DNA of 64,000 nt from Desulfolutivibrio sulfodismutans DSM 3696 (GTDB lineage Bacteria; Desulfobacterota; Desulfovibrionia; Desulfovibrionales; Desulfovibrionaceae): contig NZ_CP045504.1 in NCBI RefSeq assembly GCF_013376455.1, positions 434,001-498,000 on the forward strand, written 5' to 3'. The translations under genes were made by a program, and so were the position numbers. Position 1 is the first letter of the stretch. Each line of letters opens with the position of its first letter. Below are positions 1 to 64,000 of this stretch, piece after piece. The notes under the pieces were generated by a model. The model saw only the letters and a program-made list of their open reading frames with translations, had not been told where the DNA came from and searched no databases.

Positions 1-141
1 GAGAACGGAGGGGTCGCCGTGCGGCTGACGCGGGCCATGGCCGTCGCGCCGCAAAGGGACGCATCTGCCTGCGACCCGCGCGGCGTCGGCCTGTACGGGG
101 TCAGGCTTGCGCCCGGGGGCCTGGACGGCGTCGACGATTGA
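1..141 (+). CDS. C-terminal end of an unidentified protein (partial)
   Basis: An open frame runs in from the left edge and ends at TGA 139-141, giving the last 46 residues of a protein that starts outside the window. The visible tail is Gly/Val/Arg-rich with the end LAPGGLDGVDD. No motif can be assigned. The third codon positions are GC-rich like those of the neighbouring genes, which is the main reason to call it coding. A downstream gene on the same strand starts about 90 bases later. Confidence 0.45.
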   Translation, partial: ENGGVAVRLTRAMAVAPQRDASACDPRGVGLYGVRLAPGGLDGVDD

Positions 142-230
142 TGCGTGCGGCAACGGGACAATACGCATGGCAGAAGGCCGCGGTGGGATTAAGATTTACG
201 GAAACAACGGTGTTGCCGAAGGAGACAATC

Positions 231-449
231 ATGAACTTGAATCTTGATTTGACCGCTGTGGACCGGGAACGGGCATTGCGCACCTGGCTGGTGTTCCATG
301 GCATGGACCTTTTCGAAATCGCCGCGAAACTGCGCGTGGCGCATTCCACGGTCAGCCGCCTCATCAAGCGGGATCGGGCCTCCATGCGTCGCGTGGAGCA
401 GCTCCATAATCTGGGGATTCCCCGGGAGCTTCTGCCCGTGCCCAAATAG
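231..449 (+). CDS. Small helix-turn-helix DNA-binding protein
   Basis: A 72-residue protein. The ATG at 231 is chosen because AAGGAG lies seven bases upstream; an in-frame ATG at 138 has no such site. Residues about 27-50 read FEIAAKLRVAHSTVSRLIKR, a clear helix-turn-helix with the second helix carrying the Ser/Thr/Arg surface usual in recognition helices. There is no further domain, so it is probably a small transcription factor or phage-regulator-like protein (inference). The tail LGIPRELLPVPK is Pro-rich. It lies just ahead of the DUF1566 protein on the same strand, separated by a strong hairpin, so it may regulate that gene or be transcribed apart from it. Confidence 0.7.
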   Translation: MNLNLDLTAVDRERALRTWLVFHGMDLFEIAAKLRVAHSTVSRLIKRDRASMRRVEQLHNLGIPRELLPVPK

Positions 450-463
450 ATTCGGCCAGGGCT

Positions 464-492
464 CCCCGGGCGGGGATTTGCTCCGCCCGGGG
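464..492 (+). other. GC-rich hairpin between the HTH gene and the DUF1566 gene
   Basis: A 12-bp stem (464-475 with 481-492, one G-U pair) closes a five-base loop ATTTG. It starts 15 bases after the HTH stop and ends 21 bases before the next ATG. There is no T-run, so it is not a classic intrinsic terminator; it could be a processing or attenuation hairpin, or it could mask the weak ribosome site of the next gene. Confidence 0.4.
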
Positions 493-512
493 CAGTGGGA
501 TATGCGTTGATC

Positions 513-1589
513 ATGAACGTGTCTTCCCCGGCCGCTGTGCCGCCTGGACAGATGTCCCCGCCGTTGCCCACGGGCATGGCGGAATGCCGCGATCTTGCCG
601 GACAGGCCATGCCCTGCCCGGGACCCGGGCAGGACGGGGACGGCCGGGAGCCGGGACGGGAAAACCGGGGCCGCTTTGTGGTCACTCCGGACGATACGGT
701 GCGGGATAGGCTGACCGGCCTGCTCTGGCATCCGGCTGCCGACGCCCTGGGCTACCCGGTCTCGTTTTCGGAGGCGCTTTCCGCCGTGGTCGGCTTGAAT
801 GCGGCGGCGGCCCACGGCAGGCGCGACTGGCGGATGCCCAACCGCCGGGAGCTGCGCAGCATTTTATGCCACGGCGCCAAAAATCCCGCCCTGTGGCCCG
901 GACATCCCTTCCGCAACGTCTTTTTCGGCCGTTATTGGACCTCCACGTCCTTTGCCGGTTCTCCGGCTCACGCTTGGTATGTCCATTTGGAAGGCGCTCG
1001 GGTCTTTTATGAGCGCAAGGACCGCTATTGCCTGCTGTGGCCCGTGTGCGGCGACAGCCATGGTCTGGCCGCCACCGGACAGACGGCCTGCTTCGACACG
1101 GCCGGGGAGGTGATCCCCTGCGCCGGGAGCGGCCAGGACGGCGAGACGCGGCACGGGCTGGCCTGGCCCACTCCCCGGTTTGTCCCCGGGGAGGGGGGGG
1201 AAGGGGCCGACGTGGTGTTCGACCGGCTGACGGGGCTCTCCTGGCTGTCGCGACCCATCGGGGCTGGGGAGGCGGAAGAACCTCCCGAGCCCTGCGACTG
1301 GGGCCGGGCCCTGGCCGACGTGGCCGCATTCGCCGTCCGGGACGGGCGTCCCTGGCGGTTGCCGGACATCAACGAGTTGGAATCTTTGACCGACCTGTCC
1401 CGGGCCTTTCCGGCCCTGCCCGGCGGGCATCCCTTCCGCAACCTCGGGGATGGGTTCTGGTCCGCAACCACCAGCTTCTACGATCCCGCCTGGGCCTATG
1501 TCCTGTATCTGGGCAAGGGGGCGGTGGGCGTGGGGTTCAAGGTCAACCGCGATTTTTTGGCCTGGCCGGTGCTGCGCCCGAAAGCATGA
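513..1589 (+). CDS. DUF1566 (Lcl C-terminal domain) protein, two repeats
   Basis: About 358 residues with two copies of the same module. Copy 1 holds [14 protein letters not shown], then GHPFRNVFF and YWTSTSF, ending near LLWPV. Copy 2 holds [35 protein letters not shown] and ends near FLAWPV. These W-R-x-P-x-x-x-E-L and W-(T/S)-(S/A)-T-(T/S) blocks are the hallmark of DUF1566, a C-type-lectin-like fold found mostly in surface or secreted proteins; the molecular role is not known. No signal peptide is visible. The ATG at 513 is preferred; a GTG at 495 is in frame and neither has a strong ribosome site. Its 3' end overlaps the convergent chemoreceptor gene by 47 bases. Confidence 0.8.
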
Positions 1590-3495
1590 GCCGCGAATCG
1601 GTTCCGTCGAGGCGGAAAAAGGCCACGGTGGATTGCAGATTCATGGCCTGGCTGGACAACTCCTCGGAGGTGGAGGCCATTTCTTCCGAGGCCGAGGCGT
1701 TTTGCTGCACCACCTGATCCAACTGCCGCACGGCCTTGTTGATCTGCTCCGCCCCGGCATCCTGCTCCCGTCCTGCGGCGGCGATCTCCTGGATGAGCCC
1801 GGCCGTACGCTCGATGTCGGGCACGATGCGCGACAAAAGCTCTCCGGCCTTTTCGGCGATGGCCACGCTTGATCCGGACAACTCGCCGATCTCCCCGGCC
1901 GCCGCGCCGCTGCGCTCGGCCAGTTTGCGCACCTCGGCAGCCACCACGGCGAACCCCTTGCCGTGTTCCCCGGCCCGGGCGGCCTCAATGGCGGCATTGA
2001 GGGCCAACAGGTTCGTCTGCCTGGCGATTTCTTCGATGATGCCAATTTTTTGGGCGATCTCTTTCATGGCCGAAACCGTGGCCGCCACGGCTTCACCGCC
2101 TTCCCGGGCGCCCGCAGCCGCGGTCATGGCCATCTTCTCCGTGCGCAGGGCGGTTTCGGAATTCTGCCGGATGGCGGAAGCCATCTGCTCCATGGACGAG
2201 GACACCTCTTCCACCGAGGCGGCCTGTTCCGAGGCCCCGTGGGAGATGTCCTGGGCCGCGCTGGAAAGCTCTTCACTGCCCGAGGCCGTGTTCTCCGCAC
2301 CCGTGAGCACCTCGCGCACGGTCTCCCGCAACCGGGTGATCATGTCCCGCAGGGCGTCGGCCAACTGGCCGATCTCGTCTTTTTGCCGGATGTCCGGCTC
2401 CGTGGTCAGGTCGCCCCGGGAAATGTTTTGGGCCACGCGCACGGCCTGGAGGATGGGCCGGGTGATGGCCCGGGCCAAAAGCACCCCAAGCGCTAGGGCC
2501 AGGACAGCCCCCAGGGCCATGCCGGTTATGGAGACGGCCCGGGCTGAGGTTGCGGCCTCGTTGGCCTGGATCTCGGCCTGTCTGCTGTCCGTGGTGTTGC
2601 TCTCCAAGAGCTGCCCCAGAAGCTCCAGGGTTTGGCGCTGCTTCTCCAGCAGGGCGACCATGACCTCTTGGGAGACGACCTGGTACTGCTTCTCGGAGAC
2701 ATCGACCTCCTGGGACAGCTTTTGAAAAATTTCAAAGGTCTTGCCCACCGGGGCCATGGCCTCGTCCTGGTAAAAGCGCAGGATGTCCTGGCGGGAGACG
2801 CCTGAGGCCGCCATGTCCTTGATCCGTTTGATGGCGGCGTGGAACTGGTTGTGGAAGGGAATGATCTCCCGCAGCGCGCCCTGGATGGCGGGATTTTTGA
2901 TGGACGAAGCCCCTCCCGCCAGCCAGCGGCCGAAGTTGCAGGCCGTGGGGTCCGTGCCGCCGTCGAAGGATTTGTCTATCAGAAGCAGTTCGTTAAGGGA
3001 GTTGAGGAGCCGGTAGTGGTCGGCCCGAAACAGCTCCATCTTGCGCCGCAGTTCCGTGGGATCGAGAATGCCCGTGGCGTCCAGGCGGCGGGAGGCGGAC
3101 ATGGCCGCTTCATTGATGGCCAGCCACTGGGTCCATGTCTCGCCGAAGCGTCTCCACAGGGCGTCTTCGGAGGGGGTTCTGGCCTTCTTGTCAAAGACCG
3201 CGAAGGCGCTTCGGGCCTGGGCCAGGGTGCGGTCCATATTGGCGTACTGCCGGTCCCGGGTCTGTTGGTCCAGGTTTTGGATGAGCAGGGTGCGCTGGGC
3301 CACGCGCAGGGATTCGGCCGCCTGGTTGATCCCTTGCAGGGCCTCGCGGGCCGGGGCGTTTTCGTCGGTGATGGCCCGCAGACGGCCGGTCACGTCGCCA
3401 AGGCCGCGCAGCCCCATGATGCCCACCAGGATGGTCAGAAGCGAAACCAGGACGAAGGCCCCGACCAGTTTCGTTCCGAGCGCCAGATTTTTCAT
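1543..3495 (-). CDS. Methyl-accepting chemotaxis protein
   Basis: A 650-residue transmembrane chemoreceptor. The start at 3495 is chosen because GGGGAGGAAG lies just upstream of the ATG that begins [12 protein letters not shown]. Membrane segments are near residues 8-28 and 320-340. The roughly 290-residue periplasmic region has an all-helical four-helix-bundle look and carries [11 protein letters not shown] plus FHNQFH, which resembles a zinc-binding CZB-type motif (inference). A HAMP linker follows ([20 protein letters not shown]), then the signalling hairpin with the conserved tip [20 protein letters not shown]. No CheR-docking pentapeptide is seen at the C-terminus. It would signal to CheA/CheW in the cytoplasm. 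No che gene lies nearby, so it is an orphan receptor. Its end overlaps the opposite-strand DUF1566 gene. Confidence 0.93.
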
Positions 3496-3887
3496 GTCGC
3501 TTCCTCCCCATGTCGTGATGCCCGTACTATTCCCACTTTTTCCATGTGTAATTGAAATGTGGCGTTTTGGCAAAGAAAGGAAGCAATTTTCACGGTTTTG
3601 CGAATGGTTTGCGTATTTGGGCCTTTCCGGATCGCGTCCTTCCCGTTCGCGGGACGGGAGTTCCCCACGAACATCTTGAAAGCCCTGTTTTTCGTGGATG
3701 CAGGGCGTTGTTTCAGATGACGCAGCATGGTCGCGACCGGCTCGTGATCTTCGAGGCGGCGACAGTCTCGGGAGCTTTCATGCTTCCTGCAAACACCTGG
3801 AAGGTGCTTCAGCGTGGAGCCCGTATCGTTCCCCCGAGTGTCCTTTTTCTTTACAGGCTCCGGGATAATATTGTATATTAACTTTCC
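3496..3887. other. Divergent intergenic region, chemoreceptor / histidine kinase
   Basis: 392 bases without a credible gene and clearly more AT-rich than its surroundings. For the minus-strand chemoreceptor a possible sigma70 promoter is TTGCCA (3573-3568), 17-base spacer, TACACA (3550-3545); no sigma28-type motif is visible. The plus-strand kinase promoter is listed separately. A reading frame at 3552-3881 looks accidental. Confidence 0.5.
3850..3879 (+). promoter_or_regulatory. Candidate sigma70 promoter for the kinase operon
   Basis: TTTACA (3850-3855), an 18-base spacer and TATATT (3874-3879). The expected transcription start, about 3886, falls two bases before the first ATG of the kinase gene, and no ribosome site is visible there, so the transcript may be leaderless. 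Confidence 0.45.
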
Positions 3888-5861
3888 ATGTGTATGAAAA
3901 ACGAGCAGCAGCACCGACGATTCCTCTGGCAGCCCTTTCGAAAAAACAGTCCCTTCTGGATTTATGCCTCGCCCTGGGCCGTGCTCGGCGCAGCGGCGGT
4001 GCTGGCCGCCGTGGTGGTGGTCATGGCCGTGCTCAACGTCAACCGGGAAAAGGAATACGTCACCCGCATCCTGCGCGAAAAGGGGGCGGCCATCATCCGG
4101 GCCCTTGAGGCCGGAACCCGTACCGGCATGATGGGGGGGCTTGGGCGGGGGCCGGGCCTGCAACGGCTTTTGGTGGAGACCGCCGGGCAGGGGGATATCT
4201 TTTATATCGTCATCACCGACCGTTCGGGAAAGATTCTGGCCCATGACGACCGGTCCCTGGTGGGCAGCCAGTTTTTGCCGCCAGAGGAACTGGCCCTTTT
4301 GGCCCCGACTGGCGAGGAAAAATGGCGCGTGGTGCGGGAGGAGGGGACCGGGAGGCGTTCCTTTCTGGTCTACCGGGAGTTTCTGCCGCGCGGCGGGCCG
4401 GAAAGGCGGCGCGGCCAGGGGCGTTTCCCCGGTCCCCGGGATCTGTTCCCGGCCCCGCCGGACCTGTCCGACGGCCCGCTCCCCGGGGTCCGGGGCGTCC
4501 CCCCCGGCCGTCCCGGGATGGAGTGCCCGGCGCAACCCGCCCCCTCCCCCCAAACCGAGTCGGACTTTTTGTGCGCTGAGGACTGCGACGGGCAGGGCGC
4601 CCAAAAAAGCCTGCGGGATGCGGAGATGATCGTGTTCGTGGGCATGGACATCGGTCCTTTCGAGCAGGCCCGGTCCATGGATTTCCAGGGCACCCTGGTC
4701 ACCTCGGCCACCCTTTTGGCGCTTGGGTTCGCGGCCGTGGTGTCGCTTTTCTGGGCCCAGAGCCACCGGGTGTCCAAGCGGCTTTTACGCGACACCCGGG
4801 CCTTCGCCTCGGAGGTGGTGGGCACCATGCCCGCCGGACTGGCCGTGGTCGATCCGGAGGGCATGCTGGCCATGGTCAACGCCTCCTTTGAGGCCCTTTT
4901 GGGGCGCAAGTCCGCCGATGTCGTGGGGCGGCCCGCCGCCCAGGTCTTGCCCCCGGGACTGCTCGAACTGGGGACGGGCCCGGAGGCGGTCCTGTCCGGC
5001 GAGGCCTCCGGCCACAAGGAGAGCGAGGGGGAGTTTGATTTCGGCGGAGACGGTCCCGTGCCGCTGGGGGTGAGCGTGACCCGTATCGTGGCCGAGGACG
5101 GCGGGCTGGTGGGCACGCTCTATCTGGTTCGGGACTTGCGCGAGGTGCGGGCGCTCCAGGAGGAGGTCCGGCGGCGCGAGAAGCTGGCCGCCATGGGCAA
5201 CCTGGCCGCCGGGGTGGCCCATGAGATCAGGAACCCCTTAAGCTCCATCCGGGGCTACGCCTCCTATTTCGGCAGTAAGTTCGCCCCGGACAGCGAGGAC
5301 CGTAAGGCCGCCCAGGTCATGGTCCGGGAGGTGGACCGCTTAAACCGGGTCATCTCCGAGCTCATCGACTATTCCCGGCCCTCGGAACTGGCCCGCCGTC
5401 CCGTGTCCCTGGGCGAGGCCGTGGAGCACTGCCTGCGCCTGATCCGCCCCGACGCCGAGGCGTCTTCCGTGCGCGTGGCCACCCATGGCCTGGATGCCGC
5501 GCCAACGGCCCTGCTCGATCCGGATCGCTTTTCCCAGGCGCTTTTAAACGTCTTGCTCAACGCCGTGCAGGCCATGCCCTCGGGCGGGACGCTGTCCGTG
5601 ACCGTTGGGGTCTCCGACGACGGCCGGGGCTTTGTGGAGACCGCCGACGAGGGAGTGGGCATCGACCCGGCGGACATGGGCAAGATATTCAACCCCTATT
5701 ATACCACCAAGGCCACGGGGACCGGGCTGGGACTGGCCGTGGCGCTCAAGCTCGTCGAGGCCCATGGCGGCGAGATGCGGGCCGCGCCCCGGCCGGGCGG
5801 CGGCACGGTGATCGCCATGTATCTGCCCCTGGCCCGCGACAATGATGAGGAGAAGCCATGA
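3888..5861 (+). CDS. Membrane sensor histidine kinase, ZraS-like
   Basis: 657 residues. Two membrane segments (about 27-50 and 268-290) enclose a periplasmic sensor region that includes a Pro/Gly-rich stretch near 165-225, an unusual low-complexity insertion. A PAS-like domain spans about 310-420. The phospho-acceptor H-box is AAGVAHEIRNPLSSIRGY with His445, followed by an ATPase domain with LLNVLLNAVQAMPSGG (N box), DEGVGIDPADMGKIF (G1) and TGTGLGLAV (G2). It would autophosphorylate and pass phosphate to the response regulator that overlaps its stop by four bases (ATGA). The organisation matches ZraS/AtoS-type kinases paired with NtrC-family regulators; the signal is unknown. An alternative start is the ATG at 3894. 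No ribosome site precedes either. Confidence 0.9.
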   Translation: MCMKNEQQHRRFLWQPFRKNSPFWIYASPWAVLGAAAVLAAVVVVMAVLNVNREKEYVTRILREKGAAIIRALEAGTRTGMMGGLGRGPGLQRLLVETAGQGDIFYIVITDRSGKILAHDDRSLVGSQFLPPEELALLAPTGEEKWRVVREEGTGRRSFLVYREFLPRGGPERRRGQGRFPGPRDLFPAPPDLSDGPLPGVRGVPPGRPGMECPAQPAPSPQTESDFLCAEDCDGQGAQKSLRDAEMIVFVGMDIGPFEQARSMDFQGTLVTSATLLALGFAAVVSLFWAQSHRVSKRLLRDTRAFASEVVGTMPAGLAVVDPEGMLAMVNASFEALLGRKSADVVGRPAAQVLPPGLLELGTGPEAVLSGEASGHKESEGEFDFGGDGPVPLGVSVTRIVAEDGGLVGTLYLVRDLREVRALQEEVRRREKLAAMGNLAAGVAHEIRNPLSSIRGYASYFGSKFAPDSEDRKAAQVMVREVDRLNRVISELIDYSRPSELARRPVSLGEAVEHCLRLIRPDAEASSVRVATHGLDAAPTALLDPDRFSQALLNVLLNAVQAMPSGGTLSVTVGVSDDGRGFVETADEGVGIDPADMGKIFNPYYTTKATGTGLGLAVALKLVEAHGGEMRAAPRPGGGTVIAMYLPLARDNDEEKP

Positions 5862-7231
5862 AGCCCAGTATTTTGGTGGTGGACGACGATCCCGGACATC
5901 TGTCCATGCTGACCACAGTGCTTTCGGGCTGGGATTTCCGGGTGGAGGGGGCCTCAAGCGGCCAGAAGGCCCTGGCGGCCATCCGCGAAAAACCCCGGGA
6001 TCTCGTCCTGACCGACGTGCGCATGGCCGGGATGGACGGCATTGAGGTGCTGCGCGCGGTCAAGGAATACAACCCGGCCATGCCGGTTTTGATCATGACC
6101 GCCTATTCCTCGGTGGAGACGGCGGTTACGGCGCTTAAAAACGGGGCCTACGACTATTTGATCAAGCCCCTGGACATGGATGTGCTGCGCCTGACCATGG
6201 ACCGGGCCCTGGACCATCTGCGGCTGCGAACCGAGAACCGGGCGCTCAAGGAGCGGCTGGCCGAGGGCTTTCGAAGCGATGAGATCATCGGCCAAAGCCC
6301 GGCCATGAAAGAGCTTTTGGACATGGCGGCCCTGGCCGCGCCTACCGAGGCCACGGTCCTGGTCACCGGGGAGTCGGGCACGGGCAAGGAGCTGGTGGCC
6401 CGGGCCATCCACGCCAACAGCCCGCGCAAAAACGGGCCGCTGATCACGGTCAATTGCGCCGCCCTGGCCGAGACCCTGCTGGAATCCGAACTGTTCGGCC
6501 ACGAAAAGGGGGCCTTCACCGGGGCCGACCGGCGGCGCGAGGGCCGGTTCATGGCCGCCGACAAGGGCACCATCTTTTTGGACGAGATCGGCGAGATATC
6601 CCCGGCCACCCAGGCCAAGCTGTTGCGGGTCATCCAGGAACGCGAGATCGAGCGCTTGGGCGGGGATCGGCCCATCGGCGTGGACGTGCGCATCCTGGCG
6701 GCCACCAACCGGGATCTCAAGGCCGAGGTGGAGGCCGGGCGGTTCCGGGAGGATCTGTACTATCGCCTCAATGTCCTGGTGCTGGCCGTGCCCCCCCTGC
6801 GGGAACGCCGGGAGGACATTCCGCTTCTGGCGGCGCATTTCCTGGACCGGTTCGCCAAAAAAAACCGCAAATCCGTCAAGGGATTCTCCCCCGGGGCCAG
6901 GGAGGCCCTTTTGCACCACCCGTGGCCGGGCAACGTGCGGGAGCTGGAAAACGCCGTGGAGCGCGGGGTCATTTTGGCGGTCGGCGACTACCTGACCGAG
7001 CGCGAACTGCCGCCCGGGGTGGCCGCCGCCGTGCCGGACATGCCGCCGGGGGGAGGGCGCATCGCACATGACCCGGCCGATCTGGCCGGACAGCCGCTGG
7101 AAGACATCGAACAGCGGGCCATCCTGGCCACGCTGAAAGAAACCGGCGGCAATAAGAGCGAGGCCGCCCGTGTCTTGGGCATCACCCGGGCCACGCTGCA
7201 CAAAAAACTCAAGAAGTACGGGGAAGAATAA
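5858..7231 (+). CDS. Sigma54-dependent NtrC-family response regulator
   Basis: 457 residues. The receiver domain (1-120) has VVDDDPGH, the phospho-acceptor in LVLTDVRMAG (Asp53), and the conserved Lys in YLIKPLD. The AAA+ domain has Walker A GESGTGKE, the sigma54-contact loop GAFTGA and Walker B TIFLDEIGE. A Fis-type HTH ends the protein (NKSEAARVLGITRATLHKKL). It therefore activates sigma54 promoters when phosphorylated. It is translationally coupled to the kinase by an ATGA overlap and followed by a strong terminator, so the two form a bicistronic unit. Target genes cannot be told from the window; I saw no convincing -24/-12 promoter nearby. Confidence 0.95.
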   Translation: MKPSILVVDDDPGHLSMLTTVLSGWDFRVEGASSGQKALAAIREKPRDLVLTDVRMAGMDGIEVLRAVKEYNPAMPVLIMTAYSSVETAVTALKNGAYDYLIKPLDMDVLRLTMDRALDHLRLRTENRALKERLAEGFRSDEIIGQSPAMKELLDMAALAAPTEATVLVTGESGTGKELVARAIHANSPRKNGPLITVNCAALAETLLESELFGHEKGAFTGADRRREGRFMAADKGTIFLDEIGEISPATQAKLLRVIQEREIERLGGDRPIGVDVRILAATNRDLKAEVEAGRFREDLYYRLNVLVLAVPPLRERREDIPLLAAHFLDRFAKKNRKSVKGFSPGAREALLHHPWPGNVRELENAVERGVILAVGDYLTERELPPGVAAAVPDMPPGGGRIAHDPADLAGQPLEDIEQRAILATLKETGGNKSEAARVLGITRATLHKKLKKYGEE

Positions 7232-7251
7232 TCTTCCTTCGCCATATCACG

Positions 7252-7289
7252 AAAAGGCCGGAAGGGACTTGTCTCTTCCGGCCTTTTTA
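7252..7289 (+). terminator. Intrinsic terminator of the two-component operon
   Basis: A 13-bp stem pairs AAAAGGCCGGAAG (7252-7264) with CTTCCGGCCTTTT (7275-7287) around a ten-base loop, followed by further T. It begins 20 bases after the regulator stop. The A-run on the left makes it potentially active on both strands. Confidence 0.9.
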
Positions 7290-7301
7290 TATTTGGGGAT
7301 T

Positions 7302-7325
7302 CCAAAGGGGGCTCGCCCCCTTTGG
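7302..7325. repeat. Perfect hairpin, possible dispersed intergenic element
   Basis: CCAAAGGGGG (7302-7311) and CCCCCTTTGG (7316-7325) form a perfect ten-bp stem with a four-base loop, followed by GGCCGCCGGAGGC. I recall similar GC-rich palindromes between genes in Desulfovibrio genomes, so this may be a dispersed repeat; that is memory, not shown by the window. Confidence 0.4.
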
Positions 7326-7359
7326 CCGCCGGAGGCATCTCCCCCCGGCCCAATGCACG

Positions 7360-7402
7360 GATACACCGCCGCAGCCACGGCAAAGCCCAGGCCCGTATTG
7401 AA
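7360..7402 (-). repeat. Duplicate of the feoB1 3' end outside the gene
   Basis: These 43 bases match 7469-7511, inside the C-terminal end of feoB1, with two differences (a7365/g7474, a7382/g7491), offset 109 bases. On the minus strand this copy would read NTGLGFAVAAAVYP, against NTGLGFAVAAAAYQ in the gene. It looks like a leftover of a local duplication or of an earlier feoB end. Confidence 0.85.
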
Positions 7403-7412
7403 ACATCTGGAA

Positions 7413-7450
7413 ATTGAAAAATAGTATATATTTTCAATAGATACTATTTT
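7413..7450. other. AT-rich overlapping inverted repeats after feoB1
   Basis: Two inverted repeats share bases and cannot form together: AAAATAGTAT (7418-7427) with ATACTATTTT (7441-7450), and ATTGAAAA (7413-7420) with TTTTCAAT (7431-7438). They start at the feoB1 stop (the minus-strand stop lies at 7449-7451). This could be a weak terminator for the feo operon or a protein-binding site. Confidence 0.55.
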
Positions 7451-9647
7451 AAAGTCTGGACGCGATCTGATACGCCGCCGCAGCCACGGCGAAGCCCAGG
7501 CCCGTATTGAACACCATGGCGAAGGCGGCCCAGCCCCAGGACGCCTCCCGGGCCATGGCCACCACCGTCACGAAGCACGGCGCGTACAGGATGGTGAAGA
7601 TGATCAGCGCCAGGGCCGAGGCTTTGGACATGGCCGGATCGGCGGCCAGCTTCTCGGACAGCGGCGTGGCCTCCCCGGGGTCCACCTCGCCCAGGGCGTA
7701 GGAGGTGCCCAGGGTGGAGACGATGACCTCCTTGGCCGCGATGCCGCCCAGAAGTGCGATGTTCACCCGCCAGTCGAACCCGGCCAGCCGGGTGACGTCC
7801 TCCAGGGCGGTGCCCAGGCGTCCGGCCAGGGAGTTTCGCAGGGCGGCCTCGGCCTTTTTGTTGTCGATGTCGGCCAGACGCGCCTCCAGGTCGGCCAGGG
7901 CCGCGCCGTCCAGTCCCGGGGCCGCCGTGGTTTCGGCGGCTTCCAGGGCGGCGGCGAGCGTCCGGCGGCTGGTCGCATAGCCGTCGGCCACGTCCTGGGG
8001 AAGCTGGGGATAGGTCATGGCCGCCCAGAGAAGGACGGAGATGGCCAGGATCGTGGTCCCGGCCTTTTTGACGTACTGCCAGGCCCGCTCCCAGGTATGC
8101 AGGAGCACCCCGCGCAGGGTGGGGATGCGATACGGCGGCAGTTCCATCAAAAACGGCGTGGCCTGGCCCCGGATCACGGTGGAGCGCAACAGCCTCGCCA
8201 CCAACAGGGCCGCGCCCCAGGAGGCCAGGGTGATCCAGAACATGGCCGTGCCCGCGCCCTGGGGGAAAAAGGCCCCCACGAGCAGCACGAAGACCGGTAT
8301 CTTGGCCCCGCAGGCCATAAACGGCGCAGTCAGGATGGTGGCCAGGCGCTCCTTGGGACTGCGCAACGTGCGCGCGGCCATGACCCCGGGCACGGCGCAG
8401 CCGCCCGGGATGCCGCCGGAGATGATGAAGGGCATCACCGAGCCGCCGTGCAGCCCGAAGATCCGGAACACCCGGTCCAGCATGTAGGCCATGCGGGCCA
8501 TGTAGCCCAGGTCTTCCAGATAGGACAAAAGAAAGAACATGATGACGATCAGCGGCACGAACCCGAGCACCCCGCCCACGCCGCCGATGATCCCCGAGAC
8601 CACCAGCGACTGGATCTGCCCCGGGGGGATGACGGCGGCGGCCAGCCCCGACAGCCAGGAAAAGAAATCCTCGAACCAGCCCATGGGATATTCGCCGATG
8701 AAAAAGACCATCTCAAACATGCCGTAGAGCACGCCGAGCATTAAAAGCGGCCCCAGGAAGCGATCCGTGACCACCCGGTCCACCTTGTCGGAATAGACGA
8801 TGCGTTCCCGGCTGGCGTCTTTTTTGAGCACGCCCTGCTTGAGAAGCGAGGCGATGAACCCGTAACGGTAGTCGGAGATGAGCGCCTCGGGATAGGAATT
8901 CATGGTGGCCGCGAGGTGTCCGGCCAGGCGTTCGACGATGGCCGCCAGACGGTCGTAGGCGGCTCCGGACTGGCGGCAGATGCCCGCCACCTCATGGTCG
9001 CCCTCAAGGAGTTTGAGGGCCACCCACCGGGCAGGCAGACGGCCGTCGAGAAAGCGCGCATCCTCGATGATGCCGGTCATTTCCGCCAGCGCCGCGTCCA
9101 CGTCCGGGCCGTAGGACAAGATCAGCGGTTCCCAGGGACGGCGGTTGCCCCTGGCGAAGTCCAGGGCCGCGTCCAGAAGCCGCTCCTTGCCCTCGCCGAT
9201 CCTGGCCACGGTCTCCACCACCGGCGAGCGCAGAAGCCTGGACAAAAGCCCGGTGTCGATCTGCATACCCCGTTTCTTGACCTCGTCCATCATGTTCAGG
9301 GCCAGAACCACGGGCACGCCCAGCTCCAGGAACTGCACGGTCAGATACAGGCTGCGTTCCAGGGCCCCGGCATCGAGGATGTTCACCACCATCTCCGGAC
9401 GTTCGTCCACCAGGAAGTTGCGCGCGGCAAGCTCCTCGGCGGAATAGGCGGTCAGGGAATAGGTGCCGGGCAGATCCACCACATGGACGGTCACGCCGTT
9501 ATGCGTCAGGCGGCCTTCCTTTTTCTGTACGGTGACGCCGGGATAGTTGCCCACATGCTGCCTGGAGCCGGTCAGGGCGTTGAACATGGTGGTCTTGCCG
9601 GAGTTGGGGTTTCCGGCCAGGGCGATGGTCAGGGTGTTCCCGGTCAT
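7449..9647 (-). CDS. feoB: Ferrous iron transporter FeoB (copy 1)
   Basis: 732 residues, the usual FeoB length. The N-terminal G domain has G1 GNPNSGKTT, G3 DLPGTYSL and G4 NMMD, followed by a helical GDI-like region. From about residue 300 the membrane domain begins with repeated segments such as GVLGFVPLIVIMFFLLSYLED and GGSVMPFIISGGIPGGCAVPGV, the conserved Gly-rich gate motif. It imports Fe(II) across the inner membrane in a GTP-dependent way. One base separates it from the feoA1 stop. A loop near residues 590-640 is charged and Ala-rich. A fragment of its 3' end is duplicated just downstream. Confidence 0.97.
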   Translation of the reverse strand: MTGNTLTIALAGNPNSGKTTMFNALTGSRQHVGNYPGVTVQKKEGRLTHNGVTVHVVDLPGTYSLTAYSAEELAARNFLVDERPEMVVNILDAGALERSLYLTVQFLELGVPVVLALNMMDEVKKRGMQIDTGLLSRLLRSPVVETVARIGEGKERLLDAALDFARGNRRPWEPLILSYGPDVDAALAEMTGIIEDARFLDGRLPARWVALKLLEGDHEVAGICRQSGAAYDRLAAIVERLAGHLAATMNSYPEALISDYRYGFIASLLKQGVLKKDASRERIVYSDKVDRVVTDRFLGPLLMLGVLYGMFEMVFFIGEYPMGWFEDFFSWLSGLAAAVIPPGQIQSLVVSGIIGGVGGVLGFVPLIVIMFFLLSYLEDLGYMARMAYMLDRVFRIFGLHGGSVMPFIISGGIPGGCAVPGVMAARTLRSPKERLATILTAPFMACGAKIPVFVLLVGAFFPQGAGTAMFWITLASWGAALLVARLLRSTVIRGQATPFLMELPPYRIPTLRGVLLHTWERAWQYVKKAGTTILAISVLLWAAMTYPQLPQDVADGYATSRRTLAAALEAAETTAAPGLDGAALADLEARLADIDNKKAEAALRNSLAGRLGTALEDVTRLAGFDWRVNIALLGGIAAKEVIVSTLGTSYALGEVDPGEATPLSEKLAADPAMSKASALALIIFTILYAPCFVTVVAMAREASWGWAAFAMVFNTGLGFAVAAAAYQIASRL

Positions 9648-9648
9648 G

Positions 9649-9888
9649 TCAATCCTGCCTGATCACGAGGATGTGGTCGGCCTCGCTGTTGCGCAAGGTC
9701 AGGGTGAAGTCCCGCAGCCGCAGGGCCACCGGATCGTAAAGCGGGGCCCGGCCTATGACCTGGACTGTCGTTCCGGGGACGATCCCCATGTCCCGTATGC
9801 GGCGGCCAAGTTCCCCGGCGGCGGCCACGGAATGGATGACCGCCTGGGTGTTGACCGGAAGCTGACGCAAGCAAATCGGTTCGGACAT
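9649..9888 (-). CDS. feoA: FeoA, small SH3-like Feo protein (copy 1)
   Basis: 79 residues with the FeoA pattern: LRQLPVNTQAVIHSVAAAG, then RRIRDMGIVPGTTVQVIGRAP, a hydrophobic segment DPVALRLRDFTLTLRNSEA and the end ILVIRQD. FeoA is a cytoplasmic SH3-fold partner that supports FeoB. A GGGAGCAAC ribosome site precedes the ATG at 9888. It is followed after one base by feoB1, so the two are cotranscribed. The region between it and the upstream feoB2 holds a terminator, so this pair probably has its own promoter or depends on read-through. Confidence 0.93.
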   Translation of the reverse strand: MSEPICLRQLPVNTQAVIHSVAAAGELGRRIRDMGIVPGTTVQVIGRAPLYDPVALRLRDFTLTLRNSEADHILVIRQD

Positions 9889-9926
9889 TGTTGCTCCCTT
9901 GTCAGGCGAAGTCCGTCCTGGATGTT

Positions 9927-9963
9927 CCGGGTTCGTCTTGTGCAGGATGCGAACCCGGGTTCG
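9927..9963 (-). promoter_or_regulatory. Alternative hairpins in the feoA1 leader
   Basis: CCGGGTTCG occurs at 9927-9935 and again at 9955-9963, and its complement CGAACCCGG lies at 9950-9958. The complement can pair with the first copy (14-base loop), or fold as the short palindrome 9950-9963. Such exclusive pairings in a leader 40-75 bases before a start codon may regulate expression; this is inference. Confidence 0.35.
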
Positions 9964-10047
9964 CTCAAGGGCGATATCCCATTGCGGGGCGGAAGGAAAG
10001 AACCGCCGGATGCGGAGGGCGGGACCACGCCGGTTCCGGGAAGGAAA

Positions 10048-10083
10048 AAGGCCCGGCCAGTCCTTTCGGATCGGCCGGGCCTT
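10048..10083 (-). terminator. Intrinsic terminator after feoB2
   Basis: AAGGCCCGGCC (10048-10058) pairs with GGCCGGGCCTT (10073-10083), an 11-bp stem with a 14-base loop. On the minus strand the stem is followed by TTTTTCC, so it terminates transcription coming from feoB2, whose stop is at 10111. Confidence 0.85.
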
Positions 10084-10110
10084 CTTGGATTGTTGTTTTA
10101 AAACATATGG

Positions 10111-12300
10111 TTACACGAATAGCTTGGTGGTGTGGAAGACCACGACCGCCATCACGAAGGCGAAGGCCATGGAGCCGCCCACGGAAAAAAGCGCCCACTT
10201 CCAGTTGGATTCCTTGGCGATGCACACCACCGTGACCATGCACGGGGTATACAGCAGCATGAAGACGAAGACGCTTAAGATCGCCGGAAGCGTCCAGGCC
10301 GGATCGGCGGCCAGCCGGTCGCTTAAGGACGTGGCGTCTTCAGGGTCGACCTCGCCCATGGAATAGGCCGTGGCCATGGTGGAGACGAAGACCTCCTTGG
10401 CCGCAAACGCCCCGATGAGCGCGATGTTGGCCTGCCAGGGAAATCCGGCCAGATCCGTGACGGGTTTGAGGAAACTGCCCACGCTGCCGCCCACGGAATA
10501 CTGTAGGGCCGCCTCGTTTTGTTCGTCGGTGATGGGGGTCTGGGCGTCGGAGACGAGCTTGTCCAGATCCTCGCCCGTGGCCTGGGGATTGGCCGTCTTG
10601 ACCTGCTCCTCGGCGATAGAGCGGCGGGCGTCGAAGCTGGCTACCGTGTCCTCGGGCAGTTCCGGAAAGGTCATGACCGCCCACATGACGATGGACACGG
10701 CCAGGATCACGGTTCCGGCCTTTTTTACGTACTGCCAGACCCGCTCCAGGGTATGCACGGCCACGCCGCGCAGGGTGGGCAGGCGGTAGGGGGGAATCTC
10801 CATGACGAACGGGGTGCTTTCGCCCTTGACCACGGTCCAGCGCAAAAGCCGCGATACGAGCAGCACGAAGGCCCAGGCCGCAATGACCACGGCGAACATG
10901 GCCCCGGTGGGGCTTTGCGGGAAAAACGCGGCCACGAGCATGAGGTAGGCCGTGGTCTTGGCCCCGCAGACCATGAACGGGGCGGTGAGGATGGTGGCCA
11001 GGCGTTCGCGGGGGCTGCGCAGGGTGCGGGCGCACATGACGCCTGGCACGGCGCAGCCGCCGGGGATGCCGCCGGACATGATCAGCGGCATGACCGACAT
11101 GCCGTGCAGGCCGAAGATACGCATGACCTTGTCCATCATGTAGGCCACACGCGCCATGTAGCCCAGGTCTTCCAGGAACACGAGCATGGCGAACATGATG
11201 AGGATCAGCGGGGTGAATCCGATGACCGCGCCCACGCCGCCGATGATGCCGTTCACTATCAGGGACTGGACGTAGCCTTCGGGGATGTAGGTGGTCCCGA
11301 GGTCGGAGAGGGCTGTGAAGCCGTCCTCGATCCAGCCCTGTGGGTAGGCCCCCAGGGTGAAGGTGATGTAGAACATGGCCCACAGCATCCCGGCCATGAT
11401 CAGCGGCCCGAGGAGCTTGTGGGTGACCACGCGGTCGATGTTGTCGGACATGTTGCGCCGCAGCTCGTCGCCACCCGTGACCACGCCCTGTTTGAGCAGA
11501 CCGTTGATGAAGCCGTAGCGCCAGTCGGCGATGATGGCGTCGGGGGTGGTGTTGCTGTTTAAGCGGGTGGTTTTTTCCGCCTCGGCGCAGACGGCCTCCA
11601 ACTCGGCGGACAGGGGGCCGGCGGCCCGGCCGGCCTCAATGACCAGTTCGTCGCCCTCGAGGTATTTGATGGCCACCCAGCGCGGGTCGTGTCGGCCGGT
11701 CATGAACCCCTCTTCCTCAATGCGCTTGGCCATCCGCTCCAGGATCGGGTCCAGGTCCGGGCCGTAGGACAGGCGGATGGGCTTCCACAGGCCCTTGGTG
11801 TCCTTGGCCAGCTGCACCACCTCGGCCATGAGCTCCTCGCGGCCCTGCCCAAGCCTGGCCGTGCAGGCCACCACCGGGACGTTTAAAAGCTGGGAGAGCT
11901 TTTTGGTGTCGATGGCCACGCCGTTGCGCTTGACCTCGTCCATCATGTTCAGGCCAAGGACCAGGGGGGCGCCGATCTCCATGAACTGCACCGCCAGATA
12001 CAGGCTGCGCTCCAGGGCCGTAGCGTCCACCATGTTGATGACCACGTCGGGATGTTCGTCCACGATGACGTTTCTGGCCACCACTTCTTCCATGGAATAG
12101 GAGGTCAGGGAATAGGTGCCGGGGAGATCCACCAGTTTTATTTCATAGCCGTTTTTCCGGTAGGTTCCCTCCAGACGGTCCACGGTGATGCCGGGATAGT
12201 TCCCGACCCTGGCCGAACCGCCGGTGATGGCGTTGAACATGGTGGATTTGCCGCAATTGGGCTGGCCGGACATGGCCGCGCGGATATGGGCCTGTGACAT
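10111..12300 (-). CDS. feoB: Ferrous iron transporter FeoB (copy 2)
   Basis: 729 residues, paralogous to the downstream FeoB and alike throughout. Its G1 motif reads GQPNCGKST instead of the usual GNPNSGKTT, so two of the P-loop positions differ (Asn to Gln, Ser to Cys); G3 DLPGTYSL and G4 NMMD are intact. The membrane domain holds GAVIGFTPLILIMFAMLVFLE and MSGGIPGGCAVPGV. The Fe(II) import role is as for the other copy; the altered P-loop may change GTP turnover. It follows feoA2 after three bases and is preceded by a Fur-box promoter, so it is the directly iron-controlled copy. A terminator follows the stop. Confidence 0.97.
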   Translation of the reverse strand: MSQAHIRAAMSGQPNCGKSTMFNAITGGSARVGNYPGITVDRLEGTYRKNGYEIKLVDLPGTYSLTSYSMEEVVARNVIVDEHPDVVINMVDATALERSLYLAVQFMEIGAPLVLGLNMMDEVKRNGVAIDTKKLSQLLNVPVVACTARLGQGREELMAEVVQLAKDTKGLWKPIRLSYGPDLDPILERMAKRIEEEGFMTGRHDPRWVAIKYLEGDELVIEAGRAAGPLSAELEAVCAEAEKTTRLNSNTTPDAIIADWRYGFINGLLKQGVVTGGDELRRNMSDNIDRVVTHKLLGPLIMAGMLWAMFYITFTLGAYPQGWIEDGFTALSDLGTTYIPEGYVQSLIVNGIIGGVGAVIGFTPLILIMFAMLVFLEDLGYMARVAYMMDKVMRIFGLHGMSVMPLIMSGGIPGGCAVPGVMCARTLRSPRERLATILTAPFMVCGAKTTAYLMLVAAFFPQSPTGAMFAVVIAAWAFVLLVSRLLRWTVVKGESTPFVMEIPPYRLPTLRGVAVHTLERVWQYVKKAGTVILAVSIVMWAVMTFPELPEDTVASFDARRSIAEEQVKTANPQATGEDLDKLVSDAQTPITDEQNEAALQYSVGGSVGSFLKPVTDLAGFPWQANIALIGAFAAKEVFVSTMATAYSMGEVDPEDATSLSDRLAADPAWTLPAILSVFVFMLLYTPCMVTVVCIAKESNWKWALFSVGGSMAFAFVMAVVVFHTTKLFV

Positions 12301-12303
12301 GGA

Positions 12304-12534
12304 CTATTTGGCCTCCACGGTAATGAAATCGGCTTCGCTGTTGCGAAGCGAGAGGGTGAAGCCCTTCATGCGCAAGGCCACCGGATCCTGGAGGGGGGCC
12401 CTCCCGACCACCATCAGGTCCGTGCCCGGAACCAGGCCCATGTCCCGGATGCGGCGTCCCATCTCGCCGCTGGCCGTGACCTGGCGGATCTGGCCGCATT
12501 GGTTGACGGACATTTTTCTCATCGACATGACCAT
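12304..12534 (-). CDS. feoA: FeoA (copy 2)
   Basis: 76 residues from the ATG at 12534, preceded by AAGGAGG at good spacing; a second ATG at 12528 is also possible. The core is SVNQCGQIRQVTASGEMG, RRIRDMGLVPGTDLMVVGRA, DPVALRMKGFTLSLRNSEAD, closely parallel to FeoA copy 1. It is the cytoplasmic partner of FeoB copy 2, whose start lies three bases beyond its stop. The long leader (start of transcription estimated near 12808) runs 270 bases from the Fur-controlled promoter. Confidence 0.92.
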   Translation of the reverse strand: MVMSMRKMSVNQCGQIRQVTASGEMGRRIRDMGLVPGTDLMVVGRAPLQDPVALRMKGFTLSLRNSEADFITVEAK

Positions 12535-12778
12535 GGTGCGCCTCCTTGCAACAGAGAGATTGCGGGGTTGAATGAAGCCTGACTGCCGAAGCCTGCATGG
12601 GCCGCTGTCCTTCGCGTCAACACGGAAACGAACCGTGGAGGTCAGGGGGGCTGTGCGTCTGGCGCCGATCCGAAGGGCCTGCGGTGGTGTCGTGGTGCGG
12701 GGATGTCGGAACACGGCAACAGTCTTTTGTCGGACGGGACGGTTTGGGCGCGCCGTCCGGGCACGCGAGGTTATGCTT

Positions 12779-12797
12779 GACATTGAAAATGAGAACC
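12779..12797 (-). promoter_or_regulatory. Second, weaker Fur-box-like site
   Basis: The plus strand holds TGAAAATGAGAAC at the centre of this stretch. Its left half fits the Fur half-site TGATAAT in six of seven positions and the right half is poor. It lies 30 bases downstream of the main Fur site, near the expected transcription start, a common place for a secondary Fur dimer. Confidence 0.4.
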
Positions 12798-12813
12798 GAT
12801 TCCTTGTGACGAT

Positions 12814-12842
12814 TGATTAGAGACTTTGATTCTCATTGTCAA
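12814..12842 (-). promoter_or_regulatory. feoA2B2 promoter overlapped by a Fur box
   Basis: On the minus strand TTGACA (12842-12837) is followed after 17 bases by TAATCA (12819-12814), a perfect -35 with a poor -10. The 15-mer TGACAATGAGAATCA (12841-12827) overlaps the -35 and fits the 7-1-7 Fur consensus in 11 of 14 positions. Iron-loaded Fur bound here would block RNA polymerase, giving iron repression of the ferrous transporter. Confidence 0.7.
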
Positions 12843-12882
12843 CGATTAATCTGGCGACAGATTGAGAACGGCAAAAGAGGCG

Positions 12883-14007
12883 TTACTCCAGGGTAACCCG
12901 GTCGCCGCCGATTTTTTTTACGGCGTACACTACCTTGTCGCTTCGGGCGACAAGGTCGCGCAGTTCTTCATCCGCGTCGGGGCAGGGCCCTGTGGGCGGC
13001 CGATAGGCTGCGCCGCCGATGCTCACCGTGCAACCGTACTGTTGCGATGCGGCGAAACGGGTGCGGATGCGCTCCCCGACTACGCGCGCGGCCTCGGTGT
13101 CGCGCGTGGGCAACAGGATGCCGAATTCGTCCCCGCCGAGCCGGTAGCACCCATCCACCTGTTCCCGGACGGATTCGCGAATGATGGTCCCAAGCAGGGT
13201 CAGAACCATGTCTCCGGTCTGGTGGCCATGCACGTCATTGACCTGCTTGAACTTGTCGCAGTCGATGAGCATGAGGTGGAAGGGGTGGCCGGTATGGCGG
13301 GCGCGGCAGGCCAGTTCGCGGATGCGGGTCTCGAACTGGCGGCGGTTGCCGAGTCCTGTGAGGGGATCGCGGTTGGAGAGTTCCTCGAACATTTTTTTGG
13401 TGGTGTCGGTCTTTTCCAACTCCACCCGAAGCCGGGTCTCCCGGGAGCCGATCAGATGGGTCATCCAGTCCAGGTTGCGCTTGAGGCGCAGGATGTCGTG
13501 CTCCTCCTCATCTTCCATGGGAAGGTCGAATCGAACCGCGTAGTTGCCGCGCTTGACCTCCATGCAAAAGGCGTTGATCTCGCGGATGTCTTTAATGACC
13601 AAAAAGCGGCTGAGGAATCCGGCCAGCGGACTGAGCAGGGCCAGGGCGGCCGCCAGATAGGCCGCCAGATACAGGGCCGTGTCCCGCGATGCATGGGATT
13701 CCACCAGGTATAAAATGACCGCGGTGGGGACAATCATCACGCAAAACAGGACCACGGCCATTTTTGCTTTGACGCTCACTTTTTCCACCATCCTGCCGAC
13801 GGCGTCCCAGCCGTCAAGGAGAATCTTGGGGATAAACCGTTTCACGCAGACCCTGGTCCGGGAATTGGCATCCTTCAGTGTTTGCTGCGTTTCGTCGTTC
13901 GTGGTTTCCATGGGGTTCATGGAGAGCGCTCCTTCCCGGGCGGCTGCGGCCGAATGCGTTCGCGACGGGGATGCCCCGTGCATTGGGGCCTTGGGTTCGG
14001 TGGTCAT
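12883..14007 (-). CDS. Membrane diguanylate cyclase (GGDEF)
   Basis: 374 residues. Two close membrane segments (about 80-100 and 108-135) are followed by a HAMP-like stretch and a GGDEF domain (about 205-374) with NRDPLTGLGNRRQFE, DCDKFKQVNDVHGH and the intact active site RLGGDEFG. It should make cyclic di-GMP from two GTP at the inner membrane. The product-inhibition I-site (RxxD five residues before GGDEF) is absent: the position reads EQVD. The first 75 residues are soluble and poorly conserved. The start overlaps the stop of the HD-GYP gene by four bases (ATGA), so synthesis and breakdown enzymes are translationally coupled. Confidence 0.92.
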   Translation of the reverse strand: MTTEPKAPMHGASPSRTHSAAAAREGALSMNPMETTNDETQQTLKDANSRTRVCVKRFIPKILLDGWDAVGRMVEKVSVKAKMAVVLFCVMIVPTAVILYLVESHASRDTALYLAAYLAAALALLSPLAGFLSRFLVIKDIREINAFCMEVKRGNYAVRFDLPMEDEEEHDILRLKRNLDWMTHLIGSRETRLRVELEKTDTTKKMFEELSNRDPLTGLGNRRQFETRIRELACRARHTGHPFHLMLIDCDKFKQVNDVHGHQTGDMVLTLLGTIIRESVREQVDGCYRLGGDEFGILLPTRDTEAARVVGERIRTRFAASQQYGCTVSIGGAAYRPPTGPCPDADEELRDLVARSDKVVYAVKKIGGDRVTLE

Positions 14008-14861
14008 TTCTGGGCATCCTGGCTGGCGGCGCCCGGCCTTGCTTCACAGGGGGACGGATGGCCAGAAAGGCGCGCCTCCGGGCCTGGGAAACAGGGTTGC
14101 CGGTCGCTTCTGAAGTGGGCTTCGAGGCTGTCGGCGATGTCCGAAAAGGCGTCCACCACCAGGGGATCGAACTGGGTTTCCCGACAGCGCAGGATTTCGT
14201 CGCGGGCTTGGTCGAAGGGGATGGACTCCCGGTAGGGCCGCCGCTGCAACATGGCGGAGAGGCTGTCGGCCACGGCGATGATGCGCGCCCCGAGGGGGAT
14301 GGCCTGGCCGCACAGGCCGTCGGGATAGCCGCGACCATCGTACCGCTCGTGGTGGGAGAGAATCATGCCCGTGACCCCGGTTTCATTCATCCGGGCGATG
14401 GGCGATACGATGCGCGCCCCCACCACGGGATGGGCGCGGATCATGGCCCATTCCTCCCGGGTCAGGGACGTGGGCTTGGTCAGAACCATGTCCGGGACGC
14501 CGATCTTTCCCATGTCGTGCAGATGGCCGGCCACATGCACGACCTCGGCCATCTCCCGGGAAAGGCCCATGGCCAGGGCCAGGCGTCGGGAAACCCGGGC
14601 CACATCTTCGGAATGGGACCAGGTGCAGGGATCCTTGGCGTCGATGGCCCAACCAAGGGATTCGGCGAGTTGGTGAACCATATGAGGCAGACACAGGGCG
14701 GATTCCGATACACGCGAGGCGAAGTCGCACAGCTTCGTTCGACGGTCGAGGTCCGGCCCGTCCGTATTGTCCAGGTACATAAGCCCTCCCGGAGTACGTC
14801 GGGGGAAAAGAGGTGATGCGCCGTCATGGGGGAAAAACGGCGCGCCATGTTGCACGGTCAT
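14004..14861 (-). CDS. HD-GYP domain protein, probable c-di-GMP phosphodiesterase
   Basis: 285 residues as drawn from the ATG at 14861 (AAAGGA six bases upstream). An internal ATG at 14780, starting MYLDNTDGPD, has an even better GGGAGG site and may be the true start (259 residues). The domain has the HD pair in HLHDMGKIGVPD, then HHERYDGRGYPDGL (the GYP motif) and ARIIAVADSLSAM. Such proteins hydrolyse cyclic di-GMP to pGpG or GMP using a di- or tri-iron centre, which fits the surrounding iron genes (inference). No receiver or membrane part is seen. It overlaps the GGDEF gene by four bases. Confidence 0.9.
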   Translation of the reverse strand: MTVQHGAPFFPHDGASPLFPRRTPGGLMYLDNTDGPDLDRRTKLCDFASRVSESALCLPHMVHQLAESLGWAIDAKDPCTWSHSEDVARVSRRLALAMGLSREMAEVVHVAGHLHDMGKIGVPDMVLTKPTSLTREEWAMIRAHPVVGARIVSPIARMNETGVTGMILSHHERYDGRGYPDGLCGQAIPLGARIIAVADSLSAMLQRRPYRESIPFDQARDEILRCRETQFDPLVVDAFSDIADSLEAHFRSDRQPCFPGPEARLSGHPSPCEARPGAASQDAQK

Positions 14862-15010
14862 TGAGATTCCTTTCGCCGACGCGCCGCATGATTGCGATGC
14901 TGCCTGGTGATTTCACAGCACGCTATCCCCGGCGCTTACGGAAGCGGCGACAATCAGGGGGATGACCGCCTCCGTTGCGGTTCCCGGCGGCATCCGTGGC
15001 AGTGTCCGGA

Positions 15011-15187
15011 TCAGGACTGGTCCATGGCGGCTCCTTCGTGGGGCGTTCGGACAGGATGGGGCAGGGGGGCGGCGCAGGATGCGGGAACCTCGGGGGTCTC
15101 GCTCCTGACCGGGGCGCTCCGGCGGAAAGCCCGTTCGATAAAGGGCCGCAGGGAACCCAGAGACGAGATGGAAGCGGTGGATACCAT
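15011..15187 (-). CDS. Possible small protein of 58 residues
   Basis: A short frame between the TPR gene and the HD-GYP gene on the same strand. The ATG at 15187 has AGGAG about nine bases upstream; an ATG at 15196 is closer to it. The sequence begins MVSTASISSLGSLRPFIERA and is then Pro/Ser/Arg-rich with one Cys. No family is recognised. Position in an otherwise empty 370-base gap of a same-strand gene row is the main support; it may be spurious. Confidence 0.35.
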   Translation of the reverse strand: MVSTASISSLGSLRPFIERAFRRSAPVRSETPEVPASCAAPLPHPVRTPHEGAAMDQS

Positions 15188-15233
15188 GGGTGGCATGCTC
15201 CTGGTTTATTCCCGGAGGGCCGGGAGAAAAACA

Positions 15234-15548
15234 TCACATTTCCGCGGCGTTGTGCAGATTCTTCAGGTTGGCCGTGACGTCGGAATACAGGGGGGCGTCG
15301 TCCCCGGCCTTTTTCTCGATGAGCGACAGGGCCAGTTTGAAATGGATCTCCGCCTGGGACGGATTGCCCAGATCCCGAAAGACCAGGCCTATGATGTTGC
15401 GGATGTCCGCCTCCTGCAGCGGGGCGCCGATCAGTCTGGCCCGATCCGCCGCCATCCCCAGGTAATACAGGGCGTCTTCGTAACGACCCTTGTTGAAGGC
15501 CTCCTTCCCGTTTTGCTTGAGAAGGATGATGCGATCAGCCGTACCCAT
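15234..15548 (-). CDS. Small TPR-like helical protein
   Basis: 104 residues from the ATG at 15548, which stands six bases after GGAGAG; an ATG at 15554 abuts that site and is less likely. Two helical-hairpin repeats can be read: GKEAFNKGRYEDALYYLGMA and IGLVFRDLGNPSQAEIHF, both with the TPR pattern of Gly/Ala at position 8 and Pro/Ala later. It is soluble and cytoplasmic, likely a protein-protein adaptor. It lies in the row DUF2325, TPR, HD-GYP, GGDEF and may connect the two cyclic-di-GMP enzymes to a partner (inference). Confidence 0.75.
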   Translation of the reverse strand: MGTADRIILLKQNGKEAFNKGRYEDALYYLGMAADRARLIGAPLQEADIRNIIGLVFRDLGNPSQAEIHFKLALSLIEKKAGDDAPLYSDVTANLKNLHNAAEM

Positions 15549-15672
15549 ACGCATCTCTCCGGTTTCAAGGACGTTTTGCTCAGTCGGCCATTCCCCGGCA
15601 CGCTAAGCCGTCCTGCGTTACGAACGCCCACGGGGAATCATTGGACTTCGTTATTTCATCTCAAGGCCGCGT

Positions 15673-15948
15673 TTATTCGGCGCGCAGACAATCCCGCAGG
15701 GAGGAGACGCCGCAGGAGTGCAGCATACGCAGGGGGATGTTGCGGGATTTGGCGGCCTTGGCCGCTTCGCGCCGGGCTTCGTGGGACACCTTGTTGGTAA
15801 AGACGATGACCAGGTCGGATTCGCCGATCTGGGCCGCGATGCCGCGTTCCTTGCCGGTGAAGCATTTGAGCGTCACGCCGCCCTCTTTTGCGGCCTCGAT
15901 ATAATCGCGCTTGAGCCGGTCCATTCCGCCGATAAGCGATGCGCACAT
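15673..15948 (-). CDS. DUF2325 domain protein
   Basis: 91 residues, preceded by GGGAGG. The order is MCASLIGGMDRLKRDYIEAA, LKCFTGKERGIAAQIGESD, LVIVFTNKVSHEARREAAK and LRMLHSCGVSSLRDCL, which matches the DUF2325 family (a small Rossmann-like domain with a conserved GG-M and C-G-x-S end). Its biochemical role is not established. The promoter region carries a Fur-box-like double site, so it is probably induced when iron is short. Four Cys are present, two of them in the conserved end. Confidence 0.8.
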   Translation of the reverse strand: MCASLIGGMDRLKRDYIEAAKEGGVTLKCFTGKERGIAAQIGESDLVIVFTNKVSHEARREAAKAAKSRNIPLRMLHSCGVSSLRDCLRAE

Positions 15949-16002
15949 GGTTGCCTCCCTCGATGTTGCGATTTCCTGTGATTTCGTTGGTCCCTGCTTA
16001 AT

Positions 16003-16024
16003 TGAAAGCGATTATCATTGTCAA
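16003..16024 (-). promoter_or_regulatory. Overlapping Fur-box-like sites upstream of the DUF2325 gene
   Basis: Read on the minus strand, TGACAATGATAATCG (16023-16009) fits the 7-1-7 Fur consensus in 11 of 14 positions, and TGATAATCGCTTTCA (16017-16003), offset by six bases, does so again in 11 of 14. Overlap by six is the usual arrangement for two Fur dimers. TTGACA at 16024-16019 could be the -35; the -10 is not clear. Confidence 0.65.
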
Positions 16025-16288
16025 CTAAATTTTTGCATTTTCTTTTCCTGTGAGGCACCGGCTTGAAGCCACTGCTCAGACCGTTCCGGTGCGCCCGGCA
16101 GGTGTCGGCGGATGTGGCATCTGGGATTCCCTCTTGTCGGACGCACGGCGGTCTGATTGGTGCGGCAGCGTGTGAACACGGCAGAATCAGATGAAAAGAG
16201 CGCGCTGTGTCGCCGCGTATTTCGCGGTCTTTTATGGGGCTTTTGCCAACGTTCTCCTTGACGGCCGGGAACATTCTCGTTTAGTCAA

Positions 16289-16312
16289 CTCATAAATTGA
16301 GTGAGCTCATTT
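16289..16312. promoter_or_regulatory. Probable TetR-type operator
   Basis: ACTCA-TAAAT-TGAGT (16289-16303) is an inverted repeat, immediately continued by TGAGCTCA (16304-16311 region). Further copies of the half-site follow (ACTCGACTCA near 16322 and ACTCGTGAG near 16340). They stand 30-70 bases before the TetR start, as expected for autoregulation. Confidence 0.5.
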
Positions 16313-16355
16313 AATGATTTTACTCGACTCAATGGTCTAACTCGTGAGGGAGTCC

Positions 16356-16973
16356 ATGGACAGAAAATCCACGCGCAGGGAGCAGGCCTCTGCGGAAACG
16401 CGCAGGCTCATTTTGGCGGCCGCCAAGGAACTGTATCTGGAGAAAGGCTATCGGCAGGCGCCGTCCCGGGAATTGGCGCGGCGGGCCGGGGTGGCCGAGG
16501 GCACGGTGTTCGCCCATTTTCCGGACAAGGCCAGCCTGCTGGCTGCGGCGTTACATGAGGATCTCGAGCAGACCGTCGGCCGCGCCGTGGCCAGCCTGCC
16601 GCCACGGGATGCCCCCTGCCGGGACAGGCTGCTGCATCTGGCCGGGGCATTGTATGCCTATTATGCCGAAAATCCCGAGCTCTCGCGCGCCCTGGTCAAG
16701 GAGTCGCTCTTTCTTGGCGGTGACTGGGGAGAGCGGGTCCGGGATGCTGTCCTGGGGTTTGTGTCCCTCGTGAGCGCCATTGTGGAGGAGGCCAAGGCTC
16801 AGGGAGAATACGCCCCGGACGTGGACGCCGCCTTGGCCGGGAAGGCCTTTTTCGCCGCCTATTATCTGGAGCTTGTGGGCGGTCTGAGCGGGCCGGGGTT
16901 TGATCCGGCTCAGGTCCGAAACGATCTGGAGGCCCAGATTCGTATGTGGGAGCGGGGACTTGTCAACGGTTGA
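16356..16973 (+). CDS. TetR-family transcriptional regulator
   Basis: 205 residues from the ATG at 16356, which has GAGGGAG five bases upstream; a GTG at 16344 is less likely. The N-terminal HTH reads RRLILAAAKELYLEKGYRQA, then SRELARRAGVAEGTVFAHF with the typical (Y/F)xxF end and FPDKASLLAAAL. The rest is the helical ligand/dimer domain, which is not conserved enough to predict the ligand. Repeated ACTCA/TGAGT half-sites upstream suggest autoregulation. The methyltransferase gene follows after 25 bases on the same strand and is probably cotranscribed and controlled by it. Confidence 0.92.
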   Translation: MDRKSTRREQASAETRRLILAAAKELYLEKGYRQAPSRELARRAGVAEGTVFAHFPDKASLLAAALHEDLEQTVGRAVASLPPRDAPCRDRLLHLAGALYAYYAENPELSRALVKESLFLGGDWGERVRDAVLGFVSLVSAIVEEAKAQGEYAPDVDAALAGKAFFAAYYLELVGGLSGPGFDPAQVRNDLEAQIRMWERGLVNG

Positions 16974-16998
16974 ACGCGCAACAGGAGAGGGAAAGCCA

Positions 16999-18027
16999 AT
17001 GCTGTCGCTACGCGGAATGTGGAATTTTCTCAAAAGTGGTCAGATCGGGTTGGTGAGACGGCTTGAACGGACGAGCGCGGAACTGTATCGGGTGTGTTTT
17101 CTGGCCCGCGCCGGTGAACTCGGGCTTTTACAGAAGCTTGGAACGGACGGTGCGGCTTTGGGCGAGACGGGGCTGGCCTTGGGAATCGGCGCCGACCGGT
17201 ATCCAGCCCTGGAAGCGCTGCTCGACCTTGGCGTCACCCTGAAAGAGCTTGATCTGAAAAACGGCCGCTACAGGCTCAAAGGCTTTCTGGCCAAGGCGCT
17301 GGCCAAGGATGCGAACGACTCCTGGCGGGCCATGGCCTCGGAGATATCCGGGCTGCATGTCGCCTGTGTGGCGGTTGCGCCCGGCGGGGAATCCGATGCC
17401 CGAAGACTGGCCGAGATGACAGCGGCCTTTTCTTCGGTCATCGCCCGGTCGTCGCGGACCTTGGAGCCGGTGTTGACGGCCGTCACCCGGAAACTCGTGC
17501 CCGCAAACGGCCCTTTCCGGTTGTTGGAGGTGGGCTGCGGCTCCGGTGTCTACGTGCGCGAGGCCCTGCGCCGCAATCCCGAGGCAACGGTCGTGGCTGT
17601 GGAACGCGTTCCCGAAGTCGCTGAAAATGCGGCGGCGTCCATCCGCCAGGAGGGTTTTGCGGCCAGATGCCGGATGGTCAATGACGATGTTCGCGAACTG
17701 TCTTTTGGCCGGGAGTTCGACCTGATCACGTTGCACAACAACATCTACTACTTTTTGGAAGATGAGCGGCCCGAACTGCTGTCCCGACTGCGGTCCTGGC
17801 TGAAACCGGGGGGCAGGCTGGCGGTGACCACGGTATGCCGGGGCGGCGGCGGTCCCGTCTCCCGGGTGCTTATGCTGTGGTCGACGGTCACGGCCGATGC
17901 GGGGAGCCTGCCCTCTCCGGACGGCTTTGCGAACGTACTGACCCAGGCGGGTTTTTCCGGGGCCAGGACGCAGTCTCTTTTTCCCGGCGAGGCGTATACG
18001 CTTTTCACCGGGGAAAATCCGGCCTGA
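16999..18027 (+). CDS. SAM-dependent methyltransferase with N-terminal helical domain
   Basis: 342 residues from the ATG at 16999, preceded by AGGAGAGG. The first 165 residues are helical with a winged-helix look (AGELGLLQKLGTDGAALGET), as in O-methyltransferases that dimerise through this part. The Rossmann domain has motif I LLEVGCGSGVYVREAL, VVAVERVPEV (motif II, acidic end), and DLITLHNNIYYFLE (motif IV). A C-terminal part with GRLAVTTVCRGG follows. The substrate is unknown. It sits behind a TetR gene, so it may modify or respond to a small molecule sensed by that regulator (inference). Confidence 0.8.
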   Translation: MLSLRGMWNFLKSGQIGLVRRLERTSAELYRVCFLARAGELGLLQKLGTDGAALGETGLALGIGADRYPALEALLDLGVTLKELDLKNGRYRLKGFLAKALAKDANDSWRAMASEISGLHVACVAVAPGGESDARRLAEMTAAFSSVIARSSRTLEPVLTAVTRKLVPANGPFRLLEVGCGSGVYVREALRRNPEATVVAVERVPEVAENAAASIRQEGFAARCRMVNDDVRELSFGREFDLITLHNNIYYFLEDERPELLSRLRSWLKPGGRLAVTTVCRGGGGPVSRVLMLWSTVTADAGSLPSPDGFANVLTQAGFSGARTQSLFPGEAYTLFTGENPA

Positions 18028-18184
18028 GGGAACGCGCCTCCCGATCAATATCGTCGCCTGAACGTCTTGGCAGGTATGGTGGGAGGTGGCGCAATGCAGC
18101 GGCAGGCCAGAACCCATGTGTCCGGGATGAGACAGGGACACAGGACGGTTTTTTCCCTAAAGCCGAAAGAGGATCGGGGGCGAC

Positions 18185-18379
18185 ATGAACACGGACACGC
18201 TCGGTTTTTGCGACCTGGGATGCCGGTACGCCTCCTGGCCGAAAAAGGACGGCATGGACGGTTCGGGCAGTTGCCGAACCTTTGCGGCCCTGTACTGTTC
18301 CCTCAAGGATCGTCCGGTGCACAAGAACATGCCCTGCCGGGACCGGCAGGAGCGCGACCCGGAGAAGGATTCCCGTTGA
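18185..18379 (+). CDS. Small Cys-rich protein of unknown function
   Basis: 64 residues with four Cys in order CDLGC...SCRTFAALYC...MPC (five counting the first pair). The strong pattern of Cys, Gly and aromatic residues plus a charged end suggests a metal- or Fe-S-binding mini-protein. I recall similar short proteins in other Desulfovibrio genomes, but no function. An AGAGGA element stands about 13 bases before the ATG. It stands alone between the methyltransferase and the transporter. Confidence 0.6.
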   Translation: MNTDTLGFCDLGCRYASWPKKDGMDGSGSCRTFAALYCSLKDRPVHKNMPCRDRQERDPEKDSR

Positions 18380-18461
18380 ACAGGACCGTGCGGCCGATGC
18401 CGACGCGGGGCGGGAGGGCTGGAGGAGCGGGAAAAGGTGGGCGTCGTGGGGAAGCCTGGGC

Positions 18462-18489
18462 AAGGGACGTCCGAGCAGGGACGTCCCTT
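18462..18489. other. Hairpin after the Cys-rich gene
   Basis: AAGGGACGT (18462-18470) pairs with ACGTCCCTT (18481-18489) around a ten-base loop. The palindrome GGGACGTCC also occurs twice within it, at 18464 and 18478. There is no T-run, so termination would need Rho or another factor. Confidence 0.4.
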
Positions 18490-18613
18490 CCGCAGGGGAA
18501 CCGGAGCCAGGCGGATGGCATCGGTGCGGTTGCCCAGGTAATGTTGTCGTTGTTTGATATGTTAGAAAAAGCATAACGAGATGCGAAGGTCCGGTCAAGG
18601 GCTTTTGAAAACG

Positions 18614-18653
18614 AAAAAAGGCCGGACGTCCAGGGCGGAGCGCGGCCTTTTTG
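18614..18653. terminator. Bidirectional terminator
   Basis: AAAAAGGCCG (18615-18624) pairs with CGGCCTTTTT (18643-18652), with an 18-base loop. Runs of A and T flank both sides, so it can stop transcripts of the minus-strand transporter and any from the left. Confidence 0.8.
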
Positions 18654-18713
18654 TTGGATGCGCAGCAGGGGAGGCGCAGCGGCGGCCTGCGGCGGGCCGC
18701 ACCCGCCAGAATG

Positions 18714-19952
18714 TTAGAGAAAGATGCCCACCACCGCCCCGGTCATGAGCGTGGCCAGGGTGCCCGACACAAGCGACCGCATGCCCAGGGCCACGATCTC
18801 CCCCCGGCGGGACGGGGCCATGGCCCCCATGCCGCCCACCAGGATGCCCAGGCTGCCGAAATTGGCGAAGCCGCACATGGCGTAGGTCATGATCAGCCGG
18901 GAGCGTTCGGACAGCGCGTCGGCGGGAAGCCGCGACATCTCCAGGTAGGCCAAAAGTTCGTTTAAGGCGGTCTTGACGCCCATAAGCATTCCGGCCGTTT
19001 CCGACTCGGCCCAGGGCACGCCGATGACCCACACCAGGGGCCGGAACACGAAGCCGAAGAGGCGCGGCAGGGTCAGCGGCGCGCCCATGACATCGGGCAG
19101 AAGCCCCAGGGCCTGATCCGCCAGGGAGACCATGGCCACCAGCACGATGAGCGTGCCCGTAACGTTGATCAGAAGCCCCATGCCGTCCGAGGCCCCCCGG
19201 GTGATGGCGTCCATGGGCCCGGCGGCCGGGTTGGGCGGAACGATCTCGCCGTCGGTGATTTTTCCGGTCTCGGGGATCATGACCATGGACACCAGGATGG
19301 CCGCCGGGGCGCTGATGATCGAGGCCACCAGGATATGCCCCAGGGCGTCGGGAATGACGTTTTGCAAAAAGGTGGCGTAGAGCACCATGACCGTCCCGGC
19401 GATGGTGGCCATGCCTGCGGTCATGACTGCGAACAGTTCGCTGCGGGTCATGTTCGCCAGATAGGGGCGGATGAACAGCGGGGCCTCCACCATGCCCACG
19501 AAGATGTTGGCGGCCACGCTCACCCCAAGCGCTCCGCCGATGCCCATGGTCTTTTGCAGCGCCTTGGACAGCACTTTGACCAGGACCGGGAGCACCCGCC
19601 AGTAAAAAAGGAGCGACGACAGGGCGCTGACCACCAGGATCAGCGGCAGGGCCTTGCAGGCCATGACGAAGGTGCTGCCCATGCCGGTCTCGGCAAAGGG
19701 CAGGGGGGCGCCGCCAAGGAAGCCGAAGACGAAGGTGGTTCCGGCCGTAGTGGCCGTGTCCAGGGCCATGACCAGCCGGTTCAGGCTCAGGAAGGCGTCC
19801 TTGATGACCGCAATCTTGAGGAATAAAAAGCCCACCGCAAGCTGCAGGACAATGCCCACCACGATGGTCCAAAGCCGCACAGCCCGCCGGTTTTCGCTCA
19901 CAAGCCAGGCGATGAGCACCAATACAAGGAGTCCCGTCGCGCTTTGGACCAT
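18714..19952 (-). CDS. Concentrative nucleoside transporter (CNT / NupC family)
   Basis: 412 residues with about ten membrane segments. Family signatures are GTTFVFGFLGG near residue 70, GVSVAANIFVGMVEAPLFIRPY near 145, MTAGMATIAGTVMVLYA near 175 and YAMCGFANFGSLGILVGG near 365. CNT proteins import nucleosides with H+ or Na+ through the inner membrane. It is the last gene of a minus-strand row with three SGNH hydrolases, 87 bases behind the nearest one, so nucleoside uptake and the SGNH proteins may or may not be linked. A terminator follows. Confidence 0.92.
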   Translation of the reverse strand: MVQSATGLLVLVLIAWLVSENRRAVRLWTIVVGIVLQLAVGFLFLKIAVIKDAFLSLNRLVMALDTATTAGTTFVFGFLGGAPLPFAETGMGSTFVMACKALPLILVVSALSSLLFYWRVLPVLVKVLSKALQKTMGIGGALGVSVAANIFVGMVEAPLFIRPYLANMTRSELFAVMTAGMATIAGTVMVLYATFLQNVIPDALGHILVASIISAPAAILVSMVMIPETGKITDGEIVPPNPAAGPMDAITRGASDGMGLLINVTGTLIVLVAMVSLADQALGLLPDVMGAPLTLPRLFGFVFRPLVWVIGVPWAESETAGMLMGVKTALNELLAYLEMSRLPADALSERSRLIMTYAMCGFANFGSLGILVGGMGAMAPSRRGEIVALGMRSLVSGTLATLMTGAVVGIFL

Positions 19953-20039
19953 GGATGTCCCCGGACGTCCGGCTGGGTGGCCAGGGCAGGGGCGGCCGGT
20001 GCGCTTCTCGCCTGGTGTGGATTCAGGGCTGGTACGCCC

Positions 20040-21119
20040 TCAGGGTCCGTCGCCGCCCGAGGGCAGGACCAGCGTCTGGCCCGGGCGCAGTTTTTTGGGG
20101 TCCAGGCCCTTGTTGGCCCGACGCAGGGCGTCCGGGGCCAGGCCGTGCTGCCTGGCGATGCTGGCCAGGGTCTCGCCGCGTTGGACCACATGTTTTCGGG
20201 GGCCTTCGTCGCTCGGCGGCGGTGCGGCCGTGGCCTGGGGAACGGGAGTGGCCTCCGTCAGGGCCGCAAACAGGGTGTCCCGGGCCGGGGAGGGCGGAAT
20301 GGGCAGGGCGTCTCCCGTGGCGGAGATCACCCGGGCAGCCAGGCGTCTGGCCCCGGCGTCGGTCAGATGCACGCCGTCGCCGGTGCGCAGGGGAATCAGC
20401 GCGCCCGAGAGGTCGCGGGCCGTGGGGGTGTAGGCGTCCTCGGCGTCGGAGAAGGTTTCCCAGGTGTCGATGAAACGGCAGGGGGGGGTGGACCTGCAGG
20501 CCTCGCGCAAGGCGGCGTTTACGGTGCGCAGGGCGGCGCTCAAGGTCCGGTCGGCCATGGGCGGCGCGCCGACCCAGAAGATGGCGGCCTTGGGGTTGGC
20601 GGCAAGGACCATGTCCATGAGGCGTGCGGCGGCGGCGGCATAGGCCGCCTTCCACGGGGTGGAGTCGAAGAGCACCCGCGTGCCGTCGGCGGTGACCAGG
20701 GGCATGGCGTCGTTGGCCCCGATCATGAAAATGGCCACATCCGGCCGGTGGTTGCGCACAAGTTCGGGGAGGGCCTGGGGGAAATCCAGAAGCTCCGGCC
20801 GGGTCAGGCCGCCGCCCACTTTGCCCAGCCGGAACAGACGGCTGCCGTGGCCATTCAGGACGCCGTCCAGGGTGTCGGCCAGGCTGATGGACAGGGAATC
20901 CCCGACGAGAAGGATGACGGGAGGCGCCTTTTTGGGGGCGCGGGTCCGGAAGAGATCCCGGGGGGTCACGTCGACGGGTTCCGGGGAATCGCCGCAACCC
21001 GAGGCGGCCAGCAGCCACAGGCCGACCAGGCAGAGTGTCAGGAAGTGGGAAAATATCGGGGTAAAAGCGGAAAAATGGAGCCATGGCCGGGGACATCGCC
21101 CGCCTGTGGGCCGCGTCAC
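20040..21119 (-). CDS. SGNH (DUF459-like) lipoprotein with C-terminal LysM domain
   Basis: 359 residues from a GTG at 21119 that overlaps the preceding stop (GTGA). A signal segment ends with the lipobox LLAASGC near residue 42, so it should be a lipoprotein. The SGNH fold has ILLVGDSLSISL (nucleophile Ser), FMIGANDA (block III Asn) and GDGVHLTDAG (catalytic Asp/His). The last 50 residues form a LysM domain (HVVQRGETLASIARQHGL, then LRPGQTLVLP), which binds peptidoglycan. It therefore likely acts as a wall-bound esterase or acyltransferase in the periplasm. It is the third gene of a paralogous triplet. Confidence 0.88.
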   Translation of the reverse strand: MTRPTGGRCPRPWLHFSAFTPIFSHFLTLCLVGLWLLAASGCGDSPEPVDVTPRDLFRTRAPKKAPPVILLVGDSLSISLADTLDGVLNGHGSRLFRLGKVGGGLTRPELLDFPQALPELVRNHRPDVAIFMIGANDAMPLVTADGTRVLFDSTPWKAAYAAAAARLMDMVLAANPKAAIFWVGAPPMADRTLSAALRTVNAALREACRSTPPCRFIDTWETFSDAEDAYTPTARDLSGALIPLRTGDGVHLTDAGARRLAARVISATGDALPIPPSPARDTLFAALTEATPVPQATAAPPPSDEGPRKHVVQRGETLASIARQHGLAPDALRRANKGLDPKKLRPGQTLVLPSGGDGP

Positions 21120-22351
21120 GGGGCGCCGGTGGGGGCAGCCGCCGGGCCGCCTGCCGCCGTTTCAGCGGTCTGATCGGATTTTTCCTGGAAGATGGCGTGG
21201 TTGGATGCCTGATCGAAGAACGACTGGGCCAGGATGTCGCCGCCAGCGACGGTGAAATGGATTTTGTCGTTGGCCCGGACCTTGACCTTGGCCCCCTTGT
21301 CGTTTTTCAAAAACGCGGCATAGGTGTCCTCGGGGTCGCACAGGAGGTTCCAGGTGTCCAGAAAGCGGCAGTTGGGATATTTGCCGCATTCCGTGCGCAC
21401 GATTTCGTTCATGGCCTGGGCCTGCCTGGCGTAGGTGGGGTCGCCCATGACCGGCAGTCCGATCCAGAACACCGGCAGATTGCGCTTGGCCGGGATGTCC
21501 AGGAAGGCCTCCATGCGCATGGCGAAGACCTCGCCCCAGGTCTTGTTTTGCGAACCGGGCTCCCGGGGCTTTTCGTTCAAATTGATGTATTTGGCGTCAT
21601 TGGCCCCCATCATGACCACCACCATGGTCGGGGCGTACTTCTCCACGAAGGTCTGGAGCGCGTTTTCCCAATTGAAATATTTGGGGTTGGCCAGACCGCT
21701 GGAGACCTTTCCCTCTTCGATGAGCGTCACGTCCCGGTATTCGTTCACGGCGCGGCGAAGGGACAGGGCCAGGCCGATGGCCAGGGAGTCGCCCACCACC
21801 AGGATCTTGTGGGGCGGTTCCAGGCGGGCCTGGGTCAGAGAGGTGACGGGTTCATGCTCCGGAGATGCGGCAGCGGCGGGGGCGGTGGGCGGCACGGCCG
21901 GATCGGCGGGCATGTCCCCTTCCAGGTCGAGGCGCGGCGTTGCTGTTTCCCGGCCTTCCAGGGCGGCCAGGAGTTGCTCGCGGTCCAGGGGGCGGAGGTC
22001 TTTGATGGTCGGACGGCGTACGGCTTCGTAGGGATCTTCGGCCTCCAGCCGGGGGGCCTGGCCTGCGGTCGTGGCGACATCGCCTGAAACCGGGGTGGAT
22101 TTGTACGTGTCGTGAAAAAACGGGGCCAGGGCGTGGTCCGTCTCGGCCATCAGGTCGGCGGCCGGAGATTTGCGATAGAATTCGCGCACGCTGCGCAGGG
22201 TGCGCAGGATGCGTGAGGAGTGGGTCTCTTCGATACGGTCTTCGGCCCACAGGGTGATTTTTTCGATATTGAAAAAGGCGACCACCACAAAGGCCGTCAC
22301 ATAGATGCAGAAAGCGGGAAACCAGGTGCGCAGGCGGATACGTCGTGTCAT
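21116..22351 (-). CDS. SGNH (DUF459-like) membrane-anchored hydrolase
   Basis: 411 residues. One N-terminal membrane segment (about 10-28) is followed by a long linker rich in Ala/Pro/Glu and then the SGNH domain from about residue 180: ILVVGDSLAIGLALSLRRAV, VVMMGANDAKY, FWIGLPVMGDPTYARQ and ANDKIHFTVAGG. All catalytic blocks (Ser, Asn, Asp-x-x-His) are intact. Family members act on acyl or acetyl groups of envelope polymers; the substrate here is unknown. It is the middle gene of three, 16 bases from the first and overlapping the third by four. Confidence 0.88.
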   Translation of the reverse strand: MTRRIRLRTWFPAFCIYVTAFVVVAFFNIEKITLWAEDRIEETHSSRILRTLRSVREFYRKSPAADLMAETDHALAPFFHDTYKSTPVSGDVATTAGQAPRLEAEDPYEAVRRPTIKDLRPLDREQLLAALEGRETATPRLDLEGDMPADPAVPPTAPAAAASPEHEPVTSLTQARLEPPHKILVVGDSLAIGLALSLRRAVNEYRDVTLIEEGKVSSGLANPKYFNWENALQTFVEKYAPTMVVVMMGANDAKYINLNEKPREPGSQNKTWGEVFAMRMEAFLDIPAKRNLPVFWIGLPVMGDPTYARQAQAMNEIVRTECGKYPNCRFLDTWNLLCDPEDTYAAFLKNDKGAKVKVRANDKIHFTVAGGDILAQSFFDQASNHAIFQEKSDQTAETAAGGPAAAPTGAP

Positions 22352-22367
22352 ATTCTGGTTATCCCGG

Positions 22368-23465
22368 TCATTTTTTCTGACTTATTTCCAGGGTTTGAGC
22401 AACGCCGTCCAGGACGCGGTCGCTGAGCAACCGATACCCGGCCATGGTGAAATGCACCCCGTCCTTGCCCCGCAGTTTCACGGTTTTGCCGCCGAGGTTT
22501 TTTTCTGCGGCAAATTCGCCCTTGTCATCGGAAAAAAGATTCCAGGCGTCGATGAACTGGCAGTTCGGGCCGGATTCGCAGGCCGTGCGCATGGCCGCGT
22601 TGGCCGTCTTGACCCGGGCGTTGAGCCCTGCGTCGCGCATGGGCGGCAGGGCCACCCAGTAGACGGGGACGTTTTTTTTCGCGGCGATGCCCAGGAAATC
22701 CCCGGCCTTCTGGCGGTAACTGTCGGCCCAGACCTCGGTGCCGGGACCGTTTTGGGCGTCGTTGCCGCCGATCATGACCACCAAGGCGTCGGGGCGGGCC
22801 GAGGCCAAAAGATCCTCCAGCGTCTGGCCCCAATTGTGGAACTTGACGTTGTCCAGGCCGCTTGAGGTCTTGCCCTTCTGCTCCAGCCGGATTTCCGTGG
22901 CCCCGCGAAGCGATTCGGCCAAGGTCATGCCGATGCCCACGGCAAAGGAATCCCCCACCACCAGGACCGTGCGGCCCGGGGTTTTCGAGGCTTTGGCCGC
23001 CGTCGGTTCCGGCGCGGGGGCCGCGGCTTTTTCCAGGGACGGCGGCGGGACGGGGGATGTTGGGGACATGGCCTTGCGCCCGGCGTCAGCATCGGGAAGG
23101 GCGGCCAGGGCCTGGGGGGGAGTCGCCTCGGCCTGGGGCGTTTGTGTGGGCCGGACATCGGGAAAAATGACGAAAAGCCGGGCCGCCAGGGGCTCAACCA
23201 GAGGGGAAAAGGGGGAAGGGTCCAGGGCGGGCGGGGCGTCCGACGCCAGGATCGGCCCGCTTGTGTCGGCCGCAGCCTGGGCGTCGGGTTTCAGATCGTC
23301 GGGCTGTCCGGGCGGGGCGACAGGGCGGGACGCCTCGGACTGGCCGGGCTGCCGGGGCGACGTGTCCAGACCCCGCATGCAGCCGATGACCAGGATAATG
23401 GCCAGAGCGGCGGCGAGGCAGACGGCCAGGATGGTGATTCGGGAAGGACGTGGAAGCGCGCGCAT
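22368..23465 (-). CDS. SGNH (DUF459-like) membrane-anchored hydrolase
   Basis: 365 residues from the ATG at 23465, chosen because a good promoter ends eight bases upstream; longer frames have no better site. Residues 10-29 are a membrane segment ending in VIGC, possibly a lipobox. A Pro/Ala-rich linker of about 150 residues leads to the SGNH domain: VLVVGDSFAVGIGMTLAESL, VVMIGGNDAQ, YWVALPPMRDAGLN and KDGVHFTMAGYRLL. The triad is complete. It is the first gene of the triplet. Its promoter suggests a leaderless transcript. Confidence 0.87.
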   Translation of the reverse strand: MRALPRPSRITILAVCLAAALAIILVIGCMRGLDTSPRQPGQSEASRPVAPPGQPDDLKPDAQAAADTSGPILASDAPPALDPSPFSPLVEPLAARLFVIFPDVRPTQTPQAEATPPQALAALPDADAGRKAMSPTSPVPPPSLEKAAAPAPEPTAAKASKTPGRTVLVVGDSFAVGIGMTLAESLRGATEIRLEQKGKTSSGLDNVKFHNWGQTLEDLLASARPDALVVMIGGNDAQNGPGTEVWADSYRQKAGDFLGIAAKKNVPVYWVALPPMRDAGLNARVKTANAAMRTACESGPNCQFIDAWNLFSDDKGEFAAEKNLGGKTVKLRGKDGVHFTMAGYRLLSDRVLDGVAQTLEISQKK

Positions 23466-23472
23466 CCGAATA

Positions 23473-23502
23473 AGTATAGGGCAACGCCGTTTGCCTTGTC
23501 CA
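23473..23502 (-). promoter_or_regulatory. sigma70 promoter of the SGNH operon
   Basis: On the minus strand TGGACA (23502-23497) is followed after 18 bases by TATACT (23478-23473). The expected transcription start is at 23466-23465, right at the ATG at 23465, and there is no Shine-Dalgarno, so the transcript would be leaderless. Confidence 0.6.
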
Positions 23503-23680
23503 GAACCGTGCGACCATCCTTTTGCCCAACCTGCCGGATATGGGAAAAAATGCCGGTTGCCGGGGGCAGGGAAATGTGCTTGTCTCGCCCCCTGCCGCGA
23601 ACGGCCCGGGCCAAGGGGACACGTTTCATGATCAATGCTTCGGCGATCCGGAAATGCGACGCGGACAGGGAGTGATGACA

Positions 23681-24118
23681 ATGCGAAAGAATATGATGGT
23701 CGTTTTGCTTCTGATCGGTGTTATGGCCTTGGCCGGACTGGCCGTGGCCCAGGATTCCCCAGGGGCGAACCCGGGCGCCCCGGTGCAAAAGCCCGCCGTG
23801 ACCGGCCAGGCTCCGGCCGGGGCGGCGAAACCCGCCGCCAGGGAACCGGCCGCAGCCCCGTCCGCTGCCAAGGAACCGGCCGCGGCCCCCTCCGGCGGCC
23901 AGAAAGCGGGCAAGGCCAGCCATCCGGTGCAGGGCAGCCCGGCCGTTACGGCCACGGAACAGCGCTACCAGGAGTATCTGGATCGGGAAAAAAACGCCTC
24001 GGATGCGGCCCTGGCCAAGCAGCGCGGCAAGCTTGAAGACAAGTACAAGGGGTTTGTGCGCACGGTGAAGCCCAAAGGCGCTGCCCGGGACGCTGACAAA
24101 AAAAGCGCCAAGGACTAA
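23681..24118 (+). CDS. Small secreted Ala/Pro/Lys-rich protein
   Basis: 145 residues. The ATG at 23681 stands eight bases after AGGGAG. A signal peptide with a hydrophobic core (VVLLLIGVMALAGLAVA) and the cleavage-like site AQD is followed by a low-complexity repeat, KPAAREPAAAPSAAKEPAAA, and a charged helical end. No enzymatic motif is visible. Such Pro/Ala linkers usually span the periplasm or wall. It is divergent from the SGNH operon and shares its upstream region, which hints at a common envelope role (inference). Confidence 0.6.
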   Translation: MRKNMMVVLLLIGVMALAGLAVAQDSPGANPGAPVQKPAVTGQAPAGAAKPAAREPAAAPSAAKEPAAAPSGGQKAGKASHPVQGSPAVTATEQRYQEYLDREKNASDAALAKQRGKLEDKYKGFVRTVKPKGAARDADKKSAKD

Positions 24119-24167
24119 ACCCCGACGGCCGGGGTGCGCCCTCCCCCGGGGCGGGCAGACGTGTCCG

Positions 24168-26327
24168 CTATAGGACGCGATGCCCGGCCAGAAGCCGGGC
24201 CATGGCCGGGGCCACGTCCGCCAGATCGGCGCAGACCGTAAACCCCGCCCGGCGTAGGCTGGCGAACTTTTCCGCCGCGCCGGAGGCGTTTTCCAAAATG
24301 GCCCCGGCATGCCCGAGCCGCCGTCCGGGCGGGGCGCTCACCCCGGCCACACAGACCGCCACGGGCTTGGGATAGGCCGTGGCCAGGGCGTATTCCGCCA
24401 GCCTCTCCTCGGCGTCCCCGCCGATCTCCCCGAGAATCAACACCGCGTTGACCGCCGGATCGTCCCGCACGGCCTCGGCCAGTTCCAGAAAGCCGAGTCC
24501 CGTGAACGGGTCGCCGCCCATGCCCACGGCCGCGGCCTGGCCGATCCCGGCCGCGCTGAGCCGGGCCGCGGCCTCGTAGGTCAGTGTCCCGCTGCGGGAG
24601 AAGATGGCCACCGGGCCGGGCGTAAAGGGGTCCACGGGCATGATCCCGGCCTTGAACCGCCCGGGGACGATGATCCCCGGGGTGTTGGGGCCGATAAGCA
24701 GGGTTGGGCTGCCCGCCATATCCGACAGGGTGGTGAGCATGGCCAACTGGGGGATGCCCTCGGTGATGCAGGCCACCCGGGGAACCCCGGCCAGGGCGGC
24801 CTCCAGGATCGCGTCCGGGGCGTGGGCCGCCGGAACGAAAATCACGCTGATATCGACCTCGTGGTCGGCCAGGGCCTGTCGCACGCTGTCGTAGACCGGC
24901 ACGCCGTCCACATTTTGTCCGCCCCGAAACGGCGTGACCCCGCACACCACCTGCCCGGCGTTCGCCGCGCCGTAGGCGGCCATGAGTCCGGCATGCAGGC
25001 GGGCGGTTTTGCCGGTTATGCCCTGGATCATGATCCGCATGGGGCGTACGCCTGCGGCCACATCCTTGGGCACAAGGGGCGGCAGGCCGTCCCGGCCCGG
25101 CCCGGCCAGGGGACGCCGGGAGGCGGCGGCACGAAGCGTGCCCCCGGTTCGAGGCGAACCCTGCGGAGCCACGGCCTCGCCGGGACGCACGGCGGGTTCG
25201 ACCTGTCGGCACACCCCGGCCAGCGCCGCCATGGCCGCGTCCATATCCGGAACCACGGCCAGTCCGTCCAGGGCCAGCCCGTGCAGGACGCCAAGGCCTT
25301 CGGCGGCACCGTTTCCGGCCAGACGGGCCACGATGGGCTTTTTGGGCGGACGGCCGTCCAGCACCCGGGCCAGGGCCAGGGCCACTTTTTCGCAGGACAG
25401 GATGCCGCCGAAAAGATTGATGCAGATGACCTGCACCGCCGGGTCGTCGAAAAGGATGGACAGGGCGGCGTCAAGGCCTGCCGCATCGGCCGCGCCGCCC
25501 ACGTCCAGGAAGTTGGCGGCGGGGAATCCGGAGAAGTTGAGGCGGTCCATGGTGGCCATGGCAAGCCCTGCGCCGTTGGCCAGCAGTCCCACGAATCCGG
25601 ACAGCTTGATCAGCGAAAGCCCCCGCTCCCGGGCCAGGGCCTCCACCGGGTCCACCTCCTCGGGGACCGCGAGGTGATCCGCCCCGGGCAACAGGGCCAC
25701 GGCATTGTCGTCGAGCTCCGCCTTGCCGTCCAGGGCCAGAAGCGTCCCATCCGTGGTCAACACCAGGGGGTTGATCTCGGCCAGGAGCAGTCCCTGGCCG
25801 GTCAGGGCGGCGTAGAGGTTTTTGACCAGGGCCTGAAAATCGGGCCAGGCGGGGTACGGCAGCCCCAGGTGGAAAAAGGCGGAACGCGTCTGGGCCGCAG
25901 ACGGGCCGCCCGGCAGGCGCAGATCCTGGATGAGGATATGGCTCCCCCCGGCGTCGCGCTCCACGTCCATCCCGCCGCGTCGGCCTGCGGTCAGGGCCAG
26001 GGACCGGCGGGCGCGGGACACCGCCAGGGACAGATACATCTCCCTCTCGATGGCGGCGGCCGGTTCCAGGCGCAGAAAGGGAGGCTTTTTCCCGGCGATG
26101 GCCAGGGCAAAAAGCCGCGCCGCCGCCGCCTCGAGATCCTGCGGCCCTTCGATGCGCACGATGCCCCCGGCCTTGCCCCGGCCCCCGGCCGCCACCTGGG
26201 ATTTGAGGTACCAGGGCGGGGGGAAGGGCGGGGTGGCCGACTGCCCGGGACGGATCAGGATACCCGGCGGCACGGGGATGCCCGCCGTGGCGAAAATCAG
26301 TTTGCTGGCATGCTCGCAAAGCCGCAT
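24168..26327 (-). CDS. Fused succinyl-CoA synthetase-like protein (beta + alpha subunits)
   Basis: 719 residues joining two subunits that are usually separate. The N-terminal half is the ATP-grasp beta subunit (KSQVAAGGRGKAGGI at about 43, LLAEINPLVLT at about 200, ANFLDVGGAADAAGL, INLFGGILSCEKVA). A linker near 370-430 leads to the alpha half: IMIQGITGKTARLH, CGVTPFRGGQNVDG, GIPQLAML, GPNTPGIIVPG and the phospho-histidine site GHAGAILENASG, which is intact. It makes or uses an acyl-CoA with ATP or GTP and phosphate. It stands 12 bases after korC, so succinyl-CoA for 2-oxoglutarate oxidoreductase is the natural substrate, though related acyl-CoA (acetyl, branched) cannot be excluded. Confidence 0.88.
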   Translation of the reverse strand: MRLCEHASKLIFATAGIPVPPGILIRPGQSATPPFPPPWYLKSQVAAGGRGKAGGIVRIEGPQDLEAAAARLFALAIAGKKPPFLRLEPAAAIEREMYLSLAVSRARRSLALTAGRRGGMDVERDAGGSHILIQDLRLPGGPSAAQTRSAFFHLGLPYPAWPDFQALVKNLYAALTGQGLLLAEINPLVLTTDGTLLALDGKAELDDNAVALLPGADHLAVPEEVDPVEALARERGLSLIKLSGFVGLLANGAGLAMATMDRLNFSGFPAANFLDVGGAADAAGLDAALSILFDDPAVQVICINLFGGILSCEKVALALARVLDGRPPKKPIVARLAGNGAAEGLGVLHGLALDGLAVVPDMDAAMAALAGVCRQVEPAVRPGEAVAPQGSPRTGGTLRAAASRRPLAGPGRDGLPPLVPKDVAAGVRPMRIMIQGITGKTARLHAGLMAAYGAANAGQVVCGVTPFRGGQNVDGVPVYDSVRQALADHEVDISVIFVPAAHAPDAILEAALAGVPRVACITEGIPQLAMLTTLSDMAGSPTLLIGPNTPGIIVPGRFKAGIMPVDPFTPGPVAIFSRSGTLTYEAAARLSAAGIGQAAAVGMGGDPFTGLGFLELAEAVRDDPAVNAVLILGEIGGDAEERLAEYALATAYPKPVAVCVAGVSAPPGRRLGHAGAILENASGAAEKFASLRRAGFTVCADLADVAPAMARLLAGHRVL

Positions 26328-26339
26328 GAGCCCTCCGGG

Positions 26340-26981
26340 TCAATCCTCGACCATGATGTCGGTCAGGTTCATGTCGCCGCGCTTGGCGGCGCTTTCGTCC
26401 TCGCCGTTTTTCAGGTCGATGGGCTGCGCCAGAAGACGCCGGGCCTGGTCATAGCCCAGAGCGAAGGCCTTGAGGTTCACCTTGTGGATTTTTTCCGGCA
26501 GGTTGGCCAGAAGGCTTTTGCGCATCACGTCGCGCTTGGCAAACGGCATGAGAAACGTCACCGCACCAAGCACCACGGTGTTCATGGCCTGGGGAACCTT
26601 GACCCGTTCCAGGGCCAGTTCGGTGAACGGCAGGCCCAAAAAGACGTTGGTGGGGGTCTGTTTGACCAGTCCCGTGTCCACCAAGAGCACGCCTGTTTTT
26701 TTCAGAAGGTGATGGTAGCTGTTGCAGGCCTCCTGGCTTAAGGCCACCAAAAAATCCAGGCGTTCGGTCTTGGGGTAGCTGATGGGGTGGGAACTGACCA
26801 CCAGATCGGCCCGGCTGGAGCCGCCCCGGGCCTCGGGGCCGTAGCTTTGGGTCTGGGTCACCTGATAGCCGTGTCCCAGGGCCAGGGCGTGGCCCAGAAG
26901 CTTGCCCAGGGTCAGGATGCCCTGGCCGCCCAGGCCCGAGAGGCGGATCTCGAAACGGTCAAGCGTTATCTGCTCCTTCAT
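26340..26981 (-). CDS. korC: 2-oxoacid:ferredoxin oxidoreductase, gamma subunit
   Basis: 213 residues from the ATG at 26981, overlapping the beta subunit stop by four bases. Signature: IRLSGLGGQGILTLGKLLG near residue 11, then QTQSYGPEARGGSSRADLV, which is the gamma-subunit CoA-binding pattern, and TNVFLGLPFTELAL. It binds CoA in the complex that converts 2-oxoacids and CoA to acyl-CoA and CO2 with reduction of ferredoxin. The four subunits lie in order delta, alpha, beta, gamma. The end is extended and charged. Confidence 0.9.
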   Translation of the reverse strand: MKEQITLDRFEIRLSGLGGQGILTLGKLLGHALALGHGYQVTQTQSYGPEARGGSSRADLVVSSHPISYPKTERLDFLVALSQEACNSYHHLLKKTGVLLVDTGLVKQTPTNVFLGLPFTELALERVKVPQAMNTVVLGAVTFLMPFAKRDVMRKSLLANLPEKIHKVNLKAFALGYDQARRLLAQPIDLKNGEDESAAKRGDMNLTDIMVED

Positions 26982-27814
26982 GATCCCGCCCCTCCCTTGT
27001 CGGCCAGGGCCTGGCGCATGGCCGCATGGCGCTGTTCCAGTCCCGGTTCGTCGTTCTCCACAAAGATTCCCATGGGGATTTTCCCGGCCTTGTCGTCGAG
27101 CTTGTCGTAGACCTCCCGGGGAACCACATGGTCTTTGAGCCACTGAAACATCTCAACAGGCGAGCGGAATTTGTTGCCCCGGCCGTACTGGGTGAAACAC
27201 GGGGTCAAGACCTCCACCAGATTGAATCCCGGGCGGCTCATGGCCCGTTGCAAGAGCCCGTCCAGGGCCTTGGCGTGGAAGACCGTGCCCCGGTACACCC
27301 CGTTGGCTCCGGCGGCCCTGGCCATCTCCACCACGTCGAAGGATTTTTCCATCTGCCCCTGGGGGCTGGTGTGGGTGTAGGAGCCAAACGGGGTGGTGGG
27401 CGAGCATTGGCCGCCGGTCATGCCGTAGATGAAGTTGTTTACGACCAGGGCCGTGACCCCGATGTTGCGGCGCGCGGCGTGGATCAGATGGTTGCCGCCG
27501 ATGGACAGGGCGTCGCCGTCGCCCATGACCGTGAGCACCCGCAGGTGCGGGCTGGCCATCTTGATGCCCGTGGACAGGGTGAGCGCCCGGCCATGGGTGG
27601 CGTGCACGGTGTTGAAGTCCACGTAGGCGGCGATGCGGCCCGAGCAGCCGATGCCGGCCACCACGGCCATGTCGTCCTTGGGGATGCCTAAGGCGTGGAC
27701 GCTGCGCACCAGCGACCCCAGGACGATGCCGATGCCGCAGCCGGGACAGAAGACCAGGGGGAACTTCTTGTTGTGGCGCAGGTACTGGTGGATGAGTTGG
27801 GTGACTTCGGCCAT
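26978..27814 (-). CDS. korB: 2-oxoacid:ferredoxin oxidoreductase, beta subunit
   Basis: 278 residues with the thiamine pyrophosphate binding region: CPGCGIGIVLGSLVR near residue 23, VAGIGCSGRIAAYVDFNT, HGRALTLSTGIKMA, MGDGDALSIGGNH and NFIYGMTGGQCSPTT. TPP and Mg bind at the GDGD motif; Cys of CPGC and others are expected to hold an Fe-S cluster. It is the catalytic subunit of the complex. The Kor type (2-oxoglutarate) is favoured by the neighbouring succinyl-CoA synthetase, but a branched-chain (Vor) or indolepyruvate (Ior) enzyme is not ruled out. Confidence 0.92.
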   Translation of the reverse strand: MAEVTQLIHQYLRHNKKFPLVFCPGCGIGIVLGSLVRSVHALGIPKDDMAVVAGIGCSGRIAAYVDFNTVHATHGRALTLSTGIKMASPHLRVLTVMGDGDALSIGGNHLIHAARRNIGVTALVVNNFIYGMTGGQCSPTTPFGSYTHTSPQGQMEKSFDVVEMARAAGANGVYRGTVFHAKALDGLLQRAMSRPGFNLVEVLTPCFTQYGRGNKFRSPVEMFQWLKDHVVPREVYDKLDDKAGKIPMGIFVENDEPGLEQRHAAMRQALADKGGAGS

Positions 27815-27818
27815 GGCG

Positions 27819-28964
27819 TCACGCGATTTCCTTGAGTATTTGCGACGGGGTGATGATCTGGCCGTCGACGCGGTTGATCGTCCGGATGGTGGTGATGCCG
27901 CAGTTGACCCTTTTGACCTCGCGCGAGATCTGCCCCATGTTCATTTCCGGAACCAGCACCAGCTTGCAGGTGCGAAGGAGCTTTTCCACATGGGGACGCG
28001 GGAAGGGGAACAGGGTCTTTAAGGACAAAAGCCCGGCCTTGACCCCGGCCTCCCGGGCCTGGCGCACGGCCAGTCGGGCCGAGCGGGCCACGGAGCCGTA
28101 GGCGATGACCAGGGTGTCGGCATCCTCGGTCTGGTCGTGGTCCACGATCTGGATGTCGTGGAAAAAACGGTCGATCTTGCGAAACATGCGTTCGGTCACG
28201 GCCTTGACCTCGTCCGGGCGCGAGGTGGGAAAACCCAGGGGGTCGTGGGTCAGGCCCGTGACATGGAACCGGTAGCCCGTGCCTATGGGCGGCATGGGCG
28301 GCACGCCGCGCACGGTCTCCTCGTAGGGCTTATACCATTCCGGGGGCATGGTGGGCAGCAGGCGGCTTAAGACCTCAAACTCGCCGGGCCGGGGGATCTC
28401 GATCTTTTCCCGGGTGTGGGCCGTGATTTCATCAAGGAGCAGGATGACCGGGGTGCGGTATTTTTCGGCGTAGTTGAAGGCGGTGATGGTCATTTCCAGG
28501 CATTCGCGCACGTCGGCGGCGGAAAAGACGATGATGGGGTGGTCGCCGTGGGCCCCCCAGCGGGCCTGCTGCACGTCGCCCTGGCCGGGCGAAGTGGGCA
28601 GGCCGGTGCTTGAGCCGCCGCGCATGACGTTGACGATGACCAGCGGGGTTTCGGTCATGCAGGCGTAGCCGATCTGCTCCTGCATGAGCGAGAATCCCGG
28701 CCCGGAGGTGGCGGTCATGACCTTGCGCCCGGCCAGGGACGCGCCGATGATGGCCCCGGCCGAGGCGATCTCGTCCTCCATCTGGAGAAACACCCCGTTT
28801 TCGACATGGGGCAGGCGTCTGGCCATGACCTCCATGATTTCCGTGGACGGGGTGATGGGATAGCCCGCGTAGAACGAGCACCCGGCCAGAAGCGCGCCTT
28901 CGGCCACGGCCTCGTTGCCGAGCAGAAAGGCCTCGGTTCGTTTTTTTCGCTGCATGGCGCTCAT
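27819..28964 (-). CDS. korA: 2-oxoacid:ferredoxin oxidoreductase, alpha subunit
   Basis: 381 residues with the pyrimidine-binding domain features LLAGCSFYAGYPITPSTEIM near residue 25, MEDEIASAGAIIGASLAGRK with the catalytic-type Glu, TATSGPGFSLMQEQIG and RGGSSTGLPTSPGQGD. A transketolase-C-like part follows with VIAYGSVARSARLAVR and LFPFPRPHVEKLL. It pairs with the beta subunit to bind TPP. It lies five bases before the beta gene in transcription order. Confidence 0.93.
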   Translation of the reverse strand: MSAMQRKKRTEAFLLGNEAVAEGALLAGCSFYAGYPITPSTEIMEVMARRLPHVENGVFLQMEDEIASAGAIIGASLAGRKVMTATSGPGFSLMQEQIGYACMTETPLVIVNVMRGGSSTGLPTSPGQGDVQQARWGAHGDHPIIVFSAADVRECLEMTITAFNYAEKYRTPVILLLDEITAHTREKIEIPRPGEFEVLSRLLPTMPPEWYKPYEETVRGVPPMPPIGTGYRFHVTGLTHDPLGFPTSRPDEVKAVTERMFRKIDRFFHDIQIVDHDQTEDADTLVIAYGSVARSARLAVRQAREAGVKAGLLSLKTLFPFPRPHVEKLLRTCKLVLVPEMNMGQISREVKRVNCGITTIRTINRVDGQIITPSQILKEIA

Positions 28965-28970
28965 GATGAC

Positions 28971-29303
28971 CTACGCTTTCTTCGGTTCGGGGGATTGGGC
29001 GGCTTCCGATGGGGGCGACGCGGCCGCGCCCGGTGGGGCGCAGGGGGTGGCCGCCGTTCCGGGAATCGGCTCGGGGAAGGAGGAACCCATGCCGTTTCTG
29101 GGCCGGACCACGATGGCGAAGTCCGGACAGTGCAATTCACAAAAACCGCAATTTATGCATTCGTCTTCGCGGTCCACCCGGGCCTTGCCCTGGTGGTCGA
29201 TGCGCAGCACTTTTTTTGGACAAAACGCGGCGCAGATGCCGCAGCCCTTGCACCAGTCGGGATAGATGACAACAGTGTACAGCGGTTTTCGTTTTGCGGT
29301 CAT
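28971..29303 (-). CDS. korD: 2-oxoacid:ferredoxin oxidoreductase, delta (ferredoxin) subunit
   Basis: 110 residues from the ATG at 29303 (MTAKRKPLY). Two [4Fe-4S] motifs are present, CKGCGICAAFCPKK and CINCGFCELHCPDFA, the usual eight-Cys ferredoxin arrangement, followed by an Ala/Pro-rich tail. It passes electrons from the TPP subunit to soluble ferredoxin. As the first gene of the operon it follows the promoter at 29344-29372 by about 35 bases of leader. The Pro-rich tail (from about residue 75) is longer than in most delta subunits. Confidence 0.9.
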   Translation of the reverse strand: MTAKRKPLYTVVIYPDWCKGCGICAAFCPKKVLRIDHQGKARVDREDECINCGFCELHCPDFAIVVRPRNGMGSSFPEPIPGTAATPCAPPGAAASPPSEAAQSPEPKKA

Positions 29304-29343
29304 GTCGGGAAGCCTAGTTGGAAGTTGCTGTAAAATTCCGACG

Positions 29344-29372
29344 AATTTACCAGGGTTACAAGGCCAAGGCAA
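29344..29372 (-). promoter_or_regulatory. Candidate promoter of the kor-suc operon
   Basis: On the minus strand TTGCCT (29372-29367), a 17-base spacer and TAAATT (29349-29344), each matching sigma70 in four of six positions. It lies 40 bases upstream of the korD start. Confidence 0.4.
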
Positions 29373-29542
29373 GCGATTACCGGAATAAATCGTGTCCGCG
29401 CCGGGAGTTCTGGGCGCGCCAGGGACGACGGATATGGCGATCAGTCAGCTCTGGCTGTCAGCCCCATGGCGCGACAGGCGGAGTATAGGTTTTTATCGTA
29501 TTTATTCTTGGCTTTTTGGCTTTTGATCATTATGGATTGTCC

Positions 29543-29802
29543 ATGGCCCGGGTGGAAGTCAAACGGAAGGCGTACAAACAACTCGCCCGACTGCCGGAGC
29601 GCGACCAGGCCGCCGTTCTTGCGGCGATCACGGGGCTCGGAAACTGGCCCGGCTGTCGTGACGTCAAGGCCTCACGGATCGCAGCGGCTATCGACTGCGG
29701 GTCGGCCGCTACCGGGTGCTTTTCACGGTCGATGCCGGGCGGAATCCTGTCGTCATCTCCGTGGAAGAGGTGAAAAAACGCGATGAACGAACCTATCAAT
29801 AA
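29543..29802 (+). pseudogene. RelE/ParE-type toxin with a one-base frameshift
   Basis: The first part reads MARVEVKRKAYKQLARLPER and continues to GNWPGCRDVKA in the frame of the ATG at 29543. A RelE-type end, GYRLRVGRYRVLFTVDAG and EEVKKRDERTYQ, then appears in another frame and stops at TAA 29800-29802. A single missing base near 29669-29673 (GCCTC where GCCCTC would restore A-L-T-D) explains the break. Without it the product is about 86 residues, the usual toxin size, and would overlap the antitoxin start by 20 bases. As it stands, translation gives a hybrid tail that stops at 29773, so the mRNA-cleaving toxin is probably dead. A sequencing error is the alternative. Confidence 0.75.
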
Positions 29803-30127
29803 TCCGCAGATCATCCGGGGGCCGGATGGGACACCCCAATATGTGGTGCTCCCTTACGACGAGTATATGGAGTCCCGGGAGCGGCCCGATGACGAGGTCA
29901 GCCTGCCCCTGGAGGTCGTCAAACTCTCCTTGTTGGAGAAATGGGGCCTTGTCCGGGCCTGGCGGGAGCATCTCGGATTGACCCAGGGTGAGGTCGCCCG
30001 GCGGATGGGCGTGACCCAGCCGACCTATGCCGGATTCGAACAGCCGGGGAGAATCCTTCGCTATTCGACGCGGTCCCGCATCGCCAGGGCGCTTGGCATC
30101 GAGCCCGAACAACTCAAAGACGAATGA
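29783..30127 (+). CDS. XRE-family antitoxin of the RelE-like toxin
   Basis: 114 residues. The first 50 residues hold YVVLPYDEYMESRERP, an antitoxin-type linker, and the rest holds an XRE helix-turn-helix, WREHLGLTQGEVARRMGVTQ followed by TYAGFEQPGR. It would bind the toxin and repress the pair. The order toxin then antitoxin with overlap is the HigBA type, here with a RelE-fold toxin. The gene is intact although the toxin frame is broken, so it may now act only as a repressor or as protection against related toxins. Confidence 0.85.
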   Translation: MNEPINNPQIIRGPDGTPQYVVLPYDEYMESRERPDDEVSLPLEVVKLSLLEKWGLVRAWREHLGLTQGEVARRMGVTQPTYAGFEQPGRILRYSTRSRIARALGIEPEQLKDE

Positions 30128-30322
30128 TCCGGCCGGGATTTCCGGGACGGGCTCCTTGACGCCGTCCCCCCGCCCCGACAACGGCAACGGTTTTCCGGAT
30201 GTCTTGTCTTCGGTTCGCCTTCGCGAGGCGGCAGACGGCAGGCGTCGTCCCTGCGCGGCCTGTCCCGGCCCTCGACGAGGGCCCGGGAATGGGATAGGGA
30301 AGCTTTTTTTGGGAGGAATACC

Positions 30323-30937
30323 ATGAATACAAAACGAAAAGGCCTTATGCGGCTGGCCCTGGGCGTTCTGGCGGCCTGGCTGGTCGTGGGCGCAACCCTG
30401 GGCTGGACGTCTCCGGCCCGGGCCCAAGGGAGCAAACCCGTGGTTAGACTGGAAACGAGCAAGGGAAATATCGTCATCGAGGTGGATACGGAAAAGGCCC
30501 CGGTCACGGCGGAGAACTTTTTGACCTATGTGAAGGAAGGTTTTTACGACGGGCTGGTCTTTCACCGCGTGATCAACGGCTTTATGATCCAGGGCGGCGG
30601 CATGGACGAATCCATGAAAGAGAAAAAGACCCATGACCCCATTAAGAACGAGGCCGACAACGGCCTGAAAAACGATGCCTACACCCTGGCCATGGCCCGC
30701 ACCTCTGATCCGGATTCGGCCACGGCCCAGTTTTTCATCAATGTGTCGGACAACGATTTTCTGAATCACAAGGGCAAGACCCCCCAGGGTTGGGGCTATG
30801 CCGTGTTCGGCAAGGTCGTCGAGGGCCAGGATGTGGTGGACGCCATCAAAAAGGTTCCCACCATGACCAAGGGCTTCCACGAGAACGTGCCGGTCATGCC
30901 GGTGAAGATCATCAAGGCCGTGGTGGTCGAAAAATAG
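30323..30937 (+). CDS. Secreted peptidyl-prolyl cis-trans isomerase (cyclophilin)
   Basis: 204 residues with a GGGAGG ribosome site. A signal peptide (about 1-35, ending SPARAQG) is followed by a cyclophilin domain: [58 protein letters not shown] and [16 protein letters not shown]. The catalytic Arg and Phe of FHRV and the QFFI motif are intact. It assists folding of periplasmic proteins. It is monocistronic and ended by a strong terminator. Confidence 0.93.
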
Positions 30938-30959
30938 TTTCCGTTTTTCGCCGTACGGA

Positions 30960-30996
30960 AAGCGCCCCGGGATGATCGTCCCGGGGCGCTTTTTTC
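30960..30996 (+). terminator. Intrinsic terminator of the cyclophilin gene
   Basis: A 13-bp stem of AAGCGCCCCGGGA (30960-30972) with TCCCGGGGCGCTT (30979-30991), a six-base loop and a T-run. It begins 23 bases after the stop. Confidence 0.9.
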
Positions 30997-31022
30997 GTTT
31001 TTCAGGGAAGGGTTGTCACTTC

Positions 31023-31040
31023 GTGCAATGGTCCTTGCAC
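31023..31040. promoter_or_regulatory. Palindrome upstream of the secreted protein gene
   Basis: GTGCAA-TGGTCC-TTGCAC, perfect 6-bp arms with a six-base centre, 79 bases before the ATG at 31119. The right arm doubles as a -35-like TTGCAC. It may be an operator. Confidence 0.35.
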
Positions 31041-31118
31041 AAGGCGAGGGCGTGATGCTAGGCAACTGTGGAAAGGGGAGTATTTCCGCCGCAGTCAAAC
31101 AAACGAGGAGAGAGCCGC

Positions 31119-31973
31119 ATGTTTCCGTCCGCGTCGTGGCCAAAAGGAGTGCGTCCGTCGGCCCTGGCCATGCGACTGCTGGTGCTCCTGGTCCTTTTCG
31201 TCCTGCCGGGCCTTGGCCACGCCTACGTCATCACGCCCGAATACCAGGCCGCCGTAAGCGACGCCCAAACCCTGACCCCGGCCAAGATTTCCAAGGATCT
31301 GGTGGCGGTGAGCCAGTACAACGACAACCTGAATCTGGTTTGGGAAGGTGTGCCCGGCAGTTCGCGGGTGCTCATGGTCTGCTGGACCAACGGCCAGTAC
31401 TATCGGCCCTACATCGGCCAGGCCTATACCCTGGACGTGTTCCGCAACCTGTGGGTCACGGCCTCGCCGGAGCTTGCGAACTGGCTGTCGGGCCATTTAG
31501 CCGAGGCCACGGTCAGCCGGGTGGAGGAACTCCTGGGCCTGCCTCAGGAGTATGGCCAGACAGATTTCGTGGAGATGTGGGTGAACCTCGAAGACCTGTT
31601 TCGGCCCAGCGCCGACCCTGAGATCACCGACCACGAGGCCGAACTCGAATTGCGGGCCAATCCGCTCATACCGTACAGCACGACCGTGACCATCACCGAG
31701 AAGGTGGGCGGCGTGCCCGTGGCCTACACCTTCCCGGACTGGTACGCCACCCGCCGGGCCACCATCTACACCGCCACCCCGCCCTTTCCCTGGACCGCCC
31801 TGGGCTACACCTACGATTATGGCAACCCCGCGACTACGGTAGGGCTTTCGGAATTCGTCATTCGCGGCGGTTCGACGGTCACGGTCAAGTCCGTGACCCC
31901 CAACGCCGAGTTCCTGCATCCAGGCAGCGGCAGTACGGCGGCCACGGGCATCCTGCTGCAAAACGCCGACTGA
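31119..31973 (+). CDS. Secreted protein of unknown function
   Basis: 284 residues from the ATG at 31119, which stands after AGGAGAG. A signal peptide with a hydrophobic core (MRLLVLLVLFVLPGLGHA) is followed by an exported, soluble protein. Features: AQTLTPAKISKDLVAVSQY, LVWEGVPGSSRVLMVCWTNG and YYRPYIGQAYTLDVFRNLWV. The C-terminal third is beta-rich (VTITEKVGGVPVAYTFPDWY). I do not recognise the family. The single Cys and Trp/Tyr richness fit an extracellular carbohydrate- or peptide-related protein, but this is only an impression. It is monocistronic. Confidence 0.65.
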   Translation: MFPSASWPKGVRPSALAMRLLVLLVLFVLPGLGHAYVITPEYQAAVSDAQTLTPAKISKDLVAVSQYNDNLNLVWEGVPGSSRVLMVCWTNGQYYRPYIGQAYTLDVFRNLWVTASPELANWLSGHLAEATVSRVEELLGLPQEYGQTDFVEMWVNLEDLFRPSADPEITDHEAELELRANPLIPYSTTVTITEKVGGVPVAYTFPDWYATRRATIYTATPPFPWTALGYTYDYGNPATTVGLSEFVIRGGSTVTVKSVTPNAEFLHPGSGSTAATGILLQNAD

Positions 31974-32127
31974 CGCGGGGCCTGACGCGGCGAGGCGACG
32001 CCCAATGGGGGCGGGCTGCGTCCGGTGGCGTGGCGGACACGGGCCGCCAGGGGCATTCGTACGCCTTCCATCCACTTCGAGACCACGTTCCGCCCTGACG
32101 CGGGATGTGCGGCACGGGAGTTCAGGC

Positions 32128-32691
32128 ATGAAGAAAGAAACGCTTCTGTTTATCGATATCCAAAACGACTATTTTCCCGGCGGGGCCTTCGAGCTGGACG
32201 GCGCCGAGGCTGCCGGGCGCAATGCCCGCCTGCTCCTGGACCGTTTTCGTGAGGCGGGGCGGCCGGTGGTCCACATCCGGCACGAGTCCCTGCAGCCGGG
32301 ATCGACGTTTTTTCTGCCCGGCACACCTGGCGCGGATATCCACCCCCTGGTCGCGCCGCTGCCCGGCGAACCTGTGATCCTGAAACACTTTCCGAATTCC
32401 TTCCGGGAGACCGGGCTTCAGATGGAGCTGGACCGGCTGGGGACGCGGCGTCTGGCCGTGGCCGGGATGATGACGCTGATGTGCGTGGACGCTACAGTCC
32501 GGGCAGCCTTCGACCTGGGCTATGAACTGGACGTCGTCCATGACGCCTGCGCGGCCCGGGCCCTGCGTTTCGGGGATATGGACATCCCGGCCCAGGGTGT
32601 GCACGGAGCGTTTCTGGCCGCCCTGGGGCTGGTCTACGCCCGGATCCTGTCCACCCGGGAGTTCCTGGGCCAGGATGTCCCCCGGGCCTGA
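32128..32691 (+). CDS. Cysteine hydrolase of the isochorismatase family
   Basis: 187 residues from the ATG at 32128 (GGGAG seven bases upstream). The family motifs are ETLLFIDIQNDYFPGGAFEL (catalytic Asp near residue 10), VILKHFPNSF (Lys) and VAGMMTLMCVDATVRAAFDL, holding the catalytic Cys with the conserved cis-peptide region. Such enzymes hydrolyse amides or vinyl ethers (nicotinamidase, carbamoylases and relatives); the substrate cannot be read. It is soluble and cytoplasmic and stands convergent with the VOC protein gene. Confidence 0.88.
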   Translation: MKKETLLFIDIQNDYFPGGAFELDGAEAAGRNARLLLDRFREAGRPVVHIRHESLQPGSTFFLPGTPGADIHPLVAPLPGEPVILKHFPNSFRETGLQMELDRLGTRRLAVAGMMTLMCVDATVRAAFDLGYELDVVHDACAARALRFGDMDIPAQGVHGAFLAALGLVYARILSTREFLGQDVPRA

Positions 32692-32779
32692 GAATTCGGG
32701 CCAGGGGAGGCGGGCGGGAGGCTTCCCGGCGCGTGACGTGACGCCCGACAAGCCGATCCCGCGTCCGCCCATCCCGGGA

Positions 32780-33169
32780 TCATTTTTTGGAGTAGGTGAT
32801 AAGCGACACCACCGCGCCCTGGGGGTCGGCGATGACGCAGAAGCGGCCCACGCCCGCGATGTCCGTGGGCGGGACGCAGACGTGCCCGCCGAGTTCGGCG
32901 GCCTTTTGGGCTGCGGCGTCCACGTCGTCCACGGTCACGTAGGCGCCCCAGTTGGGGGGCATGCCCTCCGGAGCGCCGGGGGGGATGCCCATGATGCCGC
33001 CCACGGGCGTCTCCCCCACCTTGATAAGGGTATAGTGCGTGTGCCCCATGGGCGCTTCTTCCAGGGTCCAGCCCAGGAGGGCGGCGTAGAAGGCCTTGGC
33101 TTTCGCGGGATCGGTGGTCATCAGCTCGTTCCAACTGAAGGCGCCGTGGGTCGTGTAGGCGTCGGACAT
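32780..33169 (-). CDS. VOC (glyoxalase/bleomycin resistance fold) protein
   Basis: 129 residues. Two beta-alpha-beta-beta-beta modules: FSWNELMTTDPAKAKAFYAA through YTLIKVGETPVGGI, and WGAYVTVDDVDAAAQKAAEL through CVIADPQGAVVSLITY. The DPAKA-FY motif and DPQGA are typical for the VOC superfamily, which binds a metal or small ligand. Exact activity is unknown; it is not clearly a lactoylglutathione lyase. It stands convergent with the isochorismatase-family gene and about 230 bases from the cytochrome c3 gene, whose terminator lies between. Confidence 0.85.
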   Translation of the reverse strand: MSDAYTTHGAFSWNELMTTDPAKAKAFYAALLGWTLEEAPMGHTHYTLIKVGETPVGGIMGIPPGAPEGMPPNWGAYVTVDDVDAAAQKAAELGGHVCVPPTDIAGVGRFCVIADPQGAVVSLITYSKK

Positions 33170-33341
33170 GGTTCACCTCGTGGTGTCTTGTGATTGGCCC
33201 GCCCGGAAGGGGAGCAGGCCAACATGATGTACGGCCTGGGGCGATGTTTGACAACCCGGCCGGGGTGCCGGACGGTGGCCGCATCCGGCCGGTATTCCCG
33301 TCGGGCGCGGAACGGTTGCGGGAGAGGGGCGGGCGCACACG

Positions 33342-33374
33342 AAAAAAAAAGCCCCTGCGCGAGGCAGGGGCTTT
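33342..33374 (-). terminator. Intrinsic terminator of the cytochrome c3 gene
   Basis: AAAGCCCCTGC (33348-33358) pairs with GCAGGGGCTTT (33364-33374) with a five-base loop, and nine A at 33342-33350 become the T-run on the minus strand. It begins 24 bases after the stop. Confidence 0.9.
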
Positions 33375-33397
33375 GGCGTCACGAAGCGTGGAAGAAA

Positions 33398-33865
33398 CTA
33401 CTTCTGGGCCACGTGGCAGATGTTGTTGGAGCACGGGGACAGCTTCAGGACTTCCTTGCCGTGTTCTTTGCGCTCCTGGTTCATCTTCATGTGGCAGCCC
33501 AGGCAGCTGTAGGCGGCGTCCTTGCTGTGGTAGGCCTTGAAATAGGACATGGTGTCCTGACGCGAATCCATCACGTCATGACAGCCGTCGGAGTTGCAGG
33601 ATTCCACCGGACCCTTGCCGTCCCACATGTGATGACAGTCGGCGCAGGCCAGGGTGGCGTGCTGGCCGTGGGAGAAGGTGACGGCGGGCAGTTTGGTGGC
33701 GACGACGCCCGAGGGCCGCTTGAAGGTGAGTTCGAGCGGAAAACAGATGGTGGATTTGGCCTCGACGAATTTGCTGAATCCGGCGTTTTCCGAAAACGCC
33801 ATCGGCGCGAGGGCCAGGGAAAGGGCCATGCCGAGTAGTGCCAGGTACATAACCTTCGAGCGCAT
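33398..33865 (-). CDS. Tetraheme cytochrome c3, periplasmic
   Basis: 155 residues with a signal peptide (MRSKVMYLALLGMALSLALA) and a start at 33865 behind AAGGAGGAG. Four heme sites occur in the c3 order: CADCH, CNSDGCH (CxxxxCH), CLGCH and CSNNICH (CxxxxCH), with spare His (FSHGQHATLACADCHHM, AYHSK) as distal ligands. It is an electron carrier between hydrogenases or formate dehydrogenases and membrane complexes, the hallmark of sulfate reducers. A 5' leader of about 125 bases and a terminator frame it as a single-gene unit. Confidence 0.94.
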   Translation of the reverse strand: MRSKVMYLALLGMALSLALAPMAFSENAGFSKFVEAKSTICFPLELTFKRPSGVVATKLPAVTFSHGQHATLACADCHHMWDGKGPVESCNSDGCHDVMDSRQDTMSYFKAYHSKDAAYSCLGCHMKMNQERKEHGKEVLKLSPCSNNICHVAQK

Positions 33866-33995
33866 CAAATCTCCTCCTTGGGCTCCGGGGGCTCCGGGGA
33901 ATCCGTAACTCGAAAAAAAGCGGCCTCTTGCCGAACGATCAACGAGCCGTGTCGAGTCGGGCGAACGGCCCTTTTCGCGGCGCACAGAATAACCA

Positions 33996-34024
33996 AGCGT
34001 AAAATTTCACAAAGGGGAAGTCAA
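33996..34024 (-). promoter_or_regulatory. Candidate promoter of cytochrome c3
   Basis: On the minus strand TTGACT (34024-34019), a 17-base spacer and TACGCT (34001-33996), preceded by a T-rich stretch that could serve as an UP element. The -35 fits five of six positions, the -10 three of six. Confidence 0.45.
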
Positions 34025-34090
34025 TAAAAAAAACAACAAAAGCGGTTTGTCGACAGCCCCGCATGTCGGCCTGATGCGGCCGGTTGGGAA

Positions 34091-34540
34091 TCATTCAAGC
34101 GGCGGGTCGGCCTCGACATTGTCCAGGGCGTCCATGAGCACGATGGACAGGCGGATGAAATCCGATTCGGTCAGGATGCCCACCAGCTTTTTGCCGTCGA
34201 GTACGGGCAGGCAGCCGTATTTGTGGGTCAAAAGCAGATGGGCGGCGTCGCGCAGGGGGGCGTCCGGGGCGGTGTGTTTGACGTCGGCGCGCATGATTTC
34301 CGCGATGGGAATGCCTGCATAGATTTCGTCCTGGGTGGCGTCGTCGATGTCGGCAAGCCTGGACACGGTCGCCGACAGCATGTCCCGGTGGGTCACAAGC
34401 CCCACGAACAGACCATCCTTGTCCATGATGGGGACATGGCGGATGCGGGCCATATCCATGACCTGGCGTGCTGCAAGCAGGGTGTCGGCGGCGGTCAGGG
34501 CCACGAGCCTGTCGGTCATGATGTCCCGGACGGTGAGCAT
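34091..34540 (-). CDS. CBS-domain pair protein
   Basis: 149 residues from the ATG at 34540, which follows AAAAGGAGA. Two CBS repeats: [20 protein letters not shown] to [16 protein letters not shown], and [20 protein letters not shown] to [15 protein letters not shown]. Stand-alone CBS pairs bind adenosine nucleotides (AMP, ATP, SAM) and act as energy sensors on other proteins. The partner is unknown. It stands alone between cytochrome c3 and the divergent pcm gene. Confidence 0.9.
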
Positions 34541-34719
34541 GGCGATCTCCTTTTCTAGACCGTCGATACTTCTCACCGGCGGCGCGTGTCTGTCAAGGCT
34601 GCCTGATCGCGCGTGTCCGCCCGGTCGGGCGGCGTGTTGACTTGCCGGGGGAATTCTGGTTTGCACCAGCAAAAATCGGATCAATTCGGTTCGATGCGCG
34701 GAGCACGGGGAGGCGGACG

Positions 34720-35364
34720 GTGCGAATCGATTTGCGGCGGAACAGGGATCGCATGGTCCGGGAACAGATCGAGGCCCGGGGGATTCACGACCCGGCGGTG
34801 GTGCGAGCCATGCGGGCCGTTCCCCGGCATCTTTTCGTGGAAGAGGCGCTCATTCCCCAGGCCTACGAGGATCATCCCCTGCCCCTGGGGCACGGCCAGA
34901 CCATCTCCCAGCCCTATGTGGTGGCCTGGATGACCGCCTTGTGCGACATCGCGCCGGACATGAAGGTGCTGGAGATCGGTACGGGGTCGGGATACCAGGC
35001 GGCGGTCCTGGCGGAAATGGGCGCCCGGGTATACACGGTGGAACGGGTGGCGGCGCTCCAGGAGGCGGCCAAGACCAGACTTGCGGCCCTGCGCTATTCC
35101 CAGGTCCGCTTCAAGCTCGATGACGGCACCCTGGGCTGGCCCGACGAGGCCCCCTTCGACCGCATCCTGGTCACGGCGGCGGGGCCGATTGTGCCCGAGC
35201 CGCTCGTCGCCCAGTTGGCGGACCCGGGGAAGATGCTCATTCCCGTGGGGCCGTCCAAACGCGGCCAGACGCTTCTTTTGGTGGAGAAACAAAACGGCCG
35301 GACCGTCTCCCGGGACATGGGAGGGGTGATGTTTGTGGACCTGGTCGGCAGGCACGGCTGGTAA
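34720..35364 (+). CDS. pcm: Protein-L-isoaspartate O-methyltransferase
   Basis: 214 residues from a GTG at 34720, spaced behind GGGGAGG; a longer frame from 34642 has no ribosome site. The start of the family is recognised in [20 protein letters not shown] and [14 protein letters not shown], then the SAM site [25 protein letters not shown] and [20 protein letters not shown]. It repairs isoaspartyl damage in proteins by methylation. The length is normal. The Mrp gene follows after 49 bases on the same strand. Confidence 0.93.
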
Positions 35365-35413
35365 CCCGCGTATCATGGCGCATATTCGATAACATAAGAA
35401 GGTGGAAGGTTTC

Positions 35414-36325
35414 ATGCCCGAGAAAAACGAATCGTCCTGTTCCTCCTGCTCCTCGGCCTCGGGGGCGGAGGGTTCCTGCGGAAGCCGTGGCGATGCTGCG
35501 GAAGCCATGCGCGACGTGCTCATCACCTCCACCCTGGAGAAGATTCGCTACAAGATTTTCGTCATGAGCGGCAAGGGCGGCGTGGGCAAGAGCTCCGTAG
35601 CCGTGAACATGGCCTGCGCCCTGGCCCTGCGCGGTTTCAAAGTAGGCATCATGGATGTGGACATCCATGGCCCGAGCGTGCCGCGCATGCTGGGGCTCAC
35701 GGGCAACCTGGAGGTGGAGCGGGGCTGCGTGGTTCCCAAGAAGTTCGGGGACAATCTGTTCGTGGTCTCCATGGAATCCCTGCTCCAGGATCCGGACCAG
35801 GCCGTCTTGTGGCGCGGCCCCATGAAGACCACGGCCATCCGGCAGTTCATCGCCGACGTGGAGTGGGGGGATCTGGATTTCTTGGTGATCGATTCGCCTC
35901 CGGGCACGGGCGATGAGCACATGACCGTGCTCAAAATTATCCCCGACGCCCTGTGCGTGGTGGTCACCACGCCCCAGGAGGTCTCCCTGGCCGATGTGCG
36001 CAAGGCCGTGAATTTTTTGCAATACGCCCAGGCCAACATCCTTGGCGTGGTGGAAAACATGAGCGGGCTGGTGTGCCCGCATTGCCGCCAGGAAATCGAA
36101 CTGTTCAAAAAGGGCGGCGGACGGCTTCTGGCCGAGAAATACGGCATCCCCTTTTTGGGGGCCGTGCCGCTTGATCCGGTGACGGTGGTGGCCGGGGACA
36201 TGGGAAAGCCCGTGGTCATGCTTGAGGAGGATTCCCCTGTGAAGCAGGCGTTTACGGCCTTGGCCGACGCCGTGGCCGAGGCCGCCCAGTCCAGCCTTGA
36301 GGCCCATGTGAGCATGCGCCCCTAA
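35414..36325 (+). CDS. Mrp/NBP35 family ATP-binding Fe-S carrier
   Basis: 303 residues (ATG at 35414; a GTG at 35402 is possible). The P-loop with deviant Walker A is VMSGKGGVGKSSVAVNMA, followed by IMDVDIHGPSVPRMLG, FLVIDSPPGTGDEH and VVTTPQEVSLADVRKAVNF. Cys-rich regions mark it as a cluster-binding protein: a Ser/Cys-rich N-terminus (SSCSSCSS, later GSCGS) reminiscent of Nbp35, and CPHC near residue 215, the conserved bridging pair of ApbC. It assembles or delivers [4Fe-4S] clusters in the cytoplasm. Neighbours are pcm and pgsA. Confidence 0.92.
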   Translation: MPEKNESSCSSCSSASGAEGSCGSRGDAAEAMRDVLITSTLEKIRYKIFVMSGKGGVGKSSVAVNMACALALRGFKVGIMDVDIHGPSVPRMLGLTGNLEVERGCVVPKKFGDNLFVVSMESLLQDPDQAVLWRGPMKTTAIRQFIADVEWGDLDFLVIDSPPGTGDEHMTVLKIIPDALCVVVTTPQEVSLADVRKAVNFLQYAQANILGVVENMSGLVCPHCRQEIELFKKGGGRLLAEKYGIPFLGAVPLDPVTVVAGDMGKPVVMLEEDSPVKQAFTALADAVAEAAQSSLEAHVSMRP

Positions 36326-36430
36326 GACGCCGTACCTGTTGCCGGCCCGGCCAGTCGGCCACCGCGTGTGGCGGACGGCGGGAACCTCCGGCTGATATAT
36401 GTGACGCCACTACCGCAGAAGGGATTTCCG

Positions 36431-36982
36431 ATGATGCTCAATACGGCCAACACCCTGACCATGGCGCGCATCGGCGTGGTGCCGGTTTTGGTGGTCATGC
36501 TTTCGTATCCGGGAAAGATCATGTGCCTGGCGGCCACGCTGGTGTTCATCGCGGCGGCCATCACCGATGTCTTTGACGGATACATCGCCCGGCGGTTCAA
36601 TCTGGTCACCTCCCTGGGGAAATTCCTGGACCCCCTGGCCGACAAACTCCTGGTGGGTTCCACGCTCATCATGCTGGCCGGGCAGGGGTTCATCCCGTCC
36701 TGGGTGGCCGTGGTCATCATCTGCCGGGAGATTGCGGTCACGGGGCTGCGCGCCGTGGCGGCGGACATGGGGGTGGTCATCGCCGCCGACGCCTTCGGCA
36801 AGCTCAAGACCGTGACCCAGGCCGTGGCCCTGTGCCCGCTGATCCTGCACTTTCCCTGGTACGGCCTGGACCCGCAACCCTTCGGAACGGCCTTTTTATA
36901 TGTTGCCCTTGTCTTGACCGTGGGTTCGGGTATAAACTATTTTTCAAATTTTTACGGTGTCGTGACCAACGGGTCCAAATGA
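36431..36982 (+). CDS. pgsA: CDP-diacylglycerol-glycerol-3-phosphate phosphatidyltransferase
   Basis: 183 residues from the ATG at 36431 (AGAAGGG upstream). About six membrane segments. The active site is DVFDGYIARRFN and LGKFLDPLADKL, which fits the family pattern D-x2-DG-x2-AR-x8-G-x3-D-x3-D. It makes phosphatidylglycerophosphate from CDP-diacylglycerol and glycerol 3-phosphate in the inner membrane. A second, more distant CDP-alcohol phosphatidyltransferase lies near 53 kb. Confidence 0.92.
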   Translation: MMLNTANTLTMARIGVVPVLVVMLSYPGKIMCLAATLVFIAAAITDVFDGYIARRFNLVTSLGKFLDPLADKLLVGSTLIMLAGQGFIPSWVAVVIICREIAVTGLRAVAADMGVVIAADAFGKLKTVTQAVALCPLILHFPWYGLDPQPFGTAFLYVALVLTVGSGINYFSNFYGVVTNGSK

Positions 36983-37051
36983 CGTTGCGATACGGGATTG
37001 CGCGAACATCCGGGCCGGAGAATCACATTGCTTTCCGCCCGTCGGCAAGGT

Positions 37052-37405
37052 ATGAAAAAAAGGAATAAAACGTGCCTGGCGCGGCGAAACGCCGCCGTCG
37101 GCCTTAAAAAACGGCGTGACGTGCCCATGGAAGGCCATAAGACCCAAAACCTGTCGGCGCGCATTTCCAATTGCCTGCAGACCATTTTGGAGTTGGAACC
37201 TGATCTGGAGCGTCTGCGGCTTGGGCATGTGCTGATCAGGGAGTTCCAGATTCTCAAGACGTTTCTGGCCCGCATGGACCGGATCGACATTGAGGAAAGC
37301 GATGTCGCGCGGATTGAGACGGCCACGGAAAGTTTTTTGCGCGAGTTGAAGACCCCGCTTGCGCTTGTGGAACTTGAACGGATCAGGAAATATATCGTGC
37401 ACTAA
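37052..37405 (+). CDS. Small helical protein of unknown function
   Basis: 117 residues if started at the ATG at 37052; an ATG at 37127 would give MEGHKTQNLSARISNCLQTI and 92 residues. Neither has a good ribosome site. The protein is mostly charged helices: TILELEPDLERLRLGHVLIR, FQILKTFLARMDRIDIEESD. It could be a coiled-coil partner. Its stop shares one base with the ftsB start (TAATG), so the two are coupled, which points to a role near cell division (inference). No family is recognised. Confidence 0.65.
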   Translation: MKKRNKTCLARRNAAVGLKKRRDVPMEGHKTQNLSARISNCLQTILELEPDLERLRLGHVLIREFQILKTFLARMDRIDIEESDVARIETATESFLRELKTPLALVELERIRKYIVH

Positions 37406-37731
37406 TGCTCTGGCGAAGAATACTCCTTTCGGCGCTCGTCGTATTCAACCTGTTTTTGCTCTACAATCTGGTGTGGAGCGAGAACGGCATCTTCGCCTAT
37501 CTCGACCTGAAATCCCACCACGCCCTGCTCGTCAAGAAGCTGGAAACCGTCGAGGAGAAGTCTCTGGATTTGAGCCAGGAGATTCGTTGGCTCAAGTCCG
37601 ACCGGACCTTCACGGAAAAAATGGCCAGGTCGCGGATGAATTATCTCAAGGACAACGAGATCCTCTACCAGTTCCCCAAGGACGCGGCGGGGAACACGGA
37701 GGGACCGTCACCCAATGATCGAAAAAATTGA
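37405..37731 (+). CDS. ftsB: FtsB/DivIC-like septum formation initiator
   Basis: 108 residues. A single membrane segment (about 6-26, LLSALVVFNLFLLYNLVWSE) is followed by a coiled coil (HALLVKKLETVEEKSLDLSQ) and then YLKDNEILYQFP, a pattern of the FtsB family in which a short conserved hydrophobic segment follows the coil. It bridges FtsQ and FtsL at the division site. It is coupled to the previous gene by TAATG and overlaps the TPR gene by 17 bases. Confidence 0.85.
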   Translation: MLWRRILLSALVVFNLFLLYNLVWSENGIFAYLDLKSHHALLVKKLETVEEKSLDLSQEIRWLKSDRTFTEKMARSRMNYLKDNEILYQFPKDAAGNTEGPSPNDRKN

Positions 37732-38830
37732 CCTGTATCGGGAAGTGCTGGCCATCGAGCCCAACTCCAAGGCGTTTTTTCCCTTGGCCCGGGCCTTGGC
37801 CGAGTCGGGTCGTCCGGACGAGGCCATGGCCATCCTGGAAACAGGGATCGGTTTTCATCCCGACCATCTGGAGGCCAAGTTCCTCCTTGTCGAACTCTAT
37901 GCCGCAAGCGACCGGGAAGAGGATGCCGTCCGGGTCTTTTCCGGCGTCCAGGACAGCCTGGTCCGCTATCCCGCCGTATGGCGCCTGTGGGCGCGCCACG
38001 CCGCGTTTTCCTCCCGCGATCCGATTGTGGCCTTGTCCTTTTTGGCCCAGTTTTTCCGCGATCCGGGACTGACCTTCGCCGGGGTGCTGGAAAAGGGGTT
38101 GGAGGCCATGGCCGCCTCCCCCCTGGCCGCGCCCTCTCCGGCACAGCCTGTTGTGGAGGCGGCGACCCCGGAAACCGGGTCGGTTGCGTCTTCCGAAGCG
38201 GCGGAGATCCTGGAGGGAGGAACGCCAGCCCCTGTCGCGGAGCCGGAAACGGCCCCGACACCGCCGTCGGCCATGGCCGCCGGTCCTGCAAATGCCTGCG
38301 AACCTACGGCGGAGGCTCCTGCCCCGGCCGCAGCCGGACTTCCCGAAGAGGCCGTCCCTGACGAGGAAGCGGAGATGTCCATGCCCCTGCGCGGCGCGCA
38401 GGAGGTGCTGGAGCTGGCCGGGGCGCTCGGCATGGCCGAGGAGGACGAGGCGCCCGCAAAAGAGGCTGCGTCCCTGGCCGCCGACATGCCCGACGCAGTA
38501 CCCGCCGTCGCCCAGGTCCGCACCGTTCACATTCCGGACATGGGCATCCGAACCCGGACCATGGCCTCGCTTCTGGCCGCCCAGGGGGATGCCCAGGGCG
38601 CATTGGATATCTATCGCGAATTGCGTGCCCATCTGCCGTCCGGTCCCGAACGGGCCGAGGTCGAGGCCAGGATCGCCGAGTTGTCCCCTCCAGGGCTGGC
38701 GGCGTTTACGCAAAAAACCGTCCATGAGCCGCAACCCGTGGCTGCTCCCGTGAAACCCAAGGGGAAGGCCAAGCTCATGGGCCTGCTGGATGCCTTGGCG
38801 GGACGCCTTGAGGCCCGTTCCGAGGCCTGA
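37715..38830 (+). CDS. TPR protein with a long Ala/Pro/Glu-rich linker
   Basis: 371 residues. The N-terminal 130 residues form helical repeats (FFPLARALAESGRPDEAMAI, LLVELYAASDREEDAVRVF). Residues about 130-265 are low-complexity Ala/Pro/Glu, probably unstructured. The end has another repeat, MASLLAAQGDAQGALDIYREL, and KAKLMGLLDALAGRLEA. No membrane part or signal is seen, so it is cytoplasmic, an assembly or scaffold protein. It overlaps ftsB by 17 bases and is probably made together with it. Confidence 0.8.
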   Translation: MIEKIDLYREVLAIEPNSKAFFPLARALAESGRPDEAMAILETGIGFHPDHLEAKFLLVELYAASDREEDAVRVFSGVQDSLVRYPAVWRLWARHAAFSSRDPIVALSFLAQFFRDPGLTFAGVLEKGLEAMAASPLAAPSPAQPVVEAATPETGSVASSEAAEILEGGTPAPVAEPETAPTPPSAMAAGPANACEPTAEAPAPAAAGLPEEAVPDEEAEMSMPLRGAQEVLELAGALGMAEEDEAPAKEAASLAADMPDAVPAVAQVRTVHIPDMGIRTRTMASLLAAQGDAQGALDIYRELRAHLPSGPERAEVEARIAELSPPGLAAFTQKTVHEPQPVAAPVKPKGKAKLMGLLDALAGRLEARSEA

Positions 38831-39107
38831 TACAATAATCCAACCCTGCCCGTGCGATGCGGTTGTCGCGCCGATGCGCGGCGTTGCTGCGGCGCCGGGG
38901 GGAAACCGTCGGGCGGCGGGGAGGAGACGGCCGTTGACCTCCTTTTCGCTTTGGGATGTAATGATATTTCGCCGGGCGTCACGCCTTTTACGCCCGGCGG
39001 GAACGGCGAAACAAGCGACAACCACTTCGGATTCCAAGCGCGGACGCGCCGGGGAGATATTCCCCAGGCCGCAACGTCTGCCGGAACTCCCGCAAAAGGA
39101 CAACACG

Positions 39108-40019
39108 TTGAAACGCACGACAGTACTTCTCGCGGTCGCGGCCCTTTGCCTTGGCCTTGCGTCCGGATGCTCCACCGCTCGCAACACCTGGAAGGACACC
39201 AAAAAATTGTACAAGGAGTATGTCGATACCGACCCCACCGTCGATTTGACCGATGAGGGCATCACGGATCCGGCCTTGCAAAAGCTGGCGCGGTTGTTTG
39301 GCCCCGTGGACCAACGCCTGGAAATGTTCATCAGGGTGTACTACACTCAGGACAATCCCCCCGAGGCCGAGTGGTGCGAGCAGCTTTTGCGCGACTTTCC
39401 CTGGCTTTCCGGGGTAGCCGTGGTGAACAAGGACGGCTCCATCCGCATGCAGCAGCCCCTTATCGCCATGCGCCCGCTCGAATTCGGCCCGATCCTGGAC
39501 AACGAGAACCGCTATGCGAAGCGCGGTTTGGCCGCCACGGCCAGCGTGGACGATATGGGGCCGATCATCTATGTCGGCGCGCCCTTTTTCGAAAACAACG
39601 AATTCGCCGGGGCCATCGTGTCCTGGTTTGAGCCGCGAAACATCGTGGAGGCCTCACCCGCCCCGGATGAGCTGATCATGCTCCAGCCCGAGGCCGTCTT
39701 GTGGCCCACTGCGGCGTCCGGAGAGGGGGCAGGACAGGGATTTTTGTCCGCCAACTGGGCGGAGGTTCTCAAAACCGAGGTTCAGGGAGAGATCCAGGCC
39801 GGCGGCGGCCGCTATGTCTGGCAGTCGCGCTACATCGGGCAACTGCCCATCCTGTACCTGACCCAGGCCCCCGCAGGCAACGAGGTCAAGGCGGACAAGG
39901 CGGCCGCCGCCGAAGTCGGCCAGGCCGCCGAGGCGTCCATCACGGAAGCGCCCCCGGCGGACGCCGGTGTCGGGCAGGAGCTGCCGCCTGAGACGGTAAC
40001 GCCGCCGCCATCATTCTAA
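39108..40019 (+). CDS. Lipoprotein with a Cache-like sensor fold
   Basis: 303 residues from a TTG at 39108, seven bases after AAAGGA, where the signal peptide begins properly; earlier in-frame starts do not make a signal. The lipobox is LGLASGC (residue about 21). The body holds LEMFIRVYYTQDNPPEAEWC, FPWLSGVAVVNKDGSIRMQQ and PIIYVGAPFFENNEFAGAIV, which resembles the PAS-like Cache sensor of extracytoplasmic domains. The C-terminus is Ala/Glu/Pro-rich. It is on the inner face of the outer membrane or on the inner membrane. Function unknown. Confidence 0.72.
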   Translation: MKRTTVLLAVAALCLGLASGCSTARNTWKDTKKLYKEYVDTDPTVDLTDEGITDPALQKLARLFGPVDQRLEMFIRVYYTQDNPPEAEWCEQLLRDFPWLSGVAVVNKDGSIRMQQPLIAMRPLEFGPILDNENRYAKRGLAATASVDDMGPIIYVGAPFFENNEFAGAIVSWFEPRNIVEASPAPDELIMLQPEAVLWPTAASGEGAGQGFLSANWAEVLKTEVQGEIQAGGGRYVWQSRYIGQLPILYLTQAPAGNEVKADKAAAAEVGQAAEASITEAPPADAGVGQELPPETVTPPPSF

Positions 40020-40088
40020 GGGATCCACCGGGAATCGGTCCAACGCCAGACAAGCGCCACGCGGCCATGGCCGCAACGGAGAAGCGAC

Positions 40089-41099
40089 ATGCCCCAGATC
40101 ACCGTCACCGAACACCTGCTGCTGCATCAGAAGGAATCGCCCATGGCCACAGGGCGGTTTACCCGGCTTCTCAATGAACTCATCCTGGCGGCCAAGATCA
40201 TTTCCCGGGAGGTGCGCAAGGCCGGGCTGGTGGATGTCCTGGGGTTCACCGGCGAGGTCAACGTGCAGGGCGAGCAGGTGCAAAAACTCGACGAATACGC
40301 CAACAAGGTGCTCATCCACCGCATGCAGCGGGCGGGGGTGTTGTGCGCCATCGCCTCCGAGGAGAACGCCGACCTCATCCTGATCCCCGACACCTTCCCC
40401 AAGGGTGAATACTTTCTCATTTTCGACCCCCTGGACGGTTCCTCCAACATCGACGCCAACGTCAACGTGGGCACCATCTTCTCCATCTACCGGGCCAAGG
40501 ATTCCGGCAACGGGGAGCGTCTGAGCGATCTGCTCCAGAAGGGCTCCGAGCAGGTGGCGGCAGGCTATTTCCTCTACGGCACCTCGACCATGATGGTCTA
40601 CACCACGGGCTCCGGGGTGCACGGATTCACCATGGACCCAAGCGTCGGGGAGTTTTTGCTTTCCCATCCCGACATCCGCATCCCCGAGACCGGCCGGGTT
40701 TATTCGGTCAACGAGGCCTATTGGCACTACTGGGACGACGCCACCCGCGAGGCCGTGGCCTATTTCAAGAGCCCGGACAACACCCGGGGAAAGCCCTACA
40801 GCCTGCGCTACATCGGCTCCCTGGTGGCGGACTTCCATCGCAACCTGCTATACGGGGGCATCTTCCTGTATCCCGCCGACGTTCGCGATCCCAAAAAACC
40901 CGCCGGAAAGCTACGCCTTTTGTGCGAGGCCTCGCCCCTGGCGTTTGTCTGCCAGCAGGCGGGCGGCGCGGCCACGGACGGGATGGGCGACATTCTGGAC
41001 ATCGAGCCCCAGGAACTGCACCAGCGGGTGCCGCTTTTTATCGGCAGCAAAAACGATGTGGCCAAGGTGTCCGAGATTTACGCCAAACATCGCGCATGA
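40089..41099 (+). CDS. fbp: Fructose-1,6-bisphosphatase, class I
   Basis: 336 residues. Metal and substrate sites: [32 protein letters not shown] (the FBPase signature), [31 protein letters not shown] and [21 protein letters not shown]. It hydrolyses fructose 1,6-bisphosphate for gluconeogenesis, as needed by a bacterium growing on organic acids. The GAAGCGAC element before the ATG is weak. Its stop overlaps the tsaD start by four bases (ATGA). Confidence 0.95.
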
Positions 41100-42166
41100 T
41101 CGTCCTGGGCATCGAGACCTCCTGCGACGACACCAGCGTAGCCCTGGTCGCCGAGGATGGTCCCCTTCTGGAGAAGACCGCCCTGCAGGAGGACGTGCAT
41201 TCCCTGTTCGGCGGGGTGGTGCCGGAATTGGCCTCCCGGGAGCATCAACGGCTTCTGGGGCCCCTGTGCCGGGCGCTTTTTTCCCAGTCGGGCGTGTCCC
41301 CTGGCGAACTGGGGGCGGTGGCCGTGGCCCGGGGACCGGGGCTTTTGGGCAGCCTGTTGGTGGGGCTGGGGCTGGCCAAGGGCCTGTGCCTGGCCACGGG
41401 CGCGCCCCTGATCGGGGTCAATCACCTGCACGCCCACCTTCTGGCCGCCGGGATCGGACAAGACATCGCCTATCCGGCCCTGGGCCTTCTGGTTTCAGGT
41501 GGCCACACCCAGATCTGGCGCATGGCCTCGGATCTCGATTTCACCCTGCTGGGCCGCACCCTGGACGACGCAGCGGGCGAGGCCTTCGACAAGACCGCCA
41601 AGATGCTCAACCTGCCTTATCCCGGCGGCCGGTACATCGACCTTTTGGGTCAGGGCGTTTCACCCGACCACAGCCTGTATCCCCGTCCCCATCTCGATGA
41701 CCCCGGGCTGGATTTCAGCTTCAGCGGCTTGAAAACCGCCGTGGCCGAGCATGTGCGAAAAAGGCCAGGCCTGCGGATGGCCGACATGCCAGCCCCCGGC
41801 GATCCCTTCGACCCCGGTCTGGCCGATCCCGAAACCCGGGTGGCCTGCGCCTCCCTCAACTGGGCCGTGGCCGACACCCTGCGCATCAAGCTGACCCGGG
41901 CCGCCCGGCTGCATGGGCCGTTCGCCTCACTGGTGGTCGCCGGAGGGGTGGCCGCCAATTCCCGCGTACGGAGCATGGCCGCCGATCTGGCCGACCGCCT
42001 GCGATTGGCGTTGCGTCTGCCGCCCCTGGCCCTGTGTTCCGACAATGGCGTCATGATCGCCCATATGGGCCGAAAATTGGCCCTGGCCGGATTCAGGCAT
42101 GGACTGGATGTGGATGCGATTGCTCGTGGGAAAAAAATCCCATGGGATTACAAGATATTGTCGTAA
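41096..42166 (+). CDS. tsaD: tRNA threonylcarbamoyladenosine transferase TsaD
   Basis: 356 residues from the ATG overlapping the fbp stop. Hallmarks: [16 protein letters not shown] (ASKHA phosphate 1), [23 protein letters not shown] (iron-binding HxxxH), [12 protein letters not shown] and [15 protein letters not shown]. It transfers the threonylcarbamoyl group to A37 of tRNAs that read ANN codons, with TsaB and TsaE. The length is normal. The stop region carries two small palindromes. Confidence 0.96.
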
Positions 42167-42171
42167 TATCT
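42137..42171. other. Two palindromes at the end of tsaD
   Basis: AATCCCATGGGATT (42137-42150) is a perfect palindrome, and AGATATT (42153-42159) pairs with AATATCT (42165-42171). The first is in coding sequence, the second spans the stop. They may be protein-binding sites for the downstream trxA promoter or simply chance. Confidence 0.3.
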
Positions 42172-42364
42172 CGGAAAGGGCGGAGCCTGGTGGGTTGACA
42201 GGGATATGCCGCGCCCCTACCTCAAGACGATGCGAGCGGCCGGAGGATTCCCATTTCCTCTTGCCATCACAGGGATTTGTACGTAATATTTCCTTTATTT
42301 TGAGTTAAAAAGCATTCCGAGGCCGCCTGTTTTCCGCACGGCTTCGGGAAAAAGGAGAGAGACG

Positions 42365-42685
42365 ATGGCCATACAACTCAGTGACGGCGCATTCGAGGCC
42401 GAGGTGTTGCAGTGCGACCTGCCGGTTCTGGTGGATTTCTGGGCGCCCTGGTGTGGCCCGTGCCGCGCCATGGGGCCGGTCATCGACGAGCTGACCAACG
42501 AATACGCCGGACAGGTCAAGGTGGCCAAAATGAACGTGGATGAGAACCCCAGCACGCCGAGCAAGTACGGCATCCGGGCCATCCCCACCCTGATCCTGTT
42601 CAAGGGCGGCGAGGTGGTGGAGCAGATCACCGGCGCCGTGTCCAAAAGCAGCATCAAGGAAATGCTCAGCCAAAAGGCCTTGTAA
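42365..42685 (+). CDS. trxA: Thioredoxin
   Basis: 106 residues with an excellent AAAAGGAG site. The active site is DFWAPWCGPCRAMGP (WCGPC), with the buried Asp (VDFW), the cis-Pro loop GIRAIPTLILFKGGE and the C-terminal helix. It is the general disulfide reductant of the cytoplasm. trxB follows after three bases, so the pair forms a complete NADPH or flavin-driven thioredoxin system. A weak promoter TTGACA (42195-42200) with TACCTC may precede it. Confidence 0.96.
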   Translation: MAIQLSDGAFEAEVLQCDLPVLVDFWAPWCGPCRAMGPVIDELTNEYAGQVKVAKMNVDENPSTPSKYGIRAIPTLILFKGGEVVEQITGAVSKSSIKEMLSQKAL

Positions 42686-42688
42686 TCC

Positions 42689-43615
42689 ATGAAGCGTTTT
42701 GACGCCGTGGTCATTGGGGGCGGTCCCGCCGGAATGACGGCCGCCCTTTATCTTTTGCGGTCCCAGGCCTCGGTCGCTGTCGTGGAGAAGCTGTCTCCCG
42801 GCGGGCAGATGCTCATGACGCATATGATCGAGAACTACCCCGGCTTTCCCGACGGCATTGAAGGATGGAAGCTGGCCGACGCCATGGCCGCCCATGTGGA
42901 CAAGTATCCCCACGTAAAGATTGCCGACGAGGTCATGGCCATGGAGCCGGTTCCCGGCGGACACCGCATCCGGGTCGGCGGGGAATGGATCGAGGCCTCC
43001 GTGGTGGTTTTGTGCGTCGGGGCCCGCTACAAGCGGGTGGGCATCCCGGGGGAGAAGGAACTTTTAGGCAAGGGCGTTTCCTATTGCGCCCTGTGCGACG
43101 GGAATTTCTTCCGCAATCAGGTGGTGGCGGTCATCGGCGGGGGAAATGCCGCCCTGGAAGAATCCCTGTACCTGAGCCGCCTGGTCAAAAAGCTCTACCT
43201 CATCCATCGCCGCGACGATTTCCGGGGGCAGAAATGCTTCCAGGACAAGTGCGAGGTGACTCCGGTCATCGAGATCCTGCGTTCGAGCGTGGTCACGGAA
43301 ATCCAGGGAACGGACAAGGTCACCGGCATTCTGGTGGAAAACAAAAAGACCGGCCATGCGAGCGCCATTCCCGTGGACGGAGTGTTCGTCTTCGTGGGGT
43401 TCGAGCCCCAGGGCGATTTTTACCCGGCCGGGCTCGAACGCGACCCGGCGGGCTTCGTGGTCACCGACGCCTGCATGCGCACCAACATCCCGGGCCTGTA
43501 CGCCGCTGGCGACATCCGTTCCAAAGAGTGCCGCCAGGTGGCCACCGCCGTGGGCGAGGGCGCTGCTGCGGCCCACGCCGCCCTGGCCTATCTGGAATCC
43601 CTCGGCCGCTCCTAA
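42689..43615 (+). CDS. trxB: Thioredoxin reductase
   Basis: 308 residues, three bases after trxA. FAD and NAD(P)H motifs are GGGPAGMTAALYLLRSQ and GGGNAALEESLYLS, the redox-active pair is CALCDGNFF (CxxC), and the NADPH phosphate site looks like HRRDDFRGQKC, where the HRRxxFR pattern is kept. The end AGDIRSKECRQVATAVGEGA completes the FAD site. It transfers electrons from NADPH to thioredoxin. Its position next to trxA is the normal arrangement. Confidence 0.95.
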   Translation: MKRFDAVVIGGGPAGMTAALYLLRSQASVAVVEKLSPGGQMLMTHMIENYPGFPDGIEGWKLADAMAAHVDKYPHVKIADEVMAMEPVPGGHRIRVGGEWIEASVVVLCVGARYKRVGIPGEKELLGKGVSYCALCDGNFFRNQVVAVIGGGNAALEESLYLSRLVKKLYLIHRRDDFRGQKCFQDKCEVTPVIEILRSSVVTEIQGTDKVTGILVENKKTGHASAIPVDGVFVFVGFEPQGDFYPAGLERDPAGFVVTDACMRTNIPGLYAAGDIRSKECRQVATAVGEGAAAAHAALAYLESLGRS

Positions 43616-44001
43616 GCGTGGGGCAGGACGTCTCTTTTTTTTCGCATGGCGCGGATCGTGCCATGGCCACGGACGGCAGCAGGATTGCGCGTCCGTCGCT
43701 TTTTTTCGCAAGCCCGTCGCGGTGCTACGAATCGGATTCCCACGCCCGCGAATGGTCGCCCGAACCAAAAAAACCGCTGGATGGATTCGCCCGTTATGCA
43801 GCCGGAGGCGCGTTTTTCCAGGTTTTTTTTCCATTGTGCCCGTGATGGCGGTCTGCTATAACGCCCACCTGCATGCCGGAGACGTTCCGGCATGACGCCA
43901 TGAAAAACTGGGAATGCCCGCCGTGTGGCGGATGATCGTGCGATGCATCCATCCCGATTGTGCAGCGTTTCGACCGCAAACTGTTTTCCCCGGAACATGA
44001 T
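43616..44001. other. Gene-free stretch between trxB and bamD
   Basis: 386 bases. Two inverted repeats are seen: CATGGC (43645-43650) with GCCATG (43660-43665), and CATGCCGGA (43872-43880) with TCCGGCATG (43886-43894), the second a nine-bp stem with a five-base loop and no T-run. The frames across this region are GC-rich shadows. No promoter is clear. Confidence 0.5.
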
Positions 44002-44736
44002 ATGAAAAAAAACGTGTTGCGACTGTTGACTCCGTGCGCTCTTGTGCTCCTGTTGTCCGGCTGCGGCTTAATTGACTACTATTTTCTGCCGCCGCCGGAA
44101 GATACCGCCCAGGAGTTGTACGAGGCCGGACGCGAAGCCATGGCCGCGAAAAAGTACTATGACGCCGCCGACTATTTCACCAAGCTCAAGGACCGCTATC
44201 CCTTCAGCCCCTACACCCCGGCGGGCATTATCGGCCTGGGCGACGCATTCTTTCTTGAAGAGGATTATGCCGAGGCGGCGGCGGCCTACGAAGAATTTGA
44301 GACCATGCACCCCCGCCACGAGGAAATCCCGTATGTTTTGTACCAGTTAGGAGTTTCCAACTACAAGCGTTCCGATTCCATCGACAAGCCCCAGGACACC
44401 ATGTACGAAGCCCTGGATACCTTCCACATTCTGGTGTCCAACTTTCCGGATACGGAATATGGAAAGGAAGGGGCCGAATACATTATCGAATGCCGCAAGC
44501 GCCTCGCCGAGCATGAGTTGTTTATTGCCGATTTCTACTGGCGTACTGGCCAGTATGGCGCAGCCTGGAAACGTTATATGTATGTTCTCGACAACTTCAA
44601 GGAACTTCCCGAGATTCAGGAATATGCCAATCTGCGCGCCCAGCTTTCCTATCTGGAATACCAGAAGACCATCAGCGAGGAAGAGCGCATGAAGATCGAG
44701 GGCAGTTGGAAATTGTGGCTGAGGAGCTGGCTGTAG
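44002..44736 (+). CDS. bamD: Outer membrane assembly lipoprotein BamD
   Basis: 244 residues from the ATG at 44002. A signal peptide with the lipobox LLLSGC (residue about 20) marks a lipoprotein. TPR-like repeats follow: ELYEAGREAMAAKKYYDAAD, YFTKLKDRYPFSPYTPAGII, AAAAYEEFETMHPRHEEIPY and the BamD hallmark PQDTMYEALDTFHILVSNFP. It is a core part of the BAM complex that inserts outer membrane proteins. The N-terminal PPPED element is Pro-rich. A strong terminator lies 107 bases after its stop. Confidence 0.93.
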   Translation: MKKNVLRLLTPCALVLLLSGCGLIDYYFLPPPEDTAQELYEAGREAMAAKKYYDAADYFTKLKDRYPFSPYTPAGIIGLGDAFFLEEDYAEAAAAYEEFETMHPRHEEIPYVLYQLGVSNYKRSDSIDKPQDTMYEALDTFHILVSNFPDTEYGKEGAEYIIECRKRLAEHELFIADFYWRTGQYGAAWKRYMYVLDNFKELPEIQEYANLRAQLSYLEYQKTISEEERMKIEGSWKLWLRSWL

Positions 44737-44842
44737 CAGCCAAGGGAAGGGCCGCGTTCCCGCTCCCGCGCCGTGTCTTTCACCGGGACAGGCCAGCCGT
44801 CCGGACTGCCCCGCCAAAGAATCGCGTCGCATACCGCGTCGG

Positions 44843-44873
44843 AAGGCGGCCCCCGTTGGGGCCGCCTTTTTTT
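44843..44873 (+). terminator. Intrinsic terminator after bamD
   Basis: AAGGCGGCCCC (44843-44853) pairs with GGGGCCGCCTT (44858-44868), four-base loop, seven T. Confidence 0.9.
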
Positions 44874-44892
44874 ATAAGCAAGGACGGACACT

Positions 44893-45809
44893 ATGATCGA
44901 CGCCTTTGCGCCGTATCCCGGCGACACCTCGGAAAGCCTGCCTGATTGGCCGGATTGGCTCCATGACCAGGCCATCGGCGACGAGGCCTTTGCTGCGGCC
45001 CACGACGCCCTGTCCGCCCCGGAGCGGGCCCGCATCAAACAGACGTTGGCCAGGATGTTCGCCGCACACGATCCAGGGGGGCGCTTGTGCGCAGCGTCAC
45101 GGTCGGATTCGAACCGGATGGCCTGGCCCTCACCCGCCTGTGTCCCCGGCCGTACGCCGTGGTGGCCATCGGGCCGGATCTCGTCTCTCCCTCCCGTCTC
45201 CTGGCCGCCTGCCTGCCCGCCCTGCTGGCCCGAACGCCCCTGGTGGCCGTTGTCCGGGTGGAGACGGAAACCCCGTGGCCGACGGCCCTTTTGGCCGCCT
45301 TGGAACTGTGCGGGGTGGAGTCGGCGTTTTCGCTATCGGCCAAAAATGCGGCCCGTCTTTTTTCGGAGCTGCACGCGGCGCATCCCCGGGGACTGGTTGT
45401 GGATTTTGGTCCCGCCGCCCGGATGTCGCCCCGTCCGCCGTTTTTGTCCGTGGCCCCGTCCGGCCGCCTCGGCGTATGGCGGACCTCGGCCCGCAGCTTC
45501 GATCTGGAGGCCCTGGCCTTTGCCCAGGCGGGTTCCCAGGTGACGGTGTGGGGCCGGGCCGGAGGGCTTCCCGAGGGCATGCAGACCGGGGAAGGCGACT
45601 TCGCGGATTTTCTGGCGCAGGGGTATGAGGCGGCGTTCGTCCCCCGGGGCAAGATGGAGGCTGCGCTGTGCGCCGCGCCCGGCCCCGATCTCGTGCTGGG
45701 GCCGGGCATGGAATGTTTTTGGGCCTTTCCGCAGGCGCCGGTCGCGGCCTTCGTTTCTGGCCGTACGGCCTATGCGGCGCGGCCGCAACACCCCGGGAGC
45801 GGCATATGA
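44893..45809 (+). pseudogene. Unidentified gene split by a frameshift at a poly-G tract
   Basis: A frame from the ATG at 44893 (AAGGACGG upstream) gives MIDAFAPYPGDTSESLPDWP... up to LARMFAAHDPGG and then meaningless sequence. At that point another frame opens and runs ALVRSVTVGFEPDGLALTRL to [19 protein letters not shown], stop 45807-45809. The shift is at six G (45076-45081); seven G, or a -1 ribosomal slip on A-GGG-GGG, would join them into about 305 residues. A GTG at 45087 in the second frame, behind AGGGGGG, could start a shorter protein. The second part has an alternating helix and strand look with LLAACLPALLARTPLVAVVR; a distant aldehyde-dehydrogenase or histidinol-dehydrogenase-like fold is possible but not proven. 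Its stop overlaps fusA by four bases. Confidence 0.55.
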
Positions 45810-47857
45810 GCACCAAAAAAGGCGGCAAAAAAAGCGGCCTGTCCACCATCCGCAACATCGGCATCATCGCCCACATCGACGCCGGGAAGACCACCCTGAC
45901 CGAACGCATCCTGTATTATTCCGGAAAGATCCACCGCATGGGCGAGGTCCACGAAGGCACGGCCACCATGGATTTCATGCCCGAGGAGCAGGAACGCGGC
46001 ATCACCATCGCCTCGGCCTGCACCACCTGTCCCTGGCGCGGCCATCGCATAAACATCATCGACACCCCGGGGCATGTGGATTTCACCATTGAAGTGGAGC
46101 GCTCGCTTCGGGTCTTGGACGGGGCCGTGGGCGTGTTTTGCGCCGTGGCCGGGGTGGAGCCCCAGTCCGAGACGGTGTGGCGGCAGTCGGAAGGCTACGG
46201 CGTGCCCAAACTGGCCTTCGTGAACAAGATGGATCGCCTGGGCGCGGATTTTTCAGCCGCCGTGACGGCCATGCGCACCATCCTCAAGGCCCCGGCGGTT
46301 CCCGTGCAGATCCCCCTTGGCGCGGGTCAGGATTTTTCCGGGATCATTGATCTTGTGACCATGGAAAAGCTGCATTTCGATCCCTCCTCCCAGGGCGAGC
46401 ACTATGACCGTCTGCCGCTTTCCGAGTCCGAGACGGCCCTGGCCGCTCCCTGGCGGGAGGCCATGGTCGAGGCGGCCTGCGAATACGACGAATCCCTCAT
46501 GGACGACTACCTGGGCGGTGTGGAGCCGTCCCAGGATCGCCTGCGCGCAGCCATCCGCACGGCCACCCTGGCCCGGGGCATGGTGCCGGTGTTGTGCGGC
46601 TCGGCCTTGCGCAATGCCGGGGTGCAGCCCCTTATGGACGCCGTGTGCGACTACCTGCCAAGCCCGGAGGACCGGGATGGGGCCGTGGGCACGGAGCCGG
46701 CCACGGGGCAGGAGAAGTCCTTTCCCCCCTCGGCGGCCGCCCCCCTGGCCGCCCTGGTCTTCAAGGTGAGCATGGAGACCGGCCGACGCCATGTGTTCGT
46801 GCGGGTGTTTTCCGGCCGTCTCACGGCCGGGGAGGAGGTGCGAAACGTCACCCAGGGGGAGAACGAACGTCCGGCCCGACTGTTCACCATGCACGCCAGC
46901 CACCGGGAAAAGATCGACTCGGCCGTGGCCGGGGACATCGTCCTGGCCTCGGGCATGCGTTTCGCCAAAACCGGCGACACCTTGTGCCATGCCGCCGATC
47001 CCATTTTGCTGGAGAGCATCGCCGGATACAAGCCGGTCATCTCCCTGGCCCTGGAACCCCGAAATGTGGAGGAATCCGACCGCCTCAAGGAAGTTCTGGG
47101 CAAACTTTTGCAAGAAGATCCCACCCTGGCCCTGGAGCACGACCAGGAGACGGATCAGATCATCCTCTCCGGCATGGGGGAGCTGCACCTGGAGGTGGTG
47201 CTGGAGCGGGTGCGCCGGGAATACGGGCTGTCGCCGCGCTCGGGGAATCCCCAGGTGGTCTATCAGGAGACGGTTGCGGGAGAGGGCGTCGGCGAGGCGG
47301 AATTTTCCCGGGAATTGGCCGAAAAGGAGCATTACGGACAGGTCTCCCTGCGGGTTTCGCCGTTGCCGCGCGAGGCCGGACGGGATATCGGCTTCAGCAT
47401 CGACCGCACGGGCTATTCCCCGGCCTGGCTGGAGGCCGTGGCCGAGGGCCTCGAAGACGGCCTGCAGACCGGCGTTTTGCGCGGCTATCCGGTCCAGGAC
47501 GTGCGGGTGCGGGTGGAGGGGTTGCAGACCCTGGACGGCAAGTCCTCGGCCGTGGGGTATCGCATGGCCGCGCATCAGGCCTTGAAAAACGCCCTGGCCG
47601 CTGCCGATCCCAGGCTTCTTGAACCCATCATGTTTCTGGAGATTTCCGTCCCGGACCAGTTTGTGGGCGATGTGGCCGGACTTTTAGGCTCAAGCGGGGC
47701 CAAGATCGAAAACATGTTCGACCGGGCAGGCCAGAAAATCGTCCAGGCCCTTGCGCCGTTGCGGCGTCTTTTCGGTTTTTCCACCAAGCTGCGGTCGGCC
47801 ACCCAGGGCCGGGCGGGCATGGTCATGAAATTTTCCAAATTCGACGTTCTCGACTAG
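45806..47857 (+). CDS. fusA: Elongation factor G paralogue
   Basis: 683 residues from the ATG at 45806, behind CGGGAG. GTPase motifs G1 [10 protein letters not shown], switch [13 protein letters not shown]3 DTPGHVDF and G4 NKMD are intact. The G' insert, beta-barrel domain II, domains III-V ([33 protein letters not shown]) follow. It drives translocation or ribosome recycling with GTP. It does not lie in an str operon with rpsL/rpsG/tuf, so it may be the second, EF-G2-type copy with a recycling or special role (inference). The stop of the frameshifted gene overlaps its start, coupling translation. Confidence 0.88.
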
Positions 47858-47872
47858 GGGCCGCAATCGACC

Positions 47873-48988
47873 ATGTCCACCCGCACCCGCATTGATCCCG
47901 ACATCTCCCGGCGTTTCGACGTGCTCAAGCTCCTGCTCATGGTGGGGGTGGTCCTGGCCCACGCCGAACGGGTCATCCACGCCTATCTTCCCGATCCGCC
48001 CCTGTCCCTGCGCATCGTGACCACCTTCCTGGACTACAACCTGTTCCAGGAGGTGCCATCGCTTTTTTTCGCCATGTCCGGGTACCTGTTCTTTGTCTCC
48101 TTCACCCCGACCCCGTCCGCCTATGTGCGCATGCTGGGCAAAAAGATGCGCAGCATCGGACTGCCCTATCTCTTTTTCAATCTGCTGAGCGTGGCCATCA
48201 TCCTGACCTTCGACAAGATTCCCTACATCGGCGACTTCCGGACCGTGCAGGAGCGGGGGATATGGACCCTGGTCACGGGGATCGGCGGGCTGCCGATCAT
48301 CGCCCCCCTGTGGTTTCTGCGCGATCTGCTGGTCATGTTCCTCGTGTCCCCCATCTTCTGTTTCCTGGCCCGACGCATTCCGGTCACCAGCCTCATCCTC
48401 CTGTGCCTGACCTGGAATCTCCTGCCTGGCGGATATGTGGGGTGGCTGACCTTCCGCAGCGTGGTCTTTTTCCACCTGGGGTTGGTGTTGGCCGCGATCT
48501 GGCCTTCCTTGCGCATGGGGAGGGGACTCATCCTTTTTTCGCTGTCGGTCTACCCGGCTCTTCTGGTGTTTGGAACCTTCGCCCTGATCACGAAGTTCGA
48601 CCCCGTGGTGACCTATTATGCCCACAACGCCGGACTGATCATCGGGGTTCCCTGCATCTGGTGGTTGTCGGGTACGGCCCCGCTTCGCAACAATCAGCGT
48701 CTTTTGGCCCTGTCTCCCTATTCCTTTTTCCTGTATCTGGTCCACGAGCCCACCCTGTCGTATCTGATCTACCTGACTAGGTTCGTGCTCCTGCCCACAG
48801 GATTTTTCACCGGCATTTTGTTGTATGTCGGGCTGACGGCCCTGACCATCGCCTTGGCGCTAGTGGCAGGCATCCTGCTGGCCCGACATGTTCCCCGGGT
48901 GTATGGGTTTCTGGCCGGGGCGCGGGCCCCGGTGCGGCAGGGCGGCGATGCGGTCGCAACGGCGACTCCATCGGGGCGGGTCGGCTGA
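47873..48988 (+). CDS. Acyltransferase 3 (OafA-type) membrane protein
   Basis: 371 residues with about ten membrane segments. Near the N-terminus RRFDVLKLLLMVGVVLAHAE carries the conserved His of the acyltransferase-3 family, and EVPSLFFAMSGYLFF follows with the usual (F/L)FxxSGY motif. Members transfer acetyl or other acyl groups to surface or cell-wall sugars. The substrate is not clear. It lies 15 bases behind fusA and its stop overlaps the rsmD start (TGATG). Confidence 0.88.
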   Translation: MSTRTRIDPDISRRFDVLKLLLMVGVVLAHAERVIHAYLPDPPLSLRIVTTFLDYNLFQEVPSLFFAMSGYLFFVSFTPTPSAYVRMLGKKMRSIGLPYLFFNLLSVAIILTFDKIPYIGDFRTVQERGIWTLVTGIGGLPIIAPLWFLRDLLVMFLVSPIFCFLARRIPVTSLILLCLTWNLLPGGYVGWLTFRSVVFFHLGLVLAAIWPSLRMGRGLILFSLSVYPALLVFGTFALITKFDPVVTYYAHNAGLIIGVPCIWWLSGTAPLRNNQRLLALSPYSFFLYLVHEPTLSYLIYLTRFVLLPTGFFTGILLYVGLTALTIALALVAGILLARHVPRVYGFLAGARAPVRQGGDAVATATPSGRVG

Positions 48989-49596
48989 TGCTCAAGCTGA
49001 CCGGGGGCGTCTTCAAAGGTCGGATGCTCAGGACCGCCGAGGCCAAGGGCTGCCGCCCGGCCACGGGGCGGGTGCGCGAATCGCTTTTTTCCATGCTGGC
49101 CTCCATGGGGGTGGACTGGCCCTGCTGCCGGGTGTTGGATCTTTTCGCCGGAAGCGGCAGTGTGGGGTTCGAGGCCGCCAGCCGGGGGGCCGCCGAGGTG
49201 GTGTTCGTGGAGAAAAATCCCCGGCTGGCGGCCCTGCTGCGGGACAATGCGGCGGCCCTTGGCATGGGGCGCGACCAATTCCGGGTGGTGGTTGCCGACG
49301 TGTTGGCCTTTTTGGCCAAAAAGCAGCCCCCGGCGCCGTATCAGGTGGTGTTCGCCGACCCCCCCTACGGCCTGGATCTGCTGCCCCCGGCTCTGGCCCG
49401 GATGACGGCCAACGGCTATGTGGCCCCGCAGGGGGTGGCGGTGGCCGAGATCGAGGCCGGACTTGACACGTCGCCCCTGGCCTCCCTGCCCGGATTATCT
49501 TGTCTAACCGACCGTCTTTTCGGCCAAACCAGGATCATGATATGGCAAATCCCAACGGATGCGTGGCAATCTACCCCGGAACCTTCGATCCCCTGA
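48988..49596 (+). CDS. rsmD: 16S rRNA (guanine966-N2)-methyltransferase RsmD
   Basis: 202 residues. SAM motif VLDLFAGSGSVGFEAASRGA near residue 49, VVFVEKNPRLA and the catalytic VVFADPPYGLDLLP (DPPY). The start LTGGVFKGRML and ATGRVRESLFSML are family hallmarks. It methylates G966 of 16S rRNA. The C-terminus overlaps the coaD start by 55 bases, longer than usual, so the last residues are probably extra; the pair rsmD-coaD is widespread. Confidence 0.92.
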   Translation: MLKLTGGVFKGRMLRTAEAKGCRPATGRVRESLFSMLASMGVDWPCCRVLDLFAGSGSVGFEAASRGAAEVVFVEKNPRLAALLRDNAAALGMGRDQFRVVVADVLAFLAKKQPPAPYQVVFADPPYGLDLLPPALARMTANGYVAPQGVAVAEIEAGLDTSPLASLPGLSCLTDRLFGQTRIMIWQIPTDAWQSTPEPSIP

Positions 49597-50075
49597 CCAA
49601 CGGCCATGTCTCGCTGGTGCGCCGGGCCCTCAAGATATTTGGCACCATCATCGTGGCGGTGGCGGCGGACTCCGGAAAAACGCCCCTTTTCAACCGGGAC
49701 GAGCGTGTGGCCATTGCCGAAGAGGTGTTTTCCGACGAACCTCAAGTCATGGTTGAAGGATTTGACGGCCTGCTTGTGGACTACGTGGAACGGCGACGCG
49801 CCGACGTCATCGTGCGCGGGCTTCGGGCCGTGTCGGACTTCGAATACGAATTCCAGTTGGCGCTCATGAACCGCCGCCTCAAACGGCATATCGAGACCGT
49901 GTTCATCATGACCGACTACCGCTGGCTGTACATCTCCTCGACCATCATCAAGGAGGCCTCCCGGCTGGGCGGCGACATCCGGGGGCTGGTCCCTCCCCTG
50001 GTCCTGGCCCGCCTGTGCGAACGTTATGGGGTGCCCATGCCCCACGGCCCCCTCGATTCAGGCCAGGAGGCCTAG
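49542..50075 (+). CDS. coaD: Phosphopantetheine adenylyltransferase
   Basis: 177 residues from the ATG at 49542 behind AGGA. The nucleotidyl transferase motif AIYPGTFDPLTNGHVSLV (TxGH), the substrate loop RGLRAVSDFEYEFQLALMN, and YISSTIIKEASRLGGD (ISSTxxR/K) are complete. It makes dephospho-CoA from 4'-phosphopantetheine and ATP. The miaA gene follows nine bases downstream. Confidence 0.95.
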   Translation: MANPNGCVAIYPGTFDPLTNGHVSLVRRALKIFGTIIVAVAADSGKTPLFNRDERVAIAEEVFSDEPQVMVEGFDGLLVDYVERRRADVIVRGLRAVSDFEYEFQLALMNRRLKRHIETVFIMTDYRWLYISSTIIKEASRLGGDIRGLVPPLVLARLCERYGVPMPHGPLDSGQEA

Positions 50076-50084
50076 GAGAGGCGC

Positions 50085-51005
50085 ATGACCGCACTTCCCG
50101 TGGTCTGCCTGTTGGGGGCCACCGGCACAGGCAAGACCGAGGCGGCCATCCATCTGGCCCGGGCCTTTGACGGGGCGGTGATCAATTATGATTCCCGCCA
50201 GATCTACCGGGATTTGCCCCTGGTCACCGCCCAGCCCACCCGGGAGGAGCAGGCGCGCTGCCCGCACCACCTGTACGGATTTTTGCCCGCAGGCTCCCGG
50301 CGAAGCGCCGGGGCCTATGCCCGGTTGGTCCATGCCCTGGCCGCCCGGGTGCGGCGGCAGGGCCGTTTGCCCATCCTGGTCGGCGGCACGGGCTTGTACC
50401 TGCGGGCCATCCTGTTCGGGCTGGCCCCCATCCCGGACATCCCGGCCGCCTTGCGGGCCGACATCCAGGGGGAGTGCGACCGGGTCGGGCCGCATACGCT
50501 CCATGCCCGGCTCGCCGTTGCGGACCCGGCAAGCGCCGCACGCATCGCCCCGGCCGACCGGCAGCGTATCACCCGGGCCCTTGAGGTCTATGCCGCCACG
50601 GGCCGCACCCTCACGGACTGGCATGCCCAGGAGGCCACGGCCGGGCCGGAATACGCCGCCGTGAAAATCGGGCTTGAAATTTCCGGGCCGGGCTATGCCC
50701 AGCGTCTTGCCGGGCGTATCGAGCGTATGGTCGAGCAGGGGGCCGTGGCCGAGGTGGCCCGGGCGGCCGCGCGATTTCCCGCTGGGGCCTGGGGCCTAAG
50801 CGGTATCGGCTGCAGCGAGATTTTACGCCATCTGTCCGGGGAGTTGGACCTTGACGCGGCCAAGGCCCTGTGGCTCAAAAACACCCGGGCCTACGCCAAA
50901 CGCCAGATGACCTGGTTTCGCAAGGAGTCCGACGTGTCCTGGTTCGATCCGGGCGACCATGACGGCATGGTCCGGCTGGTGCAGGACCGCCTGGCCGGAG
51001 GCTGA
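50085..51005 (+). CDS. miaA: tRNA dimethylallyltransferase MiaA
   Basis: 306 residues. P-loop LLGATGTGKTEAAIHLA, then INYDSRQIYRDLPLVTAQPT with the catalytic Asp, HHLYGFL, LVGGTGLYLRAIL, and DRQRITRALEVYAATGR. The C-terminal KNTRAYAKRQMTWFRKE is typical. It prenylates A37 of tRNAs reading U-starting codons. The gene ends two bases before the convergent SixA-like gene. Confidence 0.95.
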   Translation: MTALPVVCLLGATGTGKTEAAIHLARAFDGAVINYDSRQIYRDLPLVTAQPTREEQARCPHHLYGFLPAGSRRSAGAYARLVHALAARVRRQGRLPILVGGTGLYLRAILFGLAPIPDIPAALRADIQGECDRVGPHTLHARLAVADPASAARIAPADRQRITRALEVYAATGRTLTDWHAQEATAGPEYAAVKIGLEISGPGYAQRLAGRIERMVEQGAVAEVARAAARFPAGAWGLSGIGCSEILRHLSGELDLDAAKALWLKNTRAYAKRQMTWFRKESDVSWFDPGDHDGMVRLVQDRLAGG

Positions 51006-51007
51006 GG

Positions 51008-51499
51008 TCAGGGCATGGCCAGAAGCCGCAACTGGGCAGGGGCGAAAAGCCAGTGCAGGACCGCCGCCCGGGTGGGCAGTTCGGGAACCTCAAAATGGCC
51101 GACCCCGCCGGGTTCGAAGTGGATGCGGGCCGCCGGGCCGCCGCTTATCAGGGTGGATGCGAGGTGTTCGAGAAGCGGCGCATGGCCGCAACACAAAATC
51201 GAGCGGGCCGGGGCCAGGTCGGCCAAAAAGGCCACGGCCGCGTCCACCTGCCCCGTACCCGAGAAGGCCGCCTCGGCCAGGATGGACTTTTCCGGAAAAC
51301 CCAGGGCCTGGGCCATGATTTCGGCTGTCTGGGCGGCGCGCAGGGAGCGGGCGCAGACCACGGCCTCAAGCGCCACGCCCAGCCGGACAAAGACCTTGGC
51401 CGCCATCAGGGCCTGCCCCCTGGCCACGGGGCTCAAGGGCCGGGCCTGGTCCACATCGCTTGGCAAGCCGGTCCCTGACCGCATGAGATAGATATCCAT
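51008..51499 (-). CDS. SixA-like phosphohistidine phosphatase, active-site His missing
   Basis: 163 residues from the ATG at 51499 (GGAGG upstream). The family starts with a RHG motif that holds the phosphorylated His; here the segment reads IYLMRSGTGLPSDVD, with Ser in place of that His. The second His region (ILCCGHAPLLEHLAS) and the Arg-rich SPVARGQALMAAKV and VVCARSLRAAQTAEIMAQ are kept. It therefore looks like an inactive relative, perhaps binding phosphohistidine or acting as a regulator. Its start codon overlaps that of the divergent amidase gene through the shared CATG at 51497-51500. Confidence 0.8.
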   Translation of the reverse strand: MDIYLMRSGTGLPSDVDQARPLSPVARGQALMAAKVFVRLGVALEAVVCARSLRAAQTAEIMAQALGFPEKSILAEAAFSGTGQVDAAVAFLADLAPARSILCCGHAPLLEHLASTLISGGPAARIHFEPGGVGHFEVPELPTRAAVLHWLFAPAQLRLLAMP

Positions 51500-52751
51500 G
51501 ACCGCCTCCATGAAAAAAAACATGCCCATGTCCGATATCGCAAAATTCCAAGCGGGAAAAGGGACGCCTGCCGCACCCTGCCGGGCGAACCGCAGACGGT
51601 TCCTGATCCGCCTGGCGGGCTTCGCGGCCGTGGCCGCCCTGTCCCCCCTGTCCCTGTCCCTGGCCGCCGCCGATCCCCTGGCTGCCGCGCAACACCTGCT
51701 CGATGCCGGAAAGGTCGAGGAGGCCGTGGCCAGTCTGCGGCGCATCACGGCCGCCGATCCCCGCAACGAACGGGCCTTCATTCTCCTTGGCCGGGCCTTT
51801 GCCCAGTCCGGGAAGCCTGCCCCGGCGCTGGCGGCCTTTCGCGAGGCCCTGCGCATCAATCCCGCCGACACCTACACCCGCATGCTGGCGGACATCCTGG
51901 CCCAGCGGCCTATCCCGGACGAGCCGGTTACGGGGACGAAATACGGGGAAAAGGGCGGTCGGCGCAGCGCCTCGCGCCTGGAAAAGACCGCCCGGGCCGA
52001 ACGGGAGGCGTTTGTGGCCGGAAACGGCAGGCTGCCCCCGGGGGCGGGGCCGTTTCGGCTGGTGATCGACGCCGGGCATGGCGGCCCGGATGTCGGAGGC
52101 GTCGGGGCCTCGGGGCTTCAGGAGAAGGATGTGGCCCTGGACCTGGCCCTGCTGACGGCCCGGGAGATTCAGGGTGCGGACACCGGCATGGCCGTCTTTC
52201 TGACCAGGATGTCGGACATCCGCCTGTCCACGGCGGCCCGGGCGGCCTGCGCCGACCTGTACGCGGCGGACCTTTTTGTGTCCCTGCATGCCCCGAGTGT
52301 GGAGGATGCCGCCGTATCCGGGCTGCATCTCTTCACCCGGCAGGGCGGCGGCGGACAGGACGCCGTGGCCAAGGCCGTGGCCGGGTTTGAAAACCGTCTG
52401 GCCGGGGCGGTTCCGGGATTTCCCCGGGCCGGGCTGCACGGCGTCGAGGCGGGGCTTGTGCGGGAGGGCGTGGCCCGGCGGCAGACCGGGTACAGCGCCC
52501 GCTATGCCGCACTCCTTGCGGAAAGCGTGGGCGGCGGGCCGTTTTCCGGAAAGGGCGGCGTGGCCGGGGCCGGGCTGTCGCTTTTAAACGCCGTGGACGC
52601 CCCGGCGGTCTTTGCGGCCATGGGGTTTCTCTCCAACGCCAAGGATGCGGCCGTGTTGGCCGATGCCGACCGCCGCAGGGAACTGGCCGCTTCCCTGGCC
52701 CGGGCGATCCTTTCTGCGGCCCGCGCCGCCAATGGGAAGGCGTCCGGGTAG
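51498..52751 (+). CDS. N-acetylmuramoyl-L-alanine amidase-like protein with Tat signal and TPR part
   Basis: 417 residues. A twin-arginine signal (NRRRFLIRLAGFAAVAALSP) leads to TPR-like repeats (RRITAADPRNERAFILLGRA) and an Amidase_3 domain from about residue 190: LVIDAGHGGPDVGG (first His), GLQEKDVALDLALL (Glu ligand) and LFVSLHAPSV (second His). The catalytic Glu that usually follows PAVLVE-x-GF is absent: PAVFAAMGFLSN. So the zinc site is present but catalysis is doubtful. It is exported folded through Tat, as is tatA nearby. Starts at 51498, 51510 or 51522 are possible; none has a strong ribosome site. Confidence 0.85.
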   Translation: MTASMKKNMPMSDIAKFQAGKGTPAAPCRANRRRFLIRLAGFAAVAALSPLSLSLAAADPLAAAQHLLDAGKVEEAVASLRRITAADPRNERAFILLGRAFAQSGKPAPALAAFREALRINPADTYTRMLADILAQRPIPDEPVTGTKYGEKGGRRSASRLEKTARAEREAFVAGNGRLPPGAGPFRLVIDAGHGGPDVGGVGASGLQEKDVALDLALLTAREIQGADTGMAVFLTRMSDIRLSTAARAACADLYAADLFVSLHAPSVEDAAVSGLHLFTRQGGGGQDAVAKAVAGFENRLAGAVPGFPRAGLHGVEAGLVREGVARRQTGYSARYAALLAESVGGGPFSGKGGVAGAGLSLLNAVDAPAVFAAMGFLSNAKDAAVLADADRRRELAASLARAILSAARAANGKASG

Positions 52752-52906
52752 GGCTGCGCCCCATGCAAACACGCCTTTCGCGGACGCCGCCCGGGCGGCG
52801 GCTGAGCGACACAACCTGGACGAAAGGAGTCGGGAAAAGACGTCAAGCCCTTGCCTGTATCTCCGCATGAGGCTACATTGCGTCAATCGTGTGAAAGGGC
52901 GTGCGC

Positions 52907-53503
52907 ATGGGCATTGGCGAGCGAAACTGGACCATCCCCAATCTTCTGACCATCTTCAGGGTGCTTCTCACCCCTGTGTTCGTGGTGCTTTTCATGCAGG
53001 AGCGGCTCTATTCCGCGCTTTTGACCTTTGGTGTGGCCGGGCTCACCGATGCCCTGGACGGCGCCATCGCCCGCGTTCTGCATCAACGTTCCCGGCTGGG
53101 GGCCATGCTCGATCCCCTGGCGGATAAAATCCTCCTGGTCACCTCGTTTGTCTGTCTGGCCATCAAGGGTTGGATTCCGGACTGGCTGGCCGTGGTGGTG
53201 GTCAGCCGGGACGTGATCATTGTGGGCGGATTGGCCGTGCTGTCGTTTTCCGGAGTGGACGTGAAGGAGCGCATCAAGCCCCTGATGGTCAGCAAGGTCA
53301 ACACCACGGCCCAGATGCTTCTGATTTTGGCCGTACTCGGGGGGCGGGCCTTTTTCGGCAACGGGGACGACGCGGCGTTGATCCTGGCCCAACATGTCCT
53401 CGTGGCGATCGTGGCCGTTTTGTGCGTGGTGTCCGGGGCGATCTATATTTTCAAGTGGTTCGGATCGTTCCCGGCGGACGGTAAAAACGGCAACGGCAGG
53501 TAG
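52907..53503 (+). CDS. CDP-alcohol phosphatidyltransferase family protein
   Basis: 198 residues from the ATG at 52907, spaced after AAAGGG. About five membrane segments. The active site is LTDALDGAIARVLHQRSRLG and MLDPLADKILL, fitting the D-x2-DG-x2-AR-x8-G-x3-D-x3-D pattern. It transfers a phosphatidyl group from CDP-diacylglycerol to an alcohol; the acceptor may be glycerol 3-phosphate, inositol or another phospholipid (cardiolipin-type). It is more divergent than pgsA near 36.4 kb, so a different product is likely. A terminator follows. Confidence 0.85.
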   Translation: MGIGERNWTIPNLLTIFRVLLTPVFVVLFMQERLYSALLTFGVAGLTDALDGAIARVLHQRSRLGAMLDPLADKILLVTSFVCLAIKGWIPDWLAVVVVSRDVIIVGGLAVLSFSGVDVKERIKPLMVSKVNTTAQMLLILAVLGGRAFFGNGDDAALILAQHVLVAIVAVLCVVSGAIYIFKWFGSFPADGKNGNGR

Positions 53504-53521
53504 ATCGGAGCCGGACCCACG

Positions 53522-53557
53522 AAAAAAAAGCCCCGGATGCGCCATCCGGGGCTTTTT
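53522..53557. terminator. Bidirectional terminator between the phosphatidyltransferase and tatA
   Basis: AAAGCCCCGGATG (53527-53539) pairs with CATCCGGGGCTTT (53543-53555), three-base loop, with an A-run on the left and T-run on the right. It can end both the plus-strand gene and the minus-strand tatA. Confidence 0.9.
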
Positions 53558-53579
53558 GATCAGGCGTCGCTTGCGCGGG

Positions 53580-53771
53580 CTATTTTTTTTCAGCCGGTTC
53601 GTCGTCTTTTTTGGGGGTCACGTCGATCTCTTCCGGCTCAGTGGTGGCCTTCTTGAAATTTTTGATGGCCTTGCCCATGCCGGCCCCTATTTCGGGGAGC
53701 TTGTTCGCACCGAAAATTACCAGTATGATGACCAAAATGATGAGCAGTTCCGGGATTCCGATTCCAAACAT
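53580..53771 (-). CDS. tatA: Twin-arginine translocase subunit TatA
   Basis: 63 residues from the ATG at 53771 behind GGAGG. The N-terminal membrane segment [20 protein letters not shown] is followed by the amphipathic helix [17 protein letters not shown] and a charged tail. TatA oligomers form the Tat export route for folded proteins in the inner membrane; tatB/tatC are not in the window. It stands alone, ended by the shared terminator. Confidence 0.95.
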
Positions 53772-53889
53772 GCGGCGCCTCCAGCGTATGACGTGAGGCA
53801 GGCTATACACGCGCCATTCCGGCAGGTCAAGAAACCGCCCCCTCCCGCAGGGCGGCCGCGGCCGATGGTGCGACGTTTGTGGAGGGGCC

Positions 53890-54276
53890 ATGTCCGGCGT
53901 GGTACGCGCGCTTCCCGGGCGGCAATGCCGATACTTCGTCCGGGGGCGCTGTTTTCTTTCGGAACACCAGAATCCCGGTCTCGACCAGAAGGTGCGTTGC
54001 GGCGTTTTTTTGCGTCTGTGCGAGGCCTTTGACGAGCATGTGCAGCGCGCCGACGCCTTCGGGCTGGACGAAACCTCCGCCGCCCGCATCTGGAACGAAC
54101 GGTTTCCCCTGTTGCTTGGCCGGGAAGGGTGTTGCCGGGATTACCAACCCGGTGATAGTGACGCCTTTCTCGGGTGCGTGCACGCCGAGGGCGACATCTG
54201 TCTGCGGGCCATGCCGCCCTGTCCCGGCCGGTGCCCGCATTATGTCCTTTTCCGCGAACCTTCGACCAATGGATGA
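53890..54276 (+). CDS. Cys-rich protein of unknown function
   Basis: 128 residues behind GGAGGGG. About eleven Cys, for example [58 protein letters not shown] and [10 protein letters not shown]. The spacing suggests zinc or Fe-S binding. No known family is recognised. It overlaps the following gene by eight bases, so both are probably coexpressed. The pattern recalls the small Cys-rich protein at 18.2 kb, but there is no clear sequence match. Confidence 0.65.
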
Positions 54277-55138
54277 CCCCGTGCCCACACAGGATTCCAA
54301 AGCCCCGGCCCCAAGCGTCTATTTCCCCTGCATGCACGCCGGGCTTTTGCCGACGCGCCTTGCGGGCGTCGCCGCCTTTTTCGATCCCGGCCTGGCCACG
54401 GCCTCCCCGGAATCCGGGGAGTCGCTGTATCGTCCGGCGGACCTGCCCCTGGACCAGGCCGCTCTGATGGCCGCCATCGGGCAATATGAGGCCCTGGAGC
54501 GGGAGGTCAAAAACCCCCGTGAGCTGGATGCCTTTTTTTCCACACGGTTCGAGGAGGTTTTTCCCGAAAGTTCCCGGGGCATTGAGGACGCCCTGCGCGA
54601 CCGGATGGCCCCCGGTCGCCCGAAGGCCTCCCGAGCCGGGGCCGTCAAGGCCCAGCTTGGGCTGTGCCTGGCCTGGCGGATGGAGGAGAAGATCCTGGAA
54701 CTGTCCGGCCTTGGCGGCGGGGTGGATCGGTCGATGCGCGAATTCGCCGAAAATCTCGGGCTGTCCGACGAGGATGCGGACGAGTTGCCCCCGGGGCTCC
54801 TGGATGGGACCGGGCTGACGGATAAAAAGACCTTGGCCGGAGAGTTCAGCGGTCCGTGGCGGCCGCTTCTGGACGCCATGCTGCGGTTTCTTCCCGGGCA
54901 TGCCGCCCTTGTGGTCACCGAGGCCCGGGTAGCCGAGGCCTATGCCGAGGCGGGCCTGCTGGACGGGAGCGCAACGACCTCACAAGCCGGGGCCTTCGTG
55001 CCCACGCCCTTTGCTGACCTGTTTACGGCCGTGGCCCTGCCCGGATGGAGACTGCTTCTGGGCAACCGGCCGCGCCCCGAATCCCCCTGGCTTGATGCCC
55101 AAAGAACCGTCCTTATCCCCGTCACCTGGGAGGAATGA
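54269..55138 (+). CDS. Conserved-looking protein of unknown function
   Basis: 289 residues, soluble and acidic, without signal or membrane segment. Helix-rich stretches are DLPLDQAALMAAIGQYEALE, KAQLGLCLAWRMEEKILELS and LLDAMLRFLPGHAALVVTEA. I do not recognise the family. It overlaps the Cys-rich gene before it by eight bases and the HAD hydrolase after it by four (ATGA), so all three form one operon. Confidence 0.65.
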   Translation: MDDPVPTQDSKAPAPSVYFPCMHAGLLPTRLAGVAAFFDPGLATASPESGESLYRPADLPLDQAALMAAIGQYEALEREVKNPRELDAFFSTRFEEVFPESSRGIEDALRDRMAPGRPKASRAGAVKAQLGLCLAWRMEEKILELSGLGGGVDRSMREFAENLGLSDEDADELPPGLLDGTGLTDKKTLAGEFSGPWRPLLDAMLRFLPGHAALVVTEARVAEAYAEAGLLDGSATTSQAGAFVPTPFADLFTAVALPGWRLLLGNRPRPESPWLDAQRTVLIPVTWEE

Positions 55139-55818
55139 TCGTGCGTTACGTGTGCTCGCCCCTGGCCGTTCCGGACGAACTGTCGGCCGTTCGCGGGGTC
55201 GTCTTCGACTGTGACGGCGTGTTGGTGGATTCCCTGGACGCCAACCGCATGTATTACAACCTCATTCGGGAACGCATGGGGCTTTTGTCCATGACCCCCG
55301 AGGAAGAGGAATATGTCCACGCCCATTCCGTGACCAAATCCATGGCCCGGATCATTCCTCCGGAACGGCTGGAGGAGGCGGAGGCCATCCGGCGCGGGTT
55401 CGACTACCGGGACATCATGCCCTACGTCTATCTGGAGCCGGGGCTGCGGGAGCTTTTGGTCCTTTTGCGCCAGAAAAACGTGCGCATGGGGATTTTGACC
55501 AATCGCACCAACACCATGGATCTGGTCCTGGAGACGTTCGACCTGTCGCTGTTTTTTTATCCGGTGGTGACCGCCGGGCGCATCAGCCACCCCAAGCCGT
55601 GCCCCGAGGGCCTGCACCGCATCCTGGCCGCTTGGGAGCTGTCGGCCTCGCAGGTGGCCTACATCGGGGACACGGCCCTGGATGAGCGGGCCGCCCGGGC
55701 GGCCGGGGTTACCTTCTGGGCCTACAAGAACCCGGCCCTCCTGGCCGCCATGCACATCCCCAATTACGACAGCCTGCGCCAGTGCCTGCGCAAGGCCCTT
55801 CCCGATCCCGGGGCCTGA
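55135..55818 (+). CDS. HAD-family hydrolase, phosphoglycolate-phosphatase-like
   Basis: 227 residues. Motif I GVVFDCDGVLVDSLDANR (DxDG; nucleophile Asp), motif II ILTNRTNTM, motif III Lys in HPKPCPEG and motif IV YIGDTALDERAARAAG are complete, with a four-helix cap between. It hydrolyses a phosphomonoester; phosphoglycolate or a similar metabolite is likely. It overlaps the preceding gene by four bases. The YggT gene follows after 211 bases. Confidence 0.9.
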   Translation: MIVRYVCSPLAVPDELSAVRGVVFDCDGVLVDSLDANRMYYNLIRERMGLLSMTPEEEEYVHAHSVTKSMARIIPPERLEEAEAIRRGFDYRDIMPYVYLEPGLRELLVLLRQKNVRMGILTNRTNTMDLVLETFDLSLFFYPVVTAGRISHPKPCPEGLHRILAAWELSASQVAYIGDTALDERAARAAGVTFWAYKNPALLAAMHIPNYDSLRQCLRKALPDPGA

Positions 55819-56029
55819 GGAGCAGGCCGCAACAGGTCCGGGCACGTCCGGTTCGCCAGACCCCTGCCCCGGGCGTCCTGGGACCGCTGTCGCCTACGGC
55901 GGGAAACGGCGGGCAGGGCGACCGGACCTCGCCCGGTGATGAAAAATCCCCTTGATTTGCCGGGTGTGCTGTGCCACCTTTCAGGCAGAGGGCGCGTTCG
56001 ACGTCAGACGCGTGCCTGAAGGAGCGGCA

Positions 56030-56338
56030 ATGCAGATAGTTGGTCTTTTTTTCCGGGCGGTGGCGCTTGTTCTCGACACCGTGCTCATGCTGTATTTCTG
56101 GGTGGTGATCATCTCGGCCCTTTTGACCTGGGTCAAGCCCGATCCCTACAACCCCATCGTCCGATTCCTGTACGCCATCACCGAGCCGGTCTATTACCGC
56201 ATCCGTCGCCTGGCGCCCTTTCTCGTGGTAGGAGGCTTCGACCTGACTCCCATCGTGGTTATTTTGGCCATTCAGTTCTTGCGCAGTTTTCTGGTGCCGG
56301 CCCTGATGGTCGTGGGGTTGTCCGGGCCGCCCATGTAA
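56030..56338 (+). CDS. YggT family membrane protein
   Basis: 102 residues from the ATG at 56030, behind AAGGAG. Two membrane segments (about 3-30 and 70-95) and the conserved SALLTWVKPDPYNPIVRFLY and ITEPVYYRIRRL between them. YggT/YlmG proteins influence cell-division and envelope organisation and are often next to divIVA or proC-type genes. Here divIVA follows directly. A longer upstream frame from 55952 has no support. Confidence 0.88.
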   Translation: MQIVGLFFRAVALVLDTVLMLYFWVVIISALLTWVKPDPYNPIVRFLYAITEPVYYRIRRLAPFLVVGGFDLTPIVVILAIQFLRSFLVPALMVVGLSGPPM

Positions 56339-56353
56339 GGGGACGCACGCGAC

Positions 56354-56899
56354 GTGACCATCTCCAAAAGTGACCTGCTGACGCACACGTTTTCGAAAAA
56401 ATTTTTCGGTTACCGGCCTGCCGAGGTCGATGCGACACTGCGCGAGGCGGCCGAGACCCTGGACCGTCTGGCCGGGGAGCGTGCCGAGCTTCTGCGCCGG
56501 ATCGCGGAGATGGAACGGGATTTACGGGAGTATAAGGAGCGCGAGGCCACCTTGCGCGACACCCTCATGACCACCCAGACCATTGTGGTGGACATGAAGG
56601 ACAAGGCCCGCACCGAGGCTGCGGCCCTGGTGGACGAGGCCAGACGCCAGGCCGACGAACTGGCCGAGGCGGCCAAACGTCGCGTGGCCGGGGAAAACGC
56701 CCGCATTGAGGCGCTTTACCGGCAACGCGAACGCTTTGAGCAGCAGATGCGCGACCTGCTGTTGGCCCATGCCCGGCTTTTGAACGCCCCGGACGAGGGC
56801 CGGGAACGCGACCCCCTGGACGGCGCCCGGGCCTTGGCCGGGGAGCAGGGCGGCGAGACGGCGGGCGGGGACTTTTTGTTTGGCGAGGAACCGGCATGA
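56354..56899 (+). CDS. divIVA: DivIVA-domain protein
   Basis: 181 residues from a GTG at 56354. The N-terminal domain TISKSDLLTHTFSKKFFGYR and PAEVDATLREAAETLDRLAG matches the membrane-curvature-binding DivIVA module, followed by two long coiled coils (about 40-90, 95-145). The tail is acidic and disordered. DivIVA marks poles or division sites and is better known from Gram-positives, though deltaproteobacteria have it. The next gene overlaps by four bases. Confidence 0.88.
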   Translation: MTISKSDLLTHTFSKKFFGYRPAEVDATLREAAETLDRLAGERAELLRRIAEMERDLREYKEREATLRDTLMTTQTIVVDMKDKARTEAAALVDEARRQADELAEAAKRRVAGENARIEALYRQRERFEQQMRDLLLAHARLLNAPDEGRERDPLDGARALAGEQGGETAGGDFLFGEEPA

Positions 56900-57195
56900 C
56901 CGGACCCTCGCCGACGTTCATTGCCCGGCAGGGGCCGGAGAAATGGACCGTCCTGGTCTGGGCCAAGCCAGGCGGGTCGGTGGACGCCGTGGACGGCGTC
57001 CTGGACGGACGGCTTATGGTCAAAGTTCGGGCCAAGGCCGTGGACAACAAGGCCAACCAGGCCGTGGCGGCCATTTTGGCCAAGCGCCTGGGACTTCGGG
57101 CCAGACAGGTGGAAGTGGTGTCGGGGTTGACCGGCCGTCGCAAGACGGTGGCGGTCACGGCCCCGGAGGAACCCGACTGGAGCGTCCTGGCCTAG
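56896..57195 (+). CDS. DUF167 (YggU) family protein
   Basis: 99 residues with the family core [38 protein letters not shown] and [20 protein letters not shown]. The fold is known; the function is not. It is in an operon with YggT and DivIVA, an arrangement seen in many bacteria. It overlaps divIVA by four bases (ATGA). Confidence 0.88.
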
Positions 57196-57240
57196 GGCCG
57201 GGGATGCTTCGCAACTCCAAGCGGAAAGGGAGACAGGACC

Positions 57241-57474
57241 ATGGAAGCACGCGATCTGGAGCTCATTTCCATGCACGGCGAGAATGACGCGGAACTCAAG
57301 GCCCTGTACGAGGAGCACGTATCGTACGAGAAGATCCTGGAGAAACTGGAGAACAAACCCTATCTCACCCCGGCCGAGGATCTTGAAGTCAAAGAGATCA
57401 AGAAGAAGAAGCTGGCCGGGAAGACCAAGATGGAAGCCATCCTCACGAAATACAGAAATACCGAGGAGAATTGA
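57241..57474 (+). CDS. DUF465 (YdcH-like) small helical protein
   Basis: 77 residues behind AAAGGGAG. The sequence [35 protein letters not shown] and [20 protein letters not shown] is the antiparallel helical hairpin of the DUF465 family. Its role is unknown. It lies directly before ilvB on the same strand. Confidence 0.88.
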
Positions 57475-57475
57475 C

Positions 57476-59167
57476 ATGGAATTGAGCGGGGCGCAAATCC
57501 TTCTGGAATCCTTGCGCAGAGAGGGGGTTGACGTCGTTTTCGGGTTTCCCGGCGGCGCGGTGATCGACATTTATCACCAACTGCCCAACTACCCGATCAA
57601 TCACGTTTTGGTACGCCACGAACAGGGGGCCATTCATGCCGCCGACGGCTATGCCCGGGCCTCGGGCAAGGTCGGCGTATGCCTGGTAACCTCCGGTCCC
57701 GGGGCCACCAACACCGTGACGGGCATCGCCACCGCCTACATGGATTCCATTCCGGTCGTGATTTTCACCGGACAGGTTCCCACCCCGCTCATCGGCAACG
57801 ACGCGTTTCAGGAAGTGGACATTGTGGGCATCACCCGCTCCTGTACCAAACACAACTATCTGGTCAAGGATGTGACCAAGCTGGCCCACACCATCAAGGA
57901 GGCCTTCTATCTGGCCTCCTCGGGGCGGCCGGGACCGGTTTTGGTGGATATCCCAAAAGACGTGCAGCAGGCCGTGACCGAATACAAGTATCCGAAAACC
58001 ATCAAGATGCGTAGCTACAACCCCACCATCGAACCCAACGTCAAGCAGGTTCGCAAGGTGGCCGACCTCATCGCCAAGGCCAAAAAGCCCATCATCTACG
58101 CCGGGGGCGGGGTCATCTCCTCCAATGCCCACGAGGAACTGACCTGGCTGGCGCGCACCTTGAAGATTCCGGTCACGGCCACGCTCATGGGCCTTGGCTG
58201 CTTTCCCGGCGACGATCCCTTATGGCTGGGAATGCTCGGCATGCACGGCACGTTTGCGGCCAACCACGCCATCAACAACGCCGACCTCATCCTGGCCATC
58301 GGGTCGCGTTTCGACGACCGGGTCACGGGAAAAATCAGCGAGTTCGCCAAAAAAGCCACCATCGTGCATATCGACGTGGACCCCACTTCGATTCAGAAAA
58401 ACGTCCTGGTGCATGTCCCCGTGGTTTCGGACTGCCGGGCCTTCCTTCTGGCGCTGAACCGGGAAATGGCCCCCCGTCTTGACGAGGGCACAGCCACGCC
58501 GTCCCATGACAAATGGCTGGCCCAGGTGCAAGAGTGGGCGACCGAGCATCCGGTCGCCTATTCCCACGAAGGCGCGGCCATCAAGCCCCAGGCCGTGGTG
58601 GAGACCATCTACAAGCTGACCAAGGGCAAGGCCATCATCACCACCGAGGTTGGCCAGAACCAGATGTGGGCGGCTCAGTTTTACCGCTACCATACCCCGC
58701 GTACATTCTTGAGTTCCGGGGGCCTGGGGACCATGGGCTACGGGTTTCCGGCGGCCATCGGGGCCCAGATGGCCTTTCCGGACAAGCTGGTCATTGATGT
58801 GGCCGGGGACGGCTCCATCCAGATGTGCATCCAGGAGCTGGCCACGGCCGTGTGCTACGGACTGCCCGTGAAGATCGTGATCTTAAATAACGGTTATCTG
58901 GGCATGGTTCGGCAATGGCAGGAGCTTTTCTACGCCAAGAATTATTGCGCCACCTGCCTGGATGTGGCCCCGGACTTCGTGAAGCTGGCCGAAGCGTATG
59001 GTGCGGCGGGATATCGGGTCACAGACCCGGCCGAGGTGGAGAAGACCTTGAAGGAGGCCTTCGCCCTGCCCCGGACGGTCATTGTGGACATCGTCGTGGA
59101 CCGGGAGGAGAACGTCTATCCCATGGTTCCGGCCGGTAAGCCCTTAACCGAAATGCTTCTGGTCTAG
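57476..59167 (+). CDS. ilvB: Acetolactate synthase, large subunit
   Basis: 563 residues from the ATG at 57476 behind GAGGAG. ThDP motifs: [33 protein letters not shown] with the catalytic Glu, [16 protein letters not shown], and [15 protein letters not shown] with [15 protein letters not shown]-binding region near 240-370 ([27 protein letters not shown]). It condenses two pyruvate, or pyruvate and 2-oxobutyrate, in branched-chain amino acid synthesis. ilvN follows after 12 bases and ilvC after a further 185. Confidence 0.96.
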
Positions 59168-59179
59168 GGAGGCCACGTC

Positions 59180-59662
59180 ATGCGACACATCATTTCCATT
59201 CTCGTGGAGAACGAGCCGGGCGTGCTGTCCCGGGTGGCGGGGCTTTTCAGCGGCCGGGGGTTCAACATCGAGACCCTCAACGTGGCCCCCACGCTGACGC
59301 CCGGGCTCTCGATCATGACCATCACCACCCACGGCGACGAGCAGATCATCGAACAGATCATCAAGCAGCTACGCAAGCTGGTGACCACGCTGAAGGTTGT
59401 CGACTTAAGCGAGGCCAGCTCCGTGGAGCGGGAGATGATGCTTTTGCGGGTGGACGCCGAGGGGACCAAGCGGGCCGAGATACTACGCATCGTGGACATC
59501 TTCCGCTGCAAGGTGGTGGACGTCAGCCCCGAAGAACTCATCATCGAGGTCACCGGGGAGCAGGGCAAACTGACGGCGCTGATCAATCTGTTGCAGCGCT
59601 ACGGCATCAAGGAAGTGGCCCGGACAGGGGCCGTGGCCCTACGCCGGGGCATGCAGGGATAG
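59180..59662 (+). CDS. ilvN: Acetolactate synthase, small (regulatory) subunit
   Basis: 160 residues. ACT domain at the start: HIISILVENEPGVLSRVAGL, FSGRGFNIETLNVAPT and LSIMTITTHGDEQIIEQI. The C-terminal half is the second regulatory domain (RAEILRIVDIFRCKVVDVSP). It binds valine for feedback control and activates IlvB. Confidence 0.95.
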   Translation: MRHIISILVENEPGVLSRVAGLFSGRGFNIETLNVAPTLTPGLSIMTITTHGDEQIIEQIIKQLRKLVTTLKVVDLSEASSVEREMMLLRVDAEGTKRAEILRIVDIFRCKVVDVSPEELIIEVTGEQGKLTALINLLQRYGIKEVARTGAVALRRGMQG

Positions 59663-59775
59663 CCGCGCGGCCCGGCGCAGGCGACCGCTTTACAGGGACA
59701 GGCGTTTTACACTACGGACCCAACCCACGACGGACGAAACGGCGCCCGGCGCGACATAAGCTCGGAGCCGCCTGA

Positions 59776-60837
<1,062 letters not shown>

Positions 60838-60885
60838 GCTCGACAACACGGGCCGGGCCTGGCGGCGCGGCCTTGGAGGGGCGCC

Positions 60886-61458
60886 ATGGAGTGCTTGTCT
60901 CGAGTCTGCCGCCTGGCGGTGACCGTTTTTTTGCTGGTCCTGGCGGCGGTGATCGTCGTGGACGGCGGGGCCTGGCGTACGGCGGCGTTGGCCACCCCGG
61001 AGGGGACGCCCGAGGTCCAGCCCGCGCCGCCAGCGGAGGCGGCGTCCGCCCCGGCTGCGGAATTGTCCTTTTTCCAGTGGATGGAGAAGGCCCAGGCCGG
61101 AGATCTTGAGGCCCAGTGCAACGTCGGCGTGTTCTACGTCAACGGCCAAGGCGTCCCCAGGGACTATCCGGAAGGCCTGGCCTGGTTGTACCGGGCGGGC
61201 AACGCCGGGTTTTCCCACGCCCAGTTCTTGCTGGCCGGGCTCTACAGCCAGGGATTCGGAACCACCCCTTCCGATCCCTTCCGGAGCTGGTTTTGGGCCG
61301 CGCTGGCGGCGTCCAGCCAAGACATCCCCGACCAGGACCGCCAGTTGGCCGTGAAGATGATGGCGGCGGGGGAGAAAGAGCTGTCCGCCCAACATCTGGC
61401 CTCGGTGCAGAAAATGGCCAAGGACTGGAGCCTGGGGCGGGCGGCCGCGCCACGCTGA
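60886..61458 (+). CDS. Secreted Sel1-repeat protein
   Basis: 190 residues behind GGAGGGG. A signal or anchor segment (VTVFLLVLAAVIVV) is followed by an Ala/Pro linker and Sel1-like repeats: MEKAQAGDLEAQCNVGVFYV, GQGVPRDYPEGLAWLYRAGN and AGFSHAQFLLAGLYSQGFG. Such repeats mediate protein-protein contacts in the periplasm. The target is unknown. Confidence 0.82.
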   Translation: MECLSRVCRLAVTVFLLVLAAVIVVDGGAWRTAALATPEGTPEVQPAPPAEAASAPAAELSFFQWMEKAQAGDLEAQCNVGVFYVNGQGVPRDYPEGLAWLYRAGNAGFSHAQFLLAGLYSQGFGTTPSDPFRSWFWAALAASSQDIPDQDRQLAVKMMAAGEKELSAQHLASVQKMAKDWSLGRAAAPR

Positions 61459-61547
61459 ATACACGCGTCATGATGGACCGCCGCCTGGGACGGGCAGATC
61501 TCGCCTGGCCTTGCGGCGGTCTTTTCGTTTCGGGTAGGGAAGGGAAC

Positions 61548-62261
61548 ATGATTGGGAGTCCGTTATCCGTTGCGGCGTCGCCCGGGCGCGCCCTGCTTAC
61601 CGGCACATGGGCGCGGGGGCTGGCGGTACGCCTGCTGACGGCGGCGTTTCTCCTGATGCCGGCGGGCGCGTCTGCGGCGGCCGGTAAAATCGACACGTCC
61701 TCCTTCACGGCCTACTATGCGGCCCAGAGCAAGACCCTGCATGCCCACCTGGGCAAGGTGGTGGACGCCTACGCCGATTTTTCCCGGCGTGGGGCGGTGG
61801 GGCCCATGAAGGACGTGCTGGCCGCCCGGGGAACGCTGGTGGCCTGCTGGGAGCTTTTCCTGAATGCCGGGGACATGGTGTACATCTATGACCGTCTCGA
61901 TCCGGCCTGCGAAAAATCCGTCAAAGACGTGGGATCATTGATGCGCACCGGGTTGTCCGTGGTATCCGGAAAGATCGAAAAGGAATTGCAGTGGCTGGAC
62001 GTGACGGTGAAAAACCTGAACGGACAGCCGGTGGCCGCTGAAATCGCCGCCGCCGCCACGGATTTTCGCGAGACGGCCGCCGCGTTGCGCCGCTTTTCGG
62101 TGGATTTCGCTAAACCCGTCCCACCTGCCGGGACGCCCGCCGCCAGGCCGGGAGGAGCCAGCGGGGCCGGACGGCCCGGCGACCTCCCGGGCGCTTCCGG
62201 CCCGCGCGCGCCGAGCAGCCCGTCGGTCCCGGCCGTGAACATGGGCGGCAAGGCCCCCTGA
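61548..62261 (+). CDS. Secreted helical protein of unknown function
   Basis: 237 residues from the ATG at 61548 (GGGAAGGG upstream). A signal peptide with a core (VRLLTAAFLLMPAGASA) and cleavage near AAAG. The mature part is helical (YAAQSKTLHAHLGKVVDAYA, KDVLAARGTLVACWELFLNA), with a Pro/Gly/Ala-rich tail. Two Cys may form a disulfide. The family is not recognised. Its stop overlaps the SemiSWEET start (TGATG). Confidence 0.7.
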   Translation: MIGSPLSVAASPGRALLTGTWARGLAVRLLTAAFLLMPAGASAAAGKIDTSSFTAYYAAQSKTLHAHLGKVVDAYADFSRRGAVGPMKDVLAARGTLVACWELFLNAGDMVYIYDRLDPACEKSVKDVGSLMRTGLSVVSGKIEKELQWLDVTVKNLNGQPVAAEIAAAATDFRETAAALRRFSVDFAKPVPPAGTPAARPGGASGAGRPGDLPGASGPRAPSSPSVPAVNMGGKAP

Positions 62262-62542
62262 TGCCATCGTTCGACCCCTTTTTTTCCGACCTTTTCGGCT
62301 ATGCGGCCGGAATCCTGACCACCGTGGCCTTTTTGCCCCAGGTGATCAAGACCTATGCCTCCAGGTCCGCCAGGGACATTTCGCTCTCCATGTACGTCAT
62401 TTTCACCATCGGAATCCTCTTGTGGCTGGCTCACGGCCTGCTCGCCGGTTCCGGACCCGTGGTGGCCGCCAACAGCGTGGGGCTCGTGTTGTCCCTGTCC
62501 ATGGTGGTCATGAAGGTTGTTTTCGGAAGGGGAAAGCGGTAG
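62261..62542 (+). CDS. SemiSWEET / PQ-loop sugar transporter
   Basis: 93 residues with three membrane helices and a PQ-loop motif: GYAAGILTTVAFLPQVIKTY (with P-Q), then SARDISLSMYVIFTIGILLW and NSVGLVLSLSMVVMKVVF. Dimers of such proteins pass sugars down their gradient through the inner membrane. The start overlaps the previous stop. The size is typical. Confidence 0.92.
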   Translation: MPSFDPFFSDLFGYAAGILTTVAFLPQVIKTYASRSARDISLSMYVIFTIGILLWLAHGLLAGSGPVVAANSVGLVLSLSMVVMKVVFGRGKR

Positions 62543-62858
62543 GGCTCGGCCGGACGCGCCAGATGCGCAGCAATGCGCCCGGCGGGCGTGAGGGATCGTT
62601 TTCTCTTTGGAGCAGCATGATTTTTCTTGTTCAGTTCTTAAATATTTGTTAGTAAATTTTGCGTTTTCGGAGAGCGCCGGACGCGGGACATAGCGGGACG
62701 GGCAAGCATGGCCTCCCTCCCGAGTCCTGTTTGGACGGTATGCTGGGAGCAGTGTTTCCCGGAAGAGAGGCGTACCGTTTTTTGTATTGCACAGGCTTTG
62801 ATTTTCGTGTCCGTTGTATGCAGCATCCGCCTTTTTCCAATGCAGGGGGAGTTCTTTC
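62543..62858. other. Gene-free stretch with an AT-rich patch
   Basis: 316 bases without a credible gene. Bases 62615-62670 are AT-rich in a GC-rich background, and TTGTTC (62627-62632) with a 17-base spacer and TAGTAA (62650-62655) is a possible promoter, leaving a leader of about 200 bases to the methyltransferase gene. I see no riboswitch fold. Confidence 0.45.
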
Positions 62859-63563
62859 ATGTCCATTGCCGAGAAGATGCGCGAGATCGCCTCCCAGGTG
62901 GGGCCGGAGCATGTTTACCGTACCGTGTACGACGAGGATCTTCACGTCCTGGTTCCGGGAAAGGAAGACATCAATGCGGAGATCCTGGACACCTTTTCCA
63001 GGATCGACTTCACGGGAAAAAGTGTTGTCGACCTGGGCTGCAACTTCGGCTTTTTCACCTTCTATGCCGCCAGGTTGGGCGCCCGCCAGGTGGTGGGGGT
63101 GGATCGCGAGGAGGGGGTGTTGCAGGGGTGCGAGGTGTTAAAGGAATACTTTAACTCTCCGGTCAGCTTCGAGGCCCACGACATCTACGATCCGGCCTGC
63201 ACCCTGCCCGAGCGGACCTTCGACATCGCCATGCTTGTGGAATTCATCGGCAAAACATTCATCGTGGAGAACCGGATCGCGCCCACCCTGGGGTTTCTGG
63301 AGAAACTCTCGGAGCGGGAATTGATCGTGTCGGTGCAAAAGATCTACTGGATCAGAAAGGAACTGGGAACCACGCCCGAGGCCCTGCGCGGCATGTATAC
63401 CGACCGGTACGTACAGGGCGGATCGTTTTATCTGCTGGACTACGTGCGGGACTTTTTCGCCCCGCGCTGGCGCATGGAGCCCATCTCGGAGTTAAACGGG
63501 GAATACGAGAAGCCCCGCAAGCTCCTGCGGTTCGTGCGGGCCCAGCCGGAGACTCCCGCGTAA
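62859..63563 (+). CDS. SAM-dependent methyltransferase
   Basis: 234 residues from the ATG at 62859 behind GGGGGAG. Motif I VVDLGCNFGFFTFYAARLGA, motif II VVGVDREEGV and FDIAMLVEFIGKTFI (motif IV). The rest is soluble. The substrate is unknown; the RYVQGGSFYLLDYVRDFFAP region may form a lid. It is monocistronic and stands convergent with the short gene that follows. Confidence 0.82.
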   Translation: MSIAEKMREIASQVGPEHVYRTVYDEDLHVLVPGKEDINAEILDTFSRIDFTGKSVVDLGCNFGFFTFYAARLGARQVVGVDREEGVLQGCEVLKEYFNSPVSFEAHDIYDPACTLPERTFDIAMLVEFIGKTFIVENRIAPTLGFLEKLSERELIVSVQKIYWIRKELGTTPEALRGMYTDRYVQGGSFYLLDYVRDFFAPRWRMEPISELNGEYEKPRKLLRFVRAQPETPA

Positions 63564-63565
63564 GG

Positions 63566-63817
63566 CTATTCCGCCTTCCACAACGTCTGGGCCGGGGTGA
63601 ACGCCGCCTCAAGCTCGGGGCTTATGGCGATAAGCGCCGTGGTCCCCACCCGCGAGAGGCGGACGTGGTCTGCCGGATCGAGTCCGGCCCGCCGGGCCTC
63701 GCCTTCCCAGCGCTCCATCTCCCCGCGCAGCATGTCCTCGAATTCCGGGCGCGTCTCGACCGGCCCGTCAAAGCTGGACATGACCGTCCAGCCGTCTCCG
63801 TCTTGTCCGTCGTTCAT
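63566..63817 (-). CDS. Small protein of unknown function
   Basis: 83 residues beginning MNDGQDGDGWTVMSSFDGPV, acidic, with ALIAISPELEAAFTPAQT. Its start overlaps the ubiX stop by four bases (ATGA), so it is translated together with the flavin prenyltransferase. The family is not recognised. No membrane part. Confidence 0.7.
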   Translation of the reverse strand: MNDGQDGDGWTVMSSFDGPVETRPEFEDMLRGEMERWEGEARRAGLDPADHVRLSRVGTTALIAISPELEAAFTPAQTLWKAE

Positions 63818-64000
63818 GGCGTGTCCTCTTTCCAGCCGTGCATAAGGTCGTGGGAGATGCCCAGGCGGTCCAGGATGCGGGCCACCACGAAATGCACCAG
63901 GTCGTCGATGGTTGCGGGTTTGTGGTAGAAGCCCGGCGCGGCGGCCAGGATCTCCGCCCCGGCCTCGTGCGCCGCCAGCATGTTTTTGAGATGCGTCCGG
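63814..64000 (-). CDS. ubiX: UbiX-type flavin prenyltransferase (C-terminal part)
   Basis: Only the last 61 residues are inside the window; the gene begins beyond 64000. The visible part reads LKNMLAAHEAGAEILAAAPG, FYHKPATIDDLVHFVVARIL and DRLGISHDLMHGWKED, which matches UbiX/Pad1 proteins (FYHxPxTxDDLVxFVVARxLD). These make prenylated FMN, the cofactor of UbiD decarboxylases. The start cannot be judged. Confidence 0.85.
   Translation of the reverse strand, partial: RTHLKNMLAAHEAGAEILAAAPGFYHKPATIDDLVHFVVARILDRLGISHDLMHGWKEDTP

Follow-up and report, generated by a model that had tools for sequence, protein, structure and literature searches.

Alginate acetylation by AlgI–AlgJ/AlgX employs an MBOAT and more than one SGNH protein per pathway, a likeness to the set of proteins that we describe here. 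OatA, in which an SGNH domain is fused to AT3, is likewise an SGNH wall acetyltransferase. A third system is PatA–PatB, which occurs with Ape1 and is described from Neisseria gonorrhoeae and Campylobacter jejuni. According to the sections of PMC12148441 cited here, the FXYXXF motif of C. jejuni PatA is auto-acetylated, and PatB is marked by a Ser or Asn that replaces Gly at block II (a transferase trait), by a hydrophobic wall (Leu250 and Ile304 in NgPatB) and by two β-hairpin wings. Those sections, which also cite AlgIJFX as a system, leave open whether PatAB targets nascent or mature peptidoglycan, and argue against the mature wall on the ground that PatB lacks a domain for binding carbohydrate (PMC12148441).

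Our window, the whole stretch of 64,000 nucleotides that was analysed (0.434–0.498 Mb of the Desulfolutivibrio sulfodismutans genome), contains three consecutive genes, C, B and A, whose products share with PatB the SGNH family and fold, the Ser-Asp-His triad and the block III Asn. The membrane-anchored PatB-like protein here is B, and an MBOAT with a C-terminal FXYXXF motif is also encoded in this genome. The set departs from the described system in having five DUF459 proteins rather than one PatB, in the trio being unlinked to PatA, in its lipoprotein forms and LysM domains, in a sequence identity to the solved PatB domains of 20–27%, and in scores under the NCBIfam PatB cut-off. We propose that A, B and C are probably the periplasmic half of an expanded, two-locus PatA–PatB peptidoglycan O-acetylation system.

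Three DUF459 genes with different anchors

The three genes occupy 23465–20040 of the minus strand, with 16 nt between C and B and a 4-nt overlap between B and A in which the GTG start of A overlaps the stop codon of B. A promoter match ends 7 nt before the ATG of C, which would make the transcript near-leaderless if it were used; we regard the match as weak because shuffled sequences yield a mean of 0.5 matches. The order C-B-A recurs in all 11 trio-bearing genomes (three of the window's genus and eight of the Solidesulfovibrio type). S. alcoholivorans DSM 5433 and S. aerotolerans DSM 16695 both carry the trio, and S. alcoholivorans has the whole trio in a second copy. In a tree of DUF459 proteins (87 of 104 rows, with 17 outgroup rows omitted), the A proteins form a single clade (99/98), as do the B proteins (98/95), and the C proteins are monophyletic only when a fourth paralogue, F, is included (99/99); A and B belong to separate deep lineages. 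The constant order and the clade support for A, B and C plus F argue that the trio is not a chance arrangement.

Table 1. Features of the trio locus (window positions) and the unlinked MBOAT gene
Feature	Position	Strand	Basis or remark
Gene C: DUF459/PatB-family, N-terminal hydrophobic segment and lipobox VIGC	22368..23465	-	365 aa
Gene B: DUF459/PatB-family, N-terminal transmembrane anchor	21116..22351	-	411 aa
Gene A: DUF459/PatB-family lipoprotein, C-terminal LysM	20040..21119	-	359 aa, GTG start
C DUF459 (SGNH) domain	22407..22970	-	profile match; AlphaFold pLDDT mostly over 90
B DUF459 (SGNH) domain	21212..21808	-	profile match and structure model
A DUF459 (SGNH) domain, Gly at block II	20322..20915	-	profile match and alignment
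C signal/lipobox segment, residues 1-29 (Cys29)	23379..23465	-	sequence
B transmembrane helix, residues 3-27 of model	22271..22345	-	structure model and hydropathy
A LysM domain, residues 310-353	20061..20192	-	PF01476, 6.6e-13
Sigma-70-like promoter match TGGACA-18-TATACT	23473..23502	-	single match within 18600-24200
PatA-type MBOAT	C1:3694935-3696380 (L036:6933-8381)		C-terminal motif FIYFSF

All three proteins are members of the DUF459/PatB family. PF04311 (DUF459; cut-off 27.2) scores 166 bits in A, 208 in B and 185 in C, with E-values from 8e-49 to 8e-62, and each protein also exceeds the cut-off of the general GDSL hydrolase family, PF13472, at lower scores (40–62 bits). A, B and C each retain GDS in block I, Asn in block III and DxxH in block V, residues that do not vary across 10 aligned DUF459 proteins; this bears out the preliminary description of three adjacent SGNH (DUF459-like) genes with a full active site. 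A profile of 10 DUF459 proteins matched solved PatB/Cj0610c at 1e-43 to 2e-42, the next protein following at 7e-7, and the best PDB chain by sequence was PatB or Cj0610c for each member of the trio (9e-15 for A, which is likened to PatB by sequence only). The top matches of the AlphaFold models of B and C were five PatB/Cj0610c chains (E 9e-17 to 2e-14), ahead of the next structure at 1e-8 for B and 9e-10 for C. Because the PatB equivalog NF045704 (cut-off 580) gave only 54 bits for A, 81 for B and 77 for C, we call the proteins PatB-family rather than PatB.

AlgX/AlgJ and PatB had been put forward together as structural comparators, and the comparison favors the PatB type (by fold for B and C, by sequence for A). 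We rejected an AlgX/AlgJ-type identity because A, B and C fall outside the ALGX family PF16822, with no match to E 0.1, and because AlgX/AlgJ is absent from the 50 structural matches listed for each of the B and C models. The OatA-related profile PF19040 (cut-off 27) is exceeded by A (38.8) and B (29.8) and not by C (24.6); these matches are far weaker than those to DUF459, and the trio differs from OatA in having no AT3 domain and, as partner, a separate MBOAT.

The details of the active site vary among the three proteins. At block II the alignment places Ser in B and C; in A the residue is Gly in 3/3 proteins of the window's genus and Ser in the other eight of 11 orthologues, and in MBOAT-adjacent DUF459 proteins elsewhere it is also Ala, Asp or Gly. 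The hydrophobic-wall positions are occupied by Leu and Val in A and C and by Tyr and Ile in B, the Tyr replacing Leu in 11/11 B proteins. With placements read off the alignment, the second hairpin spans 32–33 residues in A, B and C (32 in the references). For the first, the lengths are A 18, B 19 and C 9 (references 17), and this region is non-strand in the B model. The loop after block III is shorter by ~10 residues in all 11 C proteins and, judged from sequence, is a candidate PatA-facing hairpin.

The anchors also differ. A carries the lipobox ASGC together with its LysM domain (48.8 bits; cut-off 20.9), which is kept in 11/11 orthologues, and B has a single N-terminal hydrophobic helix and no lipobox. 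The lipobox of C is kept in 3/3 members of the window's genus; among the eight Solidesulfovibrio-type C proteins, five have none by the rule used and three have a doubtful one within the hydrophobic stretch. The anchors assigned in the preliminary description thus stand for this genome, and that of C does not generalize beyond the window's genus. Taken at face value, these anchors and the LysM domain make it plausible that the proteins act at different depths of the envelope. Sharing of the B-type N-terminal region beyond the family is supported for five f87 proteins (hhalign probability 88%) and unsupported for Acidimicrobiia-type proteins (15%).

An unlinked PatA-type MBOAT and its co-occurrence with the trio

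It had been noted that no MBOAT lies near the trio, which is true of the window, where there is none and where the PatA profile hits none of the ORFs at E 1, but not of the genome. Three MBOATs are encoded at 1.71, 2.16 and 3.70 Mb, and the last of these (at 3.695 Mb) is PatA-type, unlinked to the trio and flanked by two DUF459 genes, D and E. E carries seven LysM domains (PF01476) in this genome; 6–7 are seen in eight of the 10 rows, and a contig end truncates the remaining two. The other two MBOATs adjoin ALGX-family (PF16822) proteins. All 13 of the Desulfovibrionaceae PatA-type MBOATs examined end in FIYF[SQAR]F, which fits the FXYXXF of C. jejuni PatA; one MBOAT of the group, L130, ends in FIYFQY rather than FXYXXF.

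We classified MBOATs with a tree because the PatA-profile score alone, which we rejected as an identifier, cannot pick out the MBOATs that we label Neisseria-like: these score 279–306 bits, like the ALGX-linked ones. In this quick tree, MBOATs linked to B relatives form one group, separate from the ALGX-linked ones (SH-aLRT 96; among the eight rows labeled 'ALGX-linked or other', the ALGX neighbor was checked for L034 and L035), and DUF459-adjacent MBOATs of other phyla lie on the opposite side from the PatA group, nearer the ALGX-linked ones. Left out of this tree were pieces shorter than 300 aa, duplicates and the overlapping loci on a skip list, whereas five short duplicates (rows marked x) remained in it.

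Among 59 genomes, our own included, six have a best DUF459 match of at least 200 bits, and the same six hold a PatA-type MBOAT at ≥750 bits, the best score in the other 53 being 366; this co-occurrence is partly circular because the MBOAT profile was seeded from those six genomes, and related genomes are not independent. In leave-one-out scoring, true PatA-type MBOATs reached 471–715. The search for an unlinked MBOAT that co-occurs with the trio, which had been suggested from the window, thereby yielded one. PatA is also present in 10 of the 11 trio genomes, next to a DUF459 gene on one side or both, and adjoins the trio in 0/11; in the remaining genome, a 3.1-Mb MAG (G450), a PatA-type MBOAT was not found (best 312 bits). 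DUF459 genes also occur without a PatA-type MBOAT in one of six f87 genomes and in Methylobacterium (best ≤297 bits). Four further relatives with marginal DUF459 matches (22–27 bits; three over the family cut-off, two of those only with neighboring pieces) have no PatA-type MBOAT. The 11 B proteins have a sister clade (100/97) whose genes immediately follow a PatA-type MBOAT gene in F. agrisoli (G011 = G458) and in a Desulfovibrionaceae MAG (G457).

The family is strongly expanded in the trio genomes: five DUF459 copies in the window's genome, three in G450 and 6–9 in the other seven Solidesulfovibrio-type genomes (5–9 across the ten that hold both the trio and PatA), as against at most two in each of the 55 positive genomes of 398 Pseudomonadota (E 1e-15, in the listed pieces that were read).

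Proposed function and competing readings

By homology to the described PatA–PatB system, the PatA-type MBOAT would draw acetyl from acetyl-CoA and load it onto the Tyr of its FIYFSF motif; B, predicted to be its direct partner and kept near it by the transmembrane helix, would accept the acetyl on the block I Ser and transfer it to the MurNAc O6 of peptidoglycan. A, with its lipid anchor and LysM, C, with its lipid anchor and a shortened loop on the surface proposed to face PatA, and D and E, encoded beside PatA, may work elsewhere in the wall or at another stage of it. We infer the acetyl group, the peptidoglycan acceptor (mainly from LysM and the family), transfer over hydrolysis and the division of labor. 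Within the open-licence literature searched, nothing on acetylation of Desulfovibrio peptidoglycan came up, and a search for PatB O-acetyltransferases with LysM gave a single paper, a review on lysozyme. More tentatively, one PatA might feed B while A and E acetylate mature, cross-linked wall far from the inner membrane, either because B passes acetyl to them or because they reach PatA via long linkers.

An acceptor other than peptidoglycan (LPS, exopolysaccharide or capsule) seems unlikely to us. MBOAT–SGNH pairs are known for many polymers (PMC12148441), no wall enzyme was found among the seven neighbor genes scanned, and the identity to solved PatB is low; yet A and E carry LysM, every one of the closest solved structures is a PatB/Cj0610c, the G028 operon contains a DPBB protein of the lytic-transglycosylase type, and three Solidesulfovibrio-type genomes have a UppP/BacA gene upstream of the trio. 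As a general wall context we rejected UppP, which has this position in those three genomes only and is at 0.73 Mb in our own.

It is also rather improbable that the trio mixes writers and an eraser, with B and C transferring acetyl and the LysM lipoprotein A removing it like Neisseria Ape1. The block II Gly of A in the window's genus is that of ordinary SGNH hydrolases, Ape1 too bears a wall-binding domain (CBM35; PMC12148441), and another family of the phylum has a fusion of DUF459 to a PF00756 esterase. However, most A orthologues have the block II Ser, A retains the wall residues Leu and Val, and Gly also occurs in MBOAT-adjacent DUF459 proteins of other phyla (L072, L075, L085 and L086), so we rejected Gly as proof of an esterase. 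The earlier proposal of envelope de- or transacylases in perhaps one pathway fares well as to PatB-family membership, varied anchors and a single co-occurring PatA-type MBOAT; a de-acylase has become less likely for B and C and is still conceivable for A because of that Gly. Mere redundancy of tandem duplicates would fit the adjacency of the genes and the doubled trio of S. alcoholivorans, but is very improbable given that the anchor of B, the LysM of A and the shortened loop of C are kept over two genome groups and that B and A lie in different deep lineages.

Returning to an expanded PatA–PatB system, what is new is a PatB family with wall-binding domains and lipid anchors in five to nine copies per genome, the wall-binding domain (one LysM in A, six to seven in E) being kept across two genome groups. 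The question of nascent versus mature peptidoglycan becomes testable, as paralogues can be compared inside one organism. A relay reaching the mature sacculus, if true, would to our knowledge be the first PatB-family system built for it.

Genes for nupC, a 2-oxoacid:ferredoxin oxidoreductase and an acyl-CoA ligase adjoin the trio in 2/2 relatives from the window's genus and were not found in the eight Solidesulfovibrio-type loci (E 1e-10); we rejected a functional link to them. In F. agrisoli (L055), a nupC relative is located ~7 kb from the PatA operon, on the opposite strand.

Three tandem PatB-family proteins

In the genome G000 (4.44 Mb), the window (C1 434001-498000) carries three adjoining minus-strand genes, transcribed in the order C, B and A, whose products share membership of the DUF459 family (PF04311) and a full set of catalytic residues. 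The preliminary description of three tandem SGNH genes with differing anchors was borne out by the DUF459 profile, by these residues and by the anchors themselves (see table). By our lipobox rule, the lipobox of A is present in 10 of 11 orthologues, the remaining one having Pro at -3, and that of C is present in the window genus, with a doubtful match in three other C proteins.

Features of the window and of related loci
Feature	Location	Strand	Description
C	window 23465-22368	minus	lipobox VIGC
B	window 22351-21116	minus	single transmembrane helix, residues 3-27 (AlphaFold model)
A	window 21119-20040	minus	lipobox ASGC; LysM at C-terminus
Small-protein gene	window 23678-24118		divergent; Ala/Pro/Lys-rich product with apparent signal peptide
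Oxidoreductase/ligase genes	window 24168-29372	minus	2-oxoacid:ferredoxin oxidoreductase genes and ATP-grasp-type acyl-CoA ligase, upstream of trio
Cluster of genome G028	L043:7295-12216		PatA-type MBOAT, anchored DUF459, lipoprotein DUF459, DPBB lytic-transglycosylase-type protein, secreted DUF459
Fusion gene of family f87 (example)	L120:5024-7234		DUF459 fused to PF00756 esterase domain

DUF459 is equated with the PatB family in PMC9487903. A profile of 10 DUF459 proteins from our own and related genomes matched four sequences of solved PatB/Cj0610c structures with E-values no higher than 2e-42 (next protein, 7e-7), and the structure comparison with AlgX/AlgJ/PatB-type proteins that had been proposed ranked the five PatB/Cj0610c chains first for both B and C (Foldseek with AlphaFold models of mean pLDDT 77 and 76, respectively, and SGNH domains mostly >90). 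Because the NCBIfam PatB equivalog model was matched far under its cut-off, we call A, B and C PatB-family proteins rather than certified PatB. Among the solved structures, 8gr2 carries the depositors' title 'esterase'.

Among loci tested, the upstream oxidoreductase and ligase genes adjoin the trio in the window genus only. The divergent small-protein gene is kept in both genus relatives, and its product had no family match above cut-off.

An unlinked PatA-type MBOAT

The genome contains five DUF459 genes and three MBOAT genes. The unlinked, co-occurring MBOAT that the preliminary description had suggested seeking lies at 3.695 Mb, 3.2 Mb along the 4.39-Mb contig from the trio (closer if circular), between two further DUF459 genes, D (product of 410 aa) and E (814 aa, with seven LysM domains). 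Each of the remaining MBOATs adjoins an ALGX-family gene, and both fall into a different clade of the MBOAT tree.

At E 0.001, DUF459 matched in 10 of 59 genomes, our own included: six with a best score of at least 200 bits and four marginal (22-27 bits), three of which counted above the family cut-off (two of the three together with neighbouring pieces). The same six genomes carry a PatA-type MBOAT of at least 750 bits; the best score outside them was 366 bits, and some MBOAT matched at E 1e-20 in 25 of the 59. Because the PatA profile had been built from those six genomes, we repeated the search without the target (or without the whole genus for window-genus targets), which gave 471-715 bits versus 256-303 for the two ALGX-linked MBOATs. 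Across the phylum sample, DUF459 was found at E 1e-10 in 11 of 395 genomes, six of them in another family, f87. There, the N-terminal anchor region of five DUF459 proteins can be aligned to the B anchor region, and in five of the six genomes a different contig carries an MBOAT belonging to the PatA group. Against a co-occurrence rule stand the sixth f87 genome (G432), with DUF459 and no MBOAT of the PatA group; Methylobacterium genomes, with DUF459 and distant MBOATs only; and DUF459-adjoining MBOATs from other phyla, which fall outside this PatA group in the MBOAT tree.

The split layout recurs in relatives. The C-B-A trio is present in 11 genomes (G000-G002 of the window genus; G027 and G450-G456, Solidesulfovibrio-type), in 10 of which PatA adjoins E, and also D where the contig extends far enough. 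The eleventh, G450, a 3.1-Mb MAG that may be incomplete, has the trio only. In Solidesulfovibrio alcoholivorans DSM 5433 (NZ_JNJA01000003.1; L048, L049) the trio occurs twice on a single contig, inverted, ~235 kb apart and with equal match scores.

B as the candidate PatA partner

Fundidesulfovibrio agrisoli (G011, identical to G458) and the Desulfovibrionaceae MAG G457 have a single cluster of PatA, a transmembrane-anchored DUF459 and a lipoprotein DUF459. In the DUF459 tree, their anchored proteins form the sister group of the 11 B proteins together (100/97), and their lipoproteins fall within the A/D/E clade (99/98). The proteins of G028 have long branches and belong to neither clade. We infer that B is the PatA partner, most strongly because of this kinship to PatA-clustered anchored proteins.

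PMC12148441 reports that C. jejuni PatA self-acetylates the Tyr of its C-terminal FXYXXF, and that N. gonorrhoeae PatB can use the equivalent peptide of gonococcal PatA as acetyl donor to a peptidoglycan mimic. By analogy, the 3.695-Mb MBOAT, which ends in FIYFSF, would self-acetylate its C-terminal Tyr, and B would pass the acetyl on. The same paper argues that PatB, having no binding domain, is unlikely to act on the mature wall. The LysM domains of A and E suggest targeting to the assembled wall, making these putative acetyl recipients a counter-example to examine for that argument.

The loop after block III has 9 residues in all 11 C proteins versus at least 14 in every other aligned row. 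On the basis of the alignment, we equate it with one of two hairpin wings proposed in PMC12148441 as the PatA-binding face of PatB; the AlphaFold model of B has no strand at that position. The block II position of A is Gly in the window genus and Ser in the other eight orthologues (Ser or Asn in PatB). As MBOAT-adjoining DUF459 proteins can also carry Gly, Ala or Asp at this position, we treat this Gly as a hint only.

Copy number and wider distribution

Among 398 Pseudomonadota genomes, 55 had DUF459 at E 1e-15, with one gene in 52 and two in three by our reading of the listed pieces; in the ten trio genomes that also carry PatA, the copy number is 5 to 9. No DUF459 protein at any of 30 fetched Pseudomonadota loci matched a LysM profile built from the E repeats, which may miss distant ones. 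Within the scope of the searches made, we rate the chemistry as known and the architecture as new.

PatA-like MBOATs also adjoin DUF459 in Actinomycetota MAGs, Acidimicrobiia-type and others (L056, L058-L066, L071, L074, L076-L079, L082, L084), contrary to the statement in PMC9487903 that all DUF459 members come from Gram-negative bacteria. The pair is likewise present in L083, a MAG record (isolate SulCav) whose title, Borreliella garinii, is probably a misassignment. In family f87, DUF459 is fused to PF00756 in all four proteins scanned (L119, L120, L121, L124; six fetched), a possible writer-eraser fusion; three of the four have a B-like N-terminal anchor. L119, which is the same gene as L087, encodes two DUF459 domains, and in the first of them the catalytic residues are altered.
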